Assembly: GCA_903910555.1 (NCBI GenBank)
Contig: CAIVZZ010000004.1
Coordinates: 62,001-126,000 of the forward strand
DNA: 64,000 nt
Reading direction: 5' to 3'
Source: an uncultured Gemmatimonadota bacterium
Lineage (GTDB): Bacteria > Gemmatimonadota > Gemmatimonadetes > Gemmatimonadales > Gemmatimonadaceae
This document shows positions 1 through 64,000 of this stretch, one piece after another; positions within the stretch are counted from its first letter, which is position 1; the number at the start of each line of letters is the position of its first letter. The position numbers and the translations under genes were made by a program. Under the pieces are notes generated by a model. It saw only the letters and a program-made list of their open reading frames with translations. It was not told the origin of the DNA and did not search any database.

Positions 1-550
1 AAGTCCAGTTTCCCAAACGGTCGCGAATAAGAAAATCGCCACACTGCTCCGCAGGCGACTGCGCTTGCGGGCCGAGCCGCTCGTCGACGAACGTCTCGAT
101 TCCGTCATCCATGCGCACGCGGCGGGCGAGAGTCGAATCCGGCGCGAGCCTGCGTTCGCGACAGAGAGCCGGATAACGCATCTCCTCACCGAACCGATCC
201 GGAACTTCGGCGGCAATGTCGCGTCGCGAGCAATCGTACGGATATGCGAGTCCGGCCGCTTCCAATTCGGCGAGCACCGCGGCGTATCGTTCACCGCGCT
301 GCTTCCAGCTCTGTCGCGGCGCGATCGAATCAGGAACGAATCCGAGCCAGTCGAGATCGTCGACGATACCATCGACGTATTCCTGGCGACAGCGAGTGCG
401 ATCGTGGTCTTCAATCCTCAGGATCACGCGGCCACCGCGTTCGCGCGCGATGCCCCAAACGTGCATCGCGTTCACCACGTGACCCAGATGCAGCCACCCT
501 GTCGGGGCCGGCGCGAAGCGCGTGACCGGCCCCTTTGCTGCGCTCGCCAC
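1..550 (-). CDS. Glutamyl-Q tRNA(Asp) synthetase / glutamyl-tRNA synthetase-like (3' end outside window)
   Basis: Class I synthetase catalytic domain that activates glutamate; in the GluQ family the glutamate goes onto the queuosine base of tRNA(Asp). The GTG start at 550 gives VASAAKGPVTRFAPAPTGWL, and the class I HIGH motif appears as HLGH near residue 22, followed by RIEDHDRTR near residues 43-51. A Cys/Tyr/Cys zinc-like cluster follows (YPYDCSRRD ... YPALCRER), which is usual for GluQ. About 183 codons are present; the KMSK region lies beyond the left edge, so GluQ and a short GltX cannot be separated here. It is the last visible gene of the minus-strand run, 23 bases after the acetamidase stop. 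Confidence 0.85.
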   Translation of the reverse strand, partial: MASAAKGPVTRFAPAPTGWLHLGHVVNAMHVWGIARERGGRVILRIEDHDRTRCRQEYVDGIVDDLDWLGFVPDSIAPRQSWKQRGERYAAVLAELEAAGLAYPYDCSRRDIAAEVPDRFGEEMRYPALCRERRLAPDSTLARRVRMDDGIETFVDERLGPQAQSPAEQCGDFLIRDRLGNWT

Positions 551-573
551 TTTCTAGACTTTTTTTAAACTTT

Positions 574-1656
574 CTACTTCGTGAAGATCTTCTTGGGAAT
601 CATCACGTGCACACCGTAAGGACCGTCAACCAACTGCGTGATGTCGACGTCGCACGCGGTGCTCACCAGCATGTACGCATCGTCTTTGTTCATTCCCTTC
701 ATTGTGACGAGGAACTCAATGGCCTGACGAATCGCGGTCTTGGTTGCGACAACCAGATCCTTGTCGATTCCCATCGCGATGAAATGCGTCGGCGTCTCGC
801 CGCGCGGCCAGGTGAGATGGAGATCCTTGCGAACGATCAGCTGAATGCGGCCGACGAGCGACGTTTCCAGCGCGGTGATATCGACTTCGCCGTTGCCCTG
901 TCCGGCGTGCCCGTCGCCAATCTCTAAGAGCGCGCCCTTCGTGTGGACCGGAATAAAGAGCGTCGTCCCCGCGACGAGTTCTTTGTTGTCGAGATTCCCT
1001 GCGTAAATCCCTGGCGGCGCGCTCGACACTTTTCCCATCGAGGCCGGCGGCGCCACTCCAATCGACCCAAAAAACGGATGCATCGGGATGTCGATCCCGT
1101 CGGCGAAGTGCGCCATGTTCGTCTTCGCGTCGAGCGGAATGATCTTGGTTTTCGAGTAGCCGTAGTCTTCTGGAATAAATCCGCTGCGTCCGCCGAACGA
1201 GTTGTAGGCGTACGGAATCGCCAAATCAATTTGCCGGATACGCACTTCGAGCACGTCGCCCGAATCTGCACCTTCCACATAAATCGGGCCGGTGAGAATG
1301 TGGCCGCCCAGTCCCGGCGTTCTCTTCACCGAATCGATGATCGCGCGCAGCGCCGGCTGAATGTCCGCCGGCTTCACACCCGCGCGCTCGAGTCCCGCAG
1401 GATTGTTGGTGATCATGGTCGTCACTTCGACAACGTCGCCCGATCTCACCCGCAGCACCGGCGTTGCGTCAGCCGAGTAGTAGCCGAGGATCACCGTCTT
1501 GGGCGTGGCGAGCAGTTTGTGCTGCACCTCGATCTTTCCCATCTTCGGCGCTTCGCTTACCGCGGGACCCTGCGAGGACATGCACGCCGCCGCCGCCACG
1601 ACCGTTGCCGCTGTGACCACTGCGAACTGAAACAACCGCGTCAGCTTGGTTTTCAT
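574..1656 (-). CDS. Acetamidase/formamidase family lipoprotein
   Basis: Metal-dependent amidase of the FmdA/AmdA family, which hydrolyses short-chain amides such as formamide or acetamide to ammonia and acid. The family signatures are visible: the GGHILTGPIYVEGA segment, the long beta-rich body, GDGHAGQGNGEV near residue 250 and the C-terminal ACDVDITQLVDG. I place the start at the ATG whose ATGA overlaps the stop of the upstream RDD gene, which implies translational coupling; an in-frame ATG 12 bases earlier is possible. Residues 1-25 form a leader ending in a lipobox (VAAAAC), so the enzyme is probably exported and lipid-anchored. That is unusual, because classical FmdA is cytoplasmic. The substrate is not predictable from sequence. 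Confidence 0.88.
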   Translation of the reverse strand: MKTKLTRLFQFAVVTAATVVAAAACMSSQGPAVSEAPKMGKIEVQHKLLATPKTVILGYYSADATPVLRVRSGDVVEVTTMITNNPAGLERAGVKPADIQPALRAIIDSVKRTPGLGGHILTGPIYVEGADSGDVLEVRIRQIDLAIPYAYNSFGGRSGFIPEDYGYSKTKIIPLDAKTNMAHFADGIDIPMHPFFGSIGVAPPASMGKVSSAPPGIYAGNLDNKELVAGTTLFIPVHTKGALLEIGDGHAGQGNGEVDITALETSLVGRIQLIVRKDLHLTWPRGETPTHFIAMGIDKDLVVATKTAIRQAIEFLVTMKGMNKDDAYMLVSTACDVDITQLVDGPYGVHVMIPKKIFTK

Positions 1657-2639
1657 TTGCCGTTGCACGCCTCAGGAGTGAGTTCAAAGTCAGCGAGATA
1701 AATAGCACCGCGTCCATCCGTCCGCGCCCCCGGATCAAAAGCCGCATGCAACTGCACTTCGGCTTGATGGAAGGTGAGCGGCGCGGCGCGCGCCAGCGTG
1801 CACGCAAGCGCCTTCCGCAACGCTTCGGCATCGTGCTCGTTCAACGGCTTCGCGTGAATCGTGGCCGTCACGAGAGTCACCCAAGCGGTGTCGGTCCCCT
1901 GCGCGGCGAATCCGGGCGCGAGAAAGAGCTTGCTCGCTTTGCCCGTTGCAAGCGCCACCGCGCGCGCCTTCATGAGCTCAACGGAACGCTGGCCGATCAC
2001 GCGCGCGAACGGATACACGCGGCTGAACCAGAGCGCGATTACCAAACAGATGAGCGCCATGCCGCCGAAATGAATGCGATTCATCGGTGGCGTCTCTGGC
2101 ACGGCGCCGGTGTGGTCACGACGCACAACGTACGAACCCGCGGCGAGATCGTGCAGCGATCGATGACTGACGCCGTTCGCGACGCTCATGTATGAATCAA
2201 CGACGACGATGCACAGGATCGGCACGCAGATCGAGAACGCCGGGCCGGTTTGCAGCGGCAGGCCGCGCTCGAACCCAACCGCGAGAAATGCCAGCGGGAG
2301 CGCGATGCCGATCGACATGAACCAGCGCATCGAGGCGGCGGCAACGTTGAGCGGCTGGCCGAGTGAATCGACAACGCGAATGCCGAGCACAAACTTTCCG
2401 ACCGTGTATCCGTTGCCGGCCGCGCTGTAGCTCACGATAAAATAGAGCGATATGAGCGCAGTGATTACCGCGTCGCCTGCGCGCCCCGGTGCGTTGTCGA
2501 GGAGTCGCGAGATGATCAGCGACGGGATCGTGATGACGACAAGGTCGATCATGCTCGCGAGGAACCGCTGTCCGAGCGATGCGAAGACAGGTGGGGCCTC
2601 GATCTCGATTTCGACCACGCCGCCTGCTCCGATCTTCAC
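1653..2639 (-). CDS. RDD family integral membrane protein
   Basis: The N-terminal half is an RDD domain (FASLGQRFLASMIDLVVI at about residues 18-35, with the Arg and Asp after which the family is named) and several hydrophobic segments (roughly 28-45, 55-75, 105-125, 130-150, 190-208). The C-terminal 110 residues after the last membrane segment are soluble and of unknown fold. Transport of small molecules or ions has been proposed for some RDD proteins, but nothing here indicates a substrate. GTG start at 2639, 6 bases after the DinB-like gene; its stop overlaps the start of the acetamidase gene, so the three are likely co-translated. Confidence 0.8.
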   Translation of the reverse strand: MKIGAGGVVEIEIEAPPVFASLGQRFLASMIDLVVITIPSLIISRLLDNAPGRAGDAVITALISLYFIVSYSAAGNGYTVGKFVLGIRVVDSLGQPLNVAAASMRWFMSIGIALPLAFLAVGFERGLPLQTGPAFSICVPILCIVVVDSYMSVANGVSHRSLHDLAAGSYVVRRDHTGAVPETPPMNRIHFGGMALICLVIALWFSRVYPFARVIGQRSVELMKARAVALATGKASKLFLAPGFAAQGTDTAWVTLVTATIHAKPLNEHDAEALRKALACTLARAAPLTFHQAEVQLHAAFDPGARTDGRGAIYLADFELTPEACNGK

Positions 2640-2645
2640 GCGCTG

Positions 2646-3104
2646 TCAGCTCCGTTCGCGAATGAAGAAAATGTAGTCCGTCGGCTGCGGCGCGCCGCCC
2701 TCGCCGCGCACGATCCGCGCCACCTGTCCGCGATGGTACGACCCATGCAACGCGACGTGCATCAGAATGTCCTCGACCGTGTTCTCGAACGCGTCGCCCT
2801 TGGAGTTCCGGTAGCGAACCTTTCGCTGGAGTTCGCTCGCAGAAACGGTCTCGGCGATCAGCGCAAAACCTGCGTGGTTCTTCGCGCCGAGCGCTGCGCA
2901 TTCATCCAGATCGAGCGCCGGCCACACCGGCACTTCCTGTTCGCGCTCTTCGATGCGCGAGAGCCAGGCATGTTCGGCGGCGAGAAGGTGCCCATAAAGA
3001 CGCAGCGCATCGAGCGGCGCCGCATGCATCGCGCGGAGAGCATTCAGTGTGCGTGCGTCGGCCCAGACCAGATGATCGTAGAGCCGCCTGATGTGCGCGG
3101 TCAT
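2646..3104 (-). CDS. DinB-like / DUF664-type four-helix protein
   Basis: A 152-residue all-helical protein of the DinB/YfiT superfamily. Three metal-ligand-type histidines are visible at the expected places: the GHLLAAEHAW segment near residues 38-47, and HVALHGSYHRGQ near residues 117-128. Such proteins are thought to be metal-dependent thiol S-transferases or to be stress-induced; the exact reaction is unknown. Compact operon position: it starts 14 bases after the helicase stop and ends 6 bases before the RDD gene. Confidence 0.85.
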   Translation of the reverse strand: MTAHIRRLYDHLVWADARTLNALRAMHAAPLDALRLYGHLLAAEHAWLSRIEEREQEVPVWPALDLDECAALGAKNHAGFALIAETVSASELQRKVRYRNSKGDAFENTVEDILMHVALHGSYHRGQVARIVRGEGGAPQPTDYIFFIRERS

Positions 3105-3118
3105 GGCCGTGGTCTCCG

Positions 3119-4825
3119 CTACGCCCTGTCGCGCCGCACGACGAGTTTTTTCCCTTTGATCGACGTCGAATTGAGCGCGGTGATCACGTGGTCGATGATG
3201 TCCTTCGGCACGAGAACTGTCGAATGCCGTTCGGCAATCTGAATCGAGCCTATAGACTCTGCGCTCAGCTTGGCCTCATTGACGATCGCGCCGACGATGT
3301 CACCGGGACGAATCTTCAGCTTGCGTCCGCCACCGATATAAATCCCGGCGAGTTCGCCCGGTCGGCTGCGAACGGTGCCCGGCTTTGGCGGGCGCGAGCG
3401 CTCGAGCGAGGGACGCGGGCCGGCGATGCGCTGGCCAGGTGCGCGCGGTTGCGATCCCGGACGCTCGGCGATCGACGGAATCTCCGCTTCTTCTTTCTCT
3501 CCCGCCGGCGACTCCGCACGCTTCACCGCGGCGGCCGCGATGTCCAGCACATCGAACTCGGCCGCGAGTGACTCGACAATTGCGCGATACGATTCGAGGC
3601 CGCCCGCGATGATTGTCTCACGCAGCGCGTTCCGGGTGGAGTCGAGCCGCCGCTCGCGCAGGTCGGCGACGGACGGCACCTGCGCGATCTCGATTTTCTG
3701 CTTTGTCAGCAGCTCGATATTGCGCAGCATCCTCTGTTCACGGGGCTCCGCGAACGTGATCGCCACGCCCGCGCGTCCCGCGCGTCCTGTGCGGCCGATG
3801 CGGTGCACGTACGCCTCGGCAGCGACCGGCACATCGTAATTCACGACGTGCGAAACGTGCTGCACGTCGAGCCCGCGCGCGGCGACGTCCGTTGCGATGA
3901 GCAAGTCTGTCTTGTTCGCGCGAAATTTTTTCATCACGCGATCACGCTGCTCCTGATTGAGTCCACCGTGGAGCGCTTCCGCGCGATAGCCGTGCGCGTT
4001 CAGCGTTTCGGTGAGCTCGTCGACTTCAGTGCGCGTTCGGCAGAACACGATGGTCGACACCGGCTGTTCGACGTCCAGCACGCGGCTGAGCGCCGCCATT
4101 TTGTTCGTCCGCGCCACGATGTACGCCACCTGGCGGACCTTCGCGAGCGTGCCCGCGGCGACGGCCTCGCGCTCGATGCGAATCGTCACCGGCTTGCGCA
4201 GATGTTTGTTTGCGATCGCGGTGATGCGCGATGGCAGCGTCGCGGAGAAAAGTGCGGTCTGCCGTTCCGGTGGTGTGGCGGCCAGAATCGCCTCGAGATC
4301 TTCGGCGAATCCCATGTCCAGCATTTCGTCCGCTTCGTCGAGCACGACCATTTTCACGGCCGCCAAATGGAGCGTGCGGCGGCGGATATGGTCGAGCGCG
4401 CGGCCCGGCGTCGCGACAACGACATCAACGCCGCGCTTGAGCGTGCGGATCTGTCCTTCCATGGAAGCGCCGCCGTAGATCGGCACGGCGATCACGCCGA
4501 GCGGCTTTCCATACTTGTGAACGGCCTCGGCAACTTGCATCGCGAGTTCGCGCGTCGGCACCAGTACCAGCGCCGCGGTGCGCTCGCGCGTAGGAGCGTC
4601 GGGTGTGACGAGATGCAGCAGCGGCAGCGCGAACGCGGCAGTCTTGCCGGTTCCCGTTGCAGCTTGTGCAAGTACGTCATGCCTTTCGAGCAGCGGCGGA
4701 ATTGCGGCGCGCTGGATGGGCGTGGGCTCTTCGTAGCCGAGCGTGGTCAGCGCGGCGAGGAGGCGTTCGTCTAGTCCGAGGGTCGAGAACCCAGCGGTTG
4801 GTGAGTTCTCGGTGCGTGGCGTCAT
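3119..4825 (-). CDS. DEAD-box ATP-dependent RNA helicase with DbpA-type RNA-binding domain
   Basis: RNA helicase of the CsdA/DeaD class, acting in ribosome assembly, mRNA decay or cold adaptation. With the ATG at 4825 (568 aa) the motifs are: Q motif TPIQRA at about residues 35-40, Walker A ATGTGKT 56-62, PTREL 90-94, DEAD 163-166, SAT near 195, and HRIGRTGRAGR near 345. The last 75 residues match the DbpA/CsdA RNA-binding fold (GRKLKIRPGDIVGAIVNEA ... STVLVPKDII). A longer in-frame reading to 4924 exists, but the family begins near the chosen Met, and the extension would overlap the divergent promoter region. It is first in a minus-strand run of five genes. Specificity for 23S rRNA helix 92, as in DbpA proper, is not shown. 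Confidence 0.93.
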   Translation of the reverse strand: MTPRTENSPTAGFSTLGLDERLLAALTTLGYEEPTPIQRAAIPPLLERHDVLAQAATGTGKTAAFALPLLHLVTPDAPTRERTAALVLVPTRELAMQVAEAVHKYGKPLGVIAVPIYGGASMEGQIRTLKRGVDVVVATPGRALDHIRRRTLHLAAVKMVVLDEADEMLDMGFAEDLEAILAATPPERQTALFSATLPSRITAIANKHLRKPVTIRIEREAVAAGTLAKVRQVAYIVARTNKMAALSRVLDVEQPVSTIVFCRTRTEVDELTETLNAHGYRAEALHGGLNQEQRDRVMKKFRANKTDLLIATDVAARGLDVQHVSHVVNYDVPVAAEAYVHRIGRTGRAGRAGVAITFAEPREQRMLRNIELLTKQKIEIAQVPSVADLRERRLDSTRNALRETIIAGGLESYRAIVESLAAEFDVLDIAAAAVKRAESPAGEKEEAEIPSIAERPGSQPRAPGQRIAGPRPSLERSRPPKPGTVRSRPGELAGIYIGGGRKLKIRPGDIVGAIVNEAKLSAESIGSIQIAERHSTVLVPKDIIDHVITALNSTSIKGKKLVVRRDRA

Positions 4826-4926
4826 GTATGAAACATACCCAGTCTCCCGTGCCGGGCGCTGGCGCGGGCCGCACTCTCGTCGCAATTTCGTGCCGTACCG
4901 ATCCAACCCTTCGCCTGGAGACACAG

Positions 4927-6147
4927 ATGGCCCCCACTTTCCCGTCCGTCGATACCGCTACCCTGAAGGCACTCCGCAAAGGTGACGCGAGCGCCCTCGA
5001 ACGCATCCACCGTGCCTCTTATGCCGCGATCGTCGCCGACGCCAGCAAGCAGGGCGGCGATCCGAGCATGGGACCGGCGGTCGCCCAGCTTGCGATGATC
5101 CAGCTCTGGGAGAATCGCGCCAATATCGAGAATGCCGAGGAGTTCGCCGAGGCAATCCAAACCGCCGTCCGCGCGGGCGTGACGCGCGAACAGCGCCGCC
5201 GCGCGGCCAATAAGGACGGCGGCAAGGCAGCGGCCGGGACGGTCGACTCGACCTGGACCGCTATCTCGGCTGAAATCGCGAAGGGTCCGGTCGCTCCGGT
5301 CCATAAGACTTCCGATGCGAAGCCCCGCCCGGTCAAGCCGGGTACAGACGGTGGTGGCCGCGGCGCGATGATCGCGGTGGGCGTCCTCCTTCTTATTGGA
5401 GTGGCGATCGGCGGCTACTACGCGCTTCAGTCCGGCGCGCACGGTCTCGCGGCGTCGTCGTACACGCTGCCCGATGCGAAGCCGGTTGCAGTGCAGCCCG
5501 GCCAGCGCGGGAACCTTCCGCTCGCGCCCGGCGACACGGCGGCGATCGGTTCCGACTCGCATATCACGGTCGGCGGCGACTACGGGACGAAGGTTCGCGC
5601 CGTTCGTGTGGATGGCAGCGCGAATTTCCTCGTCTCGACCGGGGTGCGCTTTGAGGTGAACGCCAAGGATGCCTCGATCGTGACGATGGGCGGATCGTTC
5701 GCCGTTCGCGCGTACAAGGACGATCCGGCAATCATTGTCCGCGTGAAAACGGGCGAAGTGAAGGTCGACACGCCGAAGGGCACGCAGACGGTCGCCGAGG
5801 GGAAATCGTTGTCGATCGCTGCCGACGGCACGATGTCGGAGCCGTCAGCCGCGGTCGTCGATCAGGCGCTCAGCTGGACGGACGGCAAGATCAATTTCAC
5901 TGCTGCTCCGCTCAAGGTTGTGATGAGCGAGATGGCGCGCTGGTACGATCTGCCCGTGACGACGAAGGACACATCGCTGTATTCGCGCCCGGTCACGATG
6001 TCGGTGGCACTCGGGTCGAATAAGGAAGCGATTGCGGCGCTCGAGCAGAGCGCGAATGTGAAGTTTACGTATGACAAGGATTCGAAGCCGGTACTGCAGG
6101 ATGCGCCGGCCAAGGCTGCGGCGCCTGCAAAGAAAAAGGGGAAGTAG
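4927..6147 (+). CDS. FecR-domain membrane protein with sigma-70 region-2-like N-terminus and C-terminal STN-like domain
   Basis: The architecture is unusual. Residues 9-95 follow the helical pattern of ECF sigma region 2 (LKALRKGDASALERIHRASY ... QLWENR ... EQRRRAA). A linker and one membrane segment (about 147-167, IAVGVLLLIGVAIGGYYAL) follow, then a FecR domain (about 178-310). The C-terminal domain (about 310-395) resembles the DUF4974/secretin-TonB short N-terminal fold seen in FecR-type anti-sigma factors. FecR proteins relay an outer-membrane or envelope signal to a sigma factor. Here the cytoplasmic part looks sigma-like rather than like a sigma-binding domain, so it may be a sigma mimic or decoy. 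No separate sigma gene is adjacent. The start ATG follows GGAGACACAG. Confidence 0.82.
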   Translation: MAPTFPSVDTATLKALRKGDASALERIHRASYAAIVADASKQGGDPSMGPAVAQLAMIQLWENRANIENAEEFAEAIQTAVRAGVTREQRRRAANKDGGKAAAGTVDSTWTAISAEIAKGPVAPVHKTSDAKPRPVKPGTDGGGRGAMIAVGVLLLIGVAIGGYYALQSGAHGLAASSYTLPDAKPVAVQPGQRGNLPLAPGDTAAIGSDSHITVGGDYGTKVRAVRVDGSANFLVSTGVRFEVNAKDASIVTMGGSFAVRAYKDDPAIIVRVKTGEVKVDTPKGTQTVAEGKSLSIAADGTMSEPSAAVVDQALSWTDGKINFTAAPLKVVMSEMARWYDLPVTTKDTSLYSRPVTMSVALGSNKEAIAALEQSANVKFTYDKDSKPVLQDAPAKAAAPAKKKGK

Positions 6148-6186
6148 GCGCGGCGGGGGTGAGCCCTGCGGTGGCAGAGTGTACGA

Positions 6187-6336
6187 CGAGTTAACTGTTA
6201 ACCACTAACTTTTCGTCGGTTAGCCAAGGTAAGAAAATTCGCCCTGACCTCGAACGCGATCGACGCGGCTCGGTGTCAGGGCGAATTATTTAACTTTGGT
6301 TAACCGACCAACAGTTAGTTGTTAACAGTTAACTCG
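6187..6336. repeat. Large palindrome, family A copy 1 (probable bidirectional terminator)
   Basis: A 150-bp near-perfect inverted repeat between two convergent genes. The outer arms share CACTAACTGTTGGTCGGT with two other elements, at 8441 and 40812 (this copy reads ACTAACTTTTCGTCGGTT on the left arm). The inner hairpin (6236-6287) pairs AATTCGCCCTGAC with GTCAGGGCGAATT, has A/T-rich flanks on both sides and is private to this locus. A transcript from either strand would form a very long hairpin followed by U-rich sequence. Confidence 0.85.
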
Positions 6337-6367
6337 CAGTATCAGGTTAACAAGAAGTCAGTTTCTC

Positions 6368-7408
6368 TTAGCTCTTTTTACGGAGATCCTTGAATCTGAT
6401 CATCTGCCTGTTCTGCTCATCGTACAATGTGAGCATCAGCGCCCGGACTCCCATCTTGATCGTCATCACCGGCGCCGCATGAAAGATCGGATTCTCATCG
6501 TGCGCTCTCTGCAGCCTGTAGTTCGGAATCCGCGGCCCCAGATGATGCACATGGTGCAGCCCGATGCTCCCTGTGAACCACTGCAGCACGCGCGGCAGCC
6601 GGAGATGCGAACTCCCCTGAACCGCGGCCGTCGCGTAATCCCAGTTCTCGTGTGATTCCCAGTATGCATCTTCGAACTGGTGCTGCACGTAGAACAGCCA
6701 CACTCCCGCCATCGTCGCGAGGTAGTACGCCGGGAGGTAGATGATCAGCAGCGACTGCGCGCTCGTCGCGATCACGAGCGTGGCGATCAGCCCGGCGATC
6801 GCGATGTTGGTCATCCAGACATTCCAGAGCTGCATCGAGCCTGTCGCCTTGCTGCGCGAGCGGAAGCGCTGGAGCACCATCATGTGGAGCGGTCCGAGCC
6901 CGAGCAGAACGGCCGGATTGCGGAAAATGCGATAGCGGAAGCGTTCGAAGCGGCTGAGCGCGAGATACTCGCGGACCGTGATCGTCGTGACGTCACCGTT
7001 TCCGCGCCGGTCGAGATCGCCCGATGACGCGTGGTGCAGGGCATGTTCGCGGCGCCACTGCGAATACGGGGTCAGGGTCAGGACGCCGGTCACGAAGCCG
7101 ACGGCATCGTTCACCTTGGGCCACGGGAGAAAAGACCCGTGGGAGCAGTCGTGCATGATGATGAAGGTGCGGATGATGAAGCCGGCCGCGGGGACGATCA
7201 GGACGATCGTGACCCACGTTTCGACGTGCAGCATCCGGTGCATGGCTATCAGGGTGCCCACGAGCAGCCCCAGTGTCGTTACCAGCTGAAAGAGCGACCG
7301 GCCCACATGCGATCCCTGATAGCGCGCCACGATCTTGCGCCAATCGGAGACCGGGGACACGGGTCGCCCAGAAAGGTCAGAATTCAGTTTTTCCGGCTCA
7401 GTATTCAT
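6368..7408 (-). CDS. Membrane fatty-acid desaturase (acyl-lipid type)
   Basis: Di-iron integral membrane desaturase that introduces a cis double bond into membrane acyl chains; probably used for fluidity control at low temperature. All three histidine clusters are visible: HDCSHGS near residues 87-93, HALHHASSGD near 123-132, and HHVHHLGPRIPNYRL near 283-297. Four hydrophobic segments flank them (about 38-60, 64-84, 190-210, 218-236). The 346-residue length fits the omega-6/delta-12 family; regiospecificity is not readable. It is divergent from the cold-shock operon across a 226-base gap, a sensible pairing if both respond to cold. Confidence 0.92.
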   Translation of the reverse strand: MNTEPEKLNSDLSGRPVSPVSDWRKIVARYQGSHVGRSLFQLVTTLGLLVGTLIAMHRMLHVETWVTIVLIVPAAGFIIRTFIIMHDCSHGSFLPWPKVNDAVGFVTGVLTLTPYSQWRREHALHHASSGDLDRRGNGDVTTITVREYLALSRFERFRYRIFRNPAVLLGLGPLHMMVLQRFRSRSKATGSMQLWNVWMTNIAIAGLIATLVIATSAQSLLIIYLPAYYLATMAGVWLFYVQHQFEDAYWESHENWDYATAAVQGSSHLRLPRVLQWFTGSIGLHHVHHLGPRIPNYRLQRAHDENPIFHAAPVMTIKMGVRALMLTLYDEQNRQMIRFKDLRKKS

Positions 7409-7519
7409 TTGTACCTCGGGTGTCGCCTCAGTTACCTGAAGCTACGCCGGGGGAGCCCTGTGCGCTGTCGGGAATACTACCCGTTGCATTAAACCACCTA
7501 ATGCATTAGGGTTGGAGCA

Positions 7520-7590
7520 GGACAAATGCGCATTCGGCGCGCATGTCCGACTGACCCAGGGCCCTGCTCTCGCGGTGGCCCTTTTGTTTT
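7520..7590 (+). promoter_or_regulatory. Structured 5' leader of the cold-shock operon with terminator-like hairpin
   Basis: Two hairpins can be drawn upstream of the cold-shock gene. The first (7520-7548) pairs GGACA-ATGCGC with GCGC-CATGTCC around an ATTCG loop. The second (7558-7582) pairs AGGGCC with GGCCCT and is followed by TTTTGTTTT, as in an intrinsic terminator. The coding start is 45 bases further on, so this would be attenuation or a temperature-sensitive leader, as is known for cspA-type mRNAs. A perfect 12-bp palindrome, CTAATGCATTAG, lies just before it at 7498-7509. Function is inferred. Confidence 0.45.
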
Positions 7591-7634
7591 GTCAGGCAAC
7601 AGCCGACGGTCTAACACCAGTAAGGAGTAGCACA

Positions 7635-7847
7635 ATGCGTACGACAGGTACCGTGAAGTGGTTCAACGACGCGAAGGGCTTCGGATTCATCACGCCCGAA
7701 GACGGCGCGAAGGACTGCTTCGTCCATCATTCGGCCATCCAGGGCCAGGGTTTCAAGTCGCTTGCCGAAGGCGAGCGCGTTGAGTTCGACGTCGTTCAGG
7801 GCCAGAAGGGTCCGGCGGCAGAGAACGTCACCAAGCTCGGCTCGTAA
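7635..7847 (+). CDS. cspA: Cold-shock protein, CspA family
   Basis: A 70-residue single-stranded nucleic-acid-binding OB-fold protein (mRNA chaperone). RNP1 is seen as KGFGFI (residues 15-20) and RNP2 as DCFVHHSAI (27-35); the [15 protein letters not shown] start is canonical. AAGGAG lies 7 bases before the ATG. It begins an operon with S21 (6-base gap) and a 95-aa protein. The long, structured leader is typical of cold-inducible csp genes. Confidence 0.97.
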
Positions 7848-7853
7848 GTTCGA

Positions 7854-8045
7854 ATGATCGAAGTCAAGCTTGACGAAGGCGACAAGATCGACTGGGCTCT
7901 CAAGGCTTTCAAAAAGAAGGTCATGAAGTCAGGAATCTTGCGTGAACTGCGACGCAGACGGCACTACGTGAAGCCGAGCGAGGCTCGGCAGCTCAAGTCC
8001 GCCGCAGCACGGCGGCGTGGAAAACCGAAGCGTCAGGCTCGATAG
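7854..8045 (+). CDS. rpsU: 30S ribosomal protein S21
   Basis: A small basic protein (63 aa) of the 30S subunit that helps base-pairing of the mRNA Shine-Dalgarno sequence with 16S rRNA. The family pattern is clear: MIEVKLDEGDKIDWALKAFK, then KKVMKSGILRELRRRRHYVK, then a Lys/Arg-rich tail. It starts 6 bases after the cold-shock gene, so the two are co-transcribed. The linkage suggests adjustment of translation initiation in the cold. Confidence 0.96.
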   Translation: MIEVKLDEGDKIDWALKAFKKKVMKSGILRELRRRRHYVKPSEARQLKSAAARRRGKPKRQAR

Positions 8046-8057
8046 CCAGGAGAGGCG

Positions 8058-8345
8058 ATGATCGGACCGTTCCAGTTTGAAGATGGTGGACGCAAGTACT
8101 CGTGCACCGTCGAAGAGCGACGGACGGCACCGTTGGGGAAGTGGTGGTGGTTCGAGGTCAGTCAGGACGGTCAGCGTTATGCTCCGTTCGAAGCTGAGCC
8201 GAAAGACACACAAACCTCGGTGAAGGCCCGTGTCATCGCTTTCTATAACGCCCGGCTTGAACGCCTAGCGCAACCAGTCGTGCCCAGGCAACACTGGGCG
8301 CGAAGGGACAAACCGGCAGCCCCCGCTGCGCCCAAGGAAACTTAG
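8058..8345 (+). CDS. Conserved-looking small protein of unknown function (95 aa)
   Basis: I do not recognise a family. It is 12 bases after rpsU with a strong ribosome-binding site (AGGAGAGG at 8049-8056), so it is the third gene of the cold-shock operon. The first 70 residues are rich in aromatics and charge (FQFEDGGRKYSCTVEERR, KWWWFEVSQDG) and look like a small beta-sheet domain; the tail is Pro/Ala-rich and probably disordered. No leader or membrane segment. Because of its partners a role in translation or RNA handling is possible, but this rests on neighbourhood only. Confidence 0.75.
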   Translation: MIGPFQFEDGGRKYSCTVEERRTAPLGKWWWFEVSQDGQRYAPFEAEPKDTQTSVKARVIAFYNARLERLAQPVVPRQHWARRDKPAAPAAPKET

Positions 8346-8367
8346 GCTTGCGGAACTGAAAAATTGG

Positions 8368-8405
8368 ATCGGCGCAGTCACTTCGGTGGCTGCGCCGATT
8401 TGATT
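8368..8405 (+). terminator. Intrinsic terminator of the cspA-rpsU operon
   Basis: A 14-bp stem (ATCGGCGCAGTCAC paired with GTGGCTGCGCCGAT, one G-T pair) is closed by the very stable TTCG tetraloop and followed by TTGATTTAA. It lies 22 bases after the stop of the 95-aa gene. Confidence 0.85.
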
Positions 8406-8440
8406 TAACGGCCACCGCAGCTGTGAACACATGTACTGCG

Positions 8441-8582
8441 AGTGAACTGTTAACCACTAACTGTTGGTCAGTTAACCAAGGTGTAAAAATCCGTCCGGGC
8501 CACCAAACGCGCGATCGCGTTCGCAGCCCGGACGGATTTTCATACAGAACACCGACCAACAGTTAGTGGTTAACTGTTCACT
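8441..8582. repeat. Large palindrome, family A copy 2 (probable bidirectional terminator)
   Basis: A 142-bp inverted repeat between the convergent cold-shock operon and the VPS10-like gene. The outer arms carry AGTGAAC, GTTAACCACTAACTG and TTGGTCGGT as in the other family A members. The private inner hairpin pairs AAAATCCGTCCGGGC (8486-8500) with GCCCGGACGGATTTT (8526-8540). The + strand operon already has its own TTCG terminator just upstream, so this element is an addition rather than the only terminator. Confidence 0.85.
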
Positions 8583-8598
8583 TCAGCCGAACGTGGTT

Positions 8599-11500
8599 TT
8601 ACATCGCCGGTCCCAAAATCTTATCCAGCTCTTTTTTCCTATCATCCAAGTTCTTCCTCAAAACTTTCAACCGATCCATCGCATCCTTCCCCGGCTTCTC
8701 ATCCGCACCGTTCGTCATCGAGTACAGATACGTAATGTGCGTCAGCAGCTTCGGCTCGCTGTAGCGAATCGGTGAGGTGATCAGCTTCGACGCCAGTTCG
8801 TTCAGCTTGTTGAGCTCCTCGAGCTGCGGCCCGCTCGTTGCGCCCTTCAGCTTCTGCTGCGCAGTGCGGAGGCGCGCGACCACCTGATTCGCGTCGCTCA
8901 CCAAATCGCGAACCCCAATGTTGTGATTGAACTGCGCTTTCAAATCTTCGAGTGAAATCGCGTCGCGGAGAATGCGCGGATCTTCAACCACCGTGAGCGG
9001 CTGCGTCTGTACGACCGAGCCCGCGGTCAGTCGCACCGAGTACACGCCCGGCACGGCGGCCGGCCCGTTGCCGCCTTCGACGCCCGCAGCAGACTTCGGC
9101 CCCGGGTAGCGCAGATCCCACGTCATCCGGTGCATTCCCGGCGTCTTGTCGAGACGCGCAGGTCCACCGCGCCCGCCGCGTCCACCACCGCCGCCGCCAC
9201 CTTCTTCGTCACCGCCACCACCGGCGGCATCGTCCGCAGGCTGCGCCGCAGCAACCACCGCGGCACTCGAAAACTTCCGCACCGACTTTCCCGCACCATC
9301 AAGGATCTCGAGCGTCACATCATCCTTCATGCTCGGCGATACGTAATAATCGATCTGAGCGCCCGGCGCGGGATACTGCACACCCGCACCGCGACCAACA
9401 CCGCCGCCACCGCGACCACTGCGGCCGCGAACCGCTTCGTCCGGCTTGTACAGCGTGGCAACCGAGCTCGCGACTTTCTCGTTCAGCTGCCGCAGCGCCG
9501 TCACGTTATCCATGATCCAGAACGCGCGCCCCTGCGTTGAGATCACCATGTCGTTGCGACCAAACTTGATGTCGGTCACAGGCGTCGCGGGAAGATTCTG
9601 CTGGAACGGACGCCAGTGCGCGCCATTGTCGAACGAGATGTACATGCCGAACTCGGTGCCGGCGTACAACAGTCCTGCGCGCACCGGATCCTCGCGCACG
9701 ACGCGAACCGGCTCGTCACCGCGGAAGCCGTCAACGAGCTTCGTCCACGTCTTGCCGTAGTCATCTGTGCGATACACGTACGGCGTGAAATCGCCGCCGA
9801 GGAGAAAACGATAGTATGCGTAGTAAGCGGTGCCCGGCCGATGCGGACTCGGCTCGATGTTCTGCACGCGGCCGCCCGGTGGCAAATCCTTCGGCGTAAT
9901 GTTCGTCCACGTCTTGCCGTCATCGCGCGTGACGTAGAACAGTCCGTCGTTGGAACCGGTCCAGATGAGACCCTTTGTGATCGGCGATTCGCGAATCGAG
10001 TAGATCACGCTGTACATCTCTTCGCCCGTCGCATCGCGCGTGATCGGCGTGCCGCTCGCTTCCTGCGGCTCGCCCGGCGGATTCGCCGTGAGATCCGGAC
10101 TGATGCGATCCCAGGTCACGCCTTCGTCGCGCGTGCGGTGCACGTACTGCGATCCGTAGTAAACGGTCGCCGCTTCGTGTGGCGAAACTTCCATCGGCGA
10201 GACGCGCTGGAACCTGTATGTCAGCGTTGCGCCGCCGTTTCCGTAAAGCGACTCCGCGCCCACCCAATACTGCCGCTCTTCACCCGTCTTCAAGTTCATG
10301 CGGCTGAATTGTCCTTTGCAGCCGCCGTACACGATGTCCGGATTTGTACGATTCGGAATGATCGGGCCGGTTTCGCAGCCGGGACCGGTGCGCCACTCGT
10401 CGGCCTGACCTGCGCCAAGCGGAAGCGATGGCACGATGAGCGTCGTGTTGTCCTGCTGCGCGCCATAGACGCGGTACGGGTACTGATTGTCGATCGCGAC
10501 CTGATAGATCTCGGCTGTCGGCTGATTGTCTTCGGTGCTCCAGCTGCGCCCACCGTCGAGCGACACGGCTGCACCGCCGTCATTCGACTGGACCATGTAA
10601 TCCGAGTTCTTCGGATTGATCCACATGTCATGATGGTCGCCGTGCGGCGCAACTGCGTTGCGAAATGTTTTTCCGGCGTCCGTGCTTTTGAACCATCCTT
10701 CGTTGCCGACGAACACGACGTCGGGATTGTTCGGGTCCGCTTCGAGCGTGGTGTAATAGAAGGGACGAGTCCAAATCGTCTGCGCGCCGTTCACGAACGT
10801 CCACGTCGCGCCAGCATCTTCGGAACGGTAGAGGCCGCCGCCGGGAAGCGCTTCGATCAGCGCGTAGATGCGATTCGGCGTTGCTGCCGGGATCGAGACG
10901 TTGCTGCGGCCGAACAAGCCCGTGGGCAGACCGCCGCCGAGTTTGGTCCACGTGTCGCCGCCGTCGGTACTCTTATAGATGCCACCCTCTTTCGCGCCGC
11001 TGATGATCGTCCACGGTTTGCGCTGTCCGCGCCAGATCGAGGCGAAAATCACATTCGGATTGCCGGGCTGAAGCTCGAGATCCGCCGCGCCGCTGCTGTC
11101 GGAGACGTAGAGGATTTTCTTCCATGTGGCGCCGCCGTCGTTCGAGCGAAACACGCCGCGATCGACATTGTTCGTATAAGGATTTCCGAGCGCGGCGACG
11201 TAGACGAGGTTCGGGTTGGTGGGATGCACGCGAATCGTCGCGATCTGGCCGACATCCCTGAGCCCGCTGAACTTCCACGTCTTGCCCGCGTCCGTCGATT
11301 TGAACATGCCTTTTCCGATCGACACGTTGCTGCGGATTTTCGACGATCCCGTTCCAGCGTAGATCGTGTTTGGATCGGATTGCGCAACTTCAATCGCGCC
11401 CATCGAACCGACCGGGAGCTGTCCGTCGGAGATGTTGATCCAGTTGTGGCCCGCGTCGGTCGTTTTCCAGATTCCGCCGCCGGTGGAGCCCATGTAGTAG

Positions 11501-11766
11501 AGTTGCGGATTCGATGCGACACCGGTCACCGCGGTAACTCGACCGCCGCGGAGCGGGCCGATCATCCGGTAGCGCAGCGCCGAGTAGAGCGACGCATCGT
11601 AGCCTGCAGCGAGCTGCATTTTTTGTTCTGGAGCAGGCGCGCTTGCTGCGGGTGGGGACTTTGGCGCAGCTGGTTTCGCGCCCTGCGCGAGGAGTTGCGA
11701 TCCGAGCTGCGATCCGAGCAGTAGTGCGCTAGCGATCGCCGCGCCGTAAGTTTTCGAGCGAGCCAT
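8599..11766 (-). CDS. Secreted VPS10/BNR-repeat glycosyl hydrolase-like protein
   Basis: A large exported beta-propeller protein (1055 aa from the ATG at 11766, preceded by GAGAGGA). Residues 1-27 are a signal peptide ending LLAQG. About nine Asp-box (BNR) repeats of the S/T-x-D-x-G-x-T-W type are visible, for example WKTTDAGHNW, FKSTDAGKTW, YKSTDGGDTW, VTRDDGKTW and YRTDDYGKTW, as in sortilin-like and oligoxyloglucan-reducing-end-type hydrolases. A glycine-rich stretch (about residues 840-865) separates the propeller part from a C-terminal domain of about 190 residues. Such proteins are numerous in Gemmatimonadota and Bacteroidota and often annotated as glycosyl hydrolases without biochemical proof. 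An earlier in-frame codon at 11811 lacks a ribosome-binding site. Confidence 0.85.
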   Translation of the reverse strand: MARSKTYGAAIASALLLGSQLGSQLLAQGAKPAAPKSPPAASAPAPEQKMQLAAGYDASLYSALRYRMIGPLRGGRVTAVTGVASNPQLYYMGSTGGGIWKTTDAGHNWINISDGQLPVGSMGAIEVAQSDPNTIYAGTGSSKIRSNVSIGKGMFKSTDAGKTWKFSGLRDVGQIATIRVHPTNPNLVYVAALGNPYTNNVDRGVFRSNDGGATWKKILYVSDSSGAADLELQPGNPNVIFASIWRGQRKPWTIISGAKEGGIYKSTDGGDTWTKLGGGLPTGLFGRSNVSIPAATPNRIYALIEALPGGGLYRSEDAGATWTFVNGAQTIWTRPFYYTTLEADPNNPDVVFVGNEGWFKSTDAGKTFRNAVAPHGDHHDMWINPKNSDYMVQSNDGGAAVSLDGGRSWSTEDNQPTAEIYQVAIDNQYPYRVYGAQQDNTTLIVPSLPLGAGQADEWRTGPGCETGPIIPNRTNPDIVYGGCKGQFSRMNLKTGEERQYWVGAESLYGNGGATLTYRFQRVSPMEVSPHEAATVYYGSQYVHRTRDEGVTWDRISPDLTANPPGEPQEASGTPITRDATGEEMYSVIYSIRESPITKGLIWTGSNDGLFYVTRDDGKTWTNITPKDLPPGGRVQNIEPSPHRPGTAYYAYYRFLLGGDFTPYVYRTDDYGKTWTKLVDGFRGDEPVRVVREDPVRAGLLYAGTEFGMYISFDNGAHWRPFQQNLPATPVTDIKFGRNDMVISTQGRAFWIMDNVTALRQLNEKVASSVATLYKPDEAVRGRSGRGGGGVGRGAGVQYPAPGAQIDYYVSPSMKDDVTLEILDGAGKSVRKFSSAAVVAAAQPADDAAGGGGDEEGGGGGGGRGGRGGPARLDKTPGMHRMTWDLRYPGPKSAAGVEGGNGPAAVPGVYSVRLTAGSVVQTQPLTVVEDPRILRDAISLEDLKAQFNHNIGVRDLVSDANQVVARLRTAQQKLKGATSGPQLEELNKLNELASKLITSPIRYSEPKLLTHITYLYSMTNGADEKPGKDAMDRLKVLRKNLDDRKKELDKILGPAM

Positions 11767-11827
11767 TTCCTCTCCCAGAATCGGTGTTTCGTTGAAGTTA
11801 TTCGCCTGCAAACCCTATGATATCGCG

Positions 11828-13105
11828 ATGCGACTTTCTTCGCGTTTTTCTTTTGCAGTAAGCGCTGTCATCGTTTTGACATTCACCGCCTGTGCAACGC
11901 CGCCGGTGGATTCGTCGCTCGAGCAGTACATCGCGGCGATCAAAGCAATCGACAACCACGCGCATCCGCTGCTGCAGGTCGCAACAGGCACTCCACCTGA
12001 TACGGACTCCGACGCTCTGCCGCTGGACGCGCTGCCGCCGATGACGTTGCCCACGCGCCTCCGCGCAGAACATCCGGACTGGGTGAGCGCGATGCGCGAC
12101 ACAAAAGCGCGCGCGTTCAAGAGTCCTTCGGAGGCGCTCGATTTCGCGGGCATCGACGTGATGCTCGCGAACCGCATCTCGATGGGCCCGGGTCTCGCGC
12201 CGCCGAGATTTCTCTGGGTTTCGTTTGTCGACGCGCTGATGCTGCCGCTCGACGGCAAACTGGAATCAGCGCGCACTCCTGACACGCGCTCGCTGTACGC
12301 ACTGGAGACGAAGCTGCTGCACCGCTACATGCATGACCTTGGCGTCGCGAAGCTTCCGGCGACGCTCGATGACTACGTCAAGACCATCGTGACGCCAACG
12401 CTCGAGCGTCAGAGAAGGAATGGCGCAGTGGCGGTGAAGTTCGAGGCGGCGTATCTGCGTGCGCTCGATTTCGATGATCCTGATCCGGGGATCGCGAAGC
12501 TCGTCTACTCGCGCTTTGCATCGGGCGGCACGCCTGGGCGCGCGGAGTACAAGGCGCTGCAGGACTATCTCTTTCGCGTCATTGCGCGCGAAGCGGGGCG
12601 GCTTGGGATGTCGGTGCACATTCACTGCACCGATATCGCCGGAAGTTTTTATTCTGTGCGCGGGAGCGATCCGTATCTATTGGAAAGCGCGTTCAACGAT
12701 TCGACTCTGCGCGCGACGAAGTTCGTGATCATCCACGGCGGCTGGCCGCTCGTCACGCACACGCTCTCGCTGATGTCGAAGGGAAACGTGTACGCGGATA
12801 TCTCGATGACAGGAATGGTCGCCGAGCCGCGCGAGCTCGCGAACACGCTGCGGATGTGGCTGAACGAATACCCGGATCGCGTGCTCTTTGGCACGGACGC
12901 GTTCGACGGCGGCAAGGATCAGTCGTGGCAGGCGGGCGCGCTGATTGCGACGAACTCAGCGCGGCGCGCGCTCGGTCTCGCGCTTACGGGGATGATGCGC
13001 GACGGTGTGATCACGCGCGAACGCGCGGAGCAGCTCGCGCGGATGGTGCTGCGCGAGAACGCGCTCGCGCTCTACGGCTTGGGCGGCGGCAAGGCGCCAG
13101 GCTGA
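11828..13105 (+). CDS. Amidohydrolase family lipoprotein
   Basis: TIM-barrel metal hydrolase of the amidohydrolase-2 type. It starts at ATG 11828 with a leader (MRLSSRFSFAVSAV ...) ending in the lipobox TFTAC, so it is probably a lipoprotein. Metal-site motifs: IDNHAHP near residue 41, HIHCTD near 266, IIHGG near 302, and FGTDAFDGG near 356 (the metal-binding Asp before a catalytic loop). The substrate is unknown; related enzymes include decarboxylases and amide hydrolases. Only 61 bases separate its start from the start of the divergent VPS10-like gene, and its 3' end overlaps the convergent transglycosylase gene by 34 bp. Confidence 0.82.
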   Translation: MRLSSRFSFAVSAVIVLTFTACATPPVDSSLEQYIAAIKAIDNHAHPLLQVATGTPPDTDSDALPLDALPPMTLPTRLRAEHPDWVSAMRDTKARAFKSPSEALDFAGIDVMLANRISMGPGLAPPRFLWVSFVDALMLPLDGKLESARTPDTRSLYALETKLLHRYMHDLGVAKLPATLDDYVKTIVTPTLERQRRNGAVAVKFEAAYLRALDFDDPDPGIAKLVYSRFASGGTPGRAEYKALQDYLFRVIAREAGRLGMSVHIHCTDIAGSFYSVRGSDPYLLESAFNDSTLRATKFVIIHGGWPLVTHTLSLMSKGNVYADISMTGMVAEPRELANTLRMWLNEYPDRVLFGTDAFDGGKDQSWQAGALIATNSARRALGLALTGMMRDGVITRERAEQLARMVLRENALALYGLGGGKAPG

Positions 13106-13734
13106 GGAGCGCGATCGCGGAGCGGTCCTGCGCGCAGGGTACCGTAATTCTGGTCGATTTTTTTCACATAGCCGAGCGTCTCGCGGTAACGCCAGCGCGG
13201 CACTTCGGGTGCGACGAGTTCGATGTTCGGCCAGCGTGATTGATCGAGCTGCTTGGCCTGCGCTGCAGCGGACGCGCGACCGATTGTGCCTTCGCCCGCG
13301 TTGTAGCTGCCGAACATGAACTTCGTGCGATCTGAGTCCGGGCCCACCGGCTCCCACAAGCGCCAGAGATAGCGATCGTGCATGATCCCTGCGGCGATGT
13401 TCCACTCGGGATCGTCGATCGACTGGAACTCCGGGCGCTTCGACTGGATCTCTTGAAATGTCGACGGCATCAGCTGCATCACGCCGCGTGCGCCGACGTA
13501 GCTGCGCGCGGTGGCGCTGAGTTCACTCTCGGCCATCCCCTGTGCTTTGAAATACTGCCAGTCGAATCCGATCCCGAAGTAACGTTTGCTGTATTTGCGG
13601 AAGAACGCGTCGTAGCGCGTGTTGTCGTGCCGCGCATTGCGCGCGGCGGTGGCTCGGTCGAGCGCGCTCTGCGGTGACGTGATCTGCTGTGCACCGACGG
13701 TGCCTGCAAAAAGCAGCGCTGCGGCGAGGCGCAT
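13072..13734 (-). CDS. Lytic transglycosylase, SLT domain
   Basis: Periplasmic murein lyase that cleaves between MurNAc and GlcNAc and leaves 1,6-anhydro ends. After a short signal peptide (MRLAAALLFAGTVGAQQ) the SLT fold shows the catalytic Glu in GMAESELSATARS (near residue 69), followed by the canonical GARGVMQLMPST and FGSYNAGEG motifs. 220 aa, a compact single-domain enzyme without LysM. It follows the DUF350 gene by 13 bases, so the two are co-transcribed. The 3' end overlaps the amidohydrolase gene antisense. Confidence 0.92.
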   Translation of the reverse strand: MRLAAALLFAGTVGAQQITSPQSALDRATAARNARHDNTRYDAFFRKYSKRYFGIGFDWQYFKAQGMAESELSATARSYVGARGVMQLMPSTFQEIQSKRPEFQSIDDPEWNIAAGIMHDRYLWRLWEPVGPDSDRTKFMFGSYNAGEGTIGRASAAAQAKQLDQSRWPNIELVAPEVPRWRYRETLGYVKKIDQNYGTLRAGPLRDRAPQPGALPPPKP

Positions 13735-13747
13735 AGCCGGTTGATGG

Positions 13748-13951
13748 CTAATTGAGCGCTCGCCCGACGATCATCCCGATCGCAATGAAGATCGAGCCGA
13801 GGAAAATCGCGACGGCGATGTTCCCCTTCTTGAGCTCGTCGTGGAAGTCGACCGATGGCGTGAGGATGTCGATCACGCGATAGGTCGCGTACATGAGCAC
13901 GACGCCAAGTACGGCGTAGAGAAAATTCATCGCAATGATTGGAATCTGCAT
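13748..13951 (-). CDS. DUF350-type small membrane protein
   Basis: 67 aa with two hydrophobic segments (about 8-27 and 46-63), separated by DILTPSVDFHDELKKGNIAV, which is the usual signature of one DUF350 repeat (F-x-x-E-L-x-x-G-N-x-A-x-A). Full DUF350 proteins (YjfL) carry two such repeats; this one is a single unit that may dimerise. Start ATG at 13951; another ATG lies at 13930. It is upstream of, and probably co-transcribed with, the transglycosylase gene. Function unknown. Confidence 0.75.
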   Translation of the reverse strand: MQIPIIAMNFLYAVLGVVLMYATYRVIDILTPSVDFHDELKKGNIAVAIFLGSIFIAIGMIVGRALN

Positions 13952-14069
13952 CGATCTGCCGTGCCTCCGGAGGGGCGTTACTGCGGTTGTCGCTTGCATC
14001 AACTTGCACGAACATACGGCGCGGGGCGCGCCTCTTCCACCACAGCGTTCCTCTGGGCATCGTTGAGCC

Positions 14070-15086
14070 ATGAAAGAACTCGAAACGTTGCTCCTATCCG
14101 GCCACGATGTGCGTGCGCTGCTTCCGATGAACGAGTGCATCACGGTCATGGAGGGCGCGTTGCGAAGCGTCACCGATGGCTCGAGCATTCTGCCGCTCCG
14201 CACCGTGATGAAGCTCGACGGGACGCCGAACGCGTTCGCGGCAATGCCGGCGGTGGTCGGGAAGGGGAGTGGCGCGTCGCTCGGCGCGAAGATCATCACG
14301 GTCTTTCCCGGAAACGACGCCACGCCATTCGACGCCCATATCGGTGTTGTGCTGTTGTTCGACGCCGAGCATGGAAAGCTGCTCGCGATTGCTGATGCAT
14401 CGTCGATCACGGCGATTCGCACATCGGCGGTATCCGGACTCGCGACGCGGCTGCTCGCGCGCGAAGATGCGCATGAGCTCGCGCTGCTCGGCGCGGGTGT
14501 GCTTTCGCTGCCGCATTTGGAGGCGGTGCGCTGCGTGCGCGATATCAAGCGGGTGCGAGTTTGGAGTCGTTCCGGCGAACGTGCCAACGAGCTCGCGGCA
14601 CGCGCGCGAAAGCAGTTTGAAATCGAAGTTGTCGTGTCGCCGTCGGCGCGCGAAGCGGTTGAGGGCGCCGACGTGATTTGTACAATTACCGGCGCGCGCA
14701 CGCCCATACTTGAAGGGGCGTGGCTCGCGCCCGGCGCTCATGTGAACGCCGTTGGTGCGTCGATCCCCACGGCGCGTGAGCTCGATACCGCGGCGGTTGT
14801 GCGCGCTCGTTTGTTTGCGGATCGCCGTGAATCAACGATGGCCGAAGCCGGCGATTTCCTGATTCCGCGCAGCGAGGGCGCGGTAACCGACGCTCACATC
14901 CTTGGCGAACTCGGCGATCTGCTCGCTGGCACGGTGAAGGGGCGGCTGAATCGCGATGATGTCACGCTCTTCAAATCGCTCGGACTTGCCGTGGAAGACG
15001 TTGCATCGCTGCGGCACATCCATACGAAGGCGCTGAAGACGGGTGCGGGAACACGCGTGTCACTCGGCGGGTTGCGCGACGGCTGA
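14070..15086 (+). CDS. Ornithine cyclodeaminase / mu-crystallin family protein
   Basis: NAD(P)-dependent enzyme family that includes ornithine cyclodeaminase, alanine dehydrogenase and imine reductases. Typical segments are visible: PLRTVMKLDG, SLGAKIITVFPGN (with the substrate-binding Lys), a Rossmann start ELALLGAG, the second strand VWSRSGERA and VNAVGASIPTARELD. 338 aa, usual length. The glycine motif reads GAGVLSLPH instead of the common GAGxQA. No amino-acid pathway partners lie alongside, so the substrate is open. The stop lies within the 3' end of the convergent gene (27-bp overlap). Confidence 0.88.
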   Translation: MKELETLLLSGHDVRALLPMNECITVMEGALRSVTDGSSILPLRTVMKLDGTPNAFAAMPAVVGKGSGASLGAKIITVFPGNDATPFDAHIGVVLLFDAEHGKLLAIADASSITAIRTSAVSGLATRLLAREDAHELALLGAGVLSLPHLEAVRCVRDIKRVRVWSRSGERANELAARARKQFEIEVVVSPSAREAVEGADVICTITGARTPILEGAWLAPGAHVNAVGASIPTARELDTAAVVRARLFADRRESTMAEAGDFLIPRSEGAVTDAHILGELGDLLAGTVKGRLNRDDVTLFKSLGLAVEDVASLRHIHTKALKTGAGTRVSLGGLRDG

Positions 15087-15704
15087 TCGTCTGATCCCGA
15101 GAAGTGCGTGGCCGGGCTGATCGAACGTGACGACGGTTTTGTGGAACCACTCATTCTCTCCGATGATGAAATCGCCGATCGGAAAGACGCCTTCGTGCGT
15201 GTAGACCAGCCCGCCGCCGCGGGCATCAGCCGGAAGAGTGTAGACGCGGACGGACTCAACCGACTCTCCCGGCGCAACCTTTACATCGAGCGGCATGACC
15301 ACTGTTCCCGGCGGGACGTCGAACCGCCTGTGGAGCGAATCGGTCAGGTAAACCGCCGCGCCGTTTTCCCTCTGTGTGATACGCTGCGCGCGGCTCGAGA
15401 CGCGCAGTGTCACGGTCCATGTTTGCGCGGTGGGTGTCGGCGCGCGTTTCGCATCGGCGACGGTGATGCACCAATCGTCGAAGCACTGCGGTTCGCCGAT
15501 GTGGTAAACGCGCGGCGTGCTGAACGCGGCGACGCCCAGCACGATCGCGAAGTATGTTCCCGCGCCATTCGCGAGTCTCGCGAGAATGCGCACCGCCCGA
15601 ACTCGCTCTCCTCTGGCTGCTGCGATCCCCGCGATCACGAACGTGACGACCGCCGCCAGAAAAAGCAGGATGAACAGTGGCTCGAACACCGTCATCATCG
15701 GCAT
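15060..15704 (-). CDS. Membrane-anchored protein of unknown function
   Basis: 214 aa from ATG 15704. Two hydrophobic segments near the N-terminus (about 5-27 and 50-68) precede a soluble part with one cysteine pair (PQCFDDWCITV) and a beta-sandwich-like body (WTVTLRVSSRAQR ... VAPGESVESVRVYTLPA). The body resembles DUF4352-like extracytoplasmic domains in pattern, but I cannot assign it. An earlier in-frame start would run into the divergent dipeptidase promoter. Confidence 0.65.
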   Translation of the reverse strand: MPMMTVFEPLFILLFLAAVVTFVIAGIAAARGERVRAVRILARLANGAGTYFAIVLGVAAFSTPRVYHIGEPQCFDDWCITVADAKRAPTPTAQTWTVTLRVSSRAQRITQRENGAAVYLTDSLHRRFDVPPGTVVMPLDVKVAPGESVESVRVYTLPADARGGGLVYTHEGVFPIGDFIIGENEWFHKTVVTFDQPGHALLGIRRSAVAQPAE

Positions 15705-15778
15705 GGTGCGTTGCCTCGCGAGTCGACTGGACCGTTGGTGAGTTGGAGTGGTGGTGAAGATCGTCGTACATTGGTTCA

Positions 15779-16975
15779 ATGTCCAATGGCAACAATGTCT
15801 CCCGCCGTGGCGCTATCGGGTCCATCGTCGCGGGCGCGCTCGCGATCGCCGGAGCGCCGGCCATTTTGCGCGGCCGTTACCGGTTGTTCGCAGAGTCTTC
15901 GACGGAATACTCCGCGCGTGCCGTGCGCCTCGTGGAGCGCACGGTCGTCATCGATATGCTCAACCAGTTTCGATTTGCCGATTACGCCGAGCACCCGCCC
16001 AAGAGCGAGCTCTGGCTCAATACGCCGCGATCGTTTACCGCCGAAGACTTTCAGCAGTACCGCACGTCGGGCATTCGCGTCTTCGCGCTCGGCGCGGGCG
16101 CGCCGAACTACGAAGCTGCCATGCGCTGGTACGCCGAGTGGAACGGTTTTATCGCCGGCTACACGGACTGGTTCACGCGTCTCGAGAGCGTCGGCGATTT
16201 CGAACGGCTGAAGAAATCGAACAAGGTGGGGATCATGCTCACCTTCCAGAACGCCGATCATTTCCGCACTGCCGACGACGTCAAGACATTCCATTCGCTC
16301 GGCCAGCGCGTGTCGTTGCTCACCTACAACGCCACCAACCGTCTGGGATCTGGCTTCCTCGCCGACAGTGATATCGGACTGACTCCATTCGGCGCGGAGA
16401 TTGTCGCGCGCATGAACCAGGTCGGGATGGCGGTCGATCTCTCGCATTGCGGCGACAAGACCACGCTCGATGGAATCGCGGCAACAAAAAAACCGGCAAT
16501 CTTCACGCATGCGTCGTGTCGCGCGCTCGTGCCCGGGCACATGCGCTGCAAGACCGACGAGATGATCACGAACATGGCGAAGACCGGCGGCGTGATGGGG
16601 ATTCCGCTGATTCGCTTCATGATCAAGATCGACGAGCCGGTGACGCAGGAGAATGTGCTCGATCATTTCGATCATGTGACCAAGCTTGTTGGCGTGGAGC
16701 ATGTCGGCGTCGGCGGCGACCTCGATCTGGTCGGGAATCCCAATCCAGTGCATACGCCTGGTGGAAACGACATGCCGTCGGGCCAGCACAACTTCGATCG
16801 GTACCATGTGCACGCGGATGCCGACGGACGCCTAACAATTCGCGGGCTCGATCACCCGAAACGGATTTACGATCTCACCGAAGGATTAATTCGGCGGAAG
16901 TACAGCGACGCGAACATCGAAGCGATACTCGGCGGGAACTGGGCGCGTACGCTTGGCGCGATCTGGACAGCATAG
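15779..16975 (+). CDS. Peptidase M19 (membrane dipeptidase-like), degenerate metal site
   Basis: 398 aa. The N-terminus has a Tat-type leader (NNVSRRGAIGSIVAGALA). The M19 TIM barrel is recognisable: DFERLKKSNKVGIMLTFQN, RVSLLTYNATNRLGSG, MAVDLSHCGDKTT, IFTHASCRAL, VGVGGDLDL. The two distal metal histidines (SHCGD, THAS) are kept. The usual N-terminal DGHND, which provides the first zinc ligands, reads DMLNQ here, and the bridging-Glu region (usually EG) reads LTFQN. The protein may be a divergent subfamily with another reaction rather than a renal-type dipeptidase. Confidence 0.82.
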   Translation: MSNGNNVSRRGAIGSIVAGALAIAGAPAILRGRYRLFAESSTEYSARAVRLVERTVVIDMLNQFRFADYAEHPPKSELWLNTPRSFTAEDFQQYRTSGIRVFALGAGAPNYEAAMRWYAEWNGFIAGYTDWFTRLESVGDFERLKKSNKVGIMLTFQNADHFRTADDVKTFHSLGQRVSLLTYNATNRLGSGFLADSDIGLTPFGAEIVARMNQVGMAVDLSHCGDKTTLDGIAATKKPAIFTHASCRALVPGHMRCKTDEMITNMAKTGGVMGIPLIRFMIKIDEPVTQENVLDHFDHVTKLVGVEHVGVGGDLDLVGNPNPVHTPGGNDMPSGQHNFDRYHVHADADGRLTIRGLDHPKRIYDLTEGLIRRKYSDANIEAILGGNWARTLGAIWTA

Positions 16976-16987
16976 GGCCGCACGTGT

Positions 16988-17491
16988 TTACCGGGACTGC
17001 GGCGCCTCACGGGACGGTGTTCTCGCGATAGTTGCGAGCAGGCGTTCCGGGCGCAGGATCAAGAACGAAGCGATCGCGAACTGCACGCCGGTGCTGACGA
17101 AGTTGCGAAGCAGTCCGCTGTTCGGGGCCCCCTCGGGGAATTCACCAGCGGCCAAGAATGCCAGGGCGATGTTGATCAGTATCGGTAGTGACTGCACGAG
17201 CAGCAGCACGCCGATCAGGACGACCAGCGTCCGCGAAAAATCAGTCGCTCCGTGCTGGGTCGCTGCATGCCCCTCCGGTGCGATCGCCGCGGTCAGGCTC
17301 GAGCTGCGAAAAACCAACACATAACTGGCGCCGAGGAGATGGAACAACGGCACTGCGACCACGAGTATGGCGCTTCCGCGCGGCACGGCGTCAGCCATTG
17401 ATGCGATCCCGGCAAAAAGCTTGAGCACATCGATAAGCGCCCAGACACCGATCAGGCCGAGTCCAACTTGGGCGAGCTGTCGATTGGTCAC
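16988..17491 (-). CDS. Small integral membrane protein of unknown function
   Basis: 167 aa from the GTG at 17491 (CGGAG lies about 9 bases upstream). Four hydrophobic segments: about 6-24, 36-58, 88-108 and 124-146. The frame stays open further upstream to 17785, but that part is hydrophilic, has no ribosome-binding site and lies over the divergent arsR promoter, so I leave it out. No family recognised. It ends 12 bases from the stop of the convergent dipeptidase gene. Confidence 0.6.
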   Translation of the reverse strand: MTNRQLAQVGLGLIGVWALIDVLKLFAGIASMADAVPRGSAILVVAVPLFHLLGASYVLVFRSSSLTAAIAPEGHAATQHGATDFSRTLVVLIGVLLLVQSLPILINIALAFLAAGEFPEGAPNSGLLRNFVSTGVQFAIASFLILRPERLLATIARTPSREAPQSR

Positions 17492-17692
17492 GACGATTCT
17501 CCGAGAGTGATGGTCTGGCGAGGCACCGGGATATGGTGAGATACAGTAATTATGTGAATCCTGCGATTCTCTGCCATGTTCGACGCCAGGCCATGCATTG
17601 AAATGGATTACGAAGAGTACCGCGGCCCGACCGTTGCCGATTGTGCTGGTTATGTGAATCAGGCTGCCCGTTTCGCGATGTGGAGGTGGCAG

Positions 17693-17738
17693 TTGACAGC
17701 TGTTGGCGTGTGTTGTATTTAGCATATGTGCTAAATAC
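17693..17738 (+). promoter_or_regulatory. arsR promoter with overlapping operator palindrome
   Basis: -35 TTGACA (17693-17698), a 17-bp spacer and -10 TATTTA (17716-17721). The -10 lies inside a perfect inverted repeat, GTATTTAGCA, TATG, TGCTAAATAC (17715-17738), which also covers the GTG start of the regulator gene. This is the expected geometry for autorepression by an ArsR-type repressor. The predicted start of transcription coincides with the GTG at 17728. Confidence 0.75.
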
Positions 17739-18102
17739 AAAACAAACGCATCGCAGCGGGAAAACCGACCGGCTCGGCATGACATTCGCCGCGCTCTCAG
17801 ATCCGACGCGCCGCGCGATTCTGACGCGCCTGACGAAAGGCGAGGCGACGGTGAACGAGTTGGCCAAGCCGTTTGAAATGAGCTTGCCGTCCATATCGCG
17901 CCACCTCAAAGTCCTCGAGCGCGCGGGCCTTATCTCCCGCGCTCGCGATGCGCAGTGGCGGCCGTGCAAGATCGAAGTGAAGGCGCTGCGCGAGGTGGAC
18001 GAGTGGATCGAAACATACCGGCGGATGTGGGAAGAGCGGCTCGACCGCCTCGACGGCTATCTCACTGAACTGCAATCCAAAAAACACAGGAGCAAGACAT
18101 GA
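17728..18102 (+). CDS. ArsR/SdpR-family transcriptional regulator
   Basis: Winged-helix repressor. LTFAALSDPTRRAILTRL-like start of the fold (MTFAALSDPTRRAILTRL), then the recognition region ELAKPFEMSLPSISRHLKVLERAGLISR. It belongs to the subgroup without metal-binding cysteines that usually precedes SRPBCC genes. The GTG at 17728 gives the normal N-terminal length; an ATG at 17779 would cut the first helix. The predicted transcript starts at the GTG itself, so translation may be leaderless. The stop overlaps the next start (ATGA). Confidence 0.88.
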   Translation: MLNTKQTHRSGKTDRLGMTFAALSDPTRRAILTRLTKGEATVNELAKPFEMSLPSISRHLKVLERAGLISRARDAQWRPCKIEVKALREVDEWIETYRRMWEERLDRLDGYLTELQSKKHRSKT

Positions 18103-18752
18103 GCGTGGTGCGCGTAGAAAGTTTTTCCATCTCGGTGGACGGGTTCGGAGCAGGCCCGAATCAGGATCTCGCGCATCCGCTTGGCGTCGGCGGCGGGCAG
18201 CTGCACGAGTGGGCGATGGCGACGAAAACGTTTCGAAAACAGGTACTCGGCAAAGACGGCGGCACGACCGGCGTGGACGAGGATTTCGCCGCGCGCGGCT
18301 TCAAAAACGTCGGCGCGTGGATACTCGGACGGAACATGTTCGGGCCGATTCGCGGTGCGTGGCCGGACGACGCGTGGAAGGGATGGTGGGGCGACGAGCC
18401 ATCGTACCACGCGCCGGTGTTCGTGCTCACCCATCATCCGCGCGAGTCGATCGTAATGAAAGGCGGAACCACGTTCCATTTCATCACGGACGGCATCGAA
18501 CGCGCACTCGAGCTCGCGAAGGATGCGGCCAACGGAATGGACGTGCGGGTCGGCGGCGGCGCTGCGACGATCCGGCAGTACCTTCGCGCCGGGTTGATCG
18601 ATGAAATGCATTTCGCGATTTCGCCGGTAATGCTCGGGTCGGGCGAAAGCTTGTTCGACGGAATCGACATGCTCTCGCTCGGCTACAAACGCGTCGAGCA
18701 CGCGAACACTCCCACTGCCACGCACATCGTCCTCAGAAAAGAGCGCAGTTGA
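18099..18752 (+). CDS. Dihydrofolate reductase-like / RibD C-terminal family protein
   Basis: 217 aa of the RibD-C/DHFR fold family (YyaP/YwjB type), NADPH-binding reductases of unknown substrate. The fold markers are the N-terminal VRVESFSISVDGFGAG, the WILGRNMFGP strand-helix, VFVLTHHPRES, the DVRVGGGAATIRQYLRAGLIDEMH nucleotide loop and SPVMLGSGESLFDG. It is translationally coupled to the ArsR gene. In such operons the protein is probably a stress- or xenobiotic-linked reductase; this is inference. Confidence 0.88.
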   Translation: MSVVRVESFSISVDGFGAGPNQDLAHPLGVGGGQLHEWAMATKTFRKQVLGKDGGTTGVDEDFAARGFKNVGAWILGRNMFGPIRGAWPDDAWKGWWGDEPSYHAPVFVLTHHPRESIVMKGGTTFHFITDGIERALELAKDAANGMDVRVGGGAATIRQYLRAGLIDEMHFAISPVMLGSGESLFDGIDMLSLGYKRVEHANTPTATHIVLRKERS

Positions 18753-18753
18753 T

Positions 18754-19272
18754 ATGTCCGGTACCGACCAGAATGCCCCGCGCGAAATCGTTGTCACGCG
18801 CACGTTCAACGCGCCGCGCGAACTCGTGTGGGAAGCGTGGACTGATCCGAAGCACTTCGTGCGCTGGTGGGGACCGTTTCCAACGGTGAACCCCGCGTGC
18901 GAAATGGATCTTCGGCCTGGTGGCGCGTTCAAGTGGGTGATGCTCTCGCCGGACGGCATGCAGTATCCACTCACCGGCGTCTACACGGAGATCGTGAAGC
19001 CCGATCGGATTTCGTACACGCAGAACCTCGCGTCGAATCCGCCCGCGTGGCACGACAAGCTCAACGAACTTCGCAGCGCGCCGAAGGGATCGCTGGTGCC
19101 TGACGCCGCGGTCACCGTGACGTTCGAGGATGTCGCGGGGAAGACGCAGCTCACGATCACAACGCTGTTCGATTCTGCAGCCACCGCCGAAGCATTCCGC
19201 GGAATGCAGATGGTGCAGGGATGGGGGATGAGCCTCGACCGGCTCGAGCGAGTTGTTGCCAATGCCGCGTAG
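18754..19272 (+). CDS. SRPBCC (AHSA1/START-like) domain protein
   Basis: 172 aa with the AHSA1 pattern: IVVTRTFNAPRELVWEAWTDPKHFVRWWGP at the start, GGAFKWVM in the middle, TVTFEDVAGKTQLTITTLF, and the C-terminal helix GWGMSLDRLERVV. The fold makes a hydrophobic cavity for lipids or other ligands; bacterial members next to ArsR genes have no settled function. One base separates it from the reductase gene, so it is in the same operon. Confidence 0.9.
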   Translation: MSGTDQNAPREIVVTRTFNAPRELVWEAWTDPKHFVRWWGPFPTVNPACEMDLRPGGAFKWVMLSPDGMQYPLTGVYTEIVKPDRISYTQNLASNPPAWHDKLNELRSAPKGSLVPDAAVTVTFEDVAGKTQLTITTLFDSAATAEAFRGMQMVQGWGMSLDRLERVVANAA

Positions 19273-19275
19273 CTG

Positions 19276-19749
19276 ATGAGCGATCATATCGTCATCGTCA
19301 CGCGGACGTTCAATGCGCCGCGCGCGCTCGTGTTCAAGATGTGGACGGATCCCGATCACCTCGTGCACTGGGTCATCCCGAGAGGATTCGCGCCGCCGAT
19401 CATCGAACACATGGACGCGCGCACCGGCGGGTCGCTGCGGATGCAGATGAAATACTCGGACGGAAGTGTCTACCTCTCGAAGTGGTCTTTCGTGTAGGTG
19501 ATGGAGTCCGAGCGAATCGTCTACGACGAAGTGTGCGATGTAAACGGAGTGACGTTCCACCGCGCCCGACAAACCGTCGAGTTCACGGAAGCGGCAGGGA
19601 AGACGACGATTTCAATTCGCGGTGAGATCGAACTGGTGCCGGGACGCGATCCGCGCTTGACGCTAGAGGCGATGCGCACCGGGTGGTCGGACGGATGGAA
19701 TGACAACTTCGACAAGCTTGGCCTCTACGTAACCGCGGCGACTCGCTAG
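19276..19749 (+). pseudogene. SRPBCC (AHSA1-like) gene split by an in-frame amber codon
   Basis: Both halves belong to one AHSA1-type domain: HIVIVTRTFNAPRALVFKMW ... GGSLRMQMKYSDG before the TAG at 19495-19497, and ESERIVYDEVCDVNG ... AGKTTISIRGEIE ... GWSDGWNDNFDKLGLYV after it. The reading frame is the same on both sides, so one base change (for example from CAG, GAG or AAG) explains it. It may be a recent pseudogene, a read-through gene or a sequence error. It would be the last gene of the ArsR operon. Confidence 0.75.
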
Positions 19750-19786
19750 TCACGGGTCGCCTAAGGAGTGCATAATCGCCTGCACC

Positions 19787-19815
19787 TTGCAGCTTCGGTG
19801 TTTGTTCGGTATCAT
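19787..19815 (+). promoter_or_regulatory. Putative imuA promoter
   Basis: TTGCAG (19787-19792), 17 bp, TATCAT (19810-19815). The expected transcript start is about 19822, only a few bases before the GTG at 19825. I see no recognisable LexA palindrome of either the CTG-N10-CAG or GAAC-N4-GTTC type nearby. Confidence 0.45.
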
Positions 19816-19824
19816 TTTCATCCC

Positions 19825-20568
19825 GTGTCTGCCCAGGTCGCCGCACTCCGTGTTCTGCTCGAACAGCGTTTTCCTGACGCTGTCCAGATCGCGCAGCACG
19901 TCGCCGATCCGGTTCTCACGGGGATCGCTCAGCTCGATCGCGCACTCCCCGGCGGCGGCTTTCCGCTCGGCCGACTCACCGTCTGGGAACCGGGCGGCGG
20001 CGCGACTTCCATCATGCGCGCGGCATGCCGTACCGCAATCGCGCATGGTGATCGCGCGGCCTGGATAGACGTCGCCGGAACGATCGCCGGCGCGTTTTGG
20101 GAAGAGGGGCCGCTTCTCGTGCGCCCTCAAGGCCGGGTGCACGCACTTCGTGCTGTCGACGAACTGCTTCGCTCGGGCGGATTCCGTTTGGTAGTGCTCG
20201 CAGGCGAACGCGGCGTTGATGCTCCGTTTTTTCGCGATGTGGATCTCGTGCGCTTGGTTCGCGCCGCACACGATGGCGGCTGCGCGTTCGTCGCGCTCAC
20301 GCGGCTCTCTACAATGGCCGCGCTGCGTATAGCCGCGCGCATCGCGCCCGATCACTACCGATGGCGACGCGATCCGTTCGGCGATCCGGCTGAAGTACAG
20401 GAGGTGCGCATTCGTACACAGGTGCGCGCGCTCGGATGGAATGCGCGCGCAGAGTTTCCGATTCCGGTACAGTCACATGAGCTTCGTTTGTCTTTGGAAC
20501 CCGGCCTGGCAGACCGACGGGGACTTCCCCGCGGAAAAGTCAGAGCAGAAATCAAAAATCCGGCCTGA
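19825..20568 (+). CDS. imuA: ImuA-type RecA-like protein of the mutasome
   Basis: 247 aa from GTG 19825. It resembles the RecA-like ImuA/SulA-related proteins that work with ImuB and DnaE2 in error-prone translesion synthesis. Features: TGIAQLDRALPGGGFPLGRLTVWEPGGG near residues 32-60 (RecA-core start; the loop lacks the full GKT of a Walker A, as is common in ImuA), AAWIDVAGT, and RLVVLAGERGVDAPFFRDVDLVRLVRAAH. An upstream ATG at 19768 is possible, but the likely promoter lies downstream of it. The 3' end overlaps imuB by 92 bp in another frame. Confidence 0.8.
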   Translation: MSAQVAALRVLLEQRFPDAVQIAQHVADPVLTGIAQLDRALPGGGFPLGRLTVWEPGGGATSIMRAACRTAIAHGDRAAWIDVAGTIAGAFWEEGPLLVRPQGRVHALRAVDELLRSGGFRLVVLAGERGVDAPFFRDVDLVRLVRAAHDGGCAFVALTRLSTMAALRIAARIAPDHYRWRRDPFGDPAEVQEVRIRTQVRALGWNARAEFPIPVQSHELRLSLEPGLADRRGLPRGKVRAEIKNPA

Positions 20569-21856
20569 ACTCGCCGCGGTGCTGCTGGCGTGCGCGCCGC
20601 ACGTCGCAGTCGGCGAGCGCGGTGTGCTCTGGGTTGATGCGCGCGGATTCAGCGCGGGCGAACAGCTCGCGCTCGCCGGCACGGCGCTTGTGCTGCTCGG
20701 CAATCGCGGTATCACCGGCACGCGCGCTGCGCTCGCGGATACTCCGATCGCCGCCGAACTCGCGGCGCGCACGGGACATGGCAACGCTGAACAAGAAAAA
20801 GAAGGAGCGGTCGCTATAGTTGCACCGGGAACTGATCGCGCGTTCGTCGCGCTCTTTCCTATAGATGTGCTCAACCCGCCGCAGCGACTCGAGCCACTGC
20901 TCTTCAGTATTGGCGTCGCCACCTGCGGTGAACTCGCGGTGCTCGAGCACGAAGCGATCGAAGTGCGACTCGGCGCCGAGGGCGTCGCGTTGTGGCGGCT
21001 CGCGCGCGCGGATGATCGCCGCAGTGAGTCGCTCTTTCCGCCGGCGCAGCGCGCGCTGCCGCACGCGTCACTCGACTGGGTCGAGTACGCACTGAAGGAT
21101 CCGATGCGCCTGTTGTTCGTGATCAATTCTCTGATTGAGAACGTGTGCAGCGCGCTGATCGAGAACGGGAGCGGTGCGCGCGAAATCACGATCGAGTTTT
21201 CGCTCACAGACCGCACCACACATTTGCAGCCGCTCCGTTCCGCGCGGCCCACTGCAAACCGGAGCACCTGGATCCGGCTCGCACGCACGGCGCTCGACAA
21301 AATCGCGCTTGTTGCGGCGGTGACGGGAGTCGGCGTGCGCGCGACGCGCGTGACGGGGCAGGAGTCCAAGCAGGGCGATCTGTTCGATCGTGGATTCGTC
21401 AGCGCGCAGGCGACAGAAGATGCGGTCGCACGGCTGGTGGAAGATCAGGGAGATGTCGTGGTGGTGCCGGAGAACTCGGCGCATCCGTTGCTGGATGTGC
21501 GCACGAAATGGAAAAATGAGGATCGTGAATGGAAAACCGAGAACCGAAAACCGAAGACCGAAAATCAAATACCGCATCTCCAGTTGCAGCTCTCACCGTC
21601 ACCACAGTTGATCAGTGTGGAGACCGCGCCGCGGCGCGATCACTTTGTGCCGGCGCGGTATCGCGATGCGGGCGGGTGGCATGAGATCGTGCAGGCGGCG
21701 GGACCTGATCGTGTATCAGGCGGACAGTGCGACAGCATCCGCACATACGCGCGCGAATATTTTCGTTGCGTGACGAACGACGGCGCGCTCGTCTGGCTCT
21801 TTCGTGACGCGCAGGAAAAGACGGGCGGCTGGTATCTGCACGGCTGGTGGGATTGA
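20477..21856 (+). CDS. imuB: ImuB-like, Y-family polymerase-related mutasome protein
   Basis: 459 aa. It starts MSFVCLWNPAWQ, as ImuB proteins do, and keeps the Y-family scaffold only loosely: the catalytic acidic triad is absent, which fits ImuB as a non-catalytic hub linking DnaE2 to the sliding clamp. GELAVLEHEAIEVRLGAEG (about residues 150-170) looks like the helix-hairpin region; VSVETAPRRDHFVPARYRDAGGWHEI-type text near the C-terminus matches the ImuB tail. Between about residues 343 and 366 lies a Lys/Glu/Asn-rich stretch encoded by a low-complexity repeat, not seen in normal ImuB. Start ATG lies inside imuA; the stop is 3 bases before dnaE2. Confidence 0.82.
   Translation: MSFVCLWNPAWQTDGDFPAEKSEQKSKIRPELAAVLLACAPHVAVGERGVLWVDARGFSAGEQLALAGTALVLLGNRGITGTRAALADTPIAAELAARTGHGNAEQEKEGAVAIVAPGTDRAFVALFPIDVLNPPQRLEPLLFSIGVATCGELAVLEHEAIEVRLGAEGVALWRLARADDRRSESLFPPAQRALPHASLDWVEYALKDPMRLLFVINSLIENVCSALIENGSGAREITIEFSLTDRTTHLQPLRSARPTANRSTWIRLARTALDKIALVAAVTGVGVRATRVTGQESKQGDLFDRGFVSAQATEDAVARLVEDQGDVVVVPENSAHPLLDVRTKWKNEDREWKTENRKPKTENQIPHLQLQLSPSPQLISVETAPRRDHFVPARYRDAGGWHEIVQAAGPDRVSGGQCDSIRTYAREYFRCVTNDGALVWLFRDAQEKTGGWYLHGWWD
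21506..21574. repeat. Purine-rich low-complexity insertion inside imuB
   Basis: A tandem of GAAAACC/GAGAACC/GAAGACC-type units (AACCGAGAACCGAAAACCG is one part) in an otherwise GC-rich gene. It is in frame and encodes a polar, Lys/Glu/Asn-rich segment (KTENRKPKTEN). The base composition differs strongly from the flanks, which suggests a short inserted or expanded repeat at a surface linker. Confidence 0.7.
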
Positions 21857-21859
21857 GTC

Positions 21860-24800
21860 GTGACGGAAAATTCATACGTCGAGTTGCGCGGGCATACCGC
21901 GTTCTCGTTCGGCGATGGCAGCGTCACACCGGAAGTACTGGTCGAGCACGCTGCGAAACTCGGCTATAACACGATCGGCATCACGGATACCGCAGATGTT
22001 GGCGGCCTCGTGCGCGCGGTGCTCATGGGGCGTGTGCAAAGCGTTCGTATTCTCGCGGGCGCCGAACTTCGCGTTGACGGCAGGCCGATGGCATTTCTCG
22101 CGCGCAACGCCGAGGGATATCGCAATCTCGCGGGGCTGGTCACGCAGTCGCGTGTGGGCGTGTGGGGCGCGTGGGACAAAACGCGCGCGGGTTTGGAGCG
22201 CGGGCGGCCGAATGTAAAGCGCGCGCAAGTATTCGCGCGTTCTACAGGCTTGCATGCGCTCAGTGGTCCCGCATCGGGTGCGCTCGCGTCGCTGGTGCGC
22301 GCAAACGATCGCGATGGCGCCGAAAAGTGGCTTGAGGAGTTTCGCGAAATATTTGGAAGTCGCATCGCCGTCGAAGTGCAGCTTCATCACGCCGGCGGCT
22401 CGGAGGCGGCGCTTGCGGGCGCGCTGATCGAACTCGCGGAGCGTTGCAGTGTGCCGTGGGTGGTGACCAACGATCCGCGCTACGTGGACGAATCATCACG
22501 CGTCATTCACGATCTCCTCACCGCACTGCGCCATGAGATGGATGTGGCGACCGCACTCCGCGCGGGCGTGTTGCATCCCAATGGTGAATGGCGGCTGCTC
22601 TCTCCTGTTGAAATGCAGCTGCGCTGGCAGGGACGCGAGGCGGGGATAGAAGAAAGCGCGCGCATTGCCGCTGACATCGAATCGCTCGATCTCGCCTGGA
22701 TGCGGCCGCCGCTCCCCGCGTATAACAAACTCGTCGGCCGTGACGCCGACGATTTTCTCCGCGCACGCGCATACGAAGGCGCGCACACGCGGTGGGGTGC
22801 CACGTTGAGCGCGGCGCAGGAAAAACAGATCGAGCACGAACTCACGATCATCGCGCAGCTCGGCTTTGCGGGATTCTTTCTTGTCATGTGGGATACGGTG
22901 AGCTTCTCGCACTCGCGCGGGATCCTCTGCCAGGGGCGCGGGAGCGCGGCGAACTCTGCCGTTACCTACTGCCTCGGCATCACGCCGGTCGATCCTGTAA
23001 AAGAAGGACTGCTCTTCGAACGATTTCTCTCCGAAGTGCGCGTCGACGGCAAAACAGACGCGCCGGATATCGATGTCGACTTCGAGCACGACCGCCGCGA
23101 AGAAGTGCTCGACTACATGTACGCGAAGTACAAACGTCCGCACGCGGCAATCGCGTGCATCGTGCAGACATACCGCGCACCGAACGCGGTGCAGGATGCA
23201 ATGCGCGCGTTCGGTTATCCGGCGGAACTCGCGACGTCGATTTCATCACGACTGCACCGCTACGATCCCGCCGATGCGGCGATCCACATGCAGGAACGTT
23301 ACGCCGAGCAGGCAGGGCTGAACGTAGACACGCCGCGCGTGCGCGCACTGCTGCGTGCGATTGCAGGCTTTGAAGGATTACCGCGGCTGCGTGCGACACA
23401 TGTCGGCGGGTTCGTGCTCTCGAGCATGCCGCTCGGCGACTGGATGCCGGTCGAGCAGACCACGATGGGCCGCACGATCGTGCAGTTCGACAAAGACGAT
23501 CTCGATGCCGTCGGTGTGCCGAAGTTCGATTTTCTCGGGCTTGGCGGTCTCGCGATGATTCGCAGAGCGTTCGACGCCATTGAAGTGCGCACCGGAACGC
23601 GGCCGGAGATGTACAAGCTGCCGTACGACAATGACCCGAAGACCTACGATCTCATCTCGCGCGGCGATACCGTGGGCACTTTTCAGATCGAGAGTCGCGC
23701 GCAGATCTCGTCGATTGTTCATACGCGTCCCGAACATTTGTACGATATAGTCGTGCAGGTCGCGCTGATCAGGCCGGGGCCGATCCAGGCGAAGTTCGTG
23801 CGGCCGTACACGAAGCGGCGGCGCGGTGAGGAAGCGCCCACCTACGTGCATCCGGCGCTGAAACCGATTCTCAAACGCACGCAGGGGATTCCGGTTTTTC
23901 AGGAACAGGCGATGGCGATCGCGATGGCACTCGGCGGTTACACCGGCGGCCAGGCCGACGAGCTGCGCCGCACGATGGGAAACATCCGCAAGCAGAAGCG
24001 GCTGGAAGGCGCGCTCGAGCGGCTGCATGCGAAGATGATTGCGAACGAAACAATCACGCCGCGCGTGACGCCGGAGATCGCGACTCAACTGTGTGATGAT
24101 TTACTGAGCTTCGCGAATTACGGATTTCCCGAATCGCACGCGTGGAGTTTTGCGCTGATTGCCTATGCAACGGCGTATCTCAAGGTGCATTTCCCGGCTG
24201 AGTTTTATCTCGGGATATTGAACGCGTGGCCGATGGGATTTTATTCGCCGGCCACGCTCATTCACGATGCCAAGCGGCAGAAGGTCGAGGTGCGACAGCC
24301 CTGTTTGTGCAACGGAAATTGGGAGTGCACGACTGAAGCGACGGCGGATCCCGCGAAACCTGCATTACGCATTGGCTGGCGATTCGTGCGCGGAATGGGA
24401 GAGCGAACGCTGGAGAAGCTGCGCCGAGCGCATGGTGCGGCGCCGTTCAACTCTATTGCCGATGTCGTGAGCCGCGCGCGGCTCACGCGTGCGGAGGCGA
24501 CATCGCTCGCGTTAGCTGATGCGTTTTCTGCGTGGGAGCAAGAGCGGCGACGCGCGTCGTGGGAGGCGCTGCGCGCGGTGAGCGACACGCTGCCGTTTGC
24601 CCCGGCGCATCGCACGATGCACAATCCGGCGCCGCTCGGGAAACACGAGCTTATTGCGATCGACTATCACGCGACGGGGACGAGCATTCACGGCCATCCG
24701 ATGATGGCGCTGCGCGAGCGGCTGCGCGCTGAAGGTGTGAAAGACAGCCGCGATCTCGCTCAGGTGAAAAACGGGACGACTGTTTCGGTCGCGGGGATGG

Positions 24801-25051
24801 TGATCGTGCGGCAGCGTCCAGGAACGGCGAACGGGACGATTTTTCTCTTGCTCGAGGACGAGCACGGGTTTGTTAACGTGATCGTATCAAAGAAGTTCGT
24901 GGAGCCGAATGAAGATGTCGTGAAGCGGGCGCAGTTCGTGCTGATTCGCGGCAAGGTGGAGCGGGAAGGGGCGGCGATCAATTTGATAGGGCAGGAGTTT
25001 CAGGAGCTCACGGCGGATGGGGTGACGCACAAGTCCCGCGATTTTCATTAG
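21860..25051 (+). CDS. dnaE2: Error-prone DNA polymerase DnaE2
   Basis: C-family polymerase used in damage-induced mutagenesis. 1063 aa, the normal length. PHP domain at the N-terminus (LRGHTAFSFGDGS, residues 9-21; the first metal residue pair is altered to GH, as in polymerases without proofreading metals). The polymerase palm has PDIDVDF near residues 402-408 with the catalytic Asp pair, and GRGSAANS near 355-362 is the nucleotide-binding loop. HHH motif region FRVVRGMGERTLEKLR-like (RFVRGMGERTLEKLR, about 842-856) and an OB fold (TVSVAGMVIVRQRPGTANG) come last. GTG start 3 bases after imuB, so imuA-imuB-dnaE2 is one operon. Confidence 0.95.
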   Translation: MTENSYVELRGHTAFSFGDGSVTPEVLVEHAAKLGYNTIGITDTADVGGLVRAVLMGRVQSVRILAGAELRVDGRPMAFLARNAEGYRNLAGLVTQSRVGVWGAWDKTRAGLERGRPNVKRAQVFARSTGLHALSGPASGALASLVRANDRDGAEKWLEEFREIFGSRIAVEVQLHHAGGSEAALAGALIELAERCSVPWVVTNDPRYVDESSRVIHDLLTALRHEMDVATALRAGVLHPNGEWRLLSPVEMQLRWQGREAGIEESARIAADIESLDLAWMRPPLPAYNKLVGRDADDFLRARAYEGAHTRWGATLSAAQEKQIEHELTIIAQLGFAGFFLVMWDTVSFSHSRGILCQGRGSAANSAVTYCLGITPVDPVKEGLLFERFLSEVRVDGKTDAPDIDVDFEHDRREEVLDYMYAKYKRPHAAIACIVQTYRAPNAVQDAMRAFGYPAELATSISSRLHRYDPADAAIHMQERYAEQAGLNVDTPRVRALLRAIAGFEGLPRLRATHVGGFVLSSMPLGDWMPVEQTTMGRTIVQFDKDDLDAVGVPKFDFLGLGGLAMIRRAFDAIEVRTGTRPEMYKLPYDNDPKTYDLISRGDTVGTFQIESRAQISSIVHTRPEHLYDIVVQVALIRPGPIQAKFVRPYTKRRRGEEAPTYVHPALKPILKRTQGIPVFQEQAMAIAMALGGYTGGQADELRRTMGNIRKQKRLEGALERLHAKMIANETITPRVTPEIATQLCDDLLSFANYGFPESHAWSFALIAYATAYLKVHFPAEFYLGILNAWPMGFYSPATLIHDAKRQKVEVRQPCLCNGNWECTTEATADPAKPALRIGWRFVRGMGERTLEKLRRAHGAAPFNSIADVVSRARLTRAEATSLALADAFSAWEQERRRASWEALRAVSDTLPFAPAHRTMHNPAPLGKHELIAIDYHATGTSIHGHPMMALRERLRAEGVKDSRDLAQVKNGTTVSVAGMVIVRQRPGTANGTIFLLLEDEHGFVNVIVSKKFVEPNEDVVKRAQFVLIRGKVEREGAAINLIGQEFQELTADGVTHKSRDFH

Positions 25052-25063
25052 CTTCTTAGCACT

Positions 25064-26464
25064 ATGCCAAATGCATCCGTTAGTGCAAAGATTGTCGCGC
25101 TGATCGCGACGCTGGTGTCGCCGACGCTCGCGCTCGCACAGCAGGCCTTTCCGTCCGATTCCGCAGTCCTCGCGATCATCAAACAGCGCGTCGAGGAAAA
25201 ACGCAGCGCTGGAATCGTCGTTGGGATTCTCGAACCGGACGGTCGCACGCGCATTATTGCGTTTGGCGATCCGGGGCCCGGCCAGCCGCCGCTCGATGGA
25301 AACTCTGTGTTCGAGATCGGTTCGATCTCGAAAGTGTTCACCTCGACCGTACTCGCGGAGTTGGTGAAAGAGGGGAAGGTCAAGCTTGACGATCCGGTAC
25401 AGAAATTTCTTCCGGCGGGCGTTCACGTGCCGGTGCGCGGCGAGAAGCCGATCACGCTGGGAAATCTTTCGGAGCAGAACTCCGGACTTCCGTATATGCC
25501 GACGAATTTTCACCCGGCAAACAACGCAAATCCGTTCGCGGATTATTCCGTTCAGCAGATGTACGATTTCCTCTCGAGTTATCAGCTGCCCCGAGATCCT
25601 GGCACGATGTTCGAGTATTCAAACTTCGGTGTCGGCCTGCTCGGTCACGTGCTGGCGCTGACGACGGGGCAGCCTTACGAGCAGATGGAACGCAAACGCG
25701 TGTGGGAGCCGCTTGGCATGACGAACACTGCCATCACGCTCACGCCATGGATGAAGCAGCATCTCGCACTTGGGCACGGCGTGGGCGGCGAGGTTGTACC
25801 GAACTGGGATCTGCCGACATTCGCCGGCGCGGGCGCGATCCGTTCAACAACGCTCGACATGCTCAAGTTCGCGTCGGCAAATCTGCATCCCGAACGCGGA
25901 AAGCTTCAGGAGGCGATGGCGTTCGCGCACGAATCACGCGCGCCGGTTGGAAGTCCGAACATGACGATCGGACTCAACTGGATGATTCAGCACGCCGCAG
26001 TCGAGACGATCGTGTGGCACAACGGCGGCACCGGTGGGGATCGCACCTTTCTCGGGCTGGATCAAGCAAAGAAAACTGCGGTCGTCGTTATGACGAACTC
26101 TGGTGGTGTGGGAGCAGATGACATTGGTATGCACTTGCTCGATCCGATGATTCCACTGGCTCCCAAGCCGGTGGCTCAGAAAGTGCGCACGGCGATCGAA
26201 GTTCCTGCGGACCGATTAGCGCTCTATGTAGGCGTCTACCAGCTCGCACCGAAGTTCAATTTCGTGATCACGCTGAAAGATGGCGCGCTATACGAGCAAC
26301 TTACGGGGCAGGGAGCGCTGCGCCTGTGGCCGGAGACAGACGTCGATTTTTTCCTGAAGGAAGTCGACGCGCAGATCACCTTCGTTCGTGACGCGCAGGG
26401 CACGGTGACAGAGCTCATCCTGCATCAGAACGGACAGAACCAGCACGCGAAGAAGGCCAACTGA
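25064..26464 (+). CDS. Serine hydrolase, beta-lactamase/D-Ala-D-Ala carboxypeptidase class C fold
   Basis: 466 aa. Signal peptide up to LALAQQ (about residue 27). Catalytic SxxK is S87-I-S-K90, the YxN motif is Y185-S-N, and the KTG-equivalent is HNGGTGG near residue 325. It is a penicillin-recognising-fold enzyme of the EstB/AmpC-like group, acting in the periplasm; the substrate may be a peptide, an ester or a beta-lactam. A C-terminal lipocalin-like domain (about 370-460, LYVGVYQLAPKFNFVITLKDG) follows, as is common in this group. Its stop shares one base with the next gene's start (TGATG). Confidence 0.9.
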   Translation: MPNASVSAKIVALIATLVSPTLALAQQAFPSDSAVLAIIKQRVEEKRSAGIVVGILEPDGRTRIIAFGDPGPGQPPLDGNSVFEIGSISKVFTSTVLAELVKEGKVKLDDPVQKFLPAGVHVPVRGEKPITLGNLSEQNSGLPYMPTNFHPANNANPFADYSVQQMYDFLSSYQLPRDPGTMFEYSNFGVGLLGHVLALTTGQPYEQMERKRVWEPLGMTNTAITLTPWMKQHLALGHGVGGEVVPNWDLPTFAGAGAIRSTTLDMLKFASANLHPERGKLQEAMAFAHESRAPVGSPNMTIGLNWMIQHAAVETIVWHNGGTGGDRTFLGLDQAKKTAVVVMTNSGGVGADDIGMHLLDPMIPLAPKPVAQKVRTAIEVPADRLALYVGVYQLAPKFNFVITLKDGALYEQLTGQGALRLWPETDVDFFLKEVDAQITFVRDAQGTVTELILHQNGQNQHAKKAN

Positions 26465-26979
26465 TGACCAAGCCCGATATCGAAAAAGTCATCGCCGAGA
26501 ATCGCAAAGCGACCGAGCACTTCCTCGCCACCGCGCGCAACGTGGCGAAAGCGAAGTGGGAGCAGCCGGTCGCGGAGGGAAAATGGTCGCCCGCGCAGAT
26601 CGTGGATCACATTGCCGTGACCACCGAGGTCGCACTGAAGGCCATTAATGGCGATCCCTCGATGGGGTCGATACCGAAGTTCCTGCGGTTCATTCCGCGG
26701 AAGCTCGGCTTCGACCCTACAATCAAGAAAGGACGATTCCCGGAGAAACAGCGCGGGCCGGCGATTTTCGCGCCGTCCAAGGACCATCCGGCGTACGAGA
26801 CGTCGGCAACGAAACTCGAGCGCGCCATGGTCGCGCTGGAGACGCACGTACGGAATCTCATGGCGCATAACCAGCACTCGTTCGAGCACACCTTCTTCGG
26901 CCATGTGAGTATCGCCGACTACATCCGGTTCGGTACCCTGCACACCGAGCACCACGAGCGGCAGCTTCCCAAGGGGTAG
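26464..26979 (+). CDS. DinB-like protein
   Basis: 171 aa four-helix-bundle protein. Metal-ligand histidines appear in WSPAQIVDHIAVTTEV (near residue 48), the NQHSFEHTFFGHVSI region (near 138-148) and LHTEHHERQL at the end (about 160-168). It is a second DinB-type protein in this window, not closely similar to the one at 2646. Translationally coupled to the serine hydrolase gene. Confidence 0.82.
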   Translation: MTKPDIEKVIAENRKATEHFLATARNVAKAKWEQPVAEGKWSPAQIVDHIAVTTEVALKAINGDPSMGSIPKFLRFIPRKLGFDPTIKKGRFPEKQRGPAIFAPSKDHPAYETSATKLERAMVALETHVRNLMAHNQHSFEHTFFGHVSIADYIRFGTLHTEHHERQLPKG

Positions 26980-27054
26980 CTAAGCGGTAGCTGGTTAGCT
27001 CACGCAGTTTGCGCCGTTTGTGCAGTTCGCCCGCGAATAGGCCATCTTTCTCCT

Positions 27055-28623
27055 ATGCGCCGCCTCCGCACCGCCCCGAAAATTCTCATCCCTGCGCTGC
27101 TACTGGGATTTGCGGCGTTCTGGGGCGTGATCGACCTGACCGATCCGCCGGGGCCGGGACTCGATCCCGATGCGCTCGCCTATCTCGGCGCTGCCACATC
27201 GCTCGCACACGGCCACGGACTTCGCGTTCCGTCGTCGGCGTGGGAGAGCAACGACAGCACCGCGCCGCTCGTGCATTTCCCGCCGGGATTTCCGGCGACG
27301 ATCGCCCTCGGCATCGCGACAGGCGCGACGCCGCGCAACGCTGCGCGTTTTGTCGAGGCGACCGCGGGCGCCGTCATGGTGGTCGCGGTTATTCTCGCGG
27401 CGAACGCAGCAGGTGGAGTAGTCGCCGCGGTCGCGGTGCTCGGCATCGTTGTGGGAACGCCCGCGATGTTCGTCGTGCATGCGTCGGTGCTCAGCGAACC
27501 GCTCTTTCTCGCGCTGCTCGCGCTGTTCGTCCTGCAAATGGCGCGCGAACGCCGCGGCAAAGATATGAAGCGCACGCTTGTGCTCGGCGCGATCGCCGCG
27601 GCGGCCACGCTCGTGCGGTACGCGGGTGTGTCGCTTGTGGTGGCCGTTGTGTTCGAGGCCTGGTGGTCGGTGGATGGCTCGTGGCTCGGCACATGGCGCG
27701 AGCGTGCGCGGCGCGCATTTGTTGCCGCGGAACTTCCGGTGGTGGCGCTCGTGATCTGGATGATTTCGCGGCCGCACAGCGAGAGCGCAGAGAAAATTCG
27801 CGACGTGGGACTCTACACGATCGGATTCGGTGCGACGATTCTCGGTGGGCTGCACACCGCGTCAGTCTGGCTCGCACCGGGCGTAAACTCCGATGCGGCT
27901 CGCATCATGGCCGCGACCGCGGTATTTGCGGCGATAGTCGCGCTCGTCGTCCGCACAGTACGTGCGGCACGCCACGGCGCCGTACCGCAGTCGGAACTGC
28001 GACTGTATCGCGCGACCGCGATCACGCTGTTCAGCTATGCGCTCGTCGTTACGGCATCGCGGCTCGTTGCCGACCCGGGCATCCCGCTCGACGACCGGAT
28101 GCTCGCACCGGTCTTTTTGATCGTCGCGCTGCGCGCCGGTGTGGCGCTCGCGGCGTTCTGGCGTGCGTCATTTTTCTCGCATCGCGGAGTGGTGCTCCTC
28201 ACGATTGGCATCACCGCGAGCTGGATTTGGGGATCGGAAGATGTGACCGCGGGCAGGGTCGCGGATTTTCACGCCGATGGCGGCGATCTCGCCGGTCACG
28301 AATGGAGCGCGTCTCCGCTCGTTGCCTGGGCCGCCCATGCGGCGCCGGGAACGCCGCTCTATTCCAACTGGCCGGCCGCAGTCTGGTTCCACACGGCCCG
28401 CGCGACGCATGAGCTGCCGTCGGATCTCGACGCGAACACGGTGAGGGATTTCCGTGCGAAGATCGAACGCGAACATGGTGCGCTCCTGGCATTCACGGTG
28501 CGCGCGGAAGATTACGCGGCACCAGATTCGCTCGCAGCGCTGGCGGGGCTCGTTGCGGTTGAGCGCTGGCCCGATGGGACGGTGTGGCGCGCGCCGGCCG
28601 ACACGGCAAAGGTTCGTCCGTGA
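27055..28623 (+). CDS. Polytopic membrane protein, GT-C glycosyltransferase-like
   Basis: 522 aa with about ten hydrophobic segments. The N-terminal membrane segment is followed by a periplasmic-type loop with DPDALAYLGAATSLAHGHG, where the acidic residues and the AxYL pattern resemble the PMT/ArnT class of GT-C enzymes using polyprenyl-linked sugars. The C-terminal 110 residues form a soluble domain with WPAAVWFHTARATHELP. The family cannot be named with certainty. Its TGA is overlapped by the GTG of the XdhC gene. Confidence 0.65.
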   Translation: MRRLRTAPKILIPALLLGFAAFWGVIDLTDPPGPGLDPDALAYLGAATSLAHGHGLRVPSSAWESNDSTAPLVHFPPGFPATIALGIATGATPRNAARFVEATAGAVMVVAVILAANAAGGVVAAVAVLGIVVGTPAMFVVHASVLSEPLFLALLALFVLQMARERRGKDMKRTLVLGAIAAAATLVRYAGVSLVVAVVFEAWWSVDGSWLGTWRERARRAFVAAELPVVALVIWMISRPHSESAEKIRDVGLYTIGFGATILGGLHTASVWLAPGVNSDAARIMAATAVFAAIVALVVRTVRAARHGAVPQSELRLYRATAITLFSYALVVTASRLVADPGIPLDDRMLAPVFLIVALRAGVALAAFWRASFFSHRGVVLLTIGITASWIWGSEDVTAGRVADFHADGGDLAGHEWSASPLVAWAAHAAPGTPLYSNWPAAVWFHTARATHELPSDLDANTVRDFRAKIEREHGALLAFTVRAEDYAAPDSLAALAGLVAVERWPDGTVWRAPADTAKVRP

Positions 28624-29714
28624 GCCTTCCCGAGATCCTCGCCGAGTGCGCGCGCATTGCGGCCGGATCGTCGGGCGCGCCCGCGGGCGCACTCGCGTCG
28701 GTTGCGAAGCGTCACGGGTCGCTGCCGATGAGCGCGACGGCGAAGTTGCTCGTGACCGCGGGCGGCGCGCGGATCGGCACCGTGGGCGGCGGCTGTCTCG
28801 AGGCGGAGATAATCGAGCGAGCGCAGGATGTTTTGCAGACGCGCGTGCCGGCGCTGTCATCGCATTCGCTCAATGCGGAGCTTGCCGGAGATTACGGCCT
28901 TACTTGTGGTGGGACCGCCGAGCTCTTTATAGAGCCGGTGTACGGCGACGAGCGACTCGCGGCGGTTTATGCGGAAGCGTCTGCGCTGATGGCGCGCGGC
29001 GAGCGTGCGCTGATGGCGACTGGTATTGACTGGAGCGGCGGGGTGGTGAAGGCGATCTCGCATCCCGAGCGTCTCATCGGCGCGGATAACGATCTCGTGC
29101 GATCGGCCATCGGCGAATTCGATGCGATGAGTGAACTGCCGAGTTTGGAAAATGGAGTGTTGGTCGAGCCAATCTCGGGAAAGCCGCGGCTCGTCGTGTT
29201 TGGCGCCGGGCATGTCGGCGCGCGCGTCGCCGAGGCCGCGGCGTTTGCGGGATGGCGTGTGACGGTCGCGGACGATCGCGCGGATTTTGCGGACGCGCAG
29301 AGGCTCCCATTTGCGGAGCGCGCCGTTGTCTGCGATTTCCACGATGCGATCGGCGCCGCGCCCCTCGATGCAGATACGTACGTCGTGATCGCGACGCGCG
29401 GACATCAGCATGATGTGGTGCTCGCCAGCCAGCTCGTGCCGCTGCCGCTCCGCTACCTCGGCATGCTTGGCAGCCGTCGCAAAGTCGCGCTCACGGAGAA
29501 AGTTCTGCGCGAGTGGGGAATAACGAACGAAGCGATCGAGAAGGTGTATGCACCGGTTGGACTTTCTATTGGTGCTGACACGCCTGAGGAAATCGCCGTG
29601 AGTGTCGTTGCCGAAATGATTTCTGTACGACGGGCCGGGTCGCGCAGGCGCGGCGGCAAGCTGATTCATGCACATGACGAACAGAGCAGCGGCGATGCCG
29701 CTCGGGAGCACTAA
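28620..29714 (+). CDS. XdhC family protein (molybdenum cofactor insertion/sulfuration)
   Basis: 364 aa. XdhC binds Moco, helps its sulfuration and inserts it into xanthine dehydrogenase-type enzymes. N-terminal XdhC/CoxI domain: SVAKRHGSLPMSATAKLLVT and GTVGGGCLEAEI (about residues 54-66), then GLTCGGTAELFIEP. The C-terminal NAD-binding-like domain begins RLVVFGAGHVGARVAEAAAFAGW and ends with YLGMLGSRRKV and GLSIGADTPEEIAVSVVAEM. The GTG start overlaps the preceding stop by four bases. No molybdoenzyme gene is in the window, so the target is elsewhere. Confidence 0.92.
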   Translation: MSLPEILAECARIAAGSSGAPAGALASVAKRHGSLPMSATAKLLVTAGGARIGTVGGGCLEAEIIERAQDVLQTRVPALSSHSLNAELAGDYGLTCGGTAELFIEPVYGDERLAAVYAEASALMARGERALMATGIDWSGGVVKAISHPERLIGADNDLVRSAIGEFDAMSELPSLENGVLVEPISGKPRLVVFGAGHVGARVAEAAAFAGWRVTVADDRADFADAQRLPFAERAVVCDFHDAIGAAPLDADTYVVIATRGHQHDVVLASQLVPLPLRYLGMLGSRRKVALTEKVLREWGITNEAIEKVYAPVGLSIGADTPEEIAVSVVAEMISVRRAGSRRRGGKLIHAHDEQSSGDAAREH

Positions 29715-30007
29715 TGCCAGCAGCGGCGAAATTGTCGGACATCGAGGTTCAGCGCGAGCTTGGAACGCTGGCGGGCTGGACTCGGAAGGGCGAGTCGTTG
29801 ATCAAGACGTTCACATTCCCGACGTTCATGGCGGGAATCACGTTCGTTGACCGGGTGGCTGTTGTCGCGGAGAAGATGGACCATCACCCCGATCTCGATA
29901 TTCGCTATACCAAGATCGGGGTGACGCTCTCAACGCATTCGGCCGGCGGGATCACGGGCAGTGATGTGGCGCTGGCGCGTGAGATGGAGAAGATTGTTGC
30001 GAGCTGA
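29714..30007 (+). CDS. 4a-hydroxytetrahydrobiopterin dehydratase (pterin carbinolamine dehydratase)
   Basis: 97 aa. PCD-fold protein that dehydrates 4a-carbinolamine of pterins; the family also has members linked to molybdopterin synthesis. The signature E-K-M-D-H-H-P-D is present (residues 54-61) and the preceding GWTRKGESLIKTFTFPTFMAGITF and following YTKIGVTLSTHSAGGIT are canonical. It begins inside the stop of the XdhC gene (TAATG). The direct coupling to XdhC favours a molybdopterin-related role over phenylalanine hydroxylation; that is inference. Confidence 0.92.
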   Translation: MPAAAKLSDIEVQRELGTLAGWTRKGESLIKTFTFPTFMAGITFVDRVAVVAEKMDHHPDLDIRYTKIGVTLSTHSAGGITGSDVALAREMEKIVAS

Positions 30008-30022
30008 GAGAAACTGCTTGCC

Positions 30023-30059
30023 GCGGAAACTCGCGGAACAAAACGGCGGAAACTCGCGG
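30023..30059. repeat. Two tandem 14-base repeats with hairpin potential
   Basis: GCGGAAACTCGCGG occurs at 30023-30036 and again at 30046-30059, a 23-base period, in the 69-base gap between two convergent genes. Each copy can fold (CCGCG with CGCGG around GAAACT in the first copy). Possibly a weak bidirectional terminator. Confidence 0.6.
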
Positions 30060-30076
30060 GTACAACACGGCTTCAA

Positions 30077-30760
30077 CTAATTCTTTCGGCCGCCGCTCAA
30101 GAGCGAAAGGATGAACATGAACATGTTCAGCAGATCGAGATAAATACTTACCGCCGCGAGCACGTAGTCGTCCGGTCCGAAAACGTTGCGCATGCGCCAC
30201 GTATCGAACACGAGGAGACCGCTGAAGAGCAGCACGCCGATGCCTGCGATCCAGGTGAAGCCAGCCGTGCTGCCTGCGATCCCCATAAGGACCATCGTCA
30301 CGACGAGCACCACCAAGCCCACCGTGAGAAAGCCACCCCACGCGCTAAAATCACGGCGGCTTAGGAACGCATAGAGCGTAAGCGATCCAAATGCCGTGAA
30401 TGTCAGCAAGCCAGCCTGCGCGGCGATTCCCGGGTTCATGCTCTCGGCGAGCGCGATCCAAGGCGCTTGATAAAGCCCCATCGCGAATGTGAACAGAAAC
30501 ACGAACGCGATGTTGCGCGGGAACGAGTTTCGCGAAGCTTGTGCGAGCAGCAGCGGCACGAAAGTACAAATCAGCATTATGAACGGATGCGCTTTCACCG
30601 CATCCATCATCGGTTGATTCGTCATCGCGTACGCCGTTCCTGCGATCGTGACCAATATGCTCGCGAAAACGAGCGTATAGGTCCGCCGGACGAGCGTGGC
30701 AACGTCCTCGCCGCTGCGGACTATTCCCGATTGTGGTACTGCGAACCTAGAAAAACCCAT
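30077..30760 (-). CDS. Bax inhibitor-1/YccA family membrane protein
   Basis: 227 aa, seven hydrophobic segments, UPF0005/TMBIM fold, proposed pH-sensitive Ca2+ leak channel of the inner membrane. The family's C-terminal signature is clear (AAVSIYLDLLNMFMFILSLLSG) with the acidic residue in the last helices (VFDTWRMR and IYLDLLN). The ATG at 30760 is preceded by GGAGCAGT. It is a single gene, 67 bases from the DUF4097 operon end on the same strand. Confidence 0.93.
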   Translation of the reverse strand: MGFSRFAVPQSGIVRSGEDVATLVRRTYTLVFASILVTIAGTAYAMTNQPMMDAVKAHPFIMLICTFVPLLLAQASRNSFPRNIAFVFLFTFAMGLYQAPWIALAESMNPGIAAQAGLLTFTAFGSLTLYAFLSRRDFSAWGGFLTVGLVVLVVTMVLMGIAGSTAGFTWIAGIGVLLFSGLLVFDTWRMRNVFGPDDYVLAAVSIYLDLLNMFMFILSLLSGGRKN

Positions 30761-30827
30761 CGAATACTGCTCCGTGAAGGACCCCTAATTATAACCAGTC
30801 GCGCCAGTGGCGTTCCTCGGGATTCCG

Positions 30828-31706
30828 TTACGGAGCAGCGACAGTCCCGTCGGCCTTGAGCTTATGCAGTTCCGCCGATCCGGTTACCGTGGCGATGTCG
30901 ATCGTGCGGCTTCCCGTGCCGAGTACCGCGGTGAACTTTTTGTCGCCGTCTTTCGCGGTCGTTCCCGGGAAGTCGCTGGAGATTCCGCCGATCGCAGAAG
31001 TGATCTCCACCGAGCCGTCGAACTTTTCAGGCAGATACGCCGCAGCGGTTCCCGTGATCGTGTGCGCCCGGACAGGCCCATCGCCAGCGAGCGTCGTCAT
31101 GCGAACATCGACGCTGCCGTTCACCGTCTCACCGTCGACCGGCCCGACCGACGTCGCAACCTTGATCGATCCATTGATCGTCTGCGCCTTCACCGGTGCC
31201 GTAGCAGCGATGCCGATCGAACCGTTCACCGTGAATACGTCGACCTTTACGCCGGTCGGCACGTAAACAGTAAAAGTCACCGTCGCATCGGTGCCATGAT
31301 TGAGCAGGTTCTTCGTGACGCCGTCGGCAGTGGATTTGTAGTGAGCGGCGCTGCACTGACCGCCGTCCCAGAGCGCGCAGATTGTGATGCCGTCGGCGCC
31401 GTTCTTCGTTTCGAACTTGAGGTCTGTCTTCGGATCACCGCGGTGCCACTTCACGTCAGTGGTCACGCGAACGTTTCCGTCGGTCGATGGCCGCACCTCG
31501 ACCGATCCATTCGTATTTCGCACGAAGACGGTGGCCGGCGCACTGATCGGCGCATTCCAGGAGAACGCGGCGGGATCGTCCTGGATGGGCCCGTCGCGGC
31601 CGTTGATGATGCATGCGCTGAGCGCAACGGTACCAACGACGAGAAGGCCGAACGCGCCTGCGCGTACGGCCTTCTCTCGAATTGAAACGACTGCGACTGC
31701 GGGCAT
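30828..31706 (-). CDS. DUF4097-type beta-solenoid lipoprotein (third of three)
   Basis: 292 aa. Leader with lipobox ALSAC (about residue 32). The body is built of repeated short beta strands of the type TVNGSIGIAAT, TINGSIKVAT, ETVNGSVDVRM, HTITGTAAAYL, which is the DUF4097/DUF4098 putative adhesin pattern that makes a right-handed beta-helix. Probably exposed to the periplasm or surface. A Cys pair (CALWDGGQC) is shared with the middle paralogue. Last gene of the sigma-antisigma operon, 59 bases after the middle copy. Function unknown; DUF4097 genes often sit beside sigma/anti-sigma pairs. Confidence 0.82.
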   Translation of the reverse strand: MPAVAVVSIREKAVRAGAFGLLVVGTVALSACIINGRDGPIQDDPAAFSWNAPISAPATVFVRNTNGSVEVRPSTDGNVRVTTDVKWHRGDPKTDLKFETKNGADGITICALWDGGQCSAAHYKSTADGVTKNLLNHGTDATVTFTVYVPTGVKVDVFTVNGSIGIAATAPVKAQTINGSIKVATSVGPVDGETVNGSVDVRMTTLAGDGPVRAHTITGTAAAYLPEKFDGSVEITSAIGGISSDFPGTTAKDGDKKFTAVLGTGSRTIDIATVTGSAELHKLKADGTVAAP

Positions 31707-31765
31707 GAGTGATCCTCCGATTGGATCCGACAGTGGATCCGGTTACTCAGCCCTACGTTCTTACT

Positions 31766-32596
31766 TCATGAGAGTTTCCGCAACCGGATGCTCCCATTAA
31801 CCGTCGACAGGCGGAGCGTCGAGCCACCTTTGCCCAGCGTCGCGTGCAGCCGGCGCGGGCTGAACGAGCCTTCCACCGTCAGCGGGAAGTCGGAGGAGAG
31901 GCGGCCGTTCACGGTGCGCATATCAACGTCGGCATTAACCGAAGCCGGAAGCTCCACCGTGATCGTGCCATTCGTGGTGACGTATTCCGTGCGATCGCCA
32001 TCGAGCGACGCGGACCGGACCATGATGTCGCCGTTGGTTGTATGTGCCGATACCGCGCCACCCGACGATCTCGCCTCGATGCTTCCGTTCACAGTGTGCG
32101 CAATCACGCTCGACGTTGCGCCTTCGATATCGACTCCGCCGTTCACCGTGCTCGCATCGACTTTCACGCCGGCTGGGAGCCGCACGACGAACTCGACCTG
32201 CACATCATTGTGATCGTTGTGAAACCAGTTGTCATTGTGCGAGTGATAGCCGTCTTCGTCGCAGCTCGAGCGATCGTTCCACAATGCGCAGACGATAACA
32301 TCGCCGCCGCCCGACCCGACCTGGCGCACGGTGATCTTCACGTCGGCGGGATCGCCGCGCCGCCAGCGCTTCTCCGCGCGAACTTCCACTTTGTCACCCG
32401 TGCCCTGTTCGACGCGCACGGGGCCGTTGAGATTCCGCACGTACACCCAGCGCCCCGACTGCACCGCACCCGACCAGGTGAACGGCGTGTCACTGCTGTT
32501 TCTCGTCTGTGCGTACGCGCGAACGGTTGAGCACGCGGAAAGCAGCGGAATCGCCACGCCAACGACCAGCGCCAGCGTCGAAATCTTGCGTCGCAT
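31766..32596 (-). CDS. DUF4097-type beta-solenoid lipoprotein (second of three)
   Basis: 276 aa. Leader with lipobox LLSAC (about residue 22). Same architecture as the downstream copy: WSGAVQSGRWVYVRNLNGPVRVEQG, RWRRGDPADVKI, then repeats such as STVNGGVDIEGA, HTVNGSIEARS, HTTNGDIMVRS, MRTVNGRLSSDF. The CALWNDRSSC pair matches CALWDGGQC in the other copy, so these two are closer to each other than to the first. It starts 6 bases after the first copy. Confidence 0.85.
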   Translation of the reverse strand: MRRKISTLALVVGVAIPLLSACSTVRAYAQTRNSSDTPFTWSGAVQSGRWVYVRNLNGPVRVEQGTGDKVEVRAEKRWRRGDPADVKITVRQVGSGGGDVIVCALWNDRSSCDEDGYHSHNDNWFHNDHNDVQVEFVVRLPAGVKVDASTVNGGVDIEGATSSVIAHTVNGSIEARSSGGAVSAHTTNGDIMVRSASLDGDRTEYVTTNGTITVELPASVNADVDMRTVNGRLSSDFPLTVEGSFSPRRLHATLGKGGSTLRLSTVNGSIRLRKLS

Positions 32597-32602
32597 GTTG
32601 TC

Positions 32603-33532
32603 TTAGTTCTCCTCGCGGTCGGTGTGACCGCCTTTGTCGATGTTGATATTGCCGCTGAATGTCGAGGCGGTGAGCCGCGCACCGCCTTTGCCGATCGAGA
32701 ACTCCATTTTCTTTCCGTGCCGCGCCATCGCCGAGATATCGCCGGGCTGAAGCGTCATCGGGAACGAACTCGAAATCCGGCCGCTGAACGTTTCCAATGA
32801 CAGCTCGGCGCCTGAGTTTTCCGGAATCTCCAGGTGCACATTCCCCGAGTGCGATGAGAACTCGTAGTTCCCCGACGGATCTATGCTTCCTATGTACGTG
32901 ACCGACGCGCTGACGGTTTCGGCGCTGACATGCGAAGACTTCACGCCGTTGAGCGTGATCCGGCCGCTCACAGTTCCTGCGGAGACATCGCCGACGATGT
33001 CTTCGGCTTCGATTGTCGCGTTCGTGGTGCCGAGGCGTGTGCGGCCGCGCAGCTTTGCCGCGTGCACTTTGCCTGAGACCGTGTGAACCGTGATGCGGTC
33101 GGTCGCGCCGAGTACTTCGATGTTGCCGCTGACCGAGCCTGCGTCGACTTCACCGTCGGTGCCGGTGACGCGAATGCTTCCGGAGACGCTGCCGACCTGC
33201 ACGCGACTTCCGATCGGCACCATGATCTCGATGCGTGCACCGCTCGAGTGTCCGTGGTCGGAGCGCGTGTCGACCGAAATGCGTCGCGATGAGAGCTGCG
33301 AGTCGAACCAGCCGCGGTCAATCGAGGCATAGACCTTCGCCTCGGGGCGCGTCCAGCCGGTGATGACGATCTCGCCGGAGATCACGCTGACATCGACCGA
33401 GCTTCCTTTGTCGAACGCAAAGGTCGAATCGATGCGCGTGAGCTCGCGATTGCGCTGCGCGCGCGCTGCCGCCGGCACGATCGCGAGCGCTGCCGCCGCG
33501 GTAAGCATGGAAAAACGAATGATGCGGTTCAT
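32603..33532 (-). CDS. DUF4097-type beta-solenoid exported protein (first of three)
   Basis: 309 aa from the ATG at 33532. Sec signal peptide (MNRIIRFSMLTAAAALAIVPAAARAQ) without a lipobox cysteine, unlike the two downstream paralogues. Repeats read VGSVSGSIRVTGT, AGSVSGNIEVLG, HTVSGKVHAAK, AGTVSGRITLNG, ASTFSGNINID, each a strand of the DUF4097 solenoid. Probably released to the periplasm or surface. It follows the anti-sigma gene by 22 bases. Confidence 0.85.
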   Translation of the reverse strand: MNRIIRFSMLTAAAALAIVPAAARAQRNRELTRIDSTFAFDKGSSVDVSVISGEIVITGWTRPEAKVYASIDRGWFDSQLSSRRISVDTRSDHGHSSGARIEIMVPIGSRVQVGSVSGSIRVTGTDGEVDAGSVSGNIEVLGATDRITVHTVSGKVHAAKLRGRTRLGTTNATIEAEDIVGDVSAGTVSGRITLNGVKSSHVSAETVSASVTYIGSIDPSGNYEFSSHSGNVHLEIPENSGAELSLETFSGRISSSFPMTLQPGDISAMARHGKKMEFSIGKGGARLTASTFSGNINIDKGGHTDREEN

Positions 33533-33554
33533 AATCAAGAGTCGTCCGGAGAAA

Positions 33555-34172
33555 TCAGCCGCGCGACGGAATGGTCACCACTCCGCGCAGCAGCTGCAGT
33601 TTGGTGTCGTATGCATGGGTGAGCCGGTCCATCAGAAACGCGCTCGCGGGATCTTTCGCCAGCGCGGCTTTGCTTTCTGCGATCGCCGCGTCAATCAGCT
33701 TCAGGTTCTTCTGAAGCACGGCAATCGTGACGGGATCGAGATCCTTCCGGCGTTCATCGATGACCGTGCGCATCGCGCCGATCTCGCGATCAAACGTCTG
33801 CTCGGCGGTCGGCAGGCTCACCGCTTGAACCGTCGCGCCCGAAAGCTGCGACGCGGTCGACGCAGAATCTGGGACAGCCGCCGCTTCACCGGCCGCATTG
33901 CGCTTCACCAGCGAATACGTGACGCCCGCTGTTACGGCAATGAGCAGCGATGCCGCAACCGCGAGACGGCGCAGCGGCAGTCGCGCCGGCTGGGCCGGGT
34001 GTGCAACAGGCTGCGGCCGCACGGGCAGTGCAATCACCGGAGCTTCGATGCGCGACTCGATCCCGCTCCAGAGATCGCGTGAGGGCATCAGCGGCGGCAG
34101 CTCGCCGGCGGCGCGCACGATCGCGCGCAGTTCGGCGTCGAGTTCGGGAAGTTCGTTGTCAGGAGTATTCAT
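33555..34172 (-). CDS. Putative anti-sigma factor with one membrane segment
   Basis: 205 aa. N-terminal cytoplasmic part ELPELDAELRAIVRAAGELPPLMPSRDLWSGIESRI has the short helical layout of anti-sigma domains but no HxxxCxxC zinc motif. One membrane helix (about residues 84-102, AVAASLLIAVTAGVTYSLV), then a periplasmic part with a coiled-coil-like helix (TAEQTFDREIGAMRTVIDERRKDLDPVTIAVLQKNL). Its ATG overlaps the sigma gene stop (ATGA), which is usual for sigma/anti-sigma pairs. Confidence 0.75.
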   Translation of the reverse strand: MNTPDNELPELDAELRAIVRAAGELPPLMPSRDLWSGIESRIEAPVIALPVRPQPVAHPAQPARLPLRRLAVAASLLIAVTAGVTYSLVKRNAAGEAAAVPDSASTASQLSGATVQAVSLPTAEQTFDREIGAMRTVIDERRKDLDPVTIAVLQKNLKLIDAAIAESKAALAKDPASAFLMDRLTHAYDTKLQLLRGVVTIPSRG

Positions 34173-34753
34173 GCGTTCAGTGCCTCTCTCAGTAACAGTC
34201 TGGCGCGATGGAGCTGCGCTTTGCATCCGCCTGCGGTCACGCCGAGCATCTCGCCGATTTCATCGTGCGTGAAGCCTTCGACGTCGTGCAGCACAAAAAC
34301 TTTTCGGGCGCCCGGCGGAAGTCCTGCGATGGCGCGTTCCAGGTCGATGGAAAGTCCCGGCGTTGTGACGGGACGAACATCGCCATGTGCCATTGTGTCG
34401 ACGTCTTCGATCGAATCATCATGCCGCCCGCGGCGCCGGCTCTCTGTCTGGCGATCGTTCAGCACAACGTTCACCGCGAGACGATGGAGCCAGGTGCCGA
34501 ACGCACTGTCCCCGCGGAACTGATCCAGCTTTTCCCAAGCCCTGACGAACGCGTCCTGTGTGAGTTCCTCGGCGCGCGTGCGATCGCCCACCATGCGCGT
34601 GCAGAGGGAGTAGATCCGGCTCACGTGCTCACGGTACAGACGTTCGAATGCCTGCCGGTCACCGCCGGCGGCACGCTCAACATCCGTCTCGTTTCGGCGG
34701 TTGACCGGTTCAATCACTGGTTCGATGTGCCTGAATCGCAGGGCTGCGGGCAT
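34169..34753 (-). CDS. ECF-type RNA polymerase sigma factor
   Basis: 194 aa. Region 2: RAAGGDRQAFERLYREHVSRIYSLC, then RAEELTQDAFVRAWEKLDQFRGDSAFGTWLHRLAVN. Region 4: LPPGARKVFVLHDVEGFTHDEIGEMLGVTAGGCKAQLHRAR, the helix-turn-helix that reads the -35. It directs transcription of envelope or stress genes, with the membrane anti-sigma factor next to it; the three DUF4097 genes are the clearest candidates for its regulon. Start ATG 34753; a shorter start is possible, since region 2 begins about 25 residues in. Confidence 0.93.
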   Translation of the reverse strand: MPAALRFRHIEPVIEPVNRRNETDVERAAGGDRQAFERLYREHVSRIYSLCTRMVGDRTRAEELTQDAFVRAWEKLDQFRGDSAFGTWLHRLAVNVVLNDRQTESRRRGRHDDSIEDVDTMAHGDVRPVTTPGLSIDLERAIAGLPPGARKVFVLHDVEGFTHDEIGEMLGVTAGGCKAQLHRARLLLREALNA

Positions 34754-34893
34754 CCGGAATCTGATCCTTTTCGTCTCATTGGTTCAGATGGCCGGAGGAG
34801 GGGAATGGTTTGAAGTGCCGGGCGAATGCCAAGCGACACTTTTGAGGGTATTTTCCGTACGGAGCCAGAGGGATTCCAGTTACGGGAGCATGT

Positions 34894-35406
34894 ATGTCAA
34901 ACCTACAGGGCACAGCGGCAGGCGCGACCAAGGCGCCGCCGATACCGTCGATGGATCTGAACCCGGCGCCACCGGCGACGGCGCGAGACATCGGGCGCGA
35001 GGTGGGCGCCGCTGTCCGGCAGGCGAAGGCCGCGGCTCGGGAGGCCAAACAGGCGGCACAGGCTCCTGTCAATCCGCCGCCCGCGCAGCAGACCGCGACG
35101 ACCGCGCCTGCGCCACCGTTCGACGCGAGCAACGTGATTCCCCCGCAGGTCGAAGGAATCTCGTACGCGTTTTTCACCACGGTAGCCATCTGCGTTGTCG
35201 GCTTGCCGCTCGCCCGCGCGTTTGGGCGGCTGCTCGATCGCAAGGCAGCGTACAAACCGGTGGCCGGCCCGGATCTGACGCCGCACATCCGTCAACTTCA
35301 GGATTCCGTCGACGCGATGGCGATCGAACTCGAGCGGATTTCCGAGGGGCAGCGGTTTACGGCGAAGCTGCTGGCCGAACGGTCAGGCGGGTCCGAGCAG
35401 AAGTAG
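34894..35406 (+). CDS. Single-pass membrane protein of unknown function
   Basis: 170 aa, ATG preceded by ACGGGAG. The first 85 residues are Ala/Pro/Gln-rich and hold a predicted helix (AAVRQAKAAAREAKQAAQAP). One membrane segment at about 90-108 (ISYAFFTTVAICVVGLPLA), then a coiled-coil-like helix (HIRQLQDSVDAMAIELERISEGQRF). No family recognised. It ends inside the convergent helicase gene (24-bp overlap). Confidence 0.6.
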   Translation: MSNLQGTAAGATKAPPIPSMDLNPAPPATARDIGREVGAAVRQAKAAAREAKQAAQAPVNPPPAQQTATTAPAPPFDASNVIPPQVEGISYAFFTTVAICVVGLPLARAFGRLLDRKAAYKPVAGPDLTPHIRQLQDSVDAMAIELERISEGQRFTAKLLAERSGGSEQK

Positions 35407-37530
35407 GAGTGCGGAGAGTCCGGTCTGCTCGCCGTGTGTGGCAGCAGCCGCGGCCGCGGCGTTCGAGAGTCGCGTTTCACACAGCGTGAGCCACGAGTCG
35501 AGATCAGCTGCGTCGGCGTTGGCGAGATCCGCGAGCTCGCGTTCTGCTCCCACGCTGACGGCGCGATCGATCAGCGTACGGATGGCTGTCACTCGATTTG
35601 CGTGTGCCGCGCGCGTGTGAGCGCCTGCGCTGCGAAGCGCGGCGTCGACGCGGGCGAGAATCGCGCGACGCGCGTGTGAAGCGGGAGCGCAAGCACCGCT
35701 CGATTCGCGCGCACGGCGGCCGGCCAGCCATCGCGAGAGCGCGGCGCGCGCTGCCGTCTCGAATTTTTGGTCCGGCGGTGCGGGTGCGACCTTCACTGCG
35801 AGCGCCATCGCGGCTAAGTCGCCGGGCGCATCGCTGACTCTCCATCGGCCGGTTCTGTCGATCAGACCACAAACAACCGATTCAGAACCAGCTCCGCGCA
35901 CGACCGCAATACAGCCCCGCCGAGTCGAGTGGACACATGCAGCGATCGAGTGACCTGTCGTGCGATCGTCGGCTGGCCACACGCTGACGGCGGCGCGCAG
36001 CTGCTCGACTTCTTTCGGCACACGTGCCGCCTCGATTCGCTCGGCGTGCTTTCTCGCGAAATGACGTTCGAGGGCCAGCAGTCGCTCAGCGGCCGGAGGC
36101 GGTACGAAGCCGTATACATGGACGCGCTCGTGCAGGGATCCCATCCGCGCTGCGCGACCGACGCGCTGCTCGAGCGCGGCGGGGGTCCATGGGATGTCGA
36201 GGTGCACGACCACCGACGCGCCCTGAAGGTTGACGCCTTCACTGAGAAGGTCCGTTGTGATCAAGAGCGAGATGTGATCACGGCGGGTCGTGGTGCGCGC
36301 GTCGCCGGCAAGTGCATCGATAACCTCGGAACGCGGACGTGAGCCTCCCGCCGTGCGAGCGCCACGCGCAGTGAGCACTGCCACGCCGTTCTCCGCTCGC
36401 AGCGCATGATAGAGTGCATCGGCCGTTGCCGCGTGCGACGTAAATGCGATGACCTGCGCGCATGGATGCGCGGCGCGGAGTTCGATCAGCATTTCGGCGC
36501 GCTGCGCCGAATCGCCAGCTATTTTCTTGCGAATGCGCGCGCGGAGCGCGCTCACTCCGGCGAGATGCGCGTCGAGCACTGCGCGCAGACGGGAAGTATC
36601 CGGCGCGCGATGCGACGCAAACATTGGAAAGGCGAGCTGCACCGAGTCATCGCCGACGACCCAGGCGCGCAGTTCATCGCGCGTGGGCACGCGGCCGTCG
36701 TCGAGGATAGCGGAGAGCGCCGCGCCGCGCTGCAGTCGTCGCCGAAGCGCGCTGTCGAGCGCCGCGAGGCTTGATGCCCAGCAGCGCGCAAGCGTGATGG
36801 TGAGCAGCGCCGATGCTTCACGACCATCGAGTGCGGGCAGCGGCGCCGGGAGATTCGAGATTGCGTCACGCAGCTGCGGCCCGGAGCGAACGCGACGCCA
36901 GTGCGGCCCGTCGATTGCCGGGAGCAGCGATGTATCACTGGCGTGGCGCACGATGCACTGCCCGCGCGCTGTGTCGCTGAGTGTGTAGGCTCGCGGGCCC
37001 AGAAAGAGCGCCAGCAAAGCAGAAAGCTCCGCCGTTCTGTTGCGCACCGGAGTCGCTGACAGAAGCAGAACGCGACGGTACGCCACGAGACGCGAGAGTC
37101 GCGCGTAACGCGCGGTTGCCGGATTGCATACGTGATGCGCTTCGTCGACAATCACCAGTCCGTTTGCGGGATCGTCGGGCAGCGCGATCGCGGATTTGCG
37201 CCGGCTCAGTGCCTCCATGGAGATGAACGAAACAGTCAGTCCGGCGGCGGCGGCCGCCTCGCGCCACATCGAACGAAGCGCACCGGGTGCGATGACGGTC
37301 GTGTCGCGAAAGCTGTGCGCGAGTGCGAGCGCTACGTACGTCTTGCCGAGGCCGGGTTCGTCTGCGAGGAGTGCGCCGCCCGTGCCCTCTACGCTGGCGC
37401 GGACACGATGCAGCGCGTCGCGCTGATGCGCGCGCAGCGTGATGCCGCCCGCAGTGACCGGTGCGTCATTGGCGTTTCCGAGGACCGCGCTCGCGATTGT
37501 CGCGAGCACAGCGTTCAGCGCAGACACCAT
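35383..37530 (-). CDS. SNF2-like (superfamily 2) DNA helicase/translocase paired with the adenine methyltransferase
   Basis: 715 aa. ATP-driven DNA translocase of the SNF2/DEAH type. Motif I ADEPGLGKTY (Walker A at about residues 58-64), motif II VDEAHH (128-133), motif III LLLSATPVRNRT (near 158-168), and in the second lobe ITTDLLSEGVNLQGASVVVHLDIPW, followed by LEQRVGRAARMGS as motif VI. About 190 C-terminal residues are Ala/Arg-rich with no known domain. The ATG lies inside the 3' end of the methyltransferase gene (16-bp overlap), so expression is coupled. No nuclease domain is seen. Such a helicase next to an Eco57I-type methyltransferase is reminiscent of DISARM or BREX parts, but the other subunits are missing. 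Confidence 0.85.
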   Translation of the reverse strand: MVSALNAVLATIASAVLGNANDAPVTAGGITLRAHQRDALHRVRASVEGTGGALLADEPGLGKTYVALALAHSFRDTTVIAPGALRSMWREAAAAAGLTVSFISMEALSRRKSAIALPDDPANGLVIVDEAHHVCNPATARYARLSRLVAYRRVLLLSATPVRNRTAELSALLALFLGPRAYTLSDTARGQCIVRHASDTSLLPAIDGPHWRRVRSGPQLRDAISNLPAPLPALDGREASALLTITLARCWASSLAALDSALRRRLQRGAALSAILDDGRVPTRDELRAWVVGDDSVQLAFPMFASHRAPDTSRLRAVLDAHLAGVSALRARIRKKIAGDSAQRAEMLIELRAAHPCAQVIAFTSHAATADALYHALRAENGVAVLTARGARTAGGSRPRSEVIDALAGDARTTTRRDHISLLITTDLLSEGVNLQGASVVVHLDIPWTPAALEQRVGRAARMGSLHERVHVYGFVPPPAAERLLALERHFARKHAERIEAARVPKEVEQLRAAVSVWPADDRTTGHSIAACVHSTRRGCIAVVRGAGSESVVCGLIDRTGRWRVSDAPGDLAAMALAVKVAPAPPDQKFETAARAALSRWLAGRRARESSGACAPASHARRAILARVDAALRSAGAHTRAAHANRVTAIRTLIDRAVSVGAERELADLANADAADLDSWLTLCETRLSNAAAAAAATHGEQTGLSALLLLLGPA

Positions 37531-40500
37531 GTGAGCAGCGGCTCGATGTCGCACGAGCGCACGCGATATGCGCGTATTGCAGCATCGGTGAGTGTACTCG
37601 CATCGGGGATTTCACCGTCGAGCGCCTCGCGTGCGAGCGGTGCGAGTATCGAAACCGCGCACGGCCAGTCGAGCGGGATCGGCAGACGTGCGAGCGTCCA
37701 GCCCAGGTAGCGGTGATAGCCACCGCGCGCAGGCTCGGCGATTATTGCCAGCCATGCCGCGACGACTGGTGAGTTGAGGAGCGCGGCGAGCGCATACGCG
37801 TCGTCGAGCGACGGCGTGCGCGCGACATAGCAGCTGTTGATCGGCACAGTGGTATCGCCGGGCAGCAGTACGAGTGCGCGCGGGGATTTCCCGATATCGC
37901 TCCAGACCACGCGCGGCAGATGGCTTCGCGCCGCATCGGTGCGAAAGAGCGACCACCAGCGCGAGGCTCGTGCGGCATCGGCGCGTGACTCGAGTTGTTT
38001 ACGCCACGGCGCGAGCCACGCCGCCGCTCCCGTGGGGAGCTGTTTCATCGGCGCGTCGCTTACGTCGTGCGTCCAAAGGACGGCTGAGTCATCCGCAGTC
38101 GCGCTCCATGCGCGAACCGCTTCGCCACGGAGCAGCGGCCGCAGCATCCGGCGTTCGACACGACCGTTGCGATCGCCGCTGGTCACAGGCCAGAAATCAT
38201 TTCGGGCATCGCGCCATCCGGCGGCAGGCGTGACGATGAATGCGTCGTTACAGCCGCTCTTCACACCGAGGATCGGACGTCCGAGCGGTGTGCGCGCGAG
38301 CGGCGTTCCGGCGGCGTTGATGCGATCGAATGCGGCGCGAGCATCCGGTGGAAGCAGAAGCCAGGGTGCGCCGGGGGTGTCGTCCAGGCCGATACGCGCG
38401 CGGGCCATATTCCATTCAAGCGCGCTGTCGCGGTGGTGCACGGCGATGCGCACGACGGATGGATTGTCGTCGAAGGGTTCGTCATCGTCGTGCTTGCTCG
38501 CGAGCAGGAACGACGGATATACGGCTGCGTCAAAGGCGGCGCGCGATTCTGCCCAGTCCTCGATCGCGCAGAGATCGACGCGGTCATCAAGCACGCGCCG
38601 CACACCGCCGCCGGCGAGCGAGCGCCAGAGTTTGGCGGGCAAGAGCAGCGCGATCGTACCGCCCGGTCGCGCGAGAGCGACGGACCGCTCCACAAATAGC
38701 GCAGCGAGATCGACCTGCGCGGAGAAACCACGCCCCGCGCCGGTTTCCTCGGCCCCGGGCATCCACGCTGCTTCGCGAAACGCACGGTATCGCGCGCGCA
38801 GCACATCGCGCATTGCCGGTGGAATGTTATGCAGCCGCACCCACGGTGGGTTGCCTATGACAAGGTTGAAGCCTTCGTTCGCGGCCGCGTCGGAGAAATG
38901 GACGGGAAATGAGAACGGAAGAGGCGCGCCTGACTTCAGCGCGGCAACTCGCCGCCGCAACTGACGCGCGTGATGGCGCAGCTCGCCGAGCAGTGCGCGC
39001 TGCGCCGGCGCCGCAACGGTGCGCTCGGCGAACAGATCGTGCGATCGCATCGCGCAGAGCAGGTCGCGGCGGCGCGCTGCGATGGCGTCTCGTTCCCGTT
39101 CGGCAACGAGGATCGCCGCGCGACGCTCTTCGCGATCGAGCGTGCGGGCGAGCAGCCGCTTGCGCGCGCCAGTGGAACGGGCATAGCGGCCGCGCAGCTG
39201 CGCGAGCGCAGTGGGCACGACGATTTGGGCGGAATCGTCGAACGCGGGACCTGCGAGCGCGTCGCCGGCGCGAATGTGGCGATCGAGATTCGGGAGCGGG
39301 CGCACGCTGTGGGGATCGCTCTCGTCGGCATCGATCACTACAGAGAGCCAGAGCCGCAGTTCGCAGAGCCAAACGGCCGTCGGATTCACATCGACGCCGA
39401 AGATCGATCGAGTAAGCACTTCGCGGCGGCGATCACCGACTGACCGATCGTCGCCGGCCGCCTGCGCGAGATCGGCGATGCGCTCGAGGAGATGCACGAG
39501 GAACGCCCCCGATCCGCAGGCCGGATCGAGCACGCGCAGTTTCCCCAGCGCGCCCCGCAGGACTTCGCGCTGCGCGGCCGGCAGGCGGTGACCGTCGCGC
39601 GCCGCGCGGGTGATCTCTATCGGAACGTCGAGCGATTCGAGCACCGTCTCCAGTCCGCTGCCGGCGACGCGTTCGATGATCGCACTCGGCGTGTAGAACG
39701 CGCCCGACGAACGTCGGTCAGCTGCGGCCATCAGCGACTCAAACGCCCGGCCGAGCATTTCGGGATCGATCGCCGCTTCGCTCCACGCGGACGACGTTTC
39801 GCGCGCGGTAACGCGATAGCGGGCGAGGAGGCCGCCGATGAGCTCGCCGAGTGCTTCGTCGGAAAATCGAAGATCGCCTGCGCTCCGTTCCAGCGGGGTG
39901 CGCGCGAAGAGTCCGCCATTGAGAAATGGAATGCGGCCGAGCGAACGCGCCGCCGCGGCACGTTTGTTGACCGGCGTATTCAGTGTTCCAAAGAAGAGCG
40001 GGTCGAGCAGGCGGCGATGAGCATCTCCGCCGTTGGCGCAGCGCGCGTCGAATGCGTGGCGAAGAAACTCGCGATCGCCGTCGAGCCATCCTTTTGCTTC
40101 GAGGAATGCGATGAAGAGGATGCGCGATGAACAGAGGAGCGCGAGCTCGCGTCGCGCTGCGATGTCAGCGCGGCCGCGCGCGGAGGTGGCGAGTGTACCG
40201 ACTACGCCCTCGAGTTCGCGATAGAAGCGCCGGGTGAGCGCATCGCGGCCGAGAAGTTCCCGCCAGCGGTGGTGCACGAGTACGTCCGCGCCGCACGCGG
40301 CATCGGCCATGGCGGCGAGGGTTTCGCCGTCGGAGTCGGTGATGCGGGCGAGATCCATCGAGAGCGCGGCGATTTGCGTTCGAGTGCCCGGTGCGGGTGC
40401 CGCCATCACGAGCGCGTTGGCCGATGGCTGTGTGACGATGAGCAACCAGAGCAACTGCGGCGCGCGCGCGGTTGTCTGCGCGGCGACGCGTGCGACAGTT

Positions 40501-40727
40501 TCGCGCAGCGACACGCCCGGCGCTGGCTCGAGCAGCAATGCGCGGAGCGTGCCGGCGCCGTTTGCAACTGATGCGCGTTTGATAGCGCGATCGAGGCCGA
40601 GTGCGCGGCGGCCTTCGAGGTCTAGTGGGAGCGGCTCGGTGAATCCCAGCGCGATGGAGATTCGCGCGAGGTCACGGAAGGTTCGGGCGCCGGTGAGGAG
40701 CTCGGCGGCATTGCGGAGAGAGGACAC
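37515..40727 (-). CDS. Eco57I-class N6-adenine DNA methyltransferase, large
   Basis: 1070 aa, GTG start. SAM-binding motif I LDPACGSGAFLVHL near residues 398-411, and the catalytic motif IV NPPW near 626-629, the N6-adenine gamma-class signature. A long N-terminal region (about 1-330, with LLWLLIVTQPSANALVM and LLGRDALTRRFYRELEG) and a C-terminal region (about 760-1070, with RPLLRGEAVRAWS and GKSPRALVLLPG) follow the plan of type IIG/IIL and BREX PglX-like enzymes, where the C-terminus reads the DNA target. No PD-(D/E)xK motif is obvious at the N-terminus, but weak ones would be missed. Forms a two-gene unit with the helicase. Confidence 0.88.
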   Translation of the reverse strand: MSSLRNAAELLTGARTFRDLARISIALGFTEPLPLDLEGRRALGLDRAIKRASVANGAGTLRALLLEPAPGVSLRETVARVAAQTTARAPQLLWLLIVTQPSANALVMAAPAPGTRTQIAALSMDLARITDSDGETLAAMADAACGADVLVHHRWRELLGRDALTRRFYRELEGVVGTLATSARGRADIAARRELALLCSSRILFIAFLEAKGWLDGDREFLRHAFDARCANGGDAHRRLLDPLFFGTLNTPVNKRAAAARSLGRIPFLNGGLFARTPLERSAGDLRFSDEALGELIGGLLARYRVTARETSSAWSEAAIDPEMLGRAFESLMAAADRRSSGAFYTPSAIIERVAGSGLETVLESLDVPIEITRAARDGHRLPAAQREVLRGALGKLRVLDPACGSGAFLVHLLERIADLAQAAGDDRSVGDRRREVLTRSIFGVDVNPTAVWLCELRLWLSVVIDADESDPHSVRPLPNLDRHIRAGDALAGPAFDDSAQIVVPTALAQLRGRYARSTGARKRLLARTLDREERRAAILVAERERDAIAARRRDLLCAMRSHDLFAERTVAAPAQRALLGELRHHARQLRRRVAALKSGAPLPFSFPVHFSDAAANEGFNLVIGNPPWVRLHNIPPAMRDVLRARYRAFREAAWMPGAEETGAGRGFSAQVDLAALFVERSVALARPGGTIALLLPAKLWRSLAGGGVRRVLDDRVDLCAIEDWAESRAAFDAAVYPSFLLASKHDDDEPFDDNPSVVRIAVHHRDSALEWNMARARIGLDDTPGAPWLLLPPDARAAFDRINAAGTPLARTPLGRPILGVKSGCNDAFIVTPAAGWRDARNDFWPVTSGDRNGRVERRMLRPLLRGEAVRAWSATADDSAVLWTHDVSDAPMKQLPTGAAAWLAPWRKQLESRADAARASRWWSLFRTDAARSHLPRVVWSDIGKSPRALVLLPGDTTVPINSCYVARTPSLDDAYALAALLNSPVVAAWLAIIAEPARGGYHRYLGWTLARLPIPLDWPCAVSILAPLAREALDGEIPDASTLTDAAIRAYRVRSCDIEPLLTWCLR

Positions 40728-40811
40728 ACCGCACGATGGCGTGCGGCGCGGACGGAAGCTTTACCTGATCTGCGCATGGCGTATCGAAAAAGCGCAGCGA
40801 ATCGAACCGCA

Positions 40812-40903
40812 AGTGGAAGGTTAACAACTAACTGTTGGTCGGTGTTCTGTTGACGAATTTGTTAACAGAACACCGACCAACAGTTAGTAGTTAACAGTTC
40901 ACT
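40812..40903. repeat. Large palindrome, family A copy 3
   Basis: A 92-bp inverted repeat. Both arms contain CTAACTGTTGGTCGGTGTTC or its complement and TTAAC near the ends, as in the elements at 6187 and 8441. The core is short (TTGACGAATTTGTTAACA). It ends with TTTTT beside the stop of the HAD gene, so on the minus strand it is a terminator for that gene, and lies 84 bases upstream of the methyltransferase start. Confidence 0.85.
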
Positions 40904-40905
40904 TT

Positions 40906-41565
40906 TTATGCCGTGAGTGCGTCTATCAGTTTCGGAAACTCACCGATATTCTCCAGCCAGTACGTCGGCTTCGCCACCGCAATCTGCTCGCGCGTGAACG
41001 GCCCCCAGAGCGCGCCAACAGTTCGCACGCCGGCGGCGTTTCCCGAGTTGATGTCATGCGGCGAATCGCCAACCATGAGCGCTTCGTTCGCACGGACGCC
41101 GAGTTTTTCGAGTGCGAGCAACACGGGCTCGGGTTCCGGTTTGTGTCTGGTGACCGAGTCTGCACCGATCACCACCGGCAGAAACTTCGAGAGGCCGGTG
41201 ATATCGATTCCACGCTGCGCGAGCTCATTTCCCTTTGACGTGACGATTCCCATCACCAGTCCGCGAGCGTGAAGGTTCTCGAGTACCGCGGTTGTTCCCG
41301 GATATTCCTTGATCACCTCGTCGTGATGAACGAACTGATATGCGCGGTACCGCTCGCGCAGCATCTCGAGTTCTTCCGGGCTGCGCGCGTAGAGTGCGAG
41401 CTGTTTGTAGAGCGGAGTGCCGATCCCGGCCATCCACGCGGAGTCGTCGGGGACTTCGCCGGTGAATGCTTCAAAGGCATGATGCATTGCATCGACGATC
41501 AGACCGATCGAGTCGATGAGGGTGCCGTCGAGGTCGAATAGGACGGCTTTGAGTTTAGTGGGCAT
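40906..41565 (-). CDS. HAD superfamily hydrolase, phosphoglycolate/pyrophosphatase-like
   Basis: 219 aa phosphatase. HAD motif I VLFDLDGTLIDS (residues 8-19) carries the nucleophile Asp, motif II is IVTSKG (about 107-112), the motif III Lys is in RHKPEPEP, and motif IV is MVGDSPHDINSGNAAG. The helical cap between motifs I and II is of the C1 type. PpaX/Gph-like; the substrate is uncertain. First of three minus-strand genes counted from the palindrome, separate from the GT2 gene by 9 bases. Confidence 0.88.
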   Translation of the reverse strand: MPTKLKAVLFDLDGTLIDSIGLIVDAMHHAFEAFTGEVPDDSAWMAGIGTPLYKQLALYARSPEELEMLRERYRAYQFVHHDEVIKEYPGTTAVLENLHARGLVMGIVTSKGNELAQRGIDITGLSKFLPVVIGADSVTRHKPEPEPVLLALEKLGVRANEALMVGDSPHDINSGNAAGVRTVGALWGPFTREQIAVAKPTYWLENIGEFPKLIDALTA

Positions 41566-41574
41566 GTATGAAAG

Positions 41575-42744
41575 CTAACGCGAGACGTAGGCGCGCCCCT
41601 TCCATTCGACACGGTCACCTTTCCACGCAGCGCGAGCAAACATCCCCATTAGTACGATCGCCGCGAGCGGATTGAGCAGGGCATACCACGCGGGCGCGCG
41701 AAAGGCGATGTGCAGCAAAATCCAAAACAACGTGTTGATCGTGAACGCGATCGCGCCCCAGATGCCGACGCCGACGGAAACGACTCCTGCCAGAGCGAGC
41801 ACGATCGCGGCAGCCGGCGCGATCTCCCAGAGCGGAACCAGCGGTGCCAGAACGCGCAGAACGGTCTGGAGCGCCGGTCCGGCAGAAACCGTATCGCGTC
41901 CCGCGGCCCAGATGTTCTTCCCCCAGCCGCGCCAGACCTCGCCGAAGCCTTCGTACATGCGCGTGGTCATGTAGTCGAACCCCGCGACGATCTGCACGGA
42001 GTATCCGAGCCGCGTCCATTCCTGCGCGAGCCGCAGATCTTCCGCGACATGGGTCCGCACCGCCTCGTGCCCGCCCGCGCGATCGTATACCTCGCGGCGC
42101 ATCAGCATGAACTGCCCGTTCGCAATCTTGTCGAGCGGGTTGGCGGAGCGACTCACTTTTTCAGTATTGCCAAAGCGCGCAACGAGCATTCCGAACACAT
42201 GCGGCTGAATCAACCGCTCCCAAAATGTTTCCATGGTCTGCGATCCGCCGACCGTGAAGAGATCAGCGCGACGTTCACGCATCGCATTCATCGACCGTGT
42301 GAGCAGTTCAGCCCCGTGACGCGTGTCCGCATCGGTAAAAAGCAGGAAAGTCCCTCGTGCGATCAACTGCCCGTTGTGGCACGCCCACTGTTTCCCAATC
42401 CATCCCTCAGGCAGATCCGGATTTGCAACGACTTTCACACGCGGATCGCTGTCCGCAATCCGCCGCGCGATATCACCCGTTCCATCCGCCGAGTGATCGT
42501 CAACGACAATCACCTCAAGATTCGGCCAGGTGCCAGCGAGAATAGACCGAACGCATGCCTCAATATTCCGCGCCTCGTTCCGCGCCGGCACGATCACGGA
42601 AACAAGCGCCGCGTCAGCAGGCGCATCCGCCGGGTATTTCTCAAGTGAAGTCGTTTTCCGCAGCGGCCACAGCACAAATAGCGGGAGCGCGAGCCACGGC
42701 GCCGCGCCGAGCGCGATGTACTCCCAAGAGAAATCCGCGATCAT
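41575..42744 (-). CDS. Membrane-linked family 2 glycosyltransferase
   Basis: 389 aa. GT-A fold: VSVIVPARNEARNIEAC near residues 48-64, VIVVDDHSADGTGD near 79-92, the acceptor-side FTDADTRHG (DxD-type, near 136-144), and the EDLRLAQEWTRLGY helix. The first 25 residues and the last 100 are hydrophobic, giving about four membrane segments. This is the plan of carotenoid/hopanoid-associated glycosyltransferases (HpnB/CruC-like), so the acceptor is probably a membrane lipid. The ATG is overlapped by the TGA of the transporter gene (ATGA). Confidence 0.82.
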   Translation of the reverse strand: MIADFSWEYIALGAAPWLALPLFVLWPLRKTTSLEKYPADAPADAALVSVIVPARNEARNIEACVRSILAGTWPNLEVIVVDDHSADGTGDIARRIADSDPRVKVVANPDLPEGWIGKQWACHNGQLIARGTFLLFTDADTRHGAELLTRSMNAMRERRADLFTVGGSQTMETFWERLIQPHVFGMLVARFGNTEKVSRSANPLDKIANGQFMLMRREVYDRAGGHEAVRTHVAEDLRLAQEWTRLGYSVQIVAGFDYMTTRMYEGFGEVWRGWGKNIWAAGRDTVSAGPALQTVLRVLAPLVPLWEIAPAAAIVLALAGVVSVGVGIWGAIAFTINTLFWILLHIAFRAPAWYALLNPLAAIVLMGMFARAAWKGDRVEWKGRAYVSR

Positions 42745-43982
42745 CGGCGCGATTGTTTTGCGAGAATCACCGCCGCCGCCACGTCACCGGTCACGTTCAG
42801 CGTAGTCCTGAACATATCCGGAATCGTGTCCACGCCGAGCAGCAGCCCCACTCCCTCTGCCGGCACGCCGGCGGCGAGTAGCACCGGCACCATCATGATG
42901 ATCGACCCACCCGGAATCCCCGGCACCGAGAACGTCGTAACGATCGTCGTCACCGCGATCGCCGCGTACTGCGGCGGCCCGAGCACCACGCCGTACAGCT
43001 TCGCGATGAACAATGCGCCGATCACCTGCGCGATCGCCGCACCAACGCGAAAGAGCGTGACCGCGAGCGGAAAGAGAAATGCCGCAAGTTCCACCGGCAT
43101 CCCGAGCCGCTCGCGCACCGGCTCGAGCATCGCAGGAAGCGACGCGAGCGACGATCTCGACGAAAACGCCACCGCCTGCGCCGGGAGCGCAGCATATGCG
43201 AAGTTCTTCAGCGATATACCGCCGAAAATCACGGCAGCCGGATAAATCACGAGTACGCAGAAAACTATCGTGACGCCGCTCACGAGCGCGATGTACGTCG
43301 CGAGCGCACCCGCCGCGGCGAGACCAAGCTTCGAGGCCACCGCTACAGCCAGTGCGAACACCCCGATCGGCGCGAGCGAGATGATCGCGCGGACAAGCAC
43401 CAGCGTTGCGCTCTGTATCCCGGTCACGATGCGAATGAAAATTTCGCGCTGGTCCGCAGCGATCCGTGAGAGCGCCATTCCGAACATCAGCGAGAACACA
43501 ATCAGCGGCAGCATCGCACCGTCCGACGCGGCCTTCACGGGGTTTGCCGGGACGAGATCTACGATCCACTGTCCGATTCCGGGCAGCGCCTTCGCGCTCT
43601 CGACCGCCGCACCCGCGGATTGTGCCGCCCCCGCGCGCAGTGCTGCGGCTGCGGCCGCATCTATATGTATGGTGGCCAGGATCGGCGGCCCGGCGAGCAG
43701 TGCCACCGTAACAGCCGCGGCGAGAAGGGCGAGAAACACAATTAGCGCGCGTGCGCCAATCCGGCCCACGGACGACGGATCGGCCGCTCCGCCGACGCCG
43801 ACGATCAGGCTCGAGACTATGAGCGGAATGATCGTCATGCGGATCGCCGAGACCCAGAGCGTGCCGACGGGCTCGACGAACGGCACAATATGCGCGAGCG
43901 CGTCTGGCGCGGTCGCTGCCAAGCCGAGGCCAACTGTCAACCCTGCAACGAGTGCCAGCAAGACTTTCAGGGCGAGCGACAT
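42741..43982 (-). CDS. Dicarboxylate/amino acid:cation symporter (DAACS/GltP family)
   Basis: 413 aa, eight membrane helices and two re-entrant hairpins. The HP1 region is seen as LPAQAVAFSSRSSLASLPAML (the serine-rich loop), TM7 as SLAPIGVFALAVAV with the family's signature replaced by FRVGAAIAQVIGALFIAKLYG, and HP2 as GIPGGSIIMMVPVLLAAGVP. DTIPDMFRTTLNVTGDVAAA, the TM8 motif that binds substrate, is canonical. Probably imports glutamate/aspartate or a C4-dicarboxylate with H+ or Na+. Coupled by overlap to the GT2 gene. Confidence 0.93.
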   Translation of the reverse strand: MSLALKVLLALVAGLTVGLGLAATAPDALAHIVPFVEPVGTLWVSAIRMTIIPLIVSSLIVGVGGAADPSSVGRIGARALIVFLALLAAAVTVALLAGPPILATIHIDAAAAAALRAGAAQSAGAAVESAKALPGIGQWIVDLVPANPVKAASDGAMLPLIVFSLMFGMALSRIAADQREIFIRIVTGIQSATLVLVRAIISLAPIGVFALAVAVASKLGLAAAGALATYIALVSGVTIVFCVLVIYPAAVIFGGISLKNFAYAALPAQAVAFSSRSSLASLPAMLEPVRERLGMPVELAAFLFPLAVTLFRVGAAIAQVIGALFIAKLYGVVLGPPQYAAIAVTTIVTTFSVPGIPGGSIIMMVPVLLAAGVPAEGVGLLLGVDTIPDMFRTTLNVTGDVAAAVILAKQSRR

Positions 43983-44015
43983 GCCGACAAGCTACATGCG
44001 TTGCATATTTTATCA

Positions 44016-44378
44016 ATGACCTACAAGACCGGAACCGACCTCGTCGACGAGGCGCGATCGCGGATTCGCGAGATCTCCGCCGCCGACGCGAAAGCGATGA
44101 TCGACCGCGGCGACGCCGTGACCTACCTCGATGTGCGCGAACCGAACGAGTGGAACCTGGGCCACATCCCGAAAGCCGTGCACATTCCGCGCGGCAACTT
44201 GGAGAGCAAGGTCGAGGCGCTGGTGCCGCGCGACGCAAAGGTGATCGTGTACTGCGCGCGCGCAAACCGTTCCGCGCTCGCGGCGGACACGATGCAGGTG
44301 ATGGGATACACCGATGTGATGTCGCTCGCCGGCGGATGGGGCGACTGGGTCGCTGCAGACGGACCGGTCGAGGGATGA
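44016..44378 (+). CDS. Single-domain rhodanese
   Basis: 120 aa. Sulfurtransferase fold: TYLDVREPNEWNLGHIPKAVHIPRGNLES, then the active-site loop YCARANRSALAA with the catalytic Cys at about residue 81. It may carry persulfide sulfur for thiosulfate or other metabolism. Start ATG 44016, right of the divergent transporter start (33-base gap). The stop is overlapped by the NUDIX start (ATGA), followed by another ATGA to PAP2. Confidence 0.9.
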   Translation: MTYKTGTDLVDEARSRIREISAADAKAMIDRGDAVTYLDVREPNEWNLGHIPKAVHIPRGNLESKVEALVPRDAKVIVYCARANRSALAADTMQVMGYTDVMSLAGGWGDWVAADGPVEG

Positions 44379-44989
44379 CGACCCTGATCCTCGCTGTTGC
44401 CCGCCTGGGCGGCATAGCGGAGGCGATCCGCGCGAACGCACCCGCGCTCGCGGAGCGTGACGGAGAGTATTTCGAGGCCGCTGTCGCCTTGATCCTTCGC
44501 GCGACGAGCGACGAGAAGATCGAGATCCTGTTTATCAAACGCGCCACACGCGCGGACGATCCGTGGAGCGGCCAGATCGCATTCCCCGGCGGCCGGCACG
44601 AAGAGGTCGATGAATCGCTCGAGGACACCGCGGTGCGCGAAACTCGTGAGGAAGTCGGACTCGAACTACGGCGCTACGGCACGATCTGTGGGGCGCTGGA
44701 TGAAGTGCGCCCCCGCACCCCCGTGCTGCCGCCGGTCATCGTGCGACCGTACGTGGCGATGATTAGAGCTGATGCGCCCACCGGCACGAGTGACGAAGTC
44801 GAGCGTTTCTTCTGGGCTCCGCTCGACGCGATTCTCGATCCGGCCGCGACGCGCAACACGGAGATTTCGATTCGGCAGACGGTCACGCTGCGCCCCGCGA
44901 TCCACTACAAGGGCAACGTGATTTGGGGAATGACCGAGCACATCCTGCGCAACTTCGCTGCGATTGTTCAGCCGGGCCGCGGTCGATGA
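44375..44989 (+). CDS. NUDIX hydrolase, CoA diphosphatase-like
   Basis: 204 aa. Nudix box GGRHEEVDESLEDTAVRETREEVGLEL (about residues 73-98) with the REVGEE-type helix REEVGLE, preceded by IKRATRADDPWSGQIAFPGG, the UPF0035 signature of the CoA pyrophosphatase group (NudL). It probably cleaves CoA or related nucleotides into phosphopantetheine and 3',5'-ADP. Coupled by overlaps to the rhodanese gene upstream and the PAP2 gene downstream. Confidence 0.92.
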   Translation: MTTLILAVARLGGIAEAIRANAPALAERDGEYFEAAVALILRATSDEKIEILFIKRATRADDPWSGQIAFPGGRHEEVDESLEDTAVRETREEVGLELRRYGTICGALDEVRPRTPVLPPVIVRPYVAMIRADAPTGTSDEVERFFWAPLDAILDPAATRNTEISIRQTVTLRPAIHYKGNVIWGMTEHILRNFAAIVQPGRGR

Positions 44990-45624
44990 GCTACGACAGC
45001 TGGAACTCGTATTCGCGCATGCCGCTCGCGGTGCGTGCCGGCGTGGCGCTCTTGATCACGCTCGCCTTTCTCATCGTGCCGGCGTTCGGTGACCAGTGGG
45101 CGTACGCGCATCTATATATACCGAAGATCTACGATCGCGATTGGGCGATGGCGCTGCGTGCCGCCGGTACGCTGTACGTTTGGATTCCGGTCGCGCTGAT
45201 CGTCTGGCTGGTGCAACGCGAGCAGAATCCTGCGCTCGCAAAACGACGCAGCCTGCTGATGCTCGGATCGCCCGTGCTCGCCGGTGTTTTGTGTGAAGTC
45301 TTGAAGATCGTGATTCGTCGCGAGCGGCCCGATGTCGGCGCGGGCGAGTGGGTGTTCCGCGATTGGAGCGAACACACATTTTCCTCGGCGGGGCTATCGA
45401 CGCCGAGCAGTCATACGATGGTCGCGTTCGGCGCGGCGACGATGTTGGCGCGGTTGTATCCGCGCGCGCGCTGGGTGTTTTATGTGATTGCGTGGGGGTG
45501 CGGCGCGACGAGAATGCTTTCACACGCGCACTATGTGAGTGACGTGACGTTTGGTGCGCTGCTTGGCTGGGCGGTTGGCTGGGGACTTTGGATTCAGTTT
45601 TCGAAACTGAATGAAGCGGCGTGA
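44986..45624 (+). CDS. PAP2-family membrane phosphatase
   Basis: 212 aa, five to six membrane helices. The three-part acid phosphatase signature is complete: KIVIRRERP (C1), PSSHTMV (C2, catalytic His) and SHAHYVSDVTFG (C3, HxxSD). Substrates of this family include undecaprenyl diphosphate and phosphatidic/phosphatidylglycerol phosphate. Fourteen bases overlap with the fucosidase gene. Confidence 0.93.
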   Translation: MSYDSWNSYSRMPLAVRAGVALLITLAFLIVPAFGDQWAYAHLYIPKIYDRDWAMALRAAGTLYVWIPVALIVWLVQREQNPALAKRRSLLMLGSPVLAGVLCEVLKIVIRRERPDVGAGEWVFRDWSEHTFSSAGLSTPSSHTMVAFGAATMLARLYPRARWVFYVIAWGCGATRMLSHAHYVSDVTFGALLGWAVGWGLWIQFSKLNEAA

Positions 45625-46948
45625 TTTTTTTATAAGCAGTGCGGCGGCGCTCGGTGCCGCCGCGTGTGTGCCGGCAACGCTTGCGATTCCACGTTTCCAG
45701 GTGCCCTCGCGATCGCAGCTCTGGTGGCAGCGTGCGGAGCTCGGATTGTTCACTCACTTCGGGATGAACACTTTCACCGATCGTGAGTGGGGCGACGGGC
45801 ACGAAAGCCCAAGTCAGTTCAATCCAACGCGCTTTGATGCGCGGCAGTGGGCGCGCGCGGCAAAGGTGGGCGGATTCAAGTACGTGATTCTCACCGCGAA
45901 GCATCACGACGGATTTTGTTTGTGGCCGACCAAGTATACGGAACATTCGGTGAAGAACAGTCCGTGGCGCGACGGTCATGGCGATGTTGTGCGCGAGTTT
46001 GTGAACGCGATGCGCGCGGAAGGATTGCGGCCGGGATTGTATCTCTCGCCGTGGGATCGCCACGAGCATAGCTACGGCGACAGTCCGCGATACAATCAGT
46101 ACTATGTGGCGCAGCTGACCGAGCTGCTCACGCAGTATGGCCCGATTGTAGAGTTATTTTTCGACGGCGCGAACGGTGAGGGGCCGAACGGAAAGAAGCA
46201 GGTCTATGATTGGCCGCTCATTCATCGCACGGTGCGCAAACTGCAGCCTGATGCGCTGATGTTTTCGGATGCGGGTCCGGACATTCGCTGGATCGGAAAC
46301 GAACGGGGAATCGCCGGTGATCCGAACTGGTGCACGGTAAATCCTGCTCTCGTGCCGTACGCCGGATTCGATGCGCCGCAGGTCGGCGAGTGGCTCCAGC
46401 ACGGACAAGCCGATGGAACCACATGGCGGCCAGGTGAGGCCGATGTTTCGATCCGGCCCGGCTGGTTTCATCATGAGGCCGAGAACGCGAAGGTGCGGAG
46501 CGTCGAGAACCTCATGGAGCTGTATTTCGCGTCGGTTGGGCGGAATGCAAATCTGTTGCTCAATGTGCCGCCGACGCGTGAAGGATTATTTCACGAGGCG
46601 GATGCGGCGCGTCTCGCGGAGTTTGGCGCGCGCGTGCGCGATGTGTTCGCAGTCAATCATGCGGCGCGCGCGCGTGTGACGCGCACGAACGATGGCTTGG
46701 AGCTCGAGCTTCGCGCGAACGCATCGATCGGGATTGCGGTGTTGCGCGAGCAGATCGAGCGCGGGCAGGCGGTTTCACGCTACCGCGTCGAGGCGTTCGC
46801 GAGCGGCGCGTGGCTTCCCGTATCTCGCGGCACGACGATCGGTCATAAAAAGATCGATCGATTCTCCGCTGTCACGAGCGATCGGTGGCGTATCGTGATC
46901 GAAGAGTCGGTGCGACGGCCCGAACTCGGCGAGGTCGGGCTGTATTAG
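45611..46948 (+). CDS. Alpha-L-fucosidase, GH29
   Basis: 445 aa. Tat-type leader MKRRDFFISSAAALGAAA. The GH29 barrel shows LGLFTHFGMNTFTDREWG, FKYVILTAKHHDGFCLWPTK, the nucleophile Asp in VELFFDGANG (about residue 185) and the NLLLNVPPTREGLF signature. The C-terminal domain (about 340-445) is a carbohydrate-binding-like beta sandwich. Releases L-fucose from glycans in the periplasm or outside. GH29 with this leader suggests use of external polysaccharides. Confidence 0.93.
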   Translation: MKRRDFFISSAAALGAAACVPATLAIPRFQVPSRSQLWWQRAELGLFTHFGMNTFTDREWGDGHESPSQFNPTRFDARQWARAAKVGGFKYVILTAKHHDGFCLWPTKYTEHSVKNSPWRDGHGDVVREFVNAMRAEGLRPGLYLSPWDRHEHSYGDSPRYNQYYVAQLTELLTQYGPIVELFFDGANGEGPNGKKQVYDWPLIHRTVRKLQPDALMFSDAGPDIRWIGNERGIAGDPNWCTVNPALVPYAGFDAPQVGEWLQHGQADGTTWRPGEADVSIRPGWFHHEAENAKVRSVENLMELYFASVGRNANLLLNVPPTREGLFHEADAARLAEFGARVRDVFAVNHAARARVTRTNDGLELELRANASIGIAVLREQIERGQAVSRYRVEAFASGAWLPVSRGTTIGHKKIDRFSAVTSDRWRIVIEESVRRPELGEVGLY

Positions 46949-46988
46949 CGGCACAGCTACCGGCTCGCGCGGGAACGGTAATTGCGAA

Positions 46989-47012
46989 ATAAGTTAGTAC
47001 GTACTAACTTAT
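46989..47012. promoter_or_regulatory. Perfect 24-bp operator palindrome before mntH
   Basis: ATAAGTTAGTAC is followed directly by its exact reverse complement, giving a 24-bp perfect palindrome that covers the first two bases of the mntH ATG. A DtxR-family regulator gene lies two genes downstream, so this is a likely manganese-responsive operator. Confidence 0.82.
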
Positions 47013-48396
47013 GGTTTCCGTGGCACATATCATTTCGCCCCCTCCGCCGCCAGATCCGGTAGAGCCGCCTCAGCCATCCGGCTGGCGCCGCTCGCGTTCG
47101 GCACCATCGCTCGCCGACGCGCACCGCAGCATCCCCGTGAATCGCGTCGGATGGTGGCGGAAGATCCTCGCGTTCTCGGGGCCGGGATATCTGGTTGCAG
47201 TCGGCTACATGGATCCGGGCAACTGGGCCACCGACATCGCCGGCGGCGCGCGCTTCGGTTACGCGCTGCTCTCCGTTGTGCTCGTCTCGAACCTGATTGC
47301 GGTCCTTCTCCAGGGCCTCGCGCTCAAACTCGGCATCGCCACCGGCCGCGATCTCGCGCAAGCGTGCCGCGATCACTATTCCCGCCCGGTTTCGATCGCA
47401 CTCTGGATCGGCTGCGAAATCGCGATCGCTGCATGCGATCTCGCCGAAGTGATCGGGTCGGCCATCGCGCTCAAGCTGCTGTTCAATATTCCGCTGACGA
47501 TCGGCATTCTCATCACCGCCGCCGATGTGCTCGTGATTCTGCTGCTGCAGCATCGCGGCTTCCGCATGCTCGAGGCGGTCGTCATCACGCTCATCGCGAC
47601 GATCGGCATTGGCTTCCTCTTTGAGATGGTCATCTCGAAGCCGGATCTCGCTGCAGTCGCGCTCGGATTCGTGCCCGCGCGATCGATCCTCATGGATCAC
47701 GCGCAGCTCTACATCGCGATCGGCATCCTCGGCGCGACCGTGATGCCGCACAACCTGTATTTGCACTCCTCGATCGTGCAGACGCGCCGCTACGAAGAAA
47801 CATCCGAGGGAAAGCGCGAAGCGATTCGATATGCATCGATCGATTCGGCAATCGCGCTGACATTTGCGTTGTTCATCAACGCAGCCATTCTTATAGTTGC
47901 AGCGGCGACCTTCCACTTCAGCGGTTACACGGGCGTCGCCGAGATTCAGGATGCGTACAAGCTGCTGACGCCGCTCCTCGGCATTACGGGAGCGAGCGCT
48001 ATTTTCGCGCTGGCGCTGCTGGCAAGCGGTCAGAATTCGACGCTCACCGGCACGCTCGCCGGCCAGATCGTGATGGAAGGATTTCTCGATCTCCGTCTCC
48101 GCCCGTGGGTGCGCCGGCTCATCACCCGCGCCATCGCGATCATCCCGGCGGTGATCGTGTCTATCGTCGCGGGAGAAGACGGAACGGCCAAGCTGCTGAT
48201 CCTCAGTCAGGTGATTCTCAGTCTCCAGCTCTCGTTCGCGGTGGTGCCGCTGGTGCAATTCACCGGAGATCGTGCCAAGATGGGGGAGTTCACGAACCCG
48301 GGCTGGGTCAAATTCCTGGCTTGGAGCGCGGCGGTTGTGATTGCCGTGCTGAATGTCTGGCTCATCGTGCAGTCCGTCACGGAGTGGCTCGCCTGA
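47011..48396 (+). CDS. mntH: NRAMP-family Mn2+/Fe2+ transporter
   Basis: 461 aa, eleven membrane segments. The metal-binding motif DPGNWATD is in TM1 ([11 protein letters not shown], about residues 66-76) and [10 protein letters not shown] in TM6 (about 248-257). A 45-residue Pro-rich N-terminal extension precedes the core. H+-driven uptake of manganese. The ATG at 47011 overlaps the operator; a GTG at 47020 would fit a downstream start better if transcription begins after a -10 in the palindrome. Followed by a universal stress protein gene (TGATG) and the DtxR regulator. Confidence 0.93.
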
Positions 48397-48833
48397 TGTA
48401 CACACGCATCCTTGTTCCTCTCGAGAATACCCGCACCGACGATGCGATCGTCGCGCACGTGCGCGCGCTCGCGAAGCACTGCGGCGCGAGCATCGTGCTT
48501 ATTCATGTGGCCGACGGCTTCGCGGCCCGGAATATCAAATCGCTCGAACTGAAGGAATCCGAGGAAATCAAAAAGGATCGTGCGTATCTCGACGAGCTCG
48601 CGTCTAAGCTGACGGCGGACGGTTTTACGGCCGAAGCTGTGCTTGCCTCGGGCGATCCCGCGAAAGAGATCACAGCGGCTGCGCTCCGCGAGAAATGCGA
48701 TTTGATCGCCATGGGAACGCACGGTCATACCGGCGTGAAGGATCTCATCTATGGCAGCGTCGCGAACGAAGTACGCCACCAGTCGATGGTGCCGGTGCTC
48801 TTGGTGCGCGAACGACCCGGATCGTCGAAGTGA
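48396..48833 (+). CDS. Universal stress protein (UspA family)
   Basis: 145 aa. The UspA nucleotide-binding layout is visible: RILVPLENTRTDDAIVAHV at the start, DLIAMGTHGHTGVKDLIYGSVANEV with the G-x2-G-x9-G-S/T loop, and VPVLLVRE at the end. It binds ATP and responds to stress. Start shares one base with the mntH stop; its stop is overlapped by the mntR GTG (GTGA). The placement between transporter and regulator suggests it serves metal or oxidative stress. Confidence 0.92.
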   Translation: MYTRILVPLENTRTDDAIVAHVRALAKHCGASIVLIHVADGFAARNIKSLELKESEEIKKDRAYLDELASKLTADGFTAEAVLASGDPAKEITAAALREKCDLIAMGTHGHTGVKDLIYGSVANEVRHQSMVPVLLVRERPGSSK

Positions 48834-49546
48834 GCGCGGGCCGCAGAACTGCGCCGCCAGAGAAAGCGCTCACGCGTCAGGCCGAGGATTATCTCAAGTG
48901 CATCTATGAGATAGAGCAGGGCGGCGCGCCGGCAGCTACAACGGACATCGCCGAGCAGCTCGGCATTGCGGCGGCGAGTGTGAGCGGAATGCTTCAGCGA
49001 CTCGCGCGCTTGGGGCTCGTGAGTGTCGAGCGGTATCGCGGCGCGCGCCTCACGGCACCGGGTCGTGCGGTCGCGCTGCAGCTTCTGCGACGTCATCGCA
49101 TCATCGAAAGTTTTCTCGTGACCAAACTCGGTTACGGCTGGGATGACGTTCATGAGGAAGCCGAGCGTTTGGAGCACGCGGCGAGCGCGGAGCTGATCGA
49201 TCGGATGGCGGAGGCGCTGGGGAATCCGACGACGGATCCGCACGGCGCGCCGATCCCGACGGCCGCGGGGCGCGTGGACGAGCGGCGGCTCGCGAGCATT
49301 GCTGATCTTCCGATAGGCGCGCGCGCTCGCGTCGTGCGGATGAGTGACCGCGATCCCGAGTTTTTGCGCTATCTCGCGAAGCGGGGGATCGTGCCGGGCG
49401 CGACCGTTCGTGTGGCGGCTCGTGAGCCATTCGACGGGCCGATCACGCTGACCGTCGGGCGTGCGAAGCAGGCCGTTGGCGCCGCGGCCGCGGCCGCGGT
49501 GTATGTGGATGGAGCGGCGCGCGAGCCACGGACCGGGAAAGTATAG
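48830..49546 (+). CDS. mntR: DtxR/MntR-family metal-dependent repressor
   Basis: 238 aa from GTG 48830. N-terminal winged helix: EDYLKCIYEIEQGG, then DIAEQLGIAAASVSGMLQRLARLGLV. Dimerisation and metal-binding domain: RRHRIIESFLVTKLGYGWDDVHEEAERLEHAAS, with the ligand residues in the helix HEEAERLEH. A C-terminal SH3-like FeoA domain (about 150-225, IADLPIGARARVVRMSDRD ... REPFDGPITLTVG) is present. It represses the operon through the 24-bp palindrome when loaded with Mn2+ or Fe2+. Confidence 0.93.
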   Translation: MSAGRRTAPPEKALTRQAEDYLKCIYEIEQGGAPAATTDIAEQLGIAAASVSGMLQRLARLGLVSVERYRGARLTAPGRAVALQLLRRHRIIESFLVTKLGYGWDDVHEEAERLEHAASAELIDRMAEALGNPTTDPHGAPIPTAAGRVDERRLASIADLPIGARARVVRMSDRDPEFLRYLAKRGIVPGATVRVAAREPFDGPITLTVGRAKQAVGAAAAAAVYVDGAAREPRTGKV

Positions 49547-49572
49547 CTGATAGCGATCCCATAGGGGCAGTC

Positions 49573-49600
49573 TTGATATTCGTGTGCCGGTGAATATCTT
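49573..49600 (+). promoter_or_regulatory. Putative promoter of the YceI gene
   Basis: TTGATA (49573-49578), a 16-bp spacer and TATCTT (49595-49600). It lies 30 bases before the start, with GGAG upstream of the ATG. Confidence 0.55.
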
Positions 49601-49629
49601 AGTACTGAACCTTATTGGAGATCCGCTTT

Positions 49630-50232
49630 ATGCAGCACCGCATACGGTTGGCCGCGCTGATTCTCGCGCCCGCGCTTATTGCCGCCACTTTCGTGCCCGA
49701 GCCGAAGGCATATGTGCGCGACGAAGTTCACAGTCAGATCAACTTTCTCGCGAGCTCACGCCTCGTTGACGCGCAGGGCTTCTGGTCGAGCTGGACGGCG
49801 AACATCATGTTCGATCCAGACGCACTCGATAAATCGTCGGTGAACATCAACATCGACGCGAAGAGCGTGAATACACGCGTCGAGATGCGCGACAACGATC
49901 TGCGCAGCAAGAACTTTTTCTATGTCGACAGTTTTCCGACAATCACGTTCACGTCGAAAATTATCAATAAGCTGGCCGGTCAGACTGCGGACAGCATCAT
50001 GTCGAACACGAAGCTGAACATCACCGGCGATCTGACAATTCGCGGGATCACGAAGAGCATCACCGTGCCGAGTACGCTCGTGTTTTTCGACCGGAAGGCG
50101 AATCGCGGGCGCGTGAAGGGGAAGTTCATCGTGATGCGGAAAGACTACAATGTCGGATTTGATCCGCCGATGAATCCGGTGGCGAACGAGGTGGAGCTGA
50201 CGTTCGACATTTCGTTCGTGCCGAAGAGATAG
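49630..50232 (+). CDS. YceI-like lipocalin-fold periplasmic protein
   Basis: 200 aa from ATG 49630. Sec signal peptide up to about residue 22. The YceI fold is clear: HSQINFLASSRLVDAQGFWSSW at the start, then VNINIDAKSVNTRVEMRDNDLRSKNFFYVDSFPTITFTSK, and ITGDLTIRGITKSITVPSTL. It binds polyisoprenoid or other amphiphilic ligands in the periplasm. Upstream promoter is described separately. It is a single gene with family C and a pseudogene downstream. Confidence 0.93.
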   Translation: MQHRIRLAALILAPALIAATFVPEPKAYVRDEVHSQINFLASSRLVDAQGFWSSWTANIMFDPDALDKSSVNINIDAKSVNTRVEMRDNDLRSKNFFYVDSFPTITFTSKIINKLAGQTADSIMSNTKLNITGDLTIRGITKSITVPSTLVFFDRKANRGRVKGKFIVMRKDYNVGFDPPMNPVANEVELTFDISFVPKR

Positions 50233-50256
50233 CTGAGCTGTGAGCTTCGAACGGCA

Positions 50257-50353
50257 CGACGTCAGACGATAGCTGCGAGTTATTGGCTGCGAGACAACGG
50301 CTTCATTACCGATCCTTGCACAAGTCGGTAATGAGGCCGTTTCTCTCGCAGCT
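50257..50353. repeat. Palindrome, family C copy 1 (right outer arm lost)
   Basis: The left arm reads CGACGTCAGACGATAGC, later GGCTGCGAGACAACG and GGCTTCATTACCGA, close to the element at 60381. The inner part is a 30-bp hairpin (50285-50353) ending CTCGCAG, but the outer right arm is missing and replaced by the remnant of a lipoprotein gene. Confidence 0.75.
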
Positions 50354-50705
50354 GTTCACTCTGAGCGGCTCGCCGGTCGGGGGCGCATCCGCAAGCAGCT
50401 TCACATCGAGCGTCACCGTCAGCGCGTCGTCACCGGCCGGAAAATTGATCACGGTATCGAGCGCGACGCTTCCGTCGGAGTGGTGCAGCACGACGTGCAC
50501 GCGGTTGAAGTCCACCACGCCCGACGCTCCGCTTCCCGCGAGCTGGTATGCCGGCGGAAACTGCGCCTGCCACGACAGGCCACGCGCCACGCGCACCGCC
50601 CGGAGACGTGACGTCGCGACCGCAGCTCAGTATCGCGAGTCCAAACGCGATGCCGAGCAGCGTCAAACGTGTGAGCGGTGAACTACGCCGTGAAATGGGG
50701 GCCAA
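50306..50705 (-). pseudogene. Remnant of a lipoprotein gene (frameshift and truncated end)
   Basis: Two pieces in different frames join near 50590. Upstream piece: SSPLTRLTLLGIAFGLAILSC is a lipoprotein leader, followed by GRDVTSPGG. Downstream piece: VARGLSWQAQFPPAYQLA, RVHVVLHHSDGSVALDTVINF and ALTVTLDVKLLADAPPTGEPL, a beta-sandwich text typical of exported Gemmatimonadota proteins of unknown role. The 3' end runs into the family C palindrome at about 50353, where coding sense is lost. It was probably inactivated by the element or by the frameshift. Confidence 0.75.
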
Positions 50706-50826
50706 AAAAGCGGTTCCTATATCAACAAAAGTGTCCGGAGAACATCGACCAATTAAGAGTCAGTGACAAGGGAACGCGTCTCTTTGTAATTGTGACTCAG
50801 GTCACCCCAGCTAGATTTACCCCATC

Positions 50827-51519
50827 ATGCGACTCCGCCCGTTCCTCACGCTCGCCATTCCGCTCGCATGCGCGGCGCTCTTCGCGCGACTCGGCGTGTG
50901 GCAGCTCGCGCGCCTCAAAGAGAAGCGCGCGTTCAATACAATCCTCGCCGAACGGCTCGCGTCGCCCCCCACAGACGTAACCGCTCTGCCGGGTGATACG
51001 GCGCTCGGCCATTACCGCCGCGCGTCGGCCGGCGGCACGATGCTCTACGATCACGAAGTCGTTTATGCCGGTCGTTCGCACGAGGGATCGCCCGGTGCCG
51101 ATCTGCTCACGCCGATGAAAATCGCGGGCCACGATACGGTCGTAATGGTGAACCGAGGCTGGGCATATTCGGCGGACGCGGCGCAGATTGTGAATGCGCG
51201 CTGGAAAGAACGCGACTCGCTGCACGTTGCGGGGTACGCAGAGACGTTCGCGGGGAAAGAGCGCGGACGCGCGCCGAATGGCGAGCATCGCGTGCACGCG
51301 CTCGATCGCGACGCGATTCAATCGATGGTGGGGATGCCCGTCGCACCGTACGTGCTGGTGCAAACGTCGGACAGCGCCGCGCACGCGGACTCGGTGCCGG
51401 TGCGGCTGAATACGCCGACGCTCGACGAGGGGCCGCATCAGAGTTACGCGATTCAGTGGTTCAGCTTCGCGCTCGTCGCCGTGATTGGCGGTGTGGCGCT
51501 CTCACGCCGTTCTCGCTAG
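50827..51519 (+). CDS. SURF1 family cytochrome oxidase assembly protein
   Basis: 230 aa. Two membrane helices at the ends (about 4-22, ARLGVWQLARLKEKRA follows; and 206-222, FSFALVAVIGGVAL) enclose the soluble SURF1 domain. Family markers: LGVWQLARLKEKR, VMVNRGWAYSADAAQIVNARW, LVQTSDSAAHAD and the HQSYAIQWFSFALVAVIGG end. SURF1 helps insert heme a into cytochrome c oxidase. No oxidase genes are in the window. It is 9 bases before the acyl-CoA dehydrogenase gene. Confidence 0.9.
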   Translation: MRLRPFLTLAIPLACAALFARLGVWQLARLKEKRAFNTILAERLASPPTDVTALPGDTALGHYRRASAGGTMLYDHEVVYAGRSHEGSPGADLLTPMKIAGHDTVVMVNRGWAYSADAAQIVNARWKERDSLHVAGYAETFAGKERGRAPNGEHRVHALDRDAIQSMVGMPVAPYVLVQTSDSAAHADSVPVRLNTPTLDEGPHQSYAIQWFSFALVAVIGGVALSRRSR

Positions 51520-51528
51520 CTATCAGGC

Positions 51529-53490
51529 ATGCCCGACAATATGAAACCGACGCACACTGCTGCGTCTCCGCAGAATGCCCACGTCTCAGAGGCGGAAGCG
51601 CGCGACGTTGCAGAACAGGCGCGTGAGACCGAGTGGACGCACCCGAGTTTTGTGCGTGAATTGTTTCTTGGCCGGTTCCGCGCCGAGCTGATTCATCCGC
51701 ACCCGATGGAAGACGCGGCGGAAGCTGCGCGCGCGAAACCGTTTCTCGATCAACTGAGCGCGTTTCTCGATACGTACGATGCGGACGAGACGGATCGTAC
51801 CGGGAATATCAAAGAGTCCGATGTTCAGCAGCTGCGCGACATGGGCGCGATGGGAATCAAGATTCCGAAAGAGTATGGCGGCCTTGGCCTGTCGCAGATG
51901 ACGTATGTGAAGGCGATGGAGCTGGTGACGTCGAAGTGCGGATCGCTCGTCGCGCTCCTCTCTGCGTCGCAGTCGATCGGCGTGCCGCAGCCGCTCAAGC
52001 TGTTCGGGACAGAGGAGCAAAAGAAGAAATATTTTCCGCGCATCGCGAAGGGTGCGATCACGGCGTTCGCGCTGACCGAGGTGCATGCGGGATCGGATCC
52101 GGCGACGATGACGACATCAGCGGTGCTCTCCGAAGACGGAAAGCACTGGGTGATCAACGGCGAGAAGTTGTGGTGCACGAACGGCACGCGCGCGGAACTG
52201 TTCGTGGTGATGGCGCGCACGCCGGACAAGATCGTGAACGGAAAGGCGCGCAAGCAGATCACGGCGTTCATCGTGGACAGCAAGACGCCGGGCTTTGAAG
52301 TGAAGATGCGCTGCCACTTCATGGGATTGAAAGCGATCGAGAACGGCTGGCTCTCGTTCAAGGACGTGAAAGTTCCGATCGAAGACGTGCTGTGGGCTGA
52401 AGGGAAGGGACTCAAGCTCGCGCTAACGACGCTGAACACGGGGCGCCTCACGATTCCGGCGAGTGTGGTCGGCGGGGCGAAGGCACTGTTAAAATCGGTG
52501 CGCGCGTGGGCGATGGAACGCGTGCAGTGGGGACAGCCGATCGGAAAGCATGAAGCAGTTGCACAGAAACTCGCGCGCATGGCGTCGAGCACTTTTGCGA
52601 TGGAGTCGGTCGCGCTGCTGACGACGTCGCTGTATGAGAAGGGCGGCTACGATATTCGTCTCGAAGCGGCGATCGCGAAGCTTTGGAACACCGAAGCGGC
52701 GTGGAAGGGCGTAGATGATGCGCTCCAGATTCGCGGCGGACGCGGCTACGAAACTGCGGATTCGCTCCGCGCGCGCGGCGAGAAACCGATTCCTGTTGAG
52801 CGCATGATGCGCGACTCGCGCATCAATCTGATTTTCGAAGGGTCGAGTGAGATCATGCGATTGTTCATTGCGCGTGAGGCGGTGGACGCGCACTTCTCGA
52901 TCGCGTTTCCGATCGTTGCGCCGGAGTCGTCGTTCTCGACTCGAATCAAGGCACTCATCAAGGCGACGCCGTTCTATGTGACCTGGTATCCCGCGCGCTG
53001 GATTCCGAGCTTCAAGACGTACGGCGATTTCGGGAAGCTCGCCGGGCACATGCGTTTTGTGGACGGCACGACGCGCAAGCTGGGGCGCTCGCTCTTTCAC
53101 GCGATGGTCCGGTTCGGCCCGAAGCTCGAACGAAAGCAGATGGTGCTGTTCCGCGCGGTGGATATCGGAGCTGAACTTTTTGCGATGGCGGCGAGTTGCT
53201 CGCGCGCGGTGATGCTGGCGTCAAAGCTGAATCAGCCTGAGGCGATTCAGCTTGCGGATGCGTTTTGTGTTGAGGCGCGCGGCAGGATCGAGGCGCTGTT
53301 CAAGTCACTGTACGGGCCGCACGATGAGCAGCTCTACAAACTGGCGATGGGAGTGTTGAAGGGTGAGTACGCGTGGCTCGAGGAAGGGATCGCGTGGGAG
53401 TCGTACTATGGCGAGTCTTCAGTCCAGAGTCTTCCGTCTAGCGTCCGAAAACCAGCAGTTGTCAGTTCCGAACTGACGACTGCTGGTTAA
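51529..53490 (+). CDS. Acyl-CoA dehydrogenase, very-long-chain type
   Basis: 653 aa. FAD enzyme that makes trans-2-enoyl-CoA. AFALTEVHAGSDPATMTTSA (about residues 182-202) is the FAD-binding loop, WVINGEKLWCTNG follows; the C-terminal half has the RMMRDSRINLIFEGSSEIMRLFIAREA helix with the catalytic Glu region (near 436-452). The extra C-terminal domain fits VLCAD/ACAD9-type enzymes. The last 26 codons (from about 53413) are provided by a palindromic repeat, and the family tail is normally shorter. A later in-frame ATG at 51541 is possible. Confidence 0.9.
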   Translation: MPDNMKPTHTAASPQNAHVSEAEARDVAEQARETEWTHPSFVRELFLGRFRAELIHPHPMEDAAEAARAKPFLDQLSAFLDTYDADETDRTGNIKESDVQQLRDMGAMGIKIPKEYGGLGLSQMTYVKAMELVTSKCGSLVALLSASQSIGVPQPLKLFGTEEQKKKYFPRIAKGAITAFALTEVHAGSDPATMTTSAVLSEDGKHWVINGEKLWCTNGTRAELFVVMARTPDKIVNGKARKQITAFIVDSKTPGFEVKMRCHFMGLKAIENGWLSFKDVKVPIEDVLWAEGKGLKLALTTLNTGRLTIPASVVGGAKALLKSVRAWAMERVQWGQPIGKHEAVAQKLARMASSTFAMESVALLTTSLYEKGGYDIRLEAAIAKLWNTEAAWKGVDDALQIRGGRGYETADSLRARGEKPIPVERMMRDSRINLIFEGSSEIMRLFIAREAVDAHFSIAFPIVAPESSFSTRIKALIKATPFYVTWYPARWIPSFKTYGDFGKLAGHMRFVDGTTRKLGRSLFHAMVRFGPKLERKQMVLFRAVDIGAELFAMAASCSRAVMLASKLNQPEAIQLADAFCVEARGRIEALFKSLYGPHDEQLYKLAMGVLKGEYAWLEEGIAWESYYGESSVQSLPSSVRKPAVVSSELTTAG

Positions 53491-53525
53491 CAGACGCTAG
53501 ACAGGAGACCTTAGACGCAGACTCT
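53413..53525. repeat. Large palindrome, family B copy 1
   Basis: A 113-bp inverted repeat between two convergent genes. The arms read GAGTCTTCAGTCCAGAGTCT and CCGTCTAGCGTCCGAAAACC, with the complement on the other side; the core is GTCAGTTCCGAACTGAC. It contains the last 26 codons and the stop of the acyl-CoA dehydrogenase gene, and touches the stop of the EamA gene. Confidence 0.85.
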
Positions 53526-54450
53526 ACGCTACGCGCTGGCGTCGGAACTGAAGAACCACCACCGCCGAAACGATCATCGCGCCACCGAGCAGCATGTTCG
53601 CGGTGATCGCCTGACTCAGGACGATCGCGCCGAGCACTGCGGTGAGGAAAGGCTCAACCGTTGAGATGATCGCGGTGCGCACTGCGCCGAGCCGCATGAG
53701 GCCCATCAGGAAAAACACCGAGGGCATCACGGTGCTGAAGAGCGTGAGCGCGATGATCGCGATCCATGCAGTCGACGAGAGATTTGCGCTCAGCGTTTGA
53801 TCCTGCAAGGCGAGCAGCAGGAAACAGAGTGCTGATCCGATCTTTCCATACGCGCTGGTGACGGCCACCGGATGCGACTTCTGCATCCACTGCATGAGCG
53901 GGATGTACATGCCGTAGATGATTGCCGCGCCGAGTGCGAGTGCGATTCCGGTCGTCGGGAACTGTGCTGCGCCGGGCGCGCCGCCGGCACCGGGCACTCC
54001 AACGATCACGACGATTCCCCCAAAACTGAGCGCGAGCGCCGCGACGCGTCGCAGTGTCAGCGGTTCCGCGCCGCGAATTGTTTGGACGAGCGTGACCCAC
54101 GCCGGATATGTGTAGAAGAGAAAAGCGAGTGTTGCGACGCCGATGTACTTGAGGCTGGAGAGCGCCATCCCAACCAGCAGCGCCTGCCCACCGCCGCCGA
54201 GTACGATGAAGCGCAGCGCTTCGGCCCATCGCATGCGCGGATAATTCTGCGTTGTGATGAAAGTCACCATCACGACGGCGCCGATGAGGTAGCGCCACAT
54301 GAGGACATCGTAGAGCGAGACGCCCTGCTTGGTGGCGATCGTCGAGAGCGTGCTGACAGCAGCGAACCCGCACGCGGCGAGCAGGGTATACGCTGTGCCG
54401 GCGCCAGTTTCGCCGGGGATGGTGATCGCCGCTGATTTTGCTTCGCTCAT
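53524..54450 (-). CDS. EamA/DMT-superfamily transporter
   Basis: 308 aa with ten hydrophobic segments in two EamA repeats (about 20-145 and 165-300). Repeat 1: YTLLAACGFAAVSTLSTIATKQGVSL; repeat 2: PTTGIALALGAAIIYGMYIPLMQWM, FSTVMPSVFFLMGLMRLGAVRTAIISTVEPFLTAVLGAIVL. Exporter of metabolites such as amino acids; substrate unknown. The TAG stop is the end of the family B palindrome. A 540-base gap with structured DNA lies upstream. Confidence 0.9.
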   Translation of the reverse strand: MSEAKSAAITIPGETGAGTAYTLLAACGFAAVSTLSTIATKQGVSLYDVLMWRYLIGAVVMVTFITTQNYPRMRWAEALRFIVLGGGGQALLVGMALSSLKYIGVATLAFLFYTYPAWVTLVQTIRGAEPLTLRRVAALALSFGGIVVIVGVPGAGGAPGAAQFPTTGIALALGAAIIYGMYIPLMQWMQKSHPVAVTSAYGKIGSALCFLLLALQDQTLSANLSSTAWIAIIALTLFSTVMPSVFFLMGLMRLGAVRTAIISTVEPFLTAVLGAIVLSQAITANMLLGGAMIVSAVVVLQFRRQRVA

Positions 54451-54501
54451 GAGGAGAGAGTGTAACGGATTCTAAAGTTTCGCGCCGCACGATACGAAAC
54501 T

Positions 54502-54531
54502 TTGACATTCAGGGCGCGTATTCAATACGAA
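54502..54531 (+). promoter_or_regulatory. Possible promoter upstream of the structured gap
   Basis: TTGACA (54502-54507) and TACGAA (54526-54531) are 18 bases apart. A transcript from here would contain the hairpin at 54583 and the palindrome at 54677 before the start of the dehydrogenase gene at 54991. The -10 box is poor. Confidence 0.3.
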
Positions 54532-54582
54532 CGCGATGCAACCATTTGGACGTACAGGTGTTCTAATCCTGTAGAAGGAATA

Positions 54583-54660
54583 GGCGACGGGCAGGGAGTA
54601 CTGCGGTGCAGGCCGGTGCTGGTGGGGGGCCGGCCTCCTGTGTACTGACTGCCCGTCGCC
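54583..54660 (+). other. Stable nested hairpin, possible structured RNA
   Basis: A 12-bp perfect outer stem (GGCGACGGGCAG with CTGCCCGTCGCC) holds a second 5-bp stem (AGTAC/GTACT, 54597-54601 with 54642-54646) and an inner 7-bp stem (AGGCCGG/CCGGCCT, 54610-54616 with 54630-54636). No T-run follows, so it is not a standard terminator. I could not match it to SRP RNA, 6S RNA or a known riboswitch. It lies in the divergent gap. Confidence 0.4.
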
Positions 54661-54676
54661 AATTCCGTTAACGGCA

Positions 54677-54926
54677 GAGGTGAGTGGGAGTTGAGAATGA
54701 GAGGTGAGTCTGAGAGGGAGGGATGAGTTGGAGAACGCTCAGTGGGAGTTTGAGGGGCGAGAGTGAGGCAGAGAGGGAGTAAAGTGGGAGTGGGATCCTA
54801 ATCGATTCCCACTCGCACTTTGCTCCCTCTTTCGCTCACTCTCGCCACTCAAACTCCCACTTTACTTGCTCCAACTCATCCCTCCCTCTCTAACTCACCT
54901 CTCATACTCAACTCAGATCTCACCTC
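54677..54926. repeat. 250-bp low-complexity palindrome, family D
   Basis: Arms of about 120 bases. The left arm is purine-rich (GAGTGGGAGTT, GAGAGGGAGGGATGAGTTGG and GAGAGTGAGGCAGAGAGG are parts), and the right arm is its complement, rich in C and T. Identity between the arms is high, with small insertions; the core is around GGATCCTAATCGATTCC. The left strand is almost free of C. Can form a long cruciform or triplex, or a 120-bp RNA hairpin. Only 64 bases separate it from the start of the dehydrogenase gene. Confidence 0.85.
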
Positions 54927-54990
54927 AGATTTCACCTCTCCCTTCAGCCGGACCCTAGCGTGTAGTCCGTATTCCGATGACTTTTCCGGA

Positions 54991-55881
54991 ATGCCCCCCA
55001 TCGCATTTCTCGGCCTCGGCGCAATTGGCGCCCCTATGGCCAAACATCTCAAAAATCCGGACTTCGATCTCGTCGTTTGGAACCGGACTCCTTCAAAAGC
55101 TGCGGCGTTTGCCGCGGCAAACGGCGCGCGACACGCGAAAACACCGGCCGAAGCTGCGCGCGGCTGTCAGATAGTCATCACGTGCTTGCCGACCTCGCGC
55201 GAAGTCGCGTCGCTGCTCGATGGCCCCGACGGATTGCTCGCGGGCATGGCGAATGGCTCAATCCTCGTCGATTGCACCTCCGGTGATCCCGCCACATCGC
55301 GCGCAACCGCCGCGCGACTCGCGGAGAAAGGAATCGGATTTCTCGATGCTCCGGTTAGCGGTGGCGTTGTAGGCGCGGAAGCTGGCAAGCTCACCGTGAT
55401 GGTCGGCGGTGATGCGGCAACGCTCGAGCGCGCGATGCCGGCGCTCAACACGTTCGGTGAAAAAATCGTCCACTGCGGCCCCGTGGGCGCCGGCGATGCG
55501 ATCAAGGCTGTGAATCAAGCGATGCTCGCCGTGCACATCTGGAGCTTGGGCGAAGGAATGCTTGCGTTGTCAAAAGCCGGTGTGAAACCGGAAGTCGCGC
55601 TCGATGTGATCAACGCATCGAGCGGGCGCTCGAATGTCTCGATGAATCTCTTTCCGCAGCGCGTCATTGGCCGGGCGTTTCCACGAACGTTCAAGCTCGC
55701 GCTGATCGACAAAGACGTTCGCATTGCCGCACAGTTTTTGCGTGAACAGAATGTGCCGTCGCCGCTGACACAGCTGACGGCTGAACTCTTCGCCGCTGCG
55801 CACGCCGAGCTTGGAGAGGAGGCGGATCACGTCGAAGCGGTGAAAGTGATCGAGCGCACCGGCGGAGCGGAGATCAAGTGA
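54991..55881 (+). CDS. 3-hydroxyisobutyrate dehydrogenase-like NAD(P)-dependent oxidoreductase
   Basis: 296 aa. 6-phosphogluconate-dehydrogenase-like fold: IAFLGLGAIGAPMAKHL (nucleotide-binding GxGxxG, residues 4-20), VVWNRTPSKA, DAPVSGGVVGAEAGKLTVMVGG (substrate motif S122-G-G), and GDAIKAVNQAML with the catalytic Lys (near residue 172). Could act on 3-hydroxyisobutyrate, 2-hydroxy-3-oxopropionate or glyoxylate. The start ATG at 54991 is just after the family D palindrome; sequence upstream is in frame but is repeat DNA. Overlaps the next start (GTGA). Confidence 0.9.
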   Translation: MPPIAFLGLGAIGAPMAKHLKNPDFDLVVWNRTPSKAAAFAAANGARHAKTPAEAARGCQIVITCLPTSREVASLLDGPDGLLAGMANGSILVDCTSGDPATSRATAARLAEKGIGFLDAPVSGGVVGAEAGKLTVMVGGDAATLERAMPALNTFGEKIVHCGPVGAGDAIKAVNQAMLAVHIWSLGEGMLALSKAGVKPEVALDVINASSGRSNVSMNLFPQRVIGRAFPRTFKLALIDKDVRIAAQFLREQNVPSPLTQLTAELFAAAHAELGEEADHVEAVKVIERTGGAEIK

Positions 55882-57146
55882 GCGAAGTCAGCACGGCAGC
55901 CATGAGCCGCAGCGTGCCCGGTGCGCGCGTCGCTCCGCTCGAACAGATCCGCGCGCGTTTTCCGGCACTGGAACGAGTGCATGAAGGGAAGGCGGTTGCA
56001 TACTTCGACGGGCCCGGCGGAACGCAGGTGCCCAAGTCGGTCGTCGACGCAATGCGCGACTACCTGCTCCACCACAACGCGAACACCGACTGGGCATATC
56101 CGACGAGCGCAGAAACCGACGCGCTGATCGCAGCATCGCGCGTGGCGCTTGCCGATTTTCTGAATGCCGATGCATCGGAAATCGCGTTCGGCAACAACAT
56201 GACGACGCTCACGTTCCATCTCGCGCGCTCGCTCGGCGCCGCATGGGGACCTGGCGACGAAATCGTCATCACCGATCTCGATCACCACGCCAACATCGCG
56301 CCCTGGCGCCGCCTGGAGCAGGAGCGCGGCGTGACGATCAAACGGGTCGGTGTCGATCTCGAGCGCGGACAGCTCGACTGGGAGAGTCTCAAGAGCGCGC
56401 TCGGCACCCGCACGAAACTGCTCGCGATCGGCGCCGCATCAAATGCGCTCGGCACGATCAACGATGTCACGCGCGCGGCGCGACTCGCGCACGATGTTGG
56501 CGCGACGGTGTTTGTCGACGCGGTGCACTACGCGCCGCACGAACTCGTGGATGTTCGCGCGATCGACTGCGATTTCCTCGCGTGCAGCCCGTACAAGTTT
56601 TACGGGCCGCACACGGGCGTGCTGTTTGGGAAAAAAGAACGCATCGAGGCACTCGATGTTCCGCGTCTCGATCCCGCGCATAACAATTCGCCGGACCGCC
56701 TCGAGACGGGCACGCTGAATCATGAGGGAATGGTTGGTGCCGCGGCGGCTGTCGATTTCTTTGCATCGCTCGCGACGGGCGCGACACGCCGCAAACGTCT
56801 CGAGACGGCGTTCGCCGGATTGCATTCGCGAGGACAGGAGCTGGTTCAGCGCCTTTGGTCGGGACTCTCCGTCATCAAAGGCGTCACGATGTACGGCCCG
56901 ACGCCCGATCAGCCGCGCACGCCGACGGTTTCGTTCACGATGCGCGGGAAGGCGTCGATCGATATCGCGCGGCATCTCGCGACGCGCGCGGTGTTTGTTT
57001 CGAACGGAGATTTTTACGCCGCGACGATTGTGGACCTGCTCGGCCACGCGGCCGACGGACTGCTGCGCGTGGGCTGCGCGTGTTACACGTCGGCGGATGA
57101 AGTTGAGCGGTTGATTGCGGCGGTCGCGGAACTGCAGGGCAGGTAG
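55878..57146 (+). CDS. Cysteine desulfurase-like class V aminotransferase
   Basis: 422 aa from GTG 55878 (a downstream ATG at 55902 is also possible). PLP enzyme of the class V fold type I. VAYFDGPGGTQVPKSVVDAM at the N-terminus, VITDLDHHANIAPWRRLEQE, VDAVHYAPHELVDVRAIDCDFLACSPYKFYGPHTGVLFGK with the PLP Lys near residue 243. It is the TIGR01976-type group (cysteine-desulfurase-like), distinct from IscS/SufS, so the true reaction is unsure. Coupled to the dehydrogenase gene. Confidence 0.88.
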   Translation: MSEVSTAAMSRSVPGARVAPLEQIRARFPALERVHEGKAVAYFDGPGGTQVPKSVVDAMRDYLLHHNANTDWAYPTSAETDALIAASRVALADFLNADASEIAFGNNMTTLTFHLARSLGAAWGPGDEIVITDLDHHANIAPWRRLEQERGVTIKRVGVDLERGQLDWESLKSALGTRTKLLAIGAASNALGTINDVTRAARLAHDVGATVFVDAVHYAPHELVDVRAIDCDFLACSPYKFYGPHTGVLFGKKERIEALDVPRLDPAHNNSPDRLETGTLNHEGMVGAAAAVDFFASLATGATRRKRLETAFAGLHSRGQELVQRLWSGLSVIKGVTMYGPTPDQPRTPTVSFTMRGKASIDIARHLATRAVFVSNGDFYAATIVDLLGHAADGLLRVGCACYTSADEVERLIAAVAELQGR

Positions 57147-57157
57147 CGCGCCGTCTG

Positions 57158-57270
57158 TAGTCTGCAGTCTAAGGTCTTCTGTCTAGCGTCTGAAAACCTG
57201 CGGTTTGCAGTTCACAACTGCGTACTGCGGGTTTTCAGACGCTAGACAAAAGACACTAGACACAGACTCA
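57158..57270. repeat. Large palindrome, family B copy 2
   Basis: A 113-bp inverted repeat between convergent genes. The arms read GTCTAGCGTCTGAAAACC and its complement GGTTTTCAGACGCTAGAC; the outer part AGTCTGCAGTCTAAGG pairs with CTAGACACAGACT. It stops exactly at the TGA of the kinase gene (57268-57270). The core differs from the 53413 copy. Confidence 0.85.
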
Positions 57271-60200
57271 CCGCTTTCCCTCAACCCCCGTCAACTTCGC
57301 CAACCGCGCCTTTGCATCGGCAACTTTTGGCTGCAGTTCCGGATCCGCGTTCTTCCACAAGTCGACAAACTTGGTGTAGTTCTCCGCAGCTTTCGTCCTG
57401 TCGCCTTTGTTTTCCCAGAGTTCACCCAGCCGGCGGTACGACAGCGCCAGGAAGTATTGATCGTTGTTCATCTTCCCCATGATCGACGTCGCGCCGGTGT
57501 AGCGCGTGAGCGTGGCAATCGCCGAGTCCGGCTGCCCGGCGAGATCGAACACCATGCCGAGTAGCGGCGCGACGCACGTGGTGCACGATCCAACGTCAGC
57601 CGCGCGCAATTCCGTTATCGCATCGGGGTAACGTTTCTCCGCGATGGCGATCATCGACTTCATCGAATGACGGTTCGCGTCTGCATTCTCGGCCGGCATC
57701 GTTCCGGCGGTCGTCTCGAACTCGGTGAGCATCGCGCGCGCGAGATCGGGGCGGCCCGCGAAGCTGTAGATCTGCGCGAGGCTGGCGTATGGGCGCGTGA
57801 GCGGCGGCATCGAGGAGAGCGGTTTGCGCTGCAGCGCGCCCTGGAGGATCGAGATCGCGCGTGCGTTGTCGCCGAGGAACCACGCTTCCACCATCGCGGA
57901 GTCGGACGCGAGGCCGAGCGTACGATCGGGATAACCGCGTTTCTCGAGAAGCTTCGCGCCGTCGCCATCGAGTCGAAGCGCCTCGTGCACGCGCCCGCGC
58001 GTGACGGCCACCGCTTTTTCAACCACGATCTTCGTGCCCATCAAATCGAGCATCGCGGGATTCGCATTGGAAACCGAATCGGCGTACGCGGCGGCCATGT
58101 CGTACGCGGTGCGGCTCCAGAGAAAGTTCACGTGATCCATCGCGACGCGCGGATTGTTCCCCGACGCCCTCAGCGACGCTGTGAATGTGCTCTCGGCGGC
58201 CGGCATTTTGCCCTGCTCGGCCTGGTATTGCAGGAGGTTGTTGTACGCCGTGAGCGCGGTCGGATTCGACGCGATCGAGCGGCGGAGCAGCCCTTCAGCG
58301 CCGGAGAAGTCCCGGTCCTGCGCGTAAATCAGCGCGAGATTGTTCAGCGCCGCGTACTGTGTCGGCCACTTGGTGAGCAGTTCCTCGAGCGCGGCGCGCG
58401 CTTTCGCGCGATCGGGGTTCGGGCCCTGCGTGTAGTAGGTGCCGATCGTGAGGTACTTCTCAACTTCCGGAAGGTGATCGCGCATCGCGTACGCGCGCTC
58501 GAGCGCGTCGATCTGCGCGGCGCGATCGCGACCGGAATTTCCAAGCGCGATCGCAAGCGCGCGGTATGCAGATGCAAAAGTCGTATCGAGTGCGACCGCC
58601 GCTTTGAACAGCGGAATCGCCTTGTCGAGATCGCGCTCGAGGTTCATCGCGCGCAGCCCCTCGGTGTACTTCTGCAGCGCCGGCAGTGATGCGGTCGTGA
58701 CCTGCGCGAGTTCCGCGGTCGATTGCAAGTGCTTCAGCGACTCGCCCATCTTCCCGCGCAGCTGGTGCGTGAGCTTGCCGATCGTTGGGATCAGATCGGC
58801 GACGGACGACGCGCCCGCCGAAAGGGACGCGAGATCAGCACCCGTGTCGGCGGGCGACAACTTCATCGTCACGAGGAAGCCACCGCCGGTGACGGCGTGG
58901 ATATCGCCGGAGACGATTGCCTTAATCCCCTCGCGCCGCGCGATCTCACGCGCGACGCCGGTGTCGACGCGCGTGTTTGGCGCGCGCTGCATTCGCTGGA
59001 GCGCACCCATCGCGACCGCCGGCGTGACGACCGAAACGATCGGCGACTGCCCGAGATCCGCGCGCACGGCCTCGGATGCCGCGGCGCCGAGCGTGCTGTC
59101 GCCGCTCGCCGTGAACTCGGCAACGAGAATCTTGTCCTTGTCCTTCATTTTGCCCGAACCCATCAGCGACGCAAATGGCCCGATCCCCTCGGCGCGCAGG
59201 GTCATTGCTATCGCGACGAACGCGATGAATGCGGCAAACCCATAGCCGCAGACCGACGCGCAGCGGCGCCATGAAATCCAATGCAGGATTGCCGTCGCGA
59301 GAATCAGCGGCAGCACGAGCGCCATCATCATCATCGATGCGGGCAGCACCCAATCGGGGAGACCGATTCCAACGATGGCAGCCTTCGCGATCACGAACAT
59401 CGCTGCGAACGCGGCAACCCAGATCATGAGCGCGCGGCGCAGCGCACCGGGGCCGCTCATCGCCTGCATCGACTCGAGTGAACCCGTGCTCGTCACGGAG
59501 TCGAGTTGACGGCTCACATCGGCCGCGTTCTGCGGACGCTTATCCGGATCTTTCTCGAGACACTGCATCACAAGATGTGCGAGCGCGGGCGGCGTGTCCG
59601 GGCGCAGGTCGGAAACCGGCTCGGGGCGCTGGCTCATATGCGCGGCGAGCAGTTTCTGCGGCGAAAGCCCCGCGAATGGTGTGCGGCCGGTGAGCAGTTC
59701 GTACGCCATGCAGCCGAACGAATAGATGTCGGCGCGATGATCGGCGCTCGGATCGGCGGCGGACTGCTCCGGGGACATGTACGCCGGCGTTCCGATCGAC
59801 GTACCGATTTGTGTGAGCATCGATCCGTCTTCGGACGACGCGCGCGACGCACTCAGAGCTTTCGCGATTCCGAAGTCGATTACAGCGGCTGCGCCGCCGG
59901 TGAGCACGACATTGTCCGGCTTGATGTCGCGGTGCACGACGAGCCGCTCATGCGCGTAGCCCAGCGCTTTCGAAACATCGCGCAGAATGCTGACGACCTC
60001 GGCGATCGGCAGCGGTCCGCGCGCGATCTTCGCGCGGAGCGATTCGCCGTCGACGAACGGCATCGTGTAGTATGGCACGCCGCTCATTTCGCCCGCGGTC
60101 AGCACGGGCACGATGTGCGGATGCTGAAGACTCGCGGCGAGCTGGATCTCGCGTTTGAACCGATCGACGTTCACACCGGCGCCGAGTTCGATCGGCACGA

Positions 60201-60333
60201 CTTTGATTACGACTTTGCGGCCGAGCGCGATTTCGGTGGCGGTGAAGACACGCGACATGCCGCCGCCGCCGAGCTCCTGGCCGACGGTGTACGCGGATCC
60301 GAGGGCCTGTTGCAACTGGTCGCGCAGTTCCAT
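57268..60333 (-). CDS. Membrane-bound Ser/Thr protein kinase with C-terminal TPR-like repeats
   Basis: 1021 aa. Kinase domain 14-280: glycine loop GQELGGGGMSRVF, catalytic Lys K44 (VVIKVV), HRDIKPDN with D136, DFG at 153-155, GTPAYMSPEQ activation segment end, and DIYSFGCMAYELLTGRTPF. A set of four to five hydrophobic segments (about 300-400) anchors the protein, and the outer part (about 400-1021) has TPR-like helical repeats (ALIYAQDRDFSGAEGLLRRSIASNPTALTAYNNLL). A pattern typical of Gemmatimonadota/Acidobacteriota kinases. Stop adjoins family B palindrome. Confidence 0.9.
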   Translation of the reverse strand: MELRDQLQQALGSAYTVGQELGGGGMSRVFTATEIALGRKVVIKVVPIELGAGVNVDRFKREIQLAASLQHPHIVPVLTAGEMSGVPYYTMPFVDGESLRAKIARGPLPIAEVVSILRDVSKALGYAHERLVVHRDIKPDNVVLTGGAAAVIDFGIAKALSASRASSEDGSMLTQIGTSIGTPAYMSPEQSAADPSADHRADIYSFGCMAYELLTGRTPFAGLSPQKLLAAHMSQRPEPVSDLRPDTPPALAHLVMQCLEKDPDKRPQNAADVSRQLDSVTSTGSLESMQAMSGPGALRRALMIWVAAFAAMFVIAKAAIVGIGLPDWVLPASMMMMALVLPLILATAILHWISWRRCASVCGYGFAAFIAFVAIAMTLRAEGIGPFASLMGSGKMKDKDKILVAEFTASGDSTLGAAASEAVRADLGQSPIVSVVTPAVAMGALQRMQRAPNTRVDTGVAREIARREGIKAIVSGDIHAVTGGGFLVTMKLSPADTGADLASLSAGASSVADLIPTIGKLTHQLRGKMGESLKHLQSTAELAQVTTASLPALQKYTEGLRAMNLERDLDKAIPLFKAAVALDTTFASAYRALAIALGNSGRDRAAQIDALERAYAMRDHLPEVEKYLTIGTYYTQGPNPDRAKARAALEELLTKWPTQYAALNNLALIYAQDRDFSGAEGLLRRSIASNPTALTAYNNLLQYQAEQGKMPAAESTFTASLRASGNNPRVAMDHVNFLWSRTAYDMAAAYADSVSNANPAMLDLMGTKIVVEKAVAVTRGRVHEALRLDGDGAKLLEKRGYPDRTLGLASDSAMVEAWFLGDNARAISILQGALQRKPLSSMPPLTRPYASLAQIYSFAGRPDLARAMLTEFETTAGTMPAENADANRHSMKSMIAIAEKRYPDAITELRAADVGSCTTCVAPLLGMVFDLAGQPDSAIATLTRYTGATSIMGKMNNDQYFLALSYRRLGELWENKGDRTKAAENYTKFVDLWKNADPELQPKVADAKARLAKLTGVEGKR

Positions 60334-60380
60334 CCCGAGAAGCTACGGGCGAGAGCTGAGAGGGGGAAGGAACTACAACT

Positions 60381-60510
60381 GCCCGACGTCAGACGTTAGC
60401 GGTGAGCATGTAGCTACGAGACAACGACTTCATGACAGATCAGCGCGCGAATCTGTGATGAAGTCGTTCGCTCGCAGCTAGCAACCGATAGCTAACGTCT
60501 GATGTCGGGC
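60381..60510. repeat. Large palindrome, family C copy 2
   Basis: A 130-bp inverted repeat. The left arm GCCCGACGTCAGACGTTAGC pairs with GCTAACGTCTGATGTCGGGC on the right; inner arms read CGAGACAACGACTTCATGAC and its near complement. Between the starts of the kinase gene and the end of the GH13-like gene on the minus strand, so it may terminate the latter. It resembles the element at 50257. Confidence 0.85.
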
Positions 60511-60512
60511 TG

Positions 60513-61658
60513 TTATCTGTTAGCTCGCTTCTCGGGGCTCGGCACAAACGGCTTCTTGTGCGAAACCCGCGTCTTTTCGAGTCCGCTCAAGAACAGTTCG
60601 TACTTCGACCCCGGATTCCACAGCACCCATCCGTCGTATCCCGCGTCGTAGACCGCGCGCTTCTGCTCGCGCAGTTCCTCGGGTCCGTACGGCGGCTTGC
60701 CGAGCGTGAACGCCTGCAGCCATGGGCGCACGCGTTCGCCGCTCAGGCCGAGCTTCACATTGCGCTCGTGTGCACTGAGGATTGCGGCGTGGATGATCGC
60801 GTACGGCTCCGCATTCGGATGCGCGACATTCAGCGAGCCCGGCGGATAGTGCGATGGATACGTCATCGGCAGGATCACGTCGGTGACAGGCGCAAGATGC
60901 TCCCACTGTTGTCCGACTTCGAGCGCGTTGGGAACAGTCGTCACAAGACCGAAAATATCCGCCGTCGTGCGGACGCCGAGTTTCGAGAGCCGCGAATGCG
61001 CGAGCGAAAGAAAATCCGCGAGCGCCTGCTCTTTGTTCTGTCCGTTCTGGTCCGGAAAGATTTGCGGCGGAAGCGATTTGTATGGCTCGGGGAACCGGAT
61101 GTAGTCGAACTGCACTTCGTTGAATCCAAGTCGAGCCATGTCTTCGGCGACATGGATGTTGTACTCCCAGAGCTCGTGATGATACGGATTCACCCAGAGC
61201 GTGCCTTTTTTATCGCGCCACGGCGTGCCGTCGGCTTTGCGAATCGTCCACGCAGGATGCACGCGCGCGGTGACTGAATCCTTGAACACCACAATGCGCG
61301 CGACGGCGATGATGTGGTGTGCGTGGAGCGTATCGATCAATTCTTTGAGCTTCGGAATCGTTCCCGATTTTCCCGCGTTGTGCTGCAGTGACGTATCCGT
61401 TGGCGCGTAGTTCAGCCCGAACTCGTCTTTGATATCGATGATCAGTGCGTTGATCTCGGTTTGATCCGCGATCTGAATGAGCTGATGGATTCGCTTCGTG
61501 CTTTGCGCCGCGAAGCGGTTCACGTAGAGCCCGCGAACGATCTGCGTATCGGGCGCTGTCGAATGAACAGTTGGAGTAACCGCTGAGGCAGGGGCCTTCG
61601 ATGCACCCTGCGCGAACGCCGTCGAGCCCACAAAGAGGGCGAGGAGACTGTATTTCAC
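60513..61658 (-). CDS. Putative glycoside hydrolase (DUF4015/GH13-like)
   Basis: 381 aa, GTG start at 61658. Signal peptide MKYSLLALFVGSTAFAQG. TIM-barrel segments: RGLYVNRFAAQSTKRIHQLIQIAD, EINALIIDIKDEFG (with the D-x-K-D-x-F/G pattern), HIIAVARIVVFKD, FNEVQFDYIRFPE (acidic Asp, the usual catalytic site in this family), DVILPMTYPSHYPPGS. It resembles DUF4015/COG1306 proteins found in many phyla; the substrate is unknown. The last bases precede the family C palindrome. Confidence 0.85.
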   Translation of the reverse strand: MKYSLLALFVGSTAFAQGASKAPASAVTPTVHSTAPDTQIVRGLYVNRFAAQSTKRIHQLIQIADQTEINALIIDIKDEFGLNYAPTDTSLQHNAGKSGTIPKLKELIDTLHAHHIIAVARIVVFKDSVTARVHPAWTIRKADGTPWRDKKGTLWVNPYHHELWEYNIHVAEDMARLGFNEVQFDYIRFPEPYKSLPPQIFPDQNGQNKEQALADFLSLAHSRLSKLGVRTTADIFGLVTTVPNALEVGQQWEHLAPVTDVILPMTYPSHYPPGSLNVAHPNAEPYAIIHAAILSAHERNVKLGLSGERVRPWLQAFTLGKPPYGPEELREQKRAVYDAGYDGWVLWNPGSKYELFLSGLEKTRVSHKKPFVPSPEKRANR

Positions 61659-61678
61659 CGGTGTATATTAGTCGAATC

Positions 61679-62884
61679 GTGACGAAACTTCGCATGGTCA
61701 CCGGCAGGATTAGCGCTGCGTCGTTCGCGACGCTGATCGCCGCGCTGGCCGGAGTTGCGTGCGGAGGCGCCAAATCGCCGGCCCCGCCAACAGCAGATCT
61801 GATAATCGCGACCGCCGACTCGTCTTATTGGGTCACGAGCGGTGCACACGGTCTGCGGACCCGCGGCGTCCCGATGCTGCTCGCACGCATCGACGGACGC
61901 TTCCGCGAGATTTACGTCGCCGACGACGACCGGTCGTATTTCGACGCCGTGCTCGTCGGCCAGCGCCTCTGGTCGCGCGATCTCGTGCGCGGCGATTCGG
62001 TCGAACTGTTCGCCGATACGCTTGTCCCGCGATTTGCGAAAGCGTACGCAAGGGCGCACCCCGACGACACGCCGCTCGCCAAGGACGACGAAACCGCGGC
62101 GCATCCGCGGATTTCGGTCACGGCGGACCTCGAAGTGATCGGCGTCCACGGACCCTACGTGTCGTACGAGTATCGCACCGACATGGACGTGACCGGCGAG
62201 CGCACGAACACCGATCGGCACACCGCCCGCCGTGCGGTGCTCGACGTGCGCACCGGAAAAGACGTGACGGTCGCCGCGCTGTTCGGCGGCGAGGCGGCCG
62301 GCCGCGCAGAAATCGCCGCGAACGCCGAGTGGAAGCTTGCCCGTGATTCTCTGCTCGCCCTTCGCGATGGACGGAGCACGCGCGCGCAGCACGCGGTGGC
62401 ATCGTTCACCTTCGACCCCACGAGCTTCACGATCGAATCGCGCGGCGGCGAGCCGCGTGTGGTGTACGCGGTGCCCGGCGAAGTTTCGCGCGGATCGATG
62501 AGCGCGGTCGAGCTGGAACCGCGCGCGGTGCCGGTGATGCCGTGGTGGAACGATCTCCGAACCGAACTGCCCGCGGGGCCGGATTCGCTCCTCACCTGGA
62601 AGCACCGCGGACTCGAACTCCGCGCGGTGCTTTCTGATGACGGTGATGTCGCACGCCTCACGCTCCGCGATTCAACGCGCACCGACTGGCGAGTCGGCGC
62701 CGTGACCGCGCCCGTCTGGCGCGTGATCTGGCTCGATGCAAATGTCAGCGCTGAAGATCGCAAAGCGCTCAAGCGCGCGTTCAATGATGCGTCGATGTAC
62801 TCCGACGATTCACGGATCGTGATGGCGCCACGGCGCGCGAAGCAGCACAATGCATTCGCGCTCGCGTCGTACCGTCACCGCTGA
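61679..62884 (+). CDS. Lipoprotein of unknown function
   Basis: 401 aa from GTG 61679 (an ATG at 61694 is also possible). Leader ends ALAGVACGG (lipobox near residue 24). The rest is a soluble beta-rich protein with paired repeats (LEVIGVHGPYVSYEYRTDMDVTG, HTARRAVLDVRTGKDVTVAALFGG), which resembles the DUF3298/RsiV-type body without clear match. Only 20 bases separate this start from that of the divergent GH13-like gene. A TATATT at 61664-61669 may be its -10. Confidence 0.65.
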   Translation: MTKLRMVTGRISAASFATLIAALAGVACGGAKSPAPPTADLIIATADSSYWVTSGAHGLRTRGVPMLLARIDGRFREIYVADDDRSYFDAVLVGQRLWSRDLVRGDSVELFADTLVPRFAKAYARAHPDDTPLAKDDETAAHPRISVTADLEVIGVHGPYVSYEYRTDMDVTGERTNTDRHTARRAVLDVRTGKDVTVAALFGGEAAGRAEIAANAEWKLARDSLLALRDGRSTRAQHAVASFTFDPTSFTIESRGGEPRVVYAVPGEVSRGSMSAVELEPRAVPVMPWWNDLRTELPAGPDSLLTWKHRGLELRAVLSDDGDVARLTLRDSTRTDWRVGAVTAPVWRVIWLDANVSAEDRKALKRAFNDASMYSDDSRIVMAPRRAKQHNAFALASYRHR

Positions 62885-62903
62885 TCAGCCGAGTATCTCA
62901 GCC

Positions 62904-63431
62904 ATGTCCGCAAACCCGGATCGTCCCTCCCGCGCCGTCCGCGAATCAGCGCACGAAACCACCGCGCTGATGATGCCGCCTGACGAAAACGCGCGCGGCC
63001 ACGTGTTCGGCGGCGTCGTGCTTGCGATGATGGACAAGGCGGCCGCGGTTTGTGCAATCCGCCACGCGCGCACCAGCTGCGTCACGGTCTCGGTGGATCG
63101 CGTGGATTTCCGCGAGCCGATTCTCGTCGGCGATCTCGTTCATATGAAAGCGAGCGTCAACTTCGTCGGCCGCTCCTCGATGGAAATCGGCGTGCGCATC
63201 GAAGCCGAAAACATGCTGCTCGGCACGCGCCGCCATACCAACTCCTGCTACATCACGTACGTCGCGCTCGACCGTGAGGGAAAACCGACGGAAGTTCCGA
63301 CGCTTGTGCTCGAAACCGACGCCGAGCGCCGCCGCTATGCTGCGGGCGAGGAACGCCGTCGCCGTCGCGCGGAAGATCGCGCGGCCGAGCACGCGAAACT
63401 CGACGAATCCAATCGGGAGAAAGCGAAGTGA
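62904..63431 (+). CDS. Acyl-CoA thioesterase, hotdog fold (YciA type)
   Basis: 175 aa. Hotdog domain: MPPDENARGHVFGGVVLAMMDKAAAV (residues about 24-49), with the catalytic Asp45 helix, followed by VTVSVDRVDFREPILVGDLVHMKASV, and EIGVRIEAENMLLGTRRHTNSCYITYVAL. Hydrolyses acyl-CoA. The extra C-terminal helix (DAERRRYAAGEERRRRRAEDRAAEH) is Arg-rich. Its TGA is overlapped by the DUF2203 start (GTGA). Confidence 0.92.
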   Translation: MSANPDRPSRAVRESAHETTALMMPPDENARGHVFGGVVLAMMDKAAAVCAIRHARTSCVTVSVDRVDFREPILVGDLVHMKASVNFVGRSSMEIGVRIEAENMLLGTRRHTNSCYITYVALDREGKPTEVPTLVLETDAERRRYAAGEERRRRRAEDRAAEHAKLDESNREKAK

Positions 63432-63964
63432 GCGCGACCATGAGTGCAGGGCGCGAGCCGCTCCAGCCGCCGCGATACACCGCCGAACTCGCGAACCGCG
63501 CGCTCCCGCTCGTGCGCCGGATCGTCGACGATCTCGTGATGCGCTACCGCGATTGGCAGGATGCGGTGAGTCGTTTTGAATACGCGACGACAAAGTCCAC
63601 GGCGTCAGCGCCGGATCCGGAGGCGAACGCGCTCCAGACCGCCGCCGAGAAGCTGGCCGCTGAAGTCGACGAGCACGTTCGCGAACTCACGGAGCTGGGC
63701 GTCGAAGTGCGCGCCTTTGACAGCGGGCTGGTGGATTTCCCGGGTGATCTCGACGGCCGGCCCGTGTATTTCTGCTGGATGCGCGGCGAGCCAACCGTTG
63801 CGCACTGGCACGAGATCGACGCCGGCTTCGATCAGCGACAGCCCTGTCAGCCGGGCTCTGCGTCGGAGAAGGGGACGTCGATTTCCATTCCGTCGCGCGC
63901 GCAACCGGTGGCCGGAAATACTTCTTTGGCCTCGCGCTCCAAATCCGACGGGTCGCGCGAGTAG
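63428..63964 (+). CDS. DUF2203 family protein with C-terminal extension
   Basis: 178 aa, GTG start. The DUF2203 core (about 12-137) is seen in [42 protein letters not shown] and [20 protein letters not shown]. The tail (about 140-178) is Ser/Gly-rich and has no match; it is read antisense to the end of the RNase Z gene. Function unknown. The overlap with the convergent gene is 118 bp, longer than in other pairs here. Confidence 0.82.
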
Positions 63965-64000
63965 CGCGCGGAGAAATGCGTGAGCACGAGCTGTCGTGCT
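63847..64000 (-). CDS. rnz: Ribonuclease Z, 3' end (start outside window)
   Basis: Last 50 codons of a metallo-beta-lactamase-fold endonuclease that trims tRNA 3' ends. The C-terminal motif [16 protein letters not shown] with the metal-binding His is canonical, followed by [19 protein letters not shown] and the stop at 63847. The rest of the gene is beyond the right edge. Confidence 0.82.

Follow-up and report, generated by a model that had tools for sequence, protein, structure and literature searches.

The window, a 64,000-nucleotide stretch of DNA from an uncultured Gemmatimonadota bacterium, carries an N6-adenine methyltransferase gene that overlaps the gene of a SNF2-family DNA translocase. 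We consider it probable, though far from certain, that this pair descends from an ATP-dependent restriction-modification system of two genes and has been domesticated with loss of the nuclease. The ancestral system would have joined an HKD nuclease-SNF2 translocase fusion to an Eco57I/MmeI-class N6-adenine methyltransferase, and its descendant would now persist as a vertically inherited methylation-plus-translocase system. The individual parts and the HKD-bearing relatives of the pair are of known kinds; in the open-access literature searched, we saw no nuclease-less pair reported as a core locus.

The gene pair and the search for a nuclease

Both genes lie on the minus strand. The methyltransferase gene (37,515–40,727) has a GTG start and encodes 1070 aa, and the helicase gene (35,383–37,530) encodes 715 aa counted from its ATG, or 723 aa from an alternative in-frame GTG located 24 bases further upstream. 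These open frames and their 16-bp overlap (37,515–37,530, minus strand) agree with the preliminary description of this DNA. The exact overlap recurs in seven related loci (L083, L088, L089, L090, L092, L093, and L097), so that it is not due to chance, and it is consistent with translational coupling. The methyltransferase matches the Pfam families Eco57I (6e-15), N6_Mtase (1e-7), and also MmeI_Mtase, and retains intact catalytic motifs (DPACGSGAF at 401 and NPPW at 626). The helicase matches Helicase_C (4e-15), SNF2-rel_dom (1e-12), and also ResIII, with all of its motor motifs intact (GLGKT at 60, DEAH at 129, SATP at 158, and QRVGRAAR at 455). NCBIfam and PADLOC place the first protein near PglX, type IIG, and DrmMI enzymes and the second near DpdE, DrmD, and BrxH, the NCBIfam scores being in both cases far under the curated cut-offs.

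The methyltransferase comprises an N-terminal alpha/beta domain (residues about 1–160), a helical spacer containing LNGGLF (161–394), the catalytic core with the DPACGSGAF and NPPW motifs (395–775), and a TaqI_C/BseCI-like target-recognition region (776–1070). Its structure model is confident (mean pLDDT 91, pTM 0.90). The top Foldseek hits were M.BseCI (E 7e-21) and CamA (E 3e-20), with PglX and MmeI next. With VIA-align, the best structural match was CamA (Z 29.2, 525 residues, 3.1 Å), ahead of Escherichia coli BrxX (Z 26.7, 653 residues, 3.4 Å, starting at model residue 163), M.BseCI (Z 26.5, 499 residues, 2.6 Å), the type ISP structure 5ffj (Z 23.7), and MmeI (5hr4; Z 23.2, 660 residues, 4.1 Å). 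A sequence profile of 49 relatives recovered the same PDB proteins (CamA 1e-59, M.BseCI 4e-51).

The pair had been described as devoid of a visible nuclease, with a recommendation to search both proteins with HMMs. A Pfam search of both found no nuclease family. For the PD-(D/E)XK nuclease typical of the N-terminus of type IIG enzymes, the methyltransferase showed neither a Pfam or NCBIfam nuclease match nor conserved catalytic residues; its first 160 residues fold as an alpha/beta domain in the model, and residue conservation among relatives revealed no conserved acidic/Lys set in them. A nuclease at this end thus appears improbable from sequence and was rejected. We also rejected one in the C-terminal 220 aa of the helicase, a quickly evolving region that matches no family, and at the N-terminus of this protein the HKD motif is absent, there being no N-terminal domain. 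The PADLOC label "REase_MTase_IIG" given to the methyltransferase was not counted as evidence for a nuclease because the matched stretches correspond to the methyltransferase part. Pfam, NCBIfam, PADLOC, and residue conservation alike thus uphold the original observation, and no nuclease-bearing DUF emerged in the terminal regions of either protein.

The surroundings of the pair, which include genes for a HAD phosphatase, a glycosyltransferase, an SDF symporter, a small membrane-like protein, and a sigma factor, appear unremarkable. As previously noted, the closest flanks (HAD, palindrome, and small membrane protein) add no nuclease in the Pfam search. The HAD-family phosphatase (PpaX/phosphoglycolate phosphatase-like; 40,906–41,565, minus strand) is a conserved syntenic neighbour outside the proposed mechanism. 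The small membrane-like protein (34,894–35,406, plus strand) is encoded convergently, shares 24 bp with the end of the helicase gene, and is conserved in close relatives only. The palindrome in the gap between the HAD and methyltransferase genes (40,811–40,904, not assigned to a strand) is real, with 47-nt arms that are 87% complementary. It has 117 matches in the genome, a few of them full-length and many of them half-units about 100 bp apart, and could represent a MITE- or REP-like family; given this genome-wide dispersal, we rejected it as part of the methyltransferase-helicase unit.

Distribution and chromosomal place

We surveyed 298 genomes of the phylum Gemmatimonadota, tallying the counts by kinship by hand. 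The methyltransferase occurs in 170 of them. In the family of the window, 93 of 103 genomes have it (two of these matches, in G170 and G235, being weak and partial); another two families of this order contribute 64 of 69, which brings the order to 157/172, against 13/126 in the rest of the phylum. The helicase, counted from a single-sequence query, was found in 88/103, 59/69, and 6/126 genomes, respectively (147/172 for the order). Both genes are adjacent, in the same order and on the same strand, in 38 of the 40 loci fetched. Two deeper families show an apparent gap of 0.5–0.85 kb between them; in the locus of this kind that was checked (L075), the gap is the 5′ part of a longer helicase gene (1026 aa) overlapping the methyltransferase gene by 4 bp. 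Pair conservation, for which the preliminary description had recommended a check, is hence strong.

Across the family, varying subsets of glycosyltransferase, SDF symporter, HAD, sigma factor, and DUF4097 genes flank the pair; the neighbour set of the window also often does so in the sister families, and in one deeper family HAD lies a few kb downstream. The same neighbours mark sites from which the pair is missing: HAD is followed by DUF4097 in G188, and glycosyltransferase, SDF symporter, and/or HAD genes are kept in G248, G172, and G263. The weak match in G170 is a 193-residue methyltransferase relic between HAD and DUF4097, and that in G235 merely a contig end. Genomes without the pair are mostly small (1.8–3.0 Mb) or fragmented, and the absences are clean deletions or relics. 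The methyltransferase tree groups the loci by family. Since filled and empty sites share their neighbours, gene context indicates vertical inheritance of the pair at a single chromosomal position, with secondary loss. It thus resembles a core orphan methyltransferase in being lineage-wide, vertically inherited, and without a cognate nuclease, but it is not solitary, as a restriction-type partner, the SNF2 helicase, is co-inherited. In mobile DNA, a single-sequence query found no viral contig, an alignment query retrieved 26 distant viral contigs, mostly HKD-positive, and plasmids and phages gave only distant, mostly partial matches with <30% identity.

HKD-bearing relatives and the proposed course of domestication

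The pair places an N6-adenine methyltransferase and a SNF2 helicase side by side, as do HKD-SNF2/methyltransferase restriction-modification pairs. Helicases outside the clade of the window are mostly 1000–1200 aa long and, N-terminal to the motor, bear an H-x-K ... GSSN motif. HKD was present in all 47 outgroup helicases with an N-terminus (45 by pattern, L154 and L201 by inspection), two others cut by contig ends having been left out; Pfam detected PLDc_2 in both outgroup helicases scanned, and PADLOC calls HKD+Snf2. Throughout the clade of the window the motif is absent, a single pattern match (L069) having been discarded as chance because the surrounding domain is missing. In the methyltransferase tree (53 rows) as in the helicase tree (30 rows, only five of them HKD-positive), both unrooted, a single branch with 99% support separates the HKD-minus members from the others. 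Besides Gemmatimonadota, the HKD-minus side includes a few Myxococcota, gut Proteobacteria, Acidobacteriota, one viral-labelled contig and, in the methyltransferase tree, one deltaproteobacterial contig. Two outgroup loci have further additions: a 1486-aa methyltransferase relative from Herpetosiphonaceae (L169:8600-13060), adjoining an HKD-SNF2 helicase, has a fused N-terminal protein kinase domain, and the HKD-SNF2 helicase of a viral contig (L201:5582-9436) has, by inspection, an N-terminal HNH-like stretch (HHCAVC...HVIPW...CAGCH).

As the trees are unrooted, we infer the direction of change, loss rather than gain, from remnants in two deeper Gemmatimonadota families, f4 and f9. In a multiple alignment, the N-terminal stretch of their helicases aligns to the PLD region, although it is degenerate: H and K are replaced, GSSN has become GAHF or GAHY in f4, and f9 is more reduced. 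Helicases of the order of the window start shortly ahead of the motor and have no PLD-like domain. Profile-profile alignment of the f9 helicase N-terminus with the HKD set joined only the part that follows the PLD domain, so that the PLD ancestry of f9 rests on the multiple alignment and on a model of modest confidence at this stretch, for which structure comparison covered only the motor. Together, these sequences suggest that the nuclease was lost stepwise, catalysis first and then the domain. Gene surroundings differ as well, in a small sample: HKD-positive pairs neighbour AbiJ, a GmrSD nuclease, an OLD/AriA-like ATPase, nSTAND1, a UvrD-like helicase, and DUF488, whereas the nuclease-less pairs sampled have ordinary neighbours (di-haem peroxidase, TPR protein, GH15 hydrolase, rhomboid, HAD, glycosyltransferase). 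An ancient immune system thus seems to have turned into a lasting housekeeping one in this order.

In the mechanism that we propose, the ancestral nuclease would have lost its catalytic residues before the whole domain disappeared. The methyltransferase would methylate adenine at N6 within a conserved site that its C-terminal recognition region selects, and the translocase, presumably made together with it, would form a complex and act with it, moving along DNA at the expense of ATP. The motor might strip proteins off the DNA, allowing freshly replicated strands to be methylated, or it might act at unmethylated sites or read the mark. Like CamA, the pair would more likely mark the whole chromosome epigenetically than cut foreign DNA. 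More tentatively, we suggest that the whole order may use the methyltransferase and the SNF2 motor as one epigenetic machine, in which the motor reads or serves the mark and clears proteins or alters transcription, following the stepwise dismantling of the nuclease. Solitary core methyltransferases such as Dam, CcrM, and CamA are already known, and the SNF2 family includes the eukaryotic chromatin remodellers. In contrast with those solitary enzymes, here the methylase has retained its motor throughout an order although the nuclease is gone, which raises the question of what service a SNF2 translocase renders to a methylase when nothing is cut. With their catalytically dead intermediate, the deeper families provide a way to test how immunity may have led to epigenetics, and cultured Gemmatimonas strains should allow testing. 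We found nothing relevant on Gemmatimonadota methylomes in the open-access literature searched.

Selection, competing explanations, and known systems

In comparison with the closest relatives, the methyltransferase has a dN/dS of about 0.11 and the helicase one of about 0.24. Both values fall inside or close to the range of their neighbours and are rough because dS is nearly saturated. Mean within-family identity of the methyltransferase is 38% in the N-terminus, 54% in the spacer, 52% in the catalytic core, and 52% in the recognition region, which makes a conserved target site plausible at the sequence level; for the helicase it amounts to 48% and 44% in the motor lobes and 23% in the C-terminus. 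The methyltransferase N-terminus and the helicase C-terminus are therefore the fast-evolving parts, and rapid evolution is common in defence genes.

Those two regions lend some support to another, possible but rather unlikely explanation: an immune system that works without cutting. The methyltransferase-translocase complex would recognise unmethylated incoming DNA, translocate, and block its replication, a non-cutting mode also proposed for BREX, or a host nuclease encoded elsewhere would cut. We retain this alternative because homologous parts work in BREX, DISARM, and ARMADA defence and because protection by ARMADA needs both the methyltransferase and the helicase motifs (PMC12458937); the outgroup pairs, moreover, sit among defence genes. 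Against it stand the single fixed chromosomal place and the vertical inheritance over the order, which also weaken the "minimal defence system" that the preliminary description had offered as one of three readings. No further BREX, DISARM, or BR component lies beside the pair, and the PLD proteins of this genome are confined to other contigs (C23, C27, and C29). Genome-wide tests likewise led us to reject BREX, DISARM, and BR identities: PglX models reach at most 58 bits against cut-offs of 400–900, with PglZ and BrxC missing from the locus; DrmD of class 1 DISARM scores 105 bits against a cut-off of 610, with no MZB domain in the genome; and the DUF499 ATPase of BR/Hma systems is likewise absent from the genome. 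Its one PglZ-domain match (G000:C5:139065-139646, L239), a 524-aa open frame on another contig than the pair, might by its size be a PorX-like regulator and not a BREX part.

It is improbable that the methyltransferase alone matters, as a CamA-like solitary methylase, with the helicase as an accessory being lost. The helicase is indeed the less conserved protein, it carries an in-frame stop in G091, and in G079 it is cleanly missing beside an intact methyltransferase (L100, G079:C2:5078000-5096000), where a sigma factor gene starts about 90 bp past the latter; this locus is a natural test of the methyltransferase working alone. Most genomes, however, retain the helicase next to the methyltransferase, under purifying selection and with intact motor motifs (Walker A in 67/67 orthologs, motif VI in 66/67). 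Elsewhere in the same family (G025:C3, L238:3955-15597), an 11.6-kb element with a 15–16 bp target duplication and imperfect terminal inverted repeats sits inside the methyltransferase gene. It encodes a 631-aa Cas1 (PF01867, 3e-42) and a 1025-aa family-B-type DNA polymerase and looks like a casposon; we found no paper treating casposons and Gemmatimonadota together in the open-access literature searched. The helicase loss in G079 and this insertion in G025 show that some lineages can do without the system.

That the pair is the relic of a larger system, decaying and with no present function, is highly implausible. One or both genes are gone from some genomes, but purifying selection across the order, with dN/dS far below 1, contradicts such decay, and almost every ortholog has an open frame and intact motifs (NPPW in 79/79 methyltransferases and the motif I pattern in 72/79). 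The earlier "remnant" reading thus fails as decay but stands as ancestry, given relatives that carry the nuclease and a clade that does not. The third reading, an epigenetic regulator, fits best of the three, the regulatory role itself being presumptive.

Among known systems, our preferred reading, domestication of a restriction-modification pair, relates the locus first to the HKD(PLD)-SNF2 plus IIG-class N6-methyltransferase pairs (PADLOC C3a139 and REase_MTase_IIG), which have a homologous methyltransferase and motor in two adjacent genes and form its sister group. These differ in the HKD nuclease of their helicase, in their mostly helicase-methyltransferase gene order (methyltransferase-helicase in the window), and in their patchy occurrence, whereas the window pair is a core locus. 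HKD-Swi2/Snf2 effectors also accompany N6-methyltransferases in Type-2 BR systems (PMC12839542). DISARM class 1 (DrmMI and DrmD), ARMADA, and BREX (PglX and BrxH) share a PglX-like methyltransferase and a RapA/SNF2-like helicase, but the window locus lacks their DrmA/B, YprA, BrxC/DUF499, or PglZ partners. Type ISP enzymes (LlaGI and LlaBIII) also combine a motor with an N6-methyltransferase, though in a single chain with an Mrr-type nuclease instead of in two proteins without one. The MmeI/type IIG/IIL enzymes share the methyltransferase core, helical spacer, and TRD; in the window, no active nuclease residues were found at the methyltransferase N-terminus and the translocase is a separate partner. 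CamA, the core orphan adenine methyltransferase of Clostridioides difficile (PMC8187626), is similar in structure and in its lineage-wide conservation without a nuclease, but it is solitary and only about 580 aa long, whereas the window methyltransferase is extended by 300 N-terminal residues and is co-inherited with a SNF2 translocase.

Follow-up and report, generated by a model that had tools for sequence, protein, structure and literature searches.

The nearest known kind of element to the palindromes described here is the intervening sequence (IVS) of 23S rRNA with its S23 ORF. These sequences are located in 23S rRNA helices and are excised by RNase III, as for example in Coxiella burnetii (PMC4990558). 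The same source cites earlier suggestions that IVSs arose by transposition and that their mobility requires the ORF (PMC4990558). The elements of the present genome are alike in that a hairpin with terminal inverted repeats surrounds an ORF of the S23 family (PF05635, TIGR02436), the stem being found around the ORF at 10 of 10 loci read in this genome. They are unlike in lying between protein genes, in being multicopy, in having heptad arms and in possessing gene-less derivatives. No IVS was found in the genome's own 23S gene, which gave a full-length 23S match in the rRNA operon read. The elements are not located within 23S rRNA genes and were therefore filed as IVS-like.

REP families are tied to a cognate protein gene that is flanked by palindromes. 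In the available parts of two sources, REP and REPIN elements are described as short dispersed extragenic palindromes (PMC3116915, PMC3733652). The elements found here are dispersed extragenic palindromes too, but the units are of 113-250 bp and are built of heptads, the cognate gene codes for a four-helix bundle, and the Y1 transposase (PF01797) was not detected. The Avd protein of DGRs (NF033474) is a distantly related four-helix-bundle protein, with a match below the cut-off, whereas the reverse transcriptase (PF00078) was not detected here. MITEs resemble the present case as inverted-repeat elements that lack the gene of the element from which they derive, but no transposase parent was found here and the duplications measure 13-18 bp, with no fixed short length. 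Heptad stem-loops were described in P6b of the Nostoc trnL(UAA) intron, where the available part of the source gives a Class I (TDNGATT) and a Class II (NNTGAGT) (PMC4476775). The likeness lies in degenerate heptad stems with fixed and free bases and in a class swap at one site; in contrast, that part of the source deals with a single intron stem-loop and describes no protein partner or dispersed intergenic families, and the motifs differ (PMC4476775).

The combination of heptad hairpins with a four-helix-bundle gene was not found described in a limited search; a word-based search of the open-access literature gave no prior report of heptads around such genes. It links three things that are usually kept apart, namely the widespread 'four helix bundle protein' genes, the 23S rRNA intervening sequences and intergenic degenerate heptad hairpins. 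The long-standing idea of a mobility role for the IVS ORF thereby becomes directly testable.

Two palindromes at gene ends in the window

The window is a stretch of 64,000 nucleotides, and genes were called by a simple dicodon script. Two 113-bp palindromes, located at 53413-53525 (copy 1) and 57158-57270 (copy 2) with no strand assigned, as for all hairpins below, had been regarded in the earlier note as members of one family, termed B. This was confirmed, as both belong to one direct-repeat family with two members in the window, being 79% identical over 117 nt. Each copy folded, together with its flanks, as a single long hairpin (-71.6 and -79.2 kcal/mol, respectively). The arms of these gene-less hairpins are 7-bp periodic, of the form GTCTNNN, as shown by an autocorrelation near 0.5 at lags 7 and 14 but near 0.2 at most others.

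Copy 1 overlaps the 3' end of an acyl-CoA dehydrogenase gene (51529-53490, + strand; PF00441, PF02770 and PF02771), in which the final Pfam match ends at residue 604. It had been claimed that this copy supplies the last 26 codons and the stop. Residue 629 indeed starts at 53413, and the coding part of the copy (53413-53490, + strand) gives residues 629-653, ESSVQSLPSSVRKPAVVSSELTTAG, followed by TAA; the number 26 holds for codons including the stop, the residues being 25. The right edge of the palindrome reaches the stop (53524-53526) of the EamA transporter gene (53524-54450, - strand). Copy 2 lies between the stops of two genes. That of the class-V aminotransferase gene (55878-57146, + strand) is found about 11 bp ahead of it, and that of a Ser/Thr protein kinase gene with TPR repeats (57268-60333, - strand; stop TCA at 57268-57270) coincides with the end of the copy at 57270. 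The earlier observation on both palindromes is real.

When the C-termini of orthologues were compared, those with 57-72% identity ended near WLE(x)GI or in unrelated tails, and the tail encoded by copy 1 was absent. The tail of 26 residues, as first counted, was also looked for among orthologues in distant species and was not found. Only in genome G002, with a dehydrogenase 90% identical, was a palindrome-coded tail found at the same place; its palindrome is of the GTCT type and diverged, and the terminal residues TAG are the same as in the dehydrogenase of the window. The dehydrogenases of G010 and G012 (88%) carry GATNGAA heptads at this end, which code a different tail, and that of G011 has GAGTTGA heptads. 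In G012 a 30-bp insert of simple heptads is surrounded by an 18-bp direct duplication that holds the stop. The GTCT, GATNGAA and GAGTTGA arrays at the dehydrogenase ends therefore indicate that heptad arrays shaped the C-terminus in several ways, the tails of three congeneric lineages each coming from a different array. The coding tail would be a by-product of element insertion at the gene end, and the case shows one way in which the C-termini of proteins and the ends of genes are rewritten again and again by mobile DNA.

Dispersal of family B and of other hairpin families

The main counts refer to about 0.85 Mb of the 3.2-Mb genome, and further stretches were included for the alignment of family B, so that about one third of the genome was read. 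With copy 2 as BLAST query, 24 places were matched in the parts read, which is beyond chance. Family B amounts to about 20 copies in the sampled third, nearly all of them intergenic. Strong self-matches were over-represented in intergenic DNA especially at lags 7 and 14; at lag 7 there were 48 intergenes with a strong self-match in the 0.85 Mb, versus 3-11 at other lags not divisible by 3 or 7. In 21 aligned copies of family B the tetrads were conserved to 97% and 94% (arm one and arm two) and the spacers to 71% and 69%, and column conservation was by itself 7-periodic. The copies at about 20 unrelated sites have a non-repetitive centre and a similar length in common. At variable positions the pairing between arms was 0.852 versus 0.847 with shuffled partners, i.e. 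no covariation beyond chance was found in the family-B copies. This points to recognition of the tetrads rather than to upkeep of a base-paired stem in the RNA. Selection for RNA pairing in itself was considered and is unsupported, as compensatory pairing did not exceed that of shuffled partners. In two copies, at C25:104357 and C25:106504, the centre of the hairpin is expanded by a further four heptads, or about 28 nt. Matches of the hairpins to Rfam microRNA families were below gathering scores and were judged to be chance.

The gene-less copies of all families taken together were outside genes in 49 of 50 cases. Such repeats are found near other gene ends, where the earlier note had proposed to look: 18 dispersed copies occurred in 47 convergent intergenes versus 31 in 339 others (p 1e-6), and in tandem genes 17 of 23 copies were nearer to the upstream stop. 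This bias towards gene 3' ends could be attributed either to target preference or to tolerance.

Strong hairpins that are commoner between convergent genes and near stops could also be explained as bidirectional terminators or 3'-end stabilisers serving the host between genes. One family-B copy (C15:180785-180912; L097:785-912), situated at the end of an rRNA operon with about 47 nt between it and the upstream 5S rRNA, agrees with such a role. However, copies occur in divergent intergenes too, arm pairing is overall no better than with shuffled partners, and whole elements are gained or lost between close species. At C5:92.2 kb, moreover, a 113-bp gene-less B hairpin is present only in the genome studied and absent from G010, G012 and G002, and it sits just 3' of a canonical intrinsic terminator that is common to all four species. 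The ends of family-B copies carry no T run, so that a G+C-rich stem followed by a T run, acting as the gene's own intrinsic terminator, was not found. A host function of this kind is accordingly regarded as distinctly improbable. The divergent copies and the separate conserved terminator also leave unsupported the suggestion that the copies set stop codons as a function. The other half of the earlier interpretation, that an otherwise intergenic repeat became coding in the dehydrogenase, is supported; a link between mobile heptad hairpins and a four-helix-bundle gene had not been foreseen.

Several hairpin families exist side by side in the genome, and those of the window are built like family B. 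Family A (TAACNNN) is represented by gene-less hairpins at 6182-6341, 8434-8583 and 40806-40904, and the four-helix-bundle gene at C11:21050 lies between arms of this family. Hairpins of the AGC family lie at 50234-50341 and 60377-60514, with arms flanking the gene at C18:43859. These five belong to the families of loci L103 and L104. A hairpin of the GAGTGGG family, located at 54688-54914, belongs to the family of L109, the arms of which flank the gene at C25:12390. This near-perfect hairpin of 227 bp gave -205 kcal/mol for the stretch folded; it is placed between divergent genes and is therefore on the promoter side of both. A short GAAAACC heptad array (4.7 copies) at 21532-21574 matched none of the hairpin families.

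The four-helix-bundle gene and its flanking arms

In the genome studied, 11 PF05635 genes scored above the cut-off. The encoded four-helix-bundle protein corresponds to TIGR02436 (E 3e-16 to 5e-33), and solved relatives are 2gsc and 2rld, with five chains per entry. Ten gene loci were read and all ten have complementary flanks (local alignment scores 58-198), whereas only 2 of 160 control genes of similar size exceeded a score of 40. The arms of seven of the ten loci recur elsewhere as gene-less hairpins, and at six of ten both flanks belong to one dispersed family, versus 1 of 162 controls (p 4e-8). Gene-less copies were most numerous for L105 (family B; about 19) and L104 (family A; 16), while L103 had 6 and the others 1-4. 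In the families of L103, L104, L105, L109, L110 and others, the gene-less copies share their ends with the gene-bearing element. A pair of B-type hairpins was found around a four-helix-bundle ORF at C5:83540-84282. The arms of L101, L102 and L107 had no dispersed copies within the genome sample, and arms were not detectable at some gene copies of the same genus (L116, L118 and L120). The protein is under purifying selection, with dN/dS values of 0.06-0.17 in five computable pairs.

It could be argued that the gene is a passive passenger or target and that another, unseen factor moves the hairpins, since such a gene is missing from the neighbourhood of most gene-less copies and the protein has no known catalytic domain. 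The complementary flanks at every gene-bearing locus of this genome that was read, seven of which match dispersed families, argue against this explanation, as do the purifying selection on the gene and the lack of repeats in genomes without the gene (2 heptad clusters in 341 kb, see below). It is unlikely, though of the alternatives weighed here it is the one least readily set aside.

Movement by a Y1 (RAYT) transposase, as for REP/REPIN hairpins, or by a reverse transcriptase, as in DGRs, was considered as well. The layout of short dispersed palindromes around a cognate gene resembles that of REP-RAYT, and the protein of L150 gave an E of 5e-6 with the DGR Avd model NF033474, a distant likeness that is under the model cut-off. 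However, PF01797 was found in none of 18 congeneric genomes, and no PF00078 was detected in G000, G002, G010 and G012 (one hit, in G017 only), though control genomes score. Movement of this kind is very improbable.

Gain and loss between close species and occurrence across bacteria

Presence and absence of whole elements was observed between close species. In place of the 751-bp hairpin-gene-hairpin element at C5:83531-84281, only about 95 bp are present in G010 and G012. Between these two genomes, which are about 94% identical, most intergenic indels, assembly gaps aside, are such elements; the differences include units with the gene, 619 and 645 bp long, and gene-less hairpins (154 and 256 bp). 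On either side of the 619-bp unit there is a 13-bp direct duplication (GCTGCTGGCGTAG), which holds the upstream stop codon. Direct duplications (13 and 18 bp) were clear at 2 of about 6 polymorphic sites and were not evident at the others. In one intergene a gene-less B hairpin is found in the genome studied (C5:100658-100810) and a gene-bearing element of another family, L125, in G012 (C5:40184-40828), with neither in G010 or G002. Either insertions are favoured in this intergene, as at a hot spot, or they are tolerated there.

The arrays could alternatively have grown in place as low-complexity repeats (STRR-like), by slippage and template switching and with no mobile unit, the link to the gene arising through shared tolerant sites. 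The arrays are in fact degenerate tandem heptads, one site shows different motifs in different species, and the 30-bp insert at the dehydrogenase end consists of simple heptads. In-place growth is opposed by the non-repetitive centre and similar length common to members of a family at about 20 unrelated sites, by the gene-containing units of 619-751 bp that come or go whole, and by the concentration of heptads, in many phyla, no farther than 350 bp from genes of one protein family. It is considered quite unlikely.

The two palindromes of the window are thus probably non-autonomous, gene-less copies of small mobile hairpin elements tied to one four-helix-bundle gene. The full element would consist of inverted degenerate heptad arrays (here GTCT+NNN), or of a pair of whole hairpins, around one PF05635/TIGR02436 gene. 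The association of gene and arms suggests that the protein may be the trans-acting factor which moves or maintains both gene-bearing and gene-less copies, and it would recognise the tetrads, set at regular intervals in the hairpin, either as DNA or as RNA. The element showed no known recombinase domain; strand cutting and synthesis would be supplied by host enzymes.

The association between the gene and heptads was also observed beyond this genome. In Gemmatimonadota, flank complementarity was above the 95th percentile of cross-pairs in 50 of 58 loci and above the 99th in none, the null being cross-pairs from other genomes, in which orthologous pairs inflate the upper tail. Lag-7 periodicity was found in 34 of the 58 loci within 350 bp, versus 2-3 in farther bins. 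A further 63 loci from other phyla (Bacteroidota, Acidobacteriota, Planctomycetota, Chloroflexota, Desulfobacterota and others) gave 41 within 350 bp versus 7, 6 and 6 farther out, and 1-8 at other lags; one is to be subtracted from each of these figures, as the flanks of L262 hold N runs and add a spurious count at every lag. Four congeners without the gene contained 2 heptad clusters in 341 kb, versus 79 in 1.18 Mb of four congeners with it (p 4e-8).

It is conceivable, as a tentative generalisation, that these are bacteria-wide minimal mobile elements without a recognisable recombinase. The protein would read the '4 fixed + 3 free' heptad code of its own hairpin and, with host enzymes, would copy hairpins, both with and without the gene, into the 3' ends of genes; on this view the IVSs of 23S rRNA and the heptad stem-loops of cyanobacteria would be special cases. 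In Nostoc plasmids the four-helix-bundle gene was found between inverted heptads, e.g. GGGAACA, and several copies are inside conjugation operons. Some arrays have a period of 6, 8 or 9, and at the four-helix-bundle loci L209, L240, L163 and L165 the period is 8 or 9 instead of 7.

Follow-up and report, generated by a model that had tools for sequence, protein, structure and literature searches.

The palindrome at 54677-54926 is the strongest inverted repeat that the repeat search found in the window (the whole 64-kb stretch of DNA analyzed). It is located in an intergenic site, outside any 23S rRNA gene, between two divergent genes which encode an EamA/DMT-type transporter and a 3-hydroxyisobutyrate dehydrogenase / tartronate semialdehyde reductase-like protein (Table 1). 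The repeat search delimited core arms of 108 nt (54688-54795 and 54807-54914), 87% complementary and separated by a spacer of 11 nt; the arms given in Table 1 include the outer ends. RNA folding of the 54677-54926 strand predicted one hairpin of -201.8 kcal/mol (shuffle mean -89, z -21.1), and DNA folding of the same single strand gave -112.7 (z -21.8). The ATG of the reductase gene begins 64 bases past the palindrome end. Therefore, the 250-bp palindrome reported in a preliminary description of this DNA is real, and it is, as stated there, a very long hairpin-former in a divergent gap. The left arm contains 78% purine but its longest pure purine run is 12 nt, so that the purine/pyrimidine composition attributed to the palindrome is only approximate. 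Mirror matches amount to 8%, which identifies an inverted repeat and not a mirror repeat; the absence of mirror symmetry and the purine runs of at most 12 nt argue against the H-DNA or triplex that had been suggested. The Rfam search of the palindrome gave no match above the gathering score, and the sub-threshold hairpin matches were to unrelated families, e.g. microRNAs.

Table 1. Palindromes of the window and genes flanking the family-D palindrome
Feature	Position	Strand	Remark
Palindrome, L075 arms	6173..6341	.	convergent gap
Palindrome, L075 arms	8438..8582	.	78 nt between arms
Palindrome, L075 arms	40809..40904	.	flank match
Degenerate palindrome, L074 arms	50234..50366	.	flank match
Family-A palindrome, L076 arms	53411..53523	.	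overlaps 3' end of acyl-CoA dehydrogenase gene
EamA/DMT-type transporter, divergent flanking gene	53524..54450	-	start 54450
Family-D palindrome, L080 arms	54677..54926	.	flank match
Left arm, family-D palindrome	54677..54795	+	GAG 'text', gagttgagaatgagagGTGAGTnnGAGnGGGAGGGATGAGT...
Loop / centre, family-D palindrome	54796..54806	.	11 nt
Right arm, family-D palindrome	54807..54926	-	reversed, 86% identical to left arm
3-hydroxyisobutyrate dehydrogenase / tartronate semialdehyde reductase-like, divergent flanking gene	54991..55881	+	ATG 54991
Second family-A palindrome, L076 arms	57156..57268	.	convergent gap
Palindrome, L074 arms	60377..60514	.	flank match

A second hairpin (54577-54666) lies directly before the palindrome and shows 25-nt arms, 88% complementary (GGCGACGGGCAG.../...CTGCCCGTCGCC), with GGCCGGTGCTGGTGGGGGGCCGGCCTCC inside. 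It is kept in the sibling genomes G010, G012 and G002, has no match in Rfam, and could be a small RNA, a leader or a terminator.

Family D and its gene-bearing member

Arms of family D are found at about ten loci of the 3.2-Mb genome, always head to head: on contigs C4 (the window), C9, C3, C30, C16, C13 (two loci) and C25, with single arms on C26 and C6. Their placement is extragenic, in divergent, tandem and convergent gaps among unrelated genes, and the family was not found in other genera (61 relatives searched). The label "Family D" of the preliminary description thus corresponds to a dispersed family with further copies in the same genome. A local accident, with no other copies and a bare locus in relatives, is contradicted by these copies and by the related kind of sequence that the relatives carry at the locus.

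The C25 locus is the only one with widely spaced arms (about 630 nt), which enclose a TIGR02436/PF05635 gene; its product is named "four helix bundle protein" or 23S rRNA intervening-sequence protein (IVP). This complete member (C25:11976-12836) is arranged as arm, PF05635 four-helix-bundle gene and inverted arm. The flanks of the L080 IVP gene match 54677-54942 of the window with E down to 3e-40 (BLAST of flanks against the window), and the window copy has no IVP ORF. The palindrome at 54677-54926 is very probably a gene-less (miniature) member of family D, derived from an IVP-gene element. No transposase or nuclease was found inside a family-D element, the IVP gene of C25 being the only gene between D arms, and inspection of the C25 element showed neither a reverse transcriptase nor a template repeat. 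Furthermore, no target-site duplication was found (shared flank words of 4.5 nt for own flanks vs 4.8 nt for cross-pairs), which argues against a classical DDE transposon.

The two arms of the same D locus had an identity of 0.865, vs 0.854 for arms taken from separate loci (permutation p 0.10); they match each other no more closely than they match arms from elsewhere, so the hairpins have not been kept perfect after dispersal. Compensatory pairing within the gene-less D loci was not significant, and therefore we make no claim of a selected RNA structure at them. In the arms, columns of low variation alternate with highly variable columns.

At the ends of contigs C6 (L011:1-200) and C26 (L009:1-150), a D palindrome is placed between AcrB-type and malic-enzyme-like genes and is seemingly interrupted by an IS3-like element. 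The two contig-end arms probably represent one locus, with the palindrome between an AcrB-type efflux gene and a malic-enzyme-like gene, which the IS3-like element has split at the contig break, in the centre of the palindrome; G010 has these two genes in an intact arrangement.

IVP genes and their private arms

PF05635 is very common in bacteria, and its members carry no annotation beyond "four helix bundle protein" or "23S rRNA intervening sequence protein". To our knowledge, the PF05635/TIGR02436 four-helix-bundle proteins are widespread and have no known function, and we know of no catalytic motif for IVP. The IVP proteins analyzed here are basic (pI 9.6-10.4) and show dN/dS of 0.06-0.15 where dS could be estimated, a rough value with synonymous sites near saturation that indicates purifying selection. 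Solved relatives of IVP are 2gsc and 2rld. In XCC0516, five four-helix bundles are arranged as a ring. PF05635 proteins are similar in fold to Avd of diversity-generating retroelements (DGRs; PMC10053308, PMC4990558), which is essential for DGR retrohoming (PMC10053308).

This genome contains 11 matches to PF05635, and the 14 control genomes contain none. Inverted arms are located just outside all 11 genes, with scores of 53.6-167 bits for the own pairs vs at most 28.3 bits for cross-pairings of an upstream flank with the downstream flank of another IVP gene (n=110), and at most 29.2 bits at 312 virtual-gene control positions along the window. The arms are mostly 44-170 bp long and their text differs gene by gene, so that each of the 11 IVP genes has its own arm family. 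For non-orthologous pairs, the more alike the proteins, the more alike their arm texts (Mantel r 0.57, p<0.0002). Gene-less palindromes of at least four of the 11 arm families are scattered in this genome. In BLAST, each of the eight large palindromes of the window matched the flanks of one of four IVP genes (L075, L074, L076 and L080), which makes these palindromes one class, the gene-less relatives of IVP-gene elements; the palindrome at 54677-54926 had been set apart as different in kind from the others, and this distinction does not hold.

These arrangements bear on whether the palindromes could be ordinary MITEs, the non-autonomous derivatives of a classical DNA transposon, with an IVP gene that was only carried along as cargo or trapped as a passenger by the copies on either side. 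MITEs, ERIC and Rickettsia palindromic elements are gene-less palindromic dispersed repeats, and the palindromes described here are like them in being gene-less and dispersed, with one overlapping an ORF end (53411-53523). They differ from them in the lack of a detected target-site duplication and in being linked to an IVP gene instead of a transposase. The terminal inverted arms, the excess of gene-less over gene-bearing copies and the extragenic placement fit a MITE origin; however, a passenger is not expected every time, and 11 of 11 IVP genes are so arranged, each with a different arm family. With neither a target-site duplication nor, at C25, a transposase between the D arms, we think a MITE origin improbable.

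In the siblings G010, G012 and G002, arms above 39 bits were found at 24 of 27 PF05635 loci, G010 being fragmented and 90% complete, so that its PF05635 count may be low. The IVP loci of G002 and G012 gave arm statistics identical to those of JANYIJ010000128.1 and PMYN01000071.1, so that these two siblings seem to correspond to public Gemmatimonadetes MAGs; the window probably derives from an uncultured Gemmatimonadota bacterium. A class-wide sample showed 22 of 28 IVP loci reaching 40 bits. In a wider sample drawn from Bacteroidota, Chloroflexota, Fibrobacteres, Verrucomicrobia and other bacteria, this value was reached by 17 of 75 IVP loci, vs 1 of 5550 cross-pairs; therefore long arms are not universal. 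According to a motif check, conserved 23S motifs are near only one of 121 IVP loci, which indicates that the IVP-gene elements are not rRNA intervening sequences.

As side observations, the stop codon of the acyl-CoA dehydrogenase gene (53490) lies inside the family-A palindrome at 53411-53523, whose text apparently encodes the last residues of the protein; in the siblings the end of this gene shows different repetitive text. In addition, L009:5540-5705 is a palindrome with L075-type arms, a family that is abundant in G002 and has a few copies in G012 and G010.

Turnover and inversion among sibling species

The sibling comparison covers six D sites. Four of them (window, C3, C26a and C26b) carry sequence of another family, L229, in G010, and three (window, C3 and C26b) carry it in G012. 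G002 shows a third palindrome family at C3 and C26b, with the text GGCAACTACGGCGAATCGTGAGT... (L241 and L243); at the window site it has a short remnant that resembles L229. A D-like palindrome is found at C13b in G010. The C30 site has no palindrome in G010, G012 or G002, and the neighbouring gene is also missing there; since C30 is the sole sibling-empty site, no clean empty site was found among the six. In each of G010 and G012, the L229 family comprises one locus with the gene and about 23-24 loci that are gene-less or partial; none was found in this genome or in G002.

At the window site, G010 and G012 have only one L229 arm left, and both flanking genes are conserved. It had been suggested that the palindrome might regulate the downstream gene. 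A hairpin that controls the reductase gene in cis, or serves it as an RNase III site, would agree with the position of the palindrome in a divergent gap 64 nt ahead of the ATG, with its very stable hairpin and with the cleavage by RNase III of 23S intervening sequences that have similar stems (PMC4990558). Against it, family D is found at unrelated genes in divergent, tandem and convergent gaps, and the siblings conserve both genes around a gap with only shortened, different sequence, half-arms of another family; we regard this role as very improbable. On the same two grounds, the palindrome most likely does nothing specific for the neighbouring genes, and the hairpin at this site is probably tolerated baggage and not a regulator. 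The hairpin may, as a side effect, influence 5' transcript stability.

At the L080, L077 and L072 loci, a sibling carries the IVP cassette in the opposite orientation with respect to the conserved flanks; at L075, L077/L214 and L081 the cassette is collinear. The palindrome had also been suggested to act as a recombination signal, and the inversion of arm-flanked cassettes between sibling species bears out in part this recombination-related guess. In this genome the two L077 arms share 97% identity, and their identity to the G012 arms is 85%, with seven columns changed alike in both arms; no such matching of arms is seen at the gene-less D loci. In the protein tree, L080 groups (91/87) with IVPs that bear D-like arms at other loci, and not with the IVPs of its own locus, which could reflect either replacement or drift at this locus, with neither favoured. 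As judged from these sequence comparisons, the coupling of gene and arms is family-specific, the cassettes undergo inversion and there is turnover at conserved sites.

Alternatively, the palindromes could be non-mobile: an IVP that acts as a nucleoid or RNA-binding protein would bind them at fixed sites, in a regulatory or architectural role, and conversion between copies would create and alter them where they stand. The presence of another family's palindrome in G010 at four of the six D sites with sibling data, the alternation of conserved and highly variable columns in the arms, and the basic and conserved IVP proteins are in line with fixed sites. However, C30 lacks a palindrome in three siblings, the copy number varies by species (9-10 D loci here and about 24 of the L229 type in G010) and the neighbouring genes are unrelated; fixed sites are thus a credible but unlikely account.

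At the orthologous position of the window palindrome 57156-57268, G012 (L083:5560-5880) and G010 (L084:6830-7030) carry another long palindrome, with CAACTGCC...CCACGGAT text, which has no match to any known IVP flank.

Candidate mechanism and comparison with known systems

The explanation that we favour, with some confidence, combines a gene-less family-D member at 54677-54926 with a hairpin system linked to IVP genes. That the IVP protein drives the spread or maintenance of the palindromes in trans has, in our estimation, not quite an even chance. In such a mechanism, the small basic IVP protein would recognise the hairpin or cruciform of its own family, as RNA or as extruded DNA, and the hairpin would be copied, converted or flipped by host enzymes together with IVP. 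One immobile IVP gene could thereby keep up a dispersed population of palindromes in trans, as RAYT does for REPINs. Cassette inversion would be a product of arm recombination, and overwriting between arms of similar GAG "dialects" may account for the different families at one site in sibling species. More broadly, and tentatively, PF05635/TIGR02436 proteins may each define and maintain in trans a private dispersed hairpin family that has no transposase of its own, in a RAYT-like manner, with hairpins that spread, flip and swap at conserved intergenic sites and with the 23S intervening sequence as a special case.

The data suggest a widespread system, apparently not described before, in which small proteins are paired with DNA hairpins scattered over the genome; a search of open-licence PMC papers found none that links IVP genes to dispersed palindromes. 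A genomic role would thus be offered for a common family known only by its "four helix bundle" and "23S rRNA intervening sequence protein" labels. For the many long palindromes of this genome a single rule is proposed, which is to look for an IVP gene with the same arms. The long-standing question of the function of standalone S23/IVP proteins also becomes directly testable, by asking whether the hairpin of the own arms is bound, moved or converted.

The intervening sequences of 23S rRNA with an S23/IVP ORF (Leptospira, Coxiella) share with the elements described here the PF05635 family and a short gene inside complementary long-stem termini. Complementary termini around an IVP ORF are also found in the gene-bearing C25 copy, and the window copy has no ORF. 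The differences are that these elements are intergenic and not in 23S rRNA, and that their arms, mostly of the length given above, are family-specific and have many gene-less dispersed copies. The Coxiella intervening sequence was called a selfish element and its ORF is reportedly decaying (PMC4990558), whereas the IVP ORFs analyzed here are under purifying selection. A broader class of mobile hairpins is suggested, of which the rRNA intervening sequences would form one branch. A difference from the DGRs, besides the likeness to Avd, is that no reverse transcriptase or template repeat was visible on inspection of the C25 element and that no variation specific to adenines was demonstrated.

The closest working analogy is REPIN-RAYT, with IVP replacing the transposase. 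REPIN-RAYT systems consist of distinct single-copy genes, each with its own type of flanking palindrome, the same type being dispersed extragenically, and with several types per genome (PMC3116915). The likeness is one gene per family, flanked by a palindrome type that is dispersed extragenically. However, what the D arms enclose is a TIGR02436/PF05635 gene, whose product is a small four-helix bundle that has no Y1 transposase domain, and since this defining transposase is not what sits between the arms, the element is not filed as a REPIN. Two further differences are the length of the hairpins, about 250 nt here vs 20-60 nt for REP units, and the cassette inversions.

D-like palindromes were also observed in two siblings, at L050 (G012:C50) and L068 (G010:C6); they are orthologous, their centres are nearly identical and they are apparently inverted with respect to their flanks.
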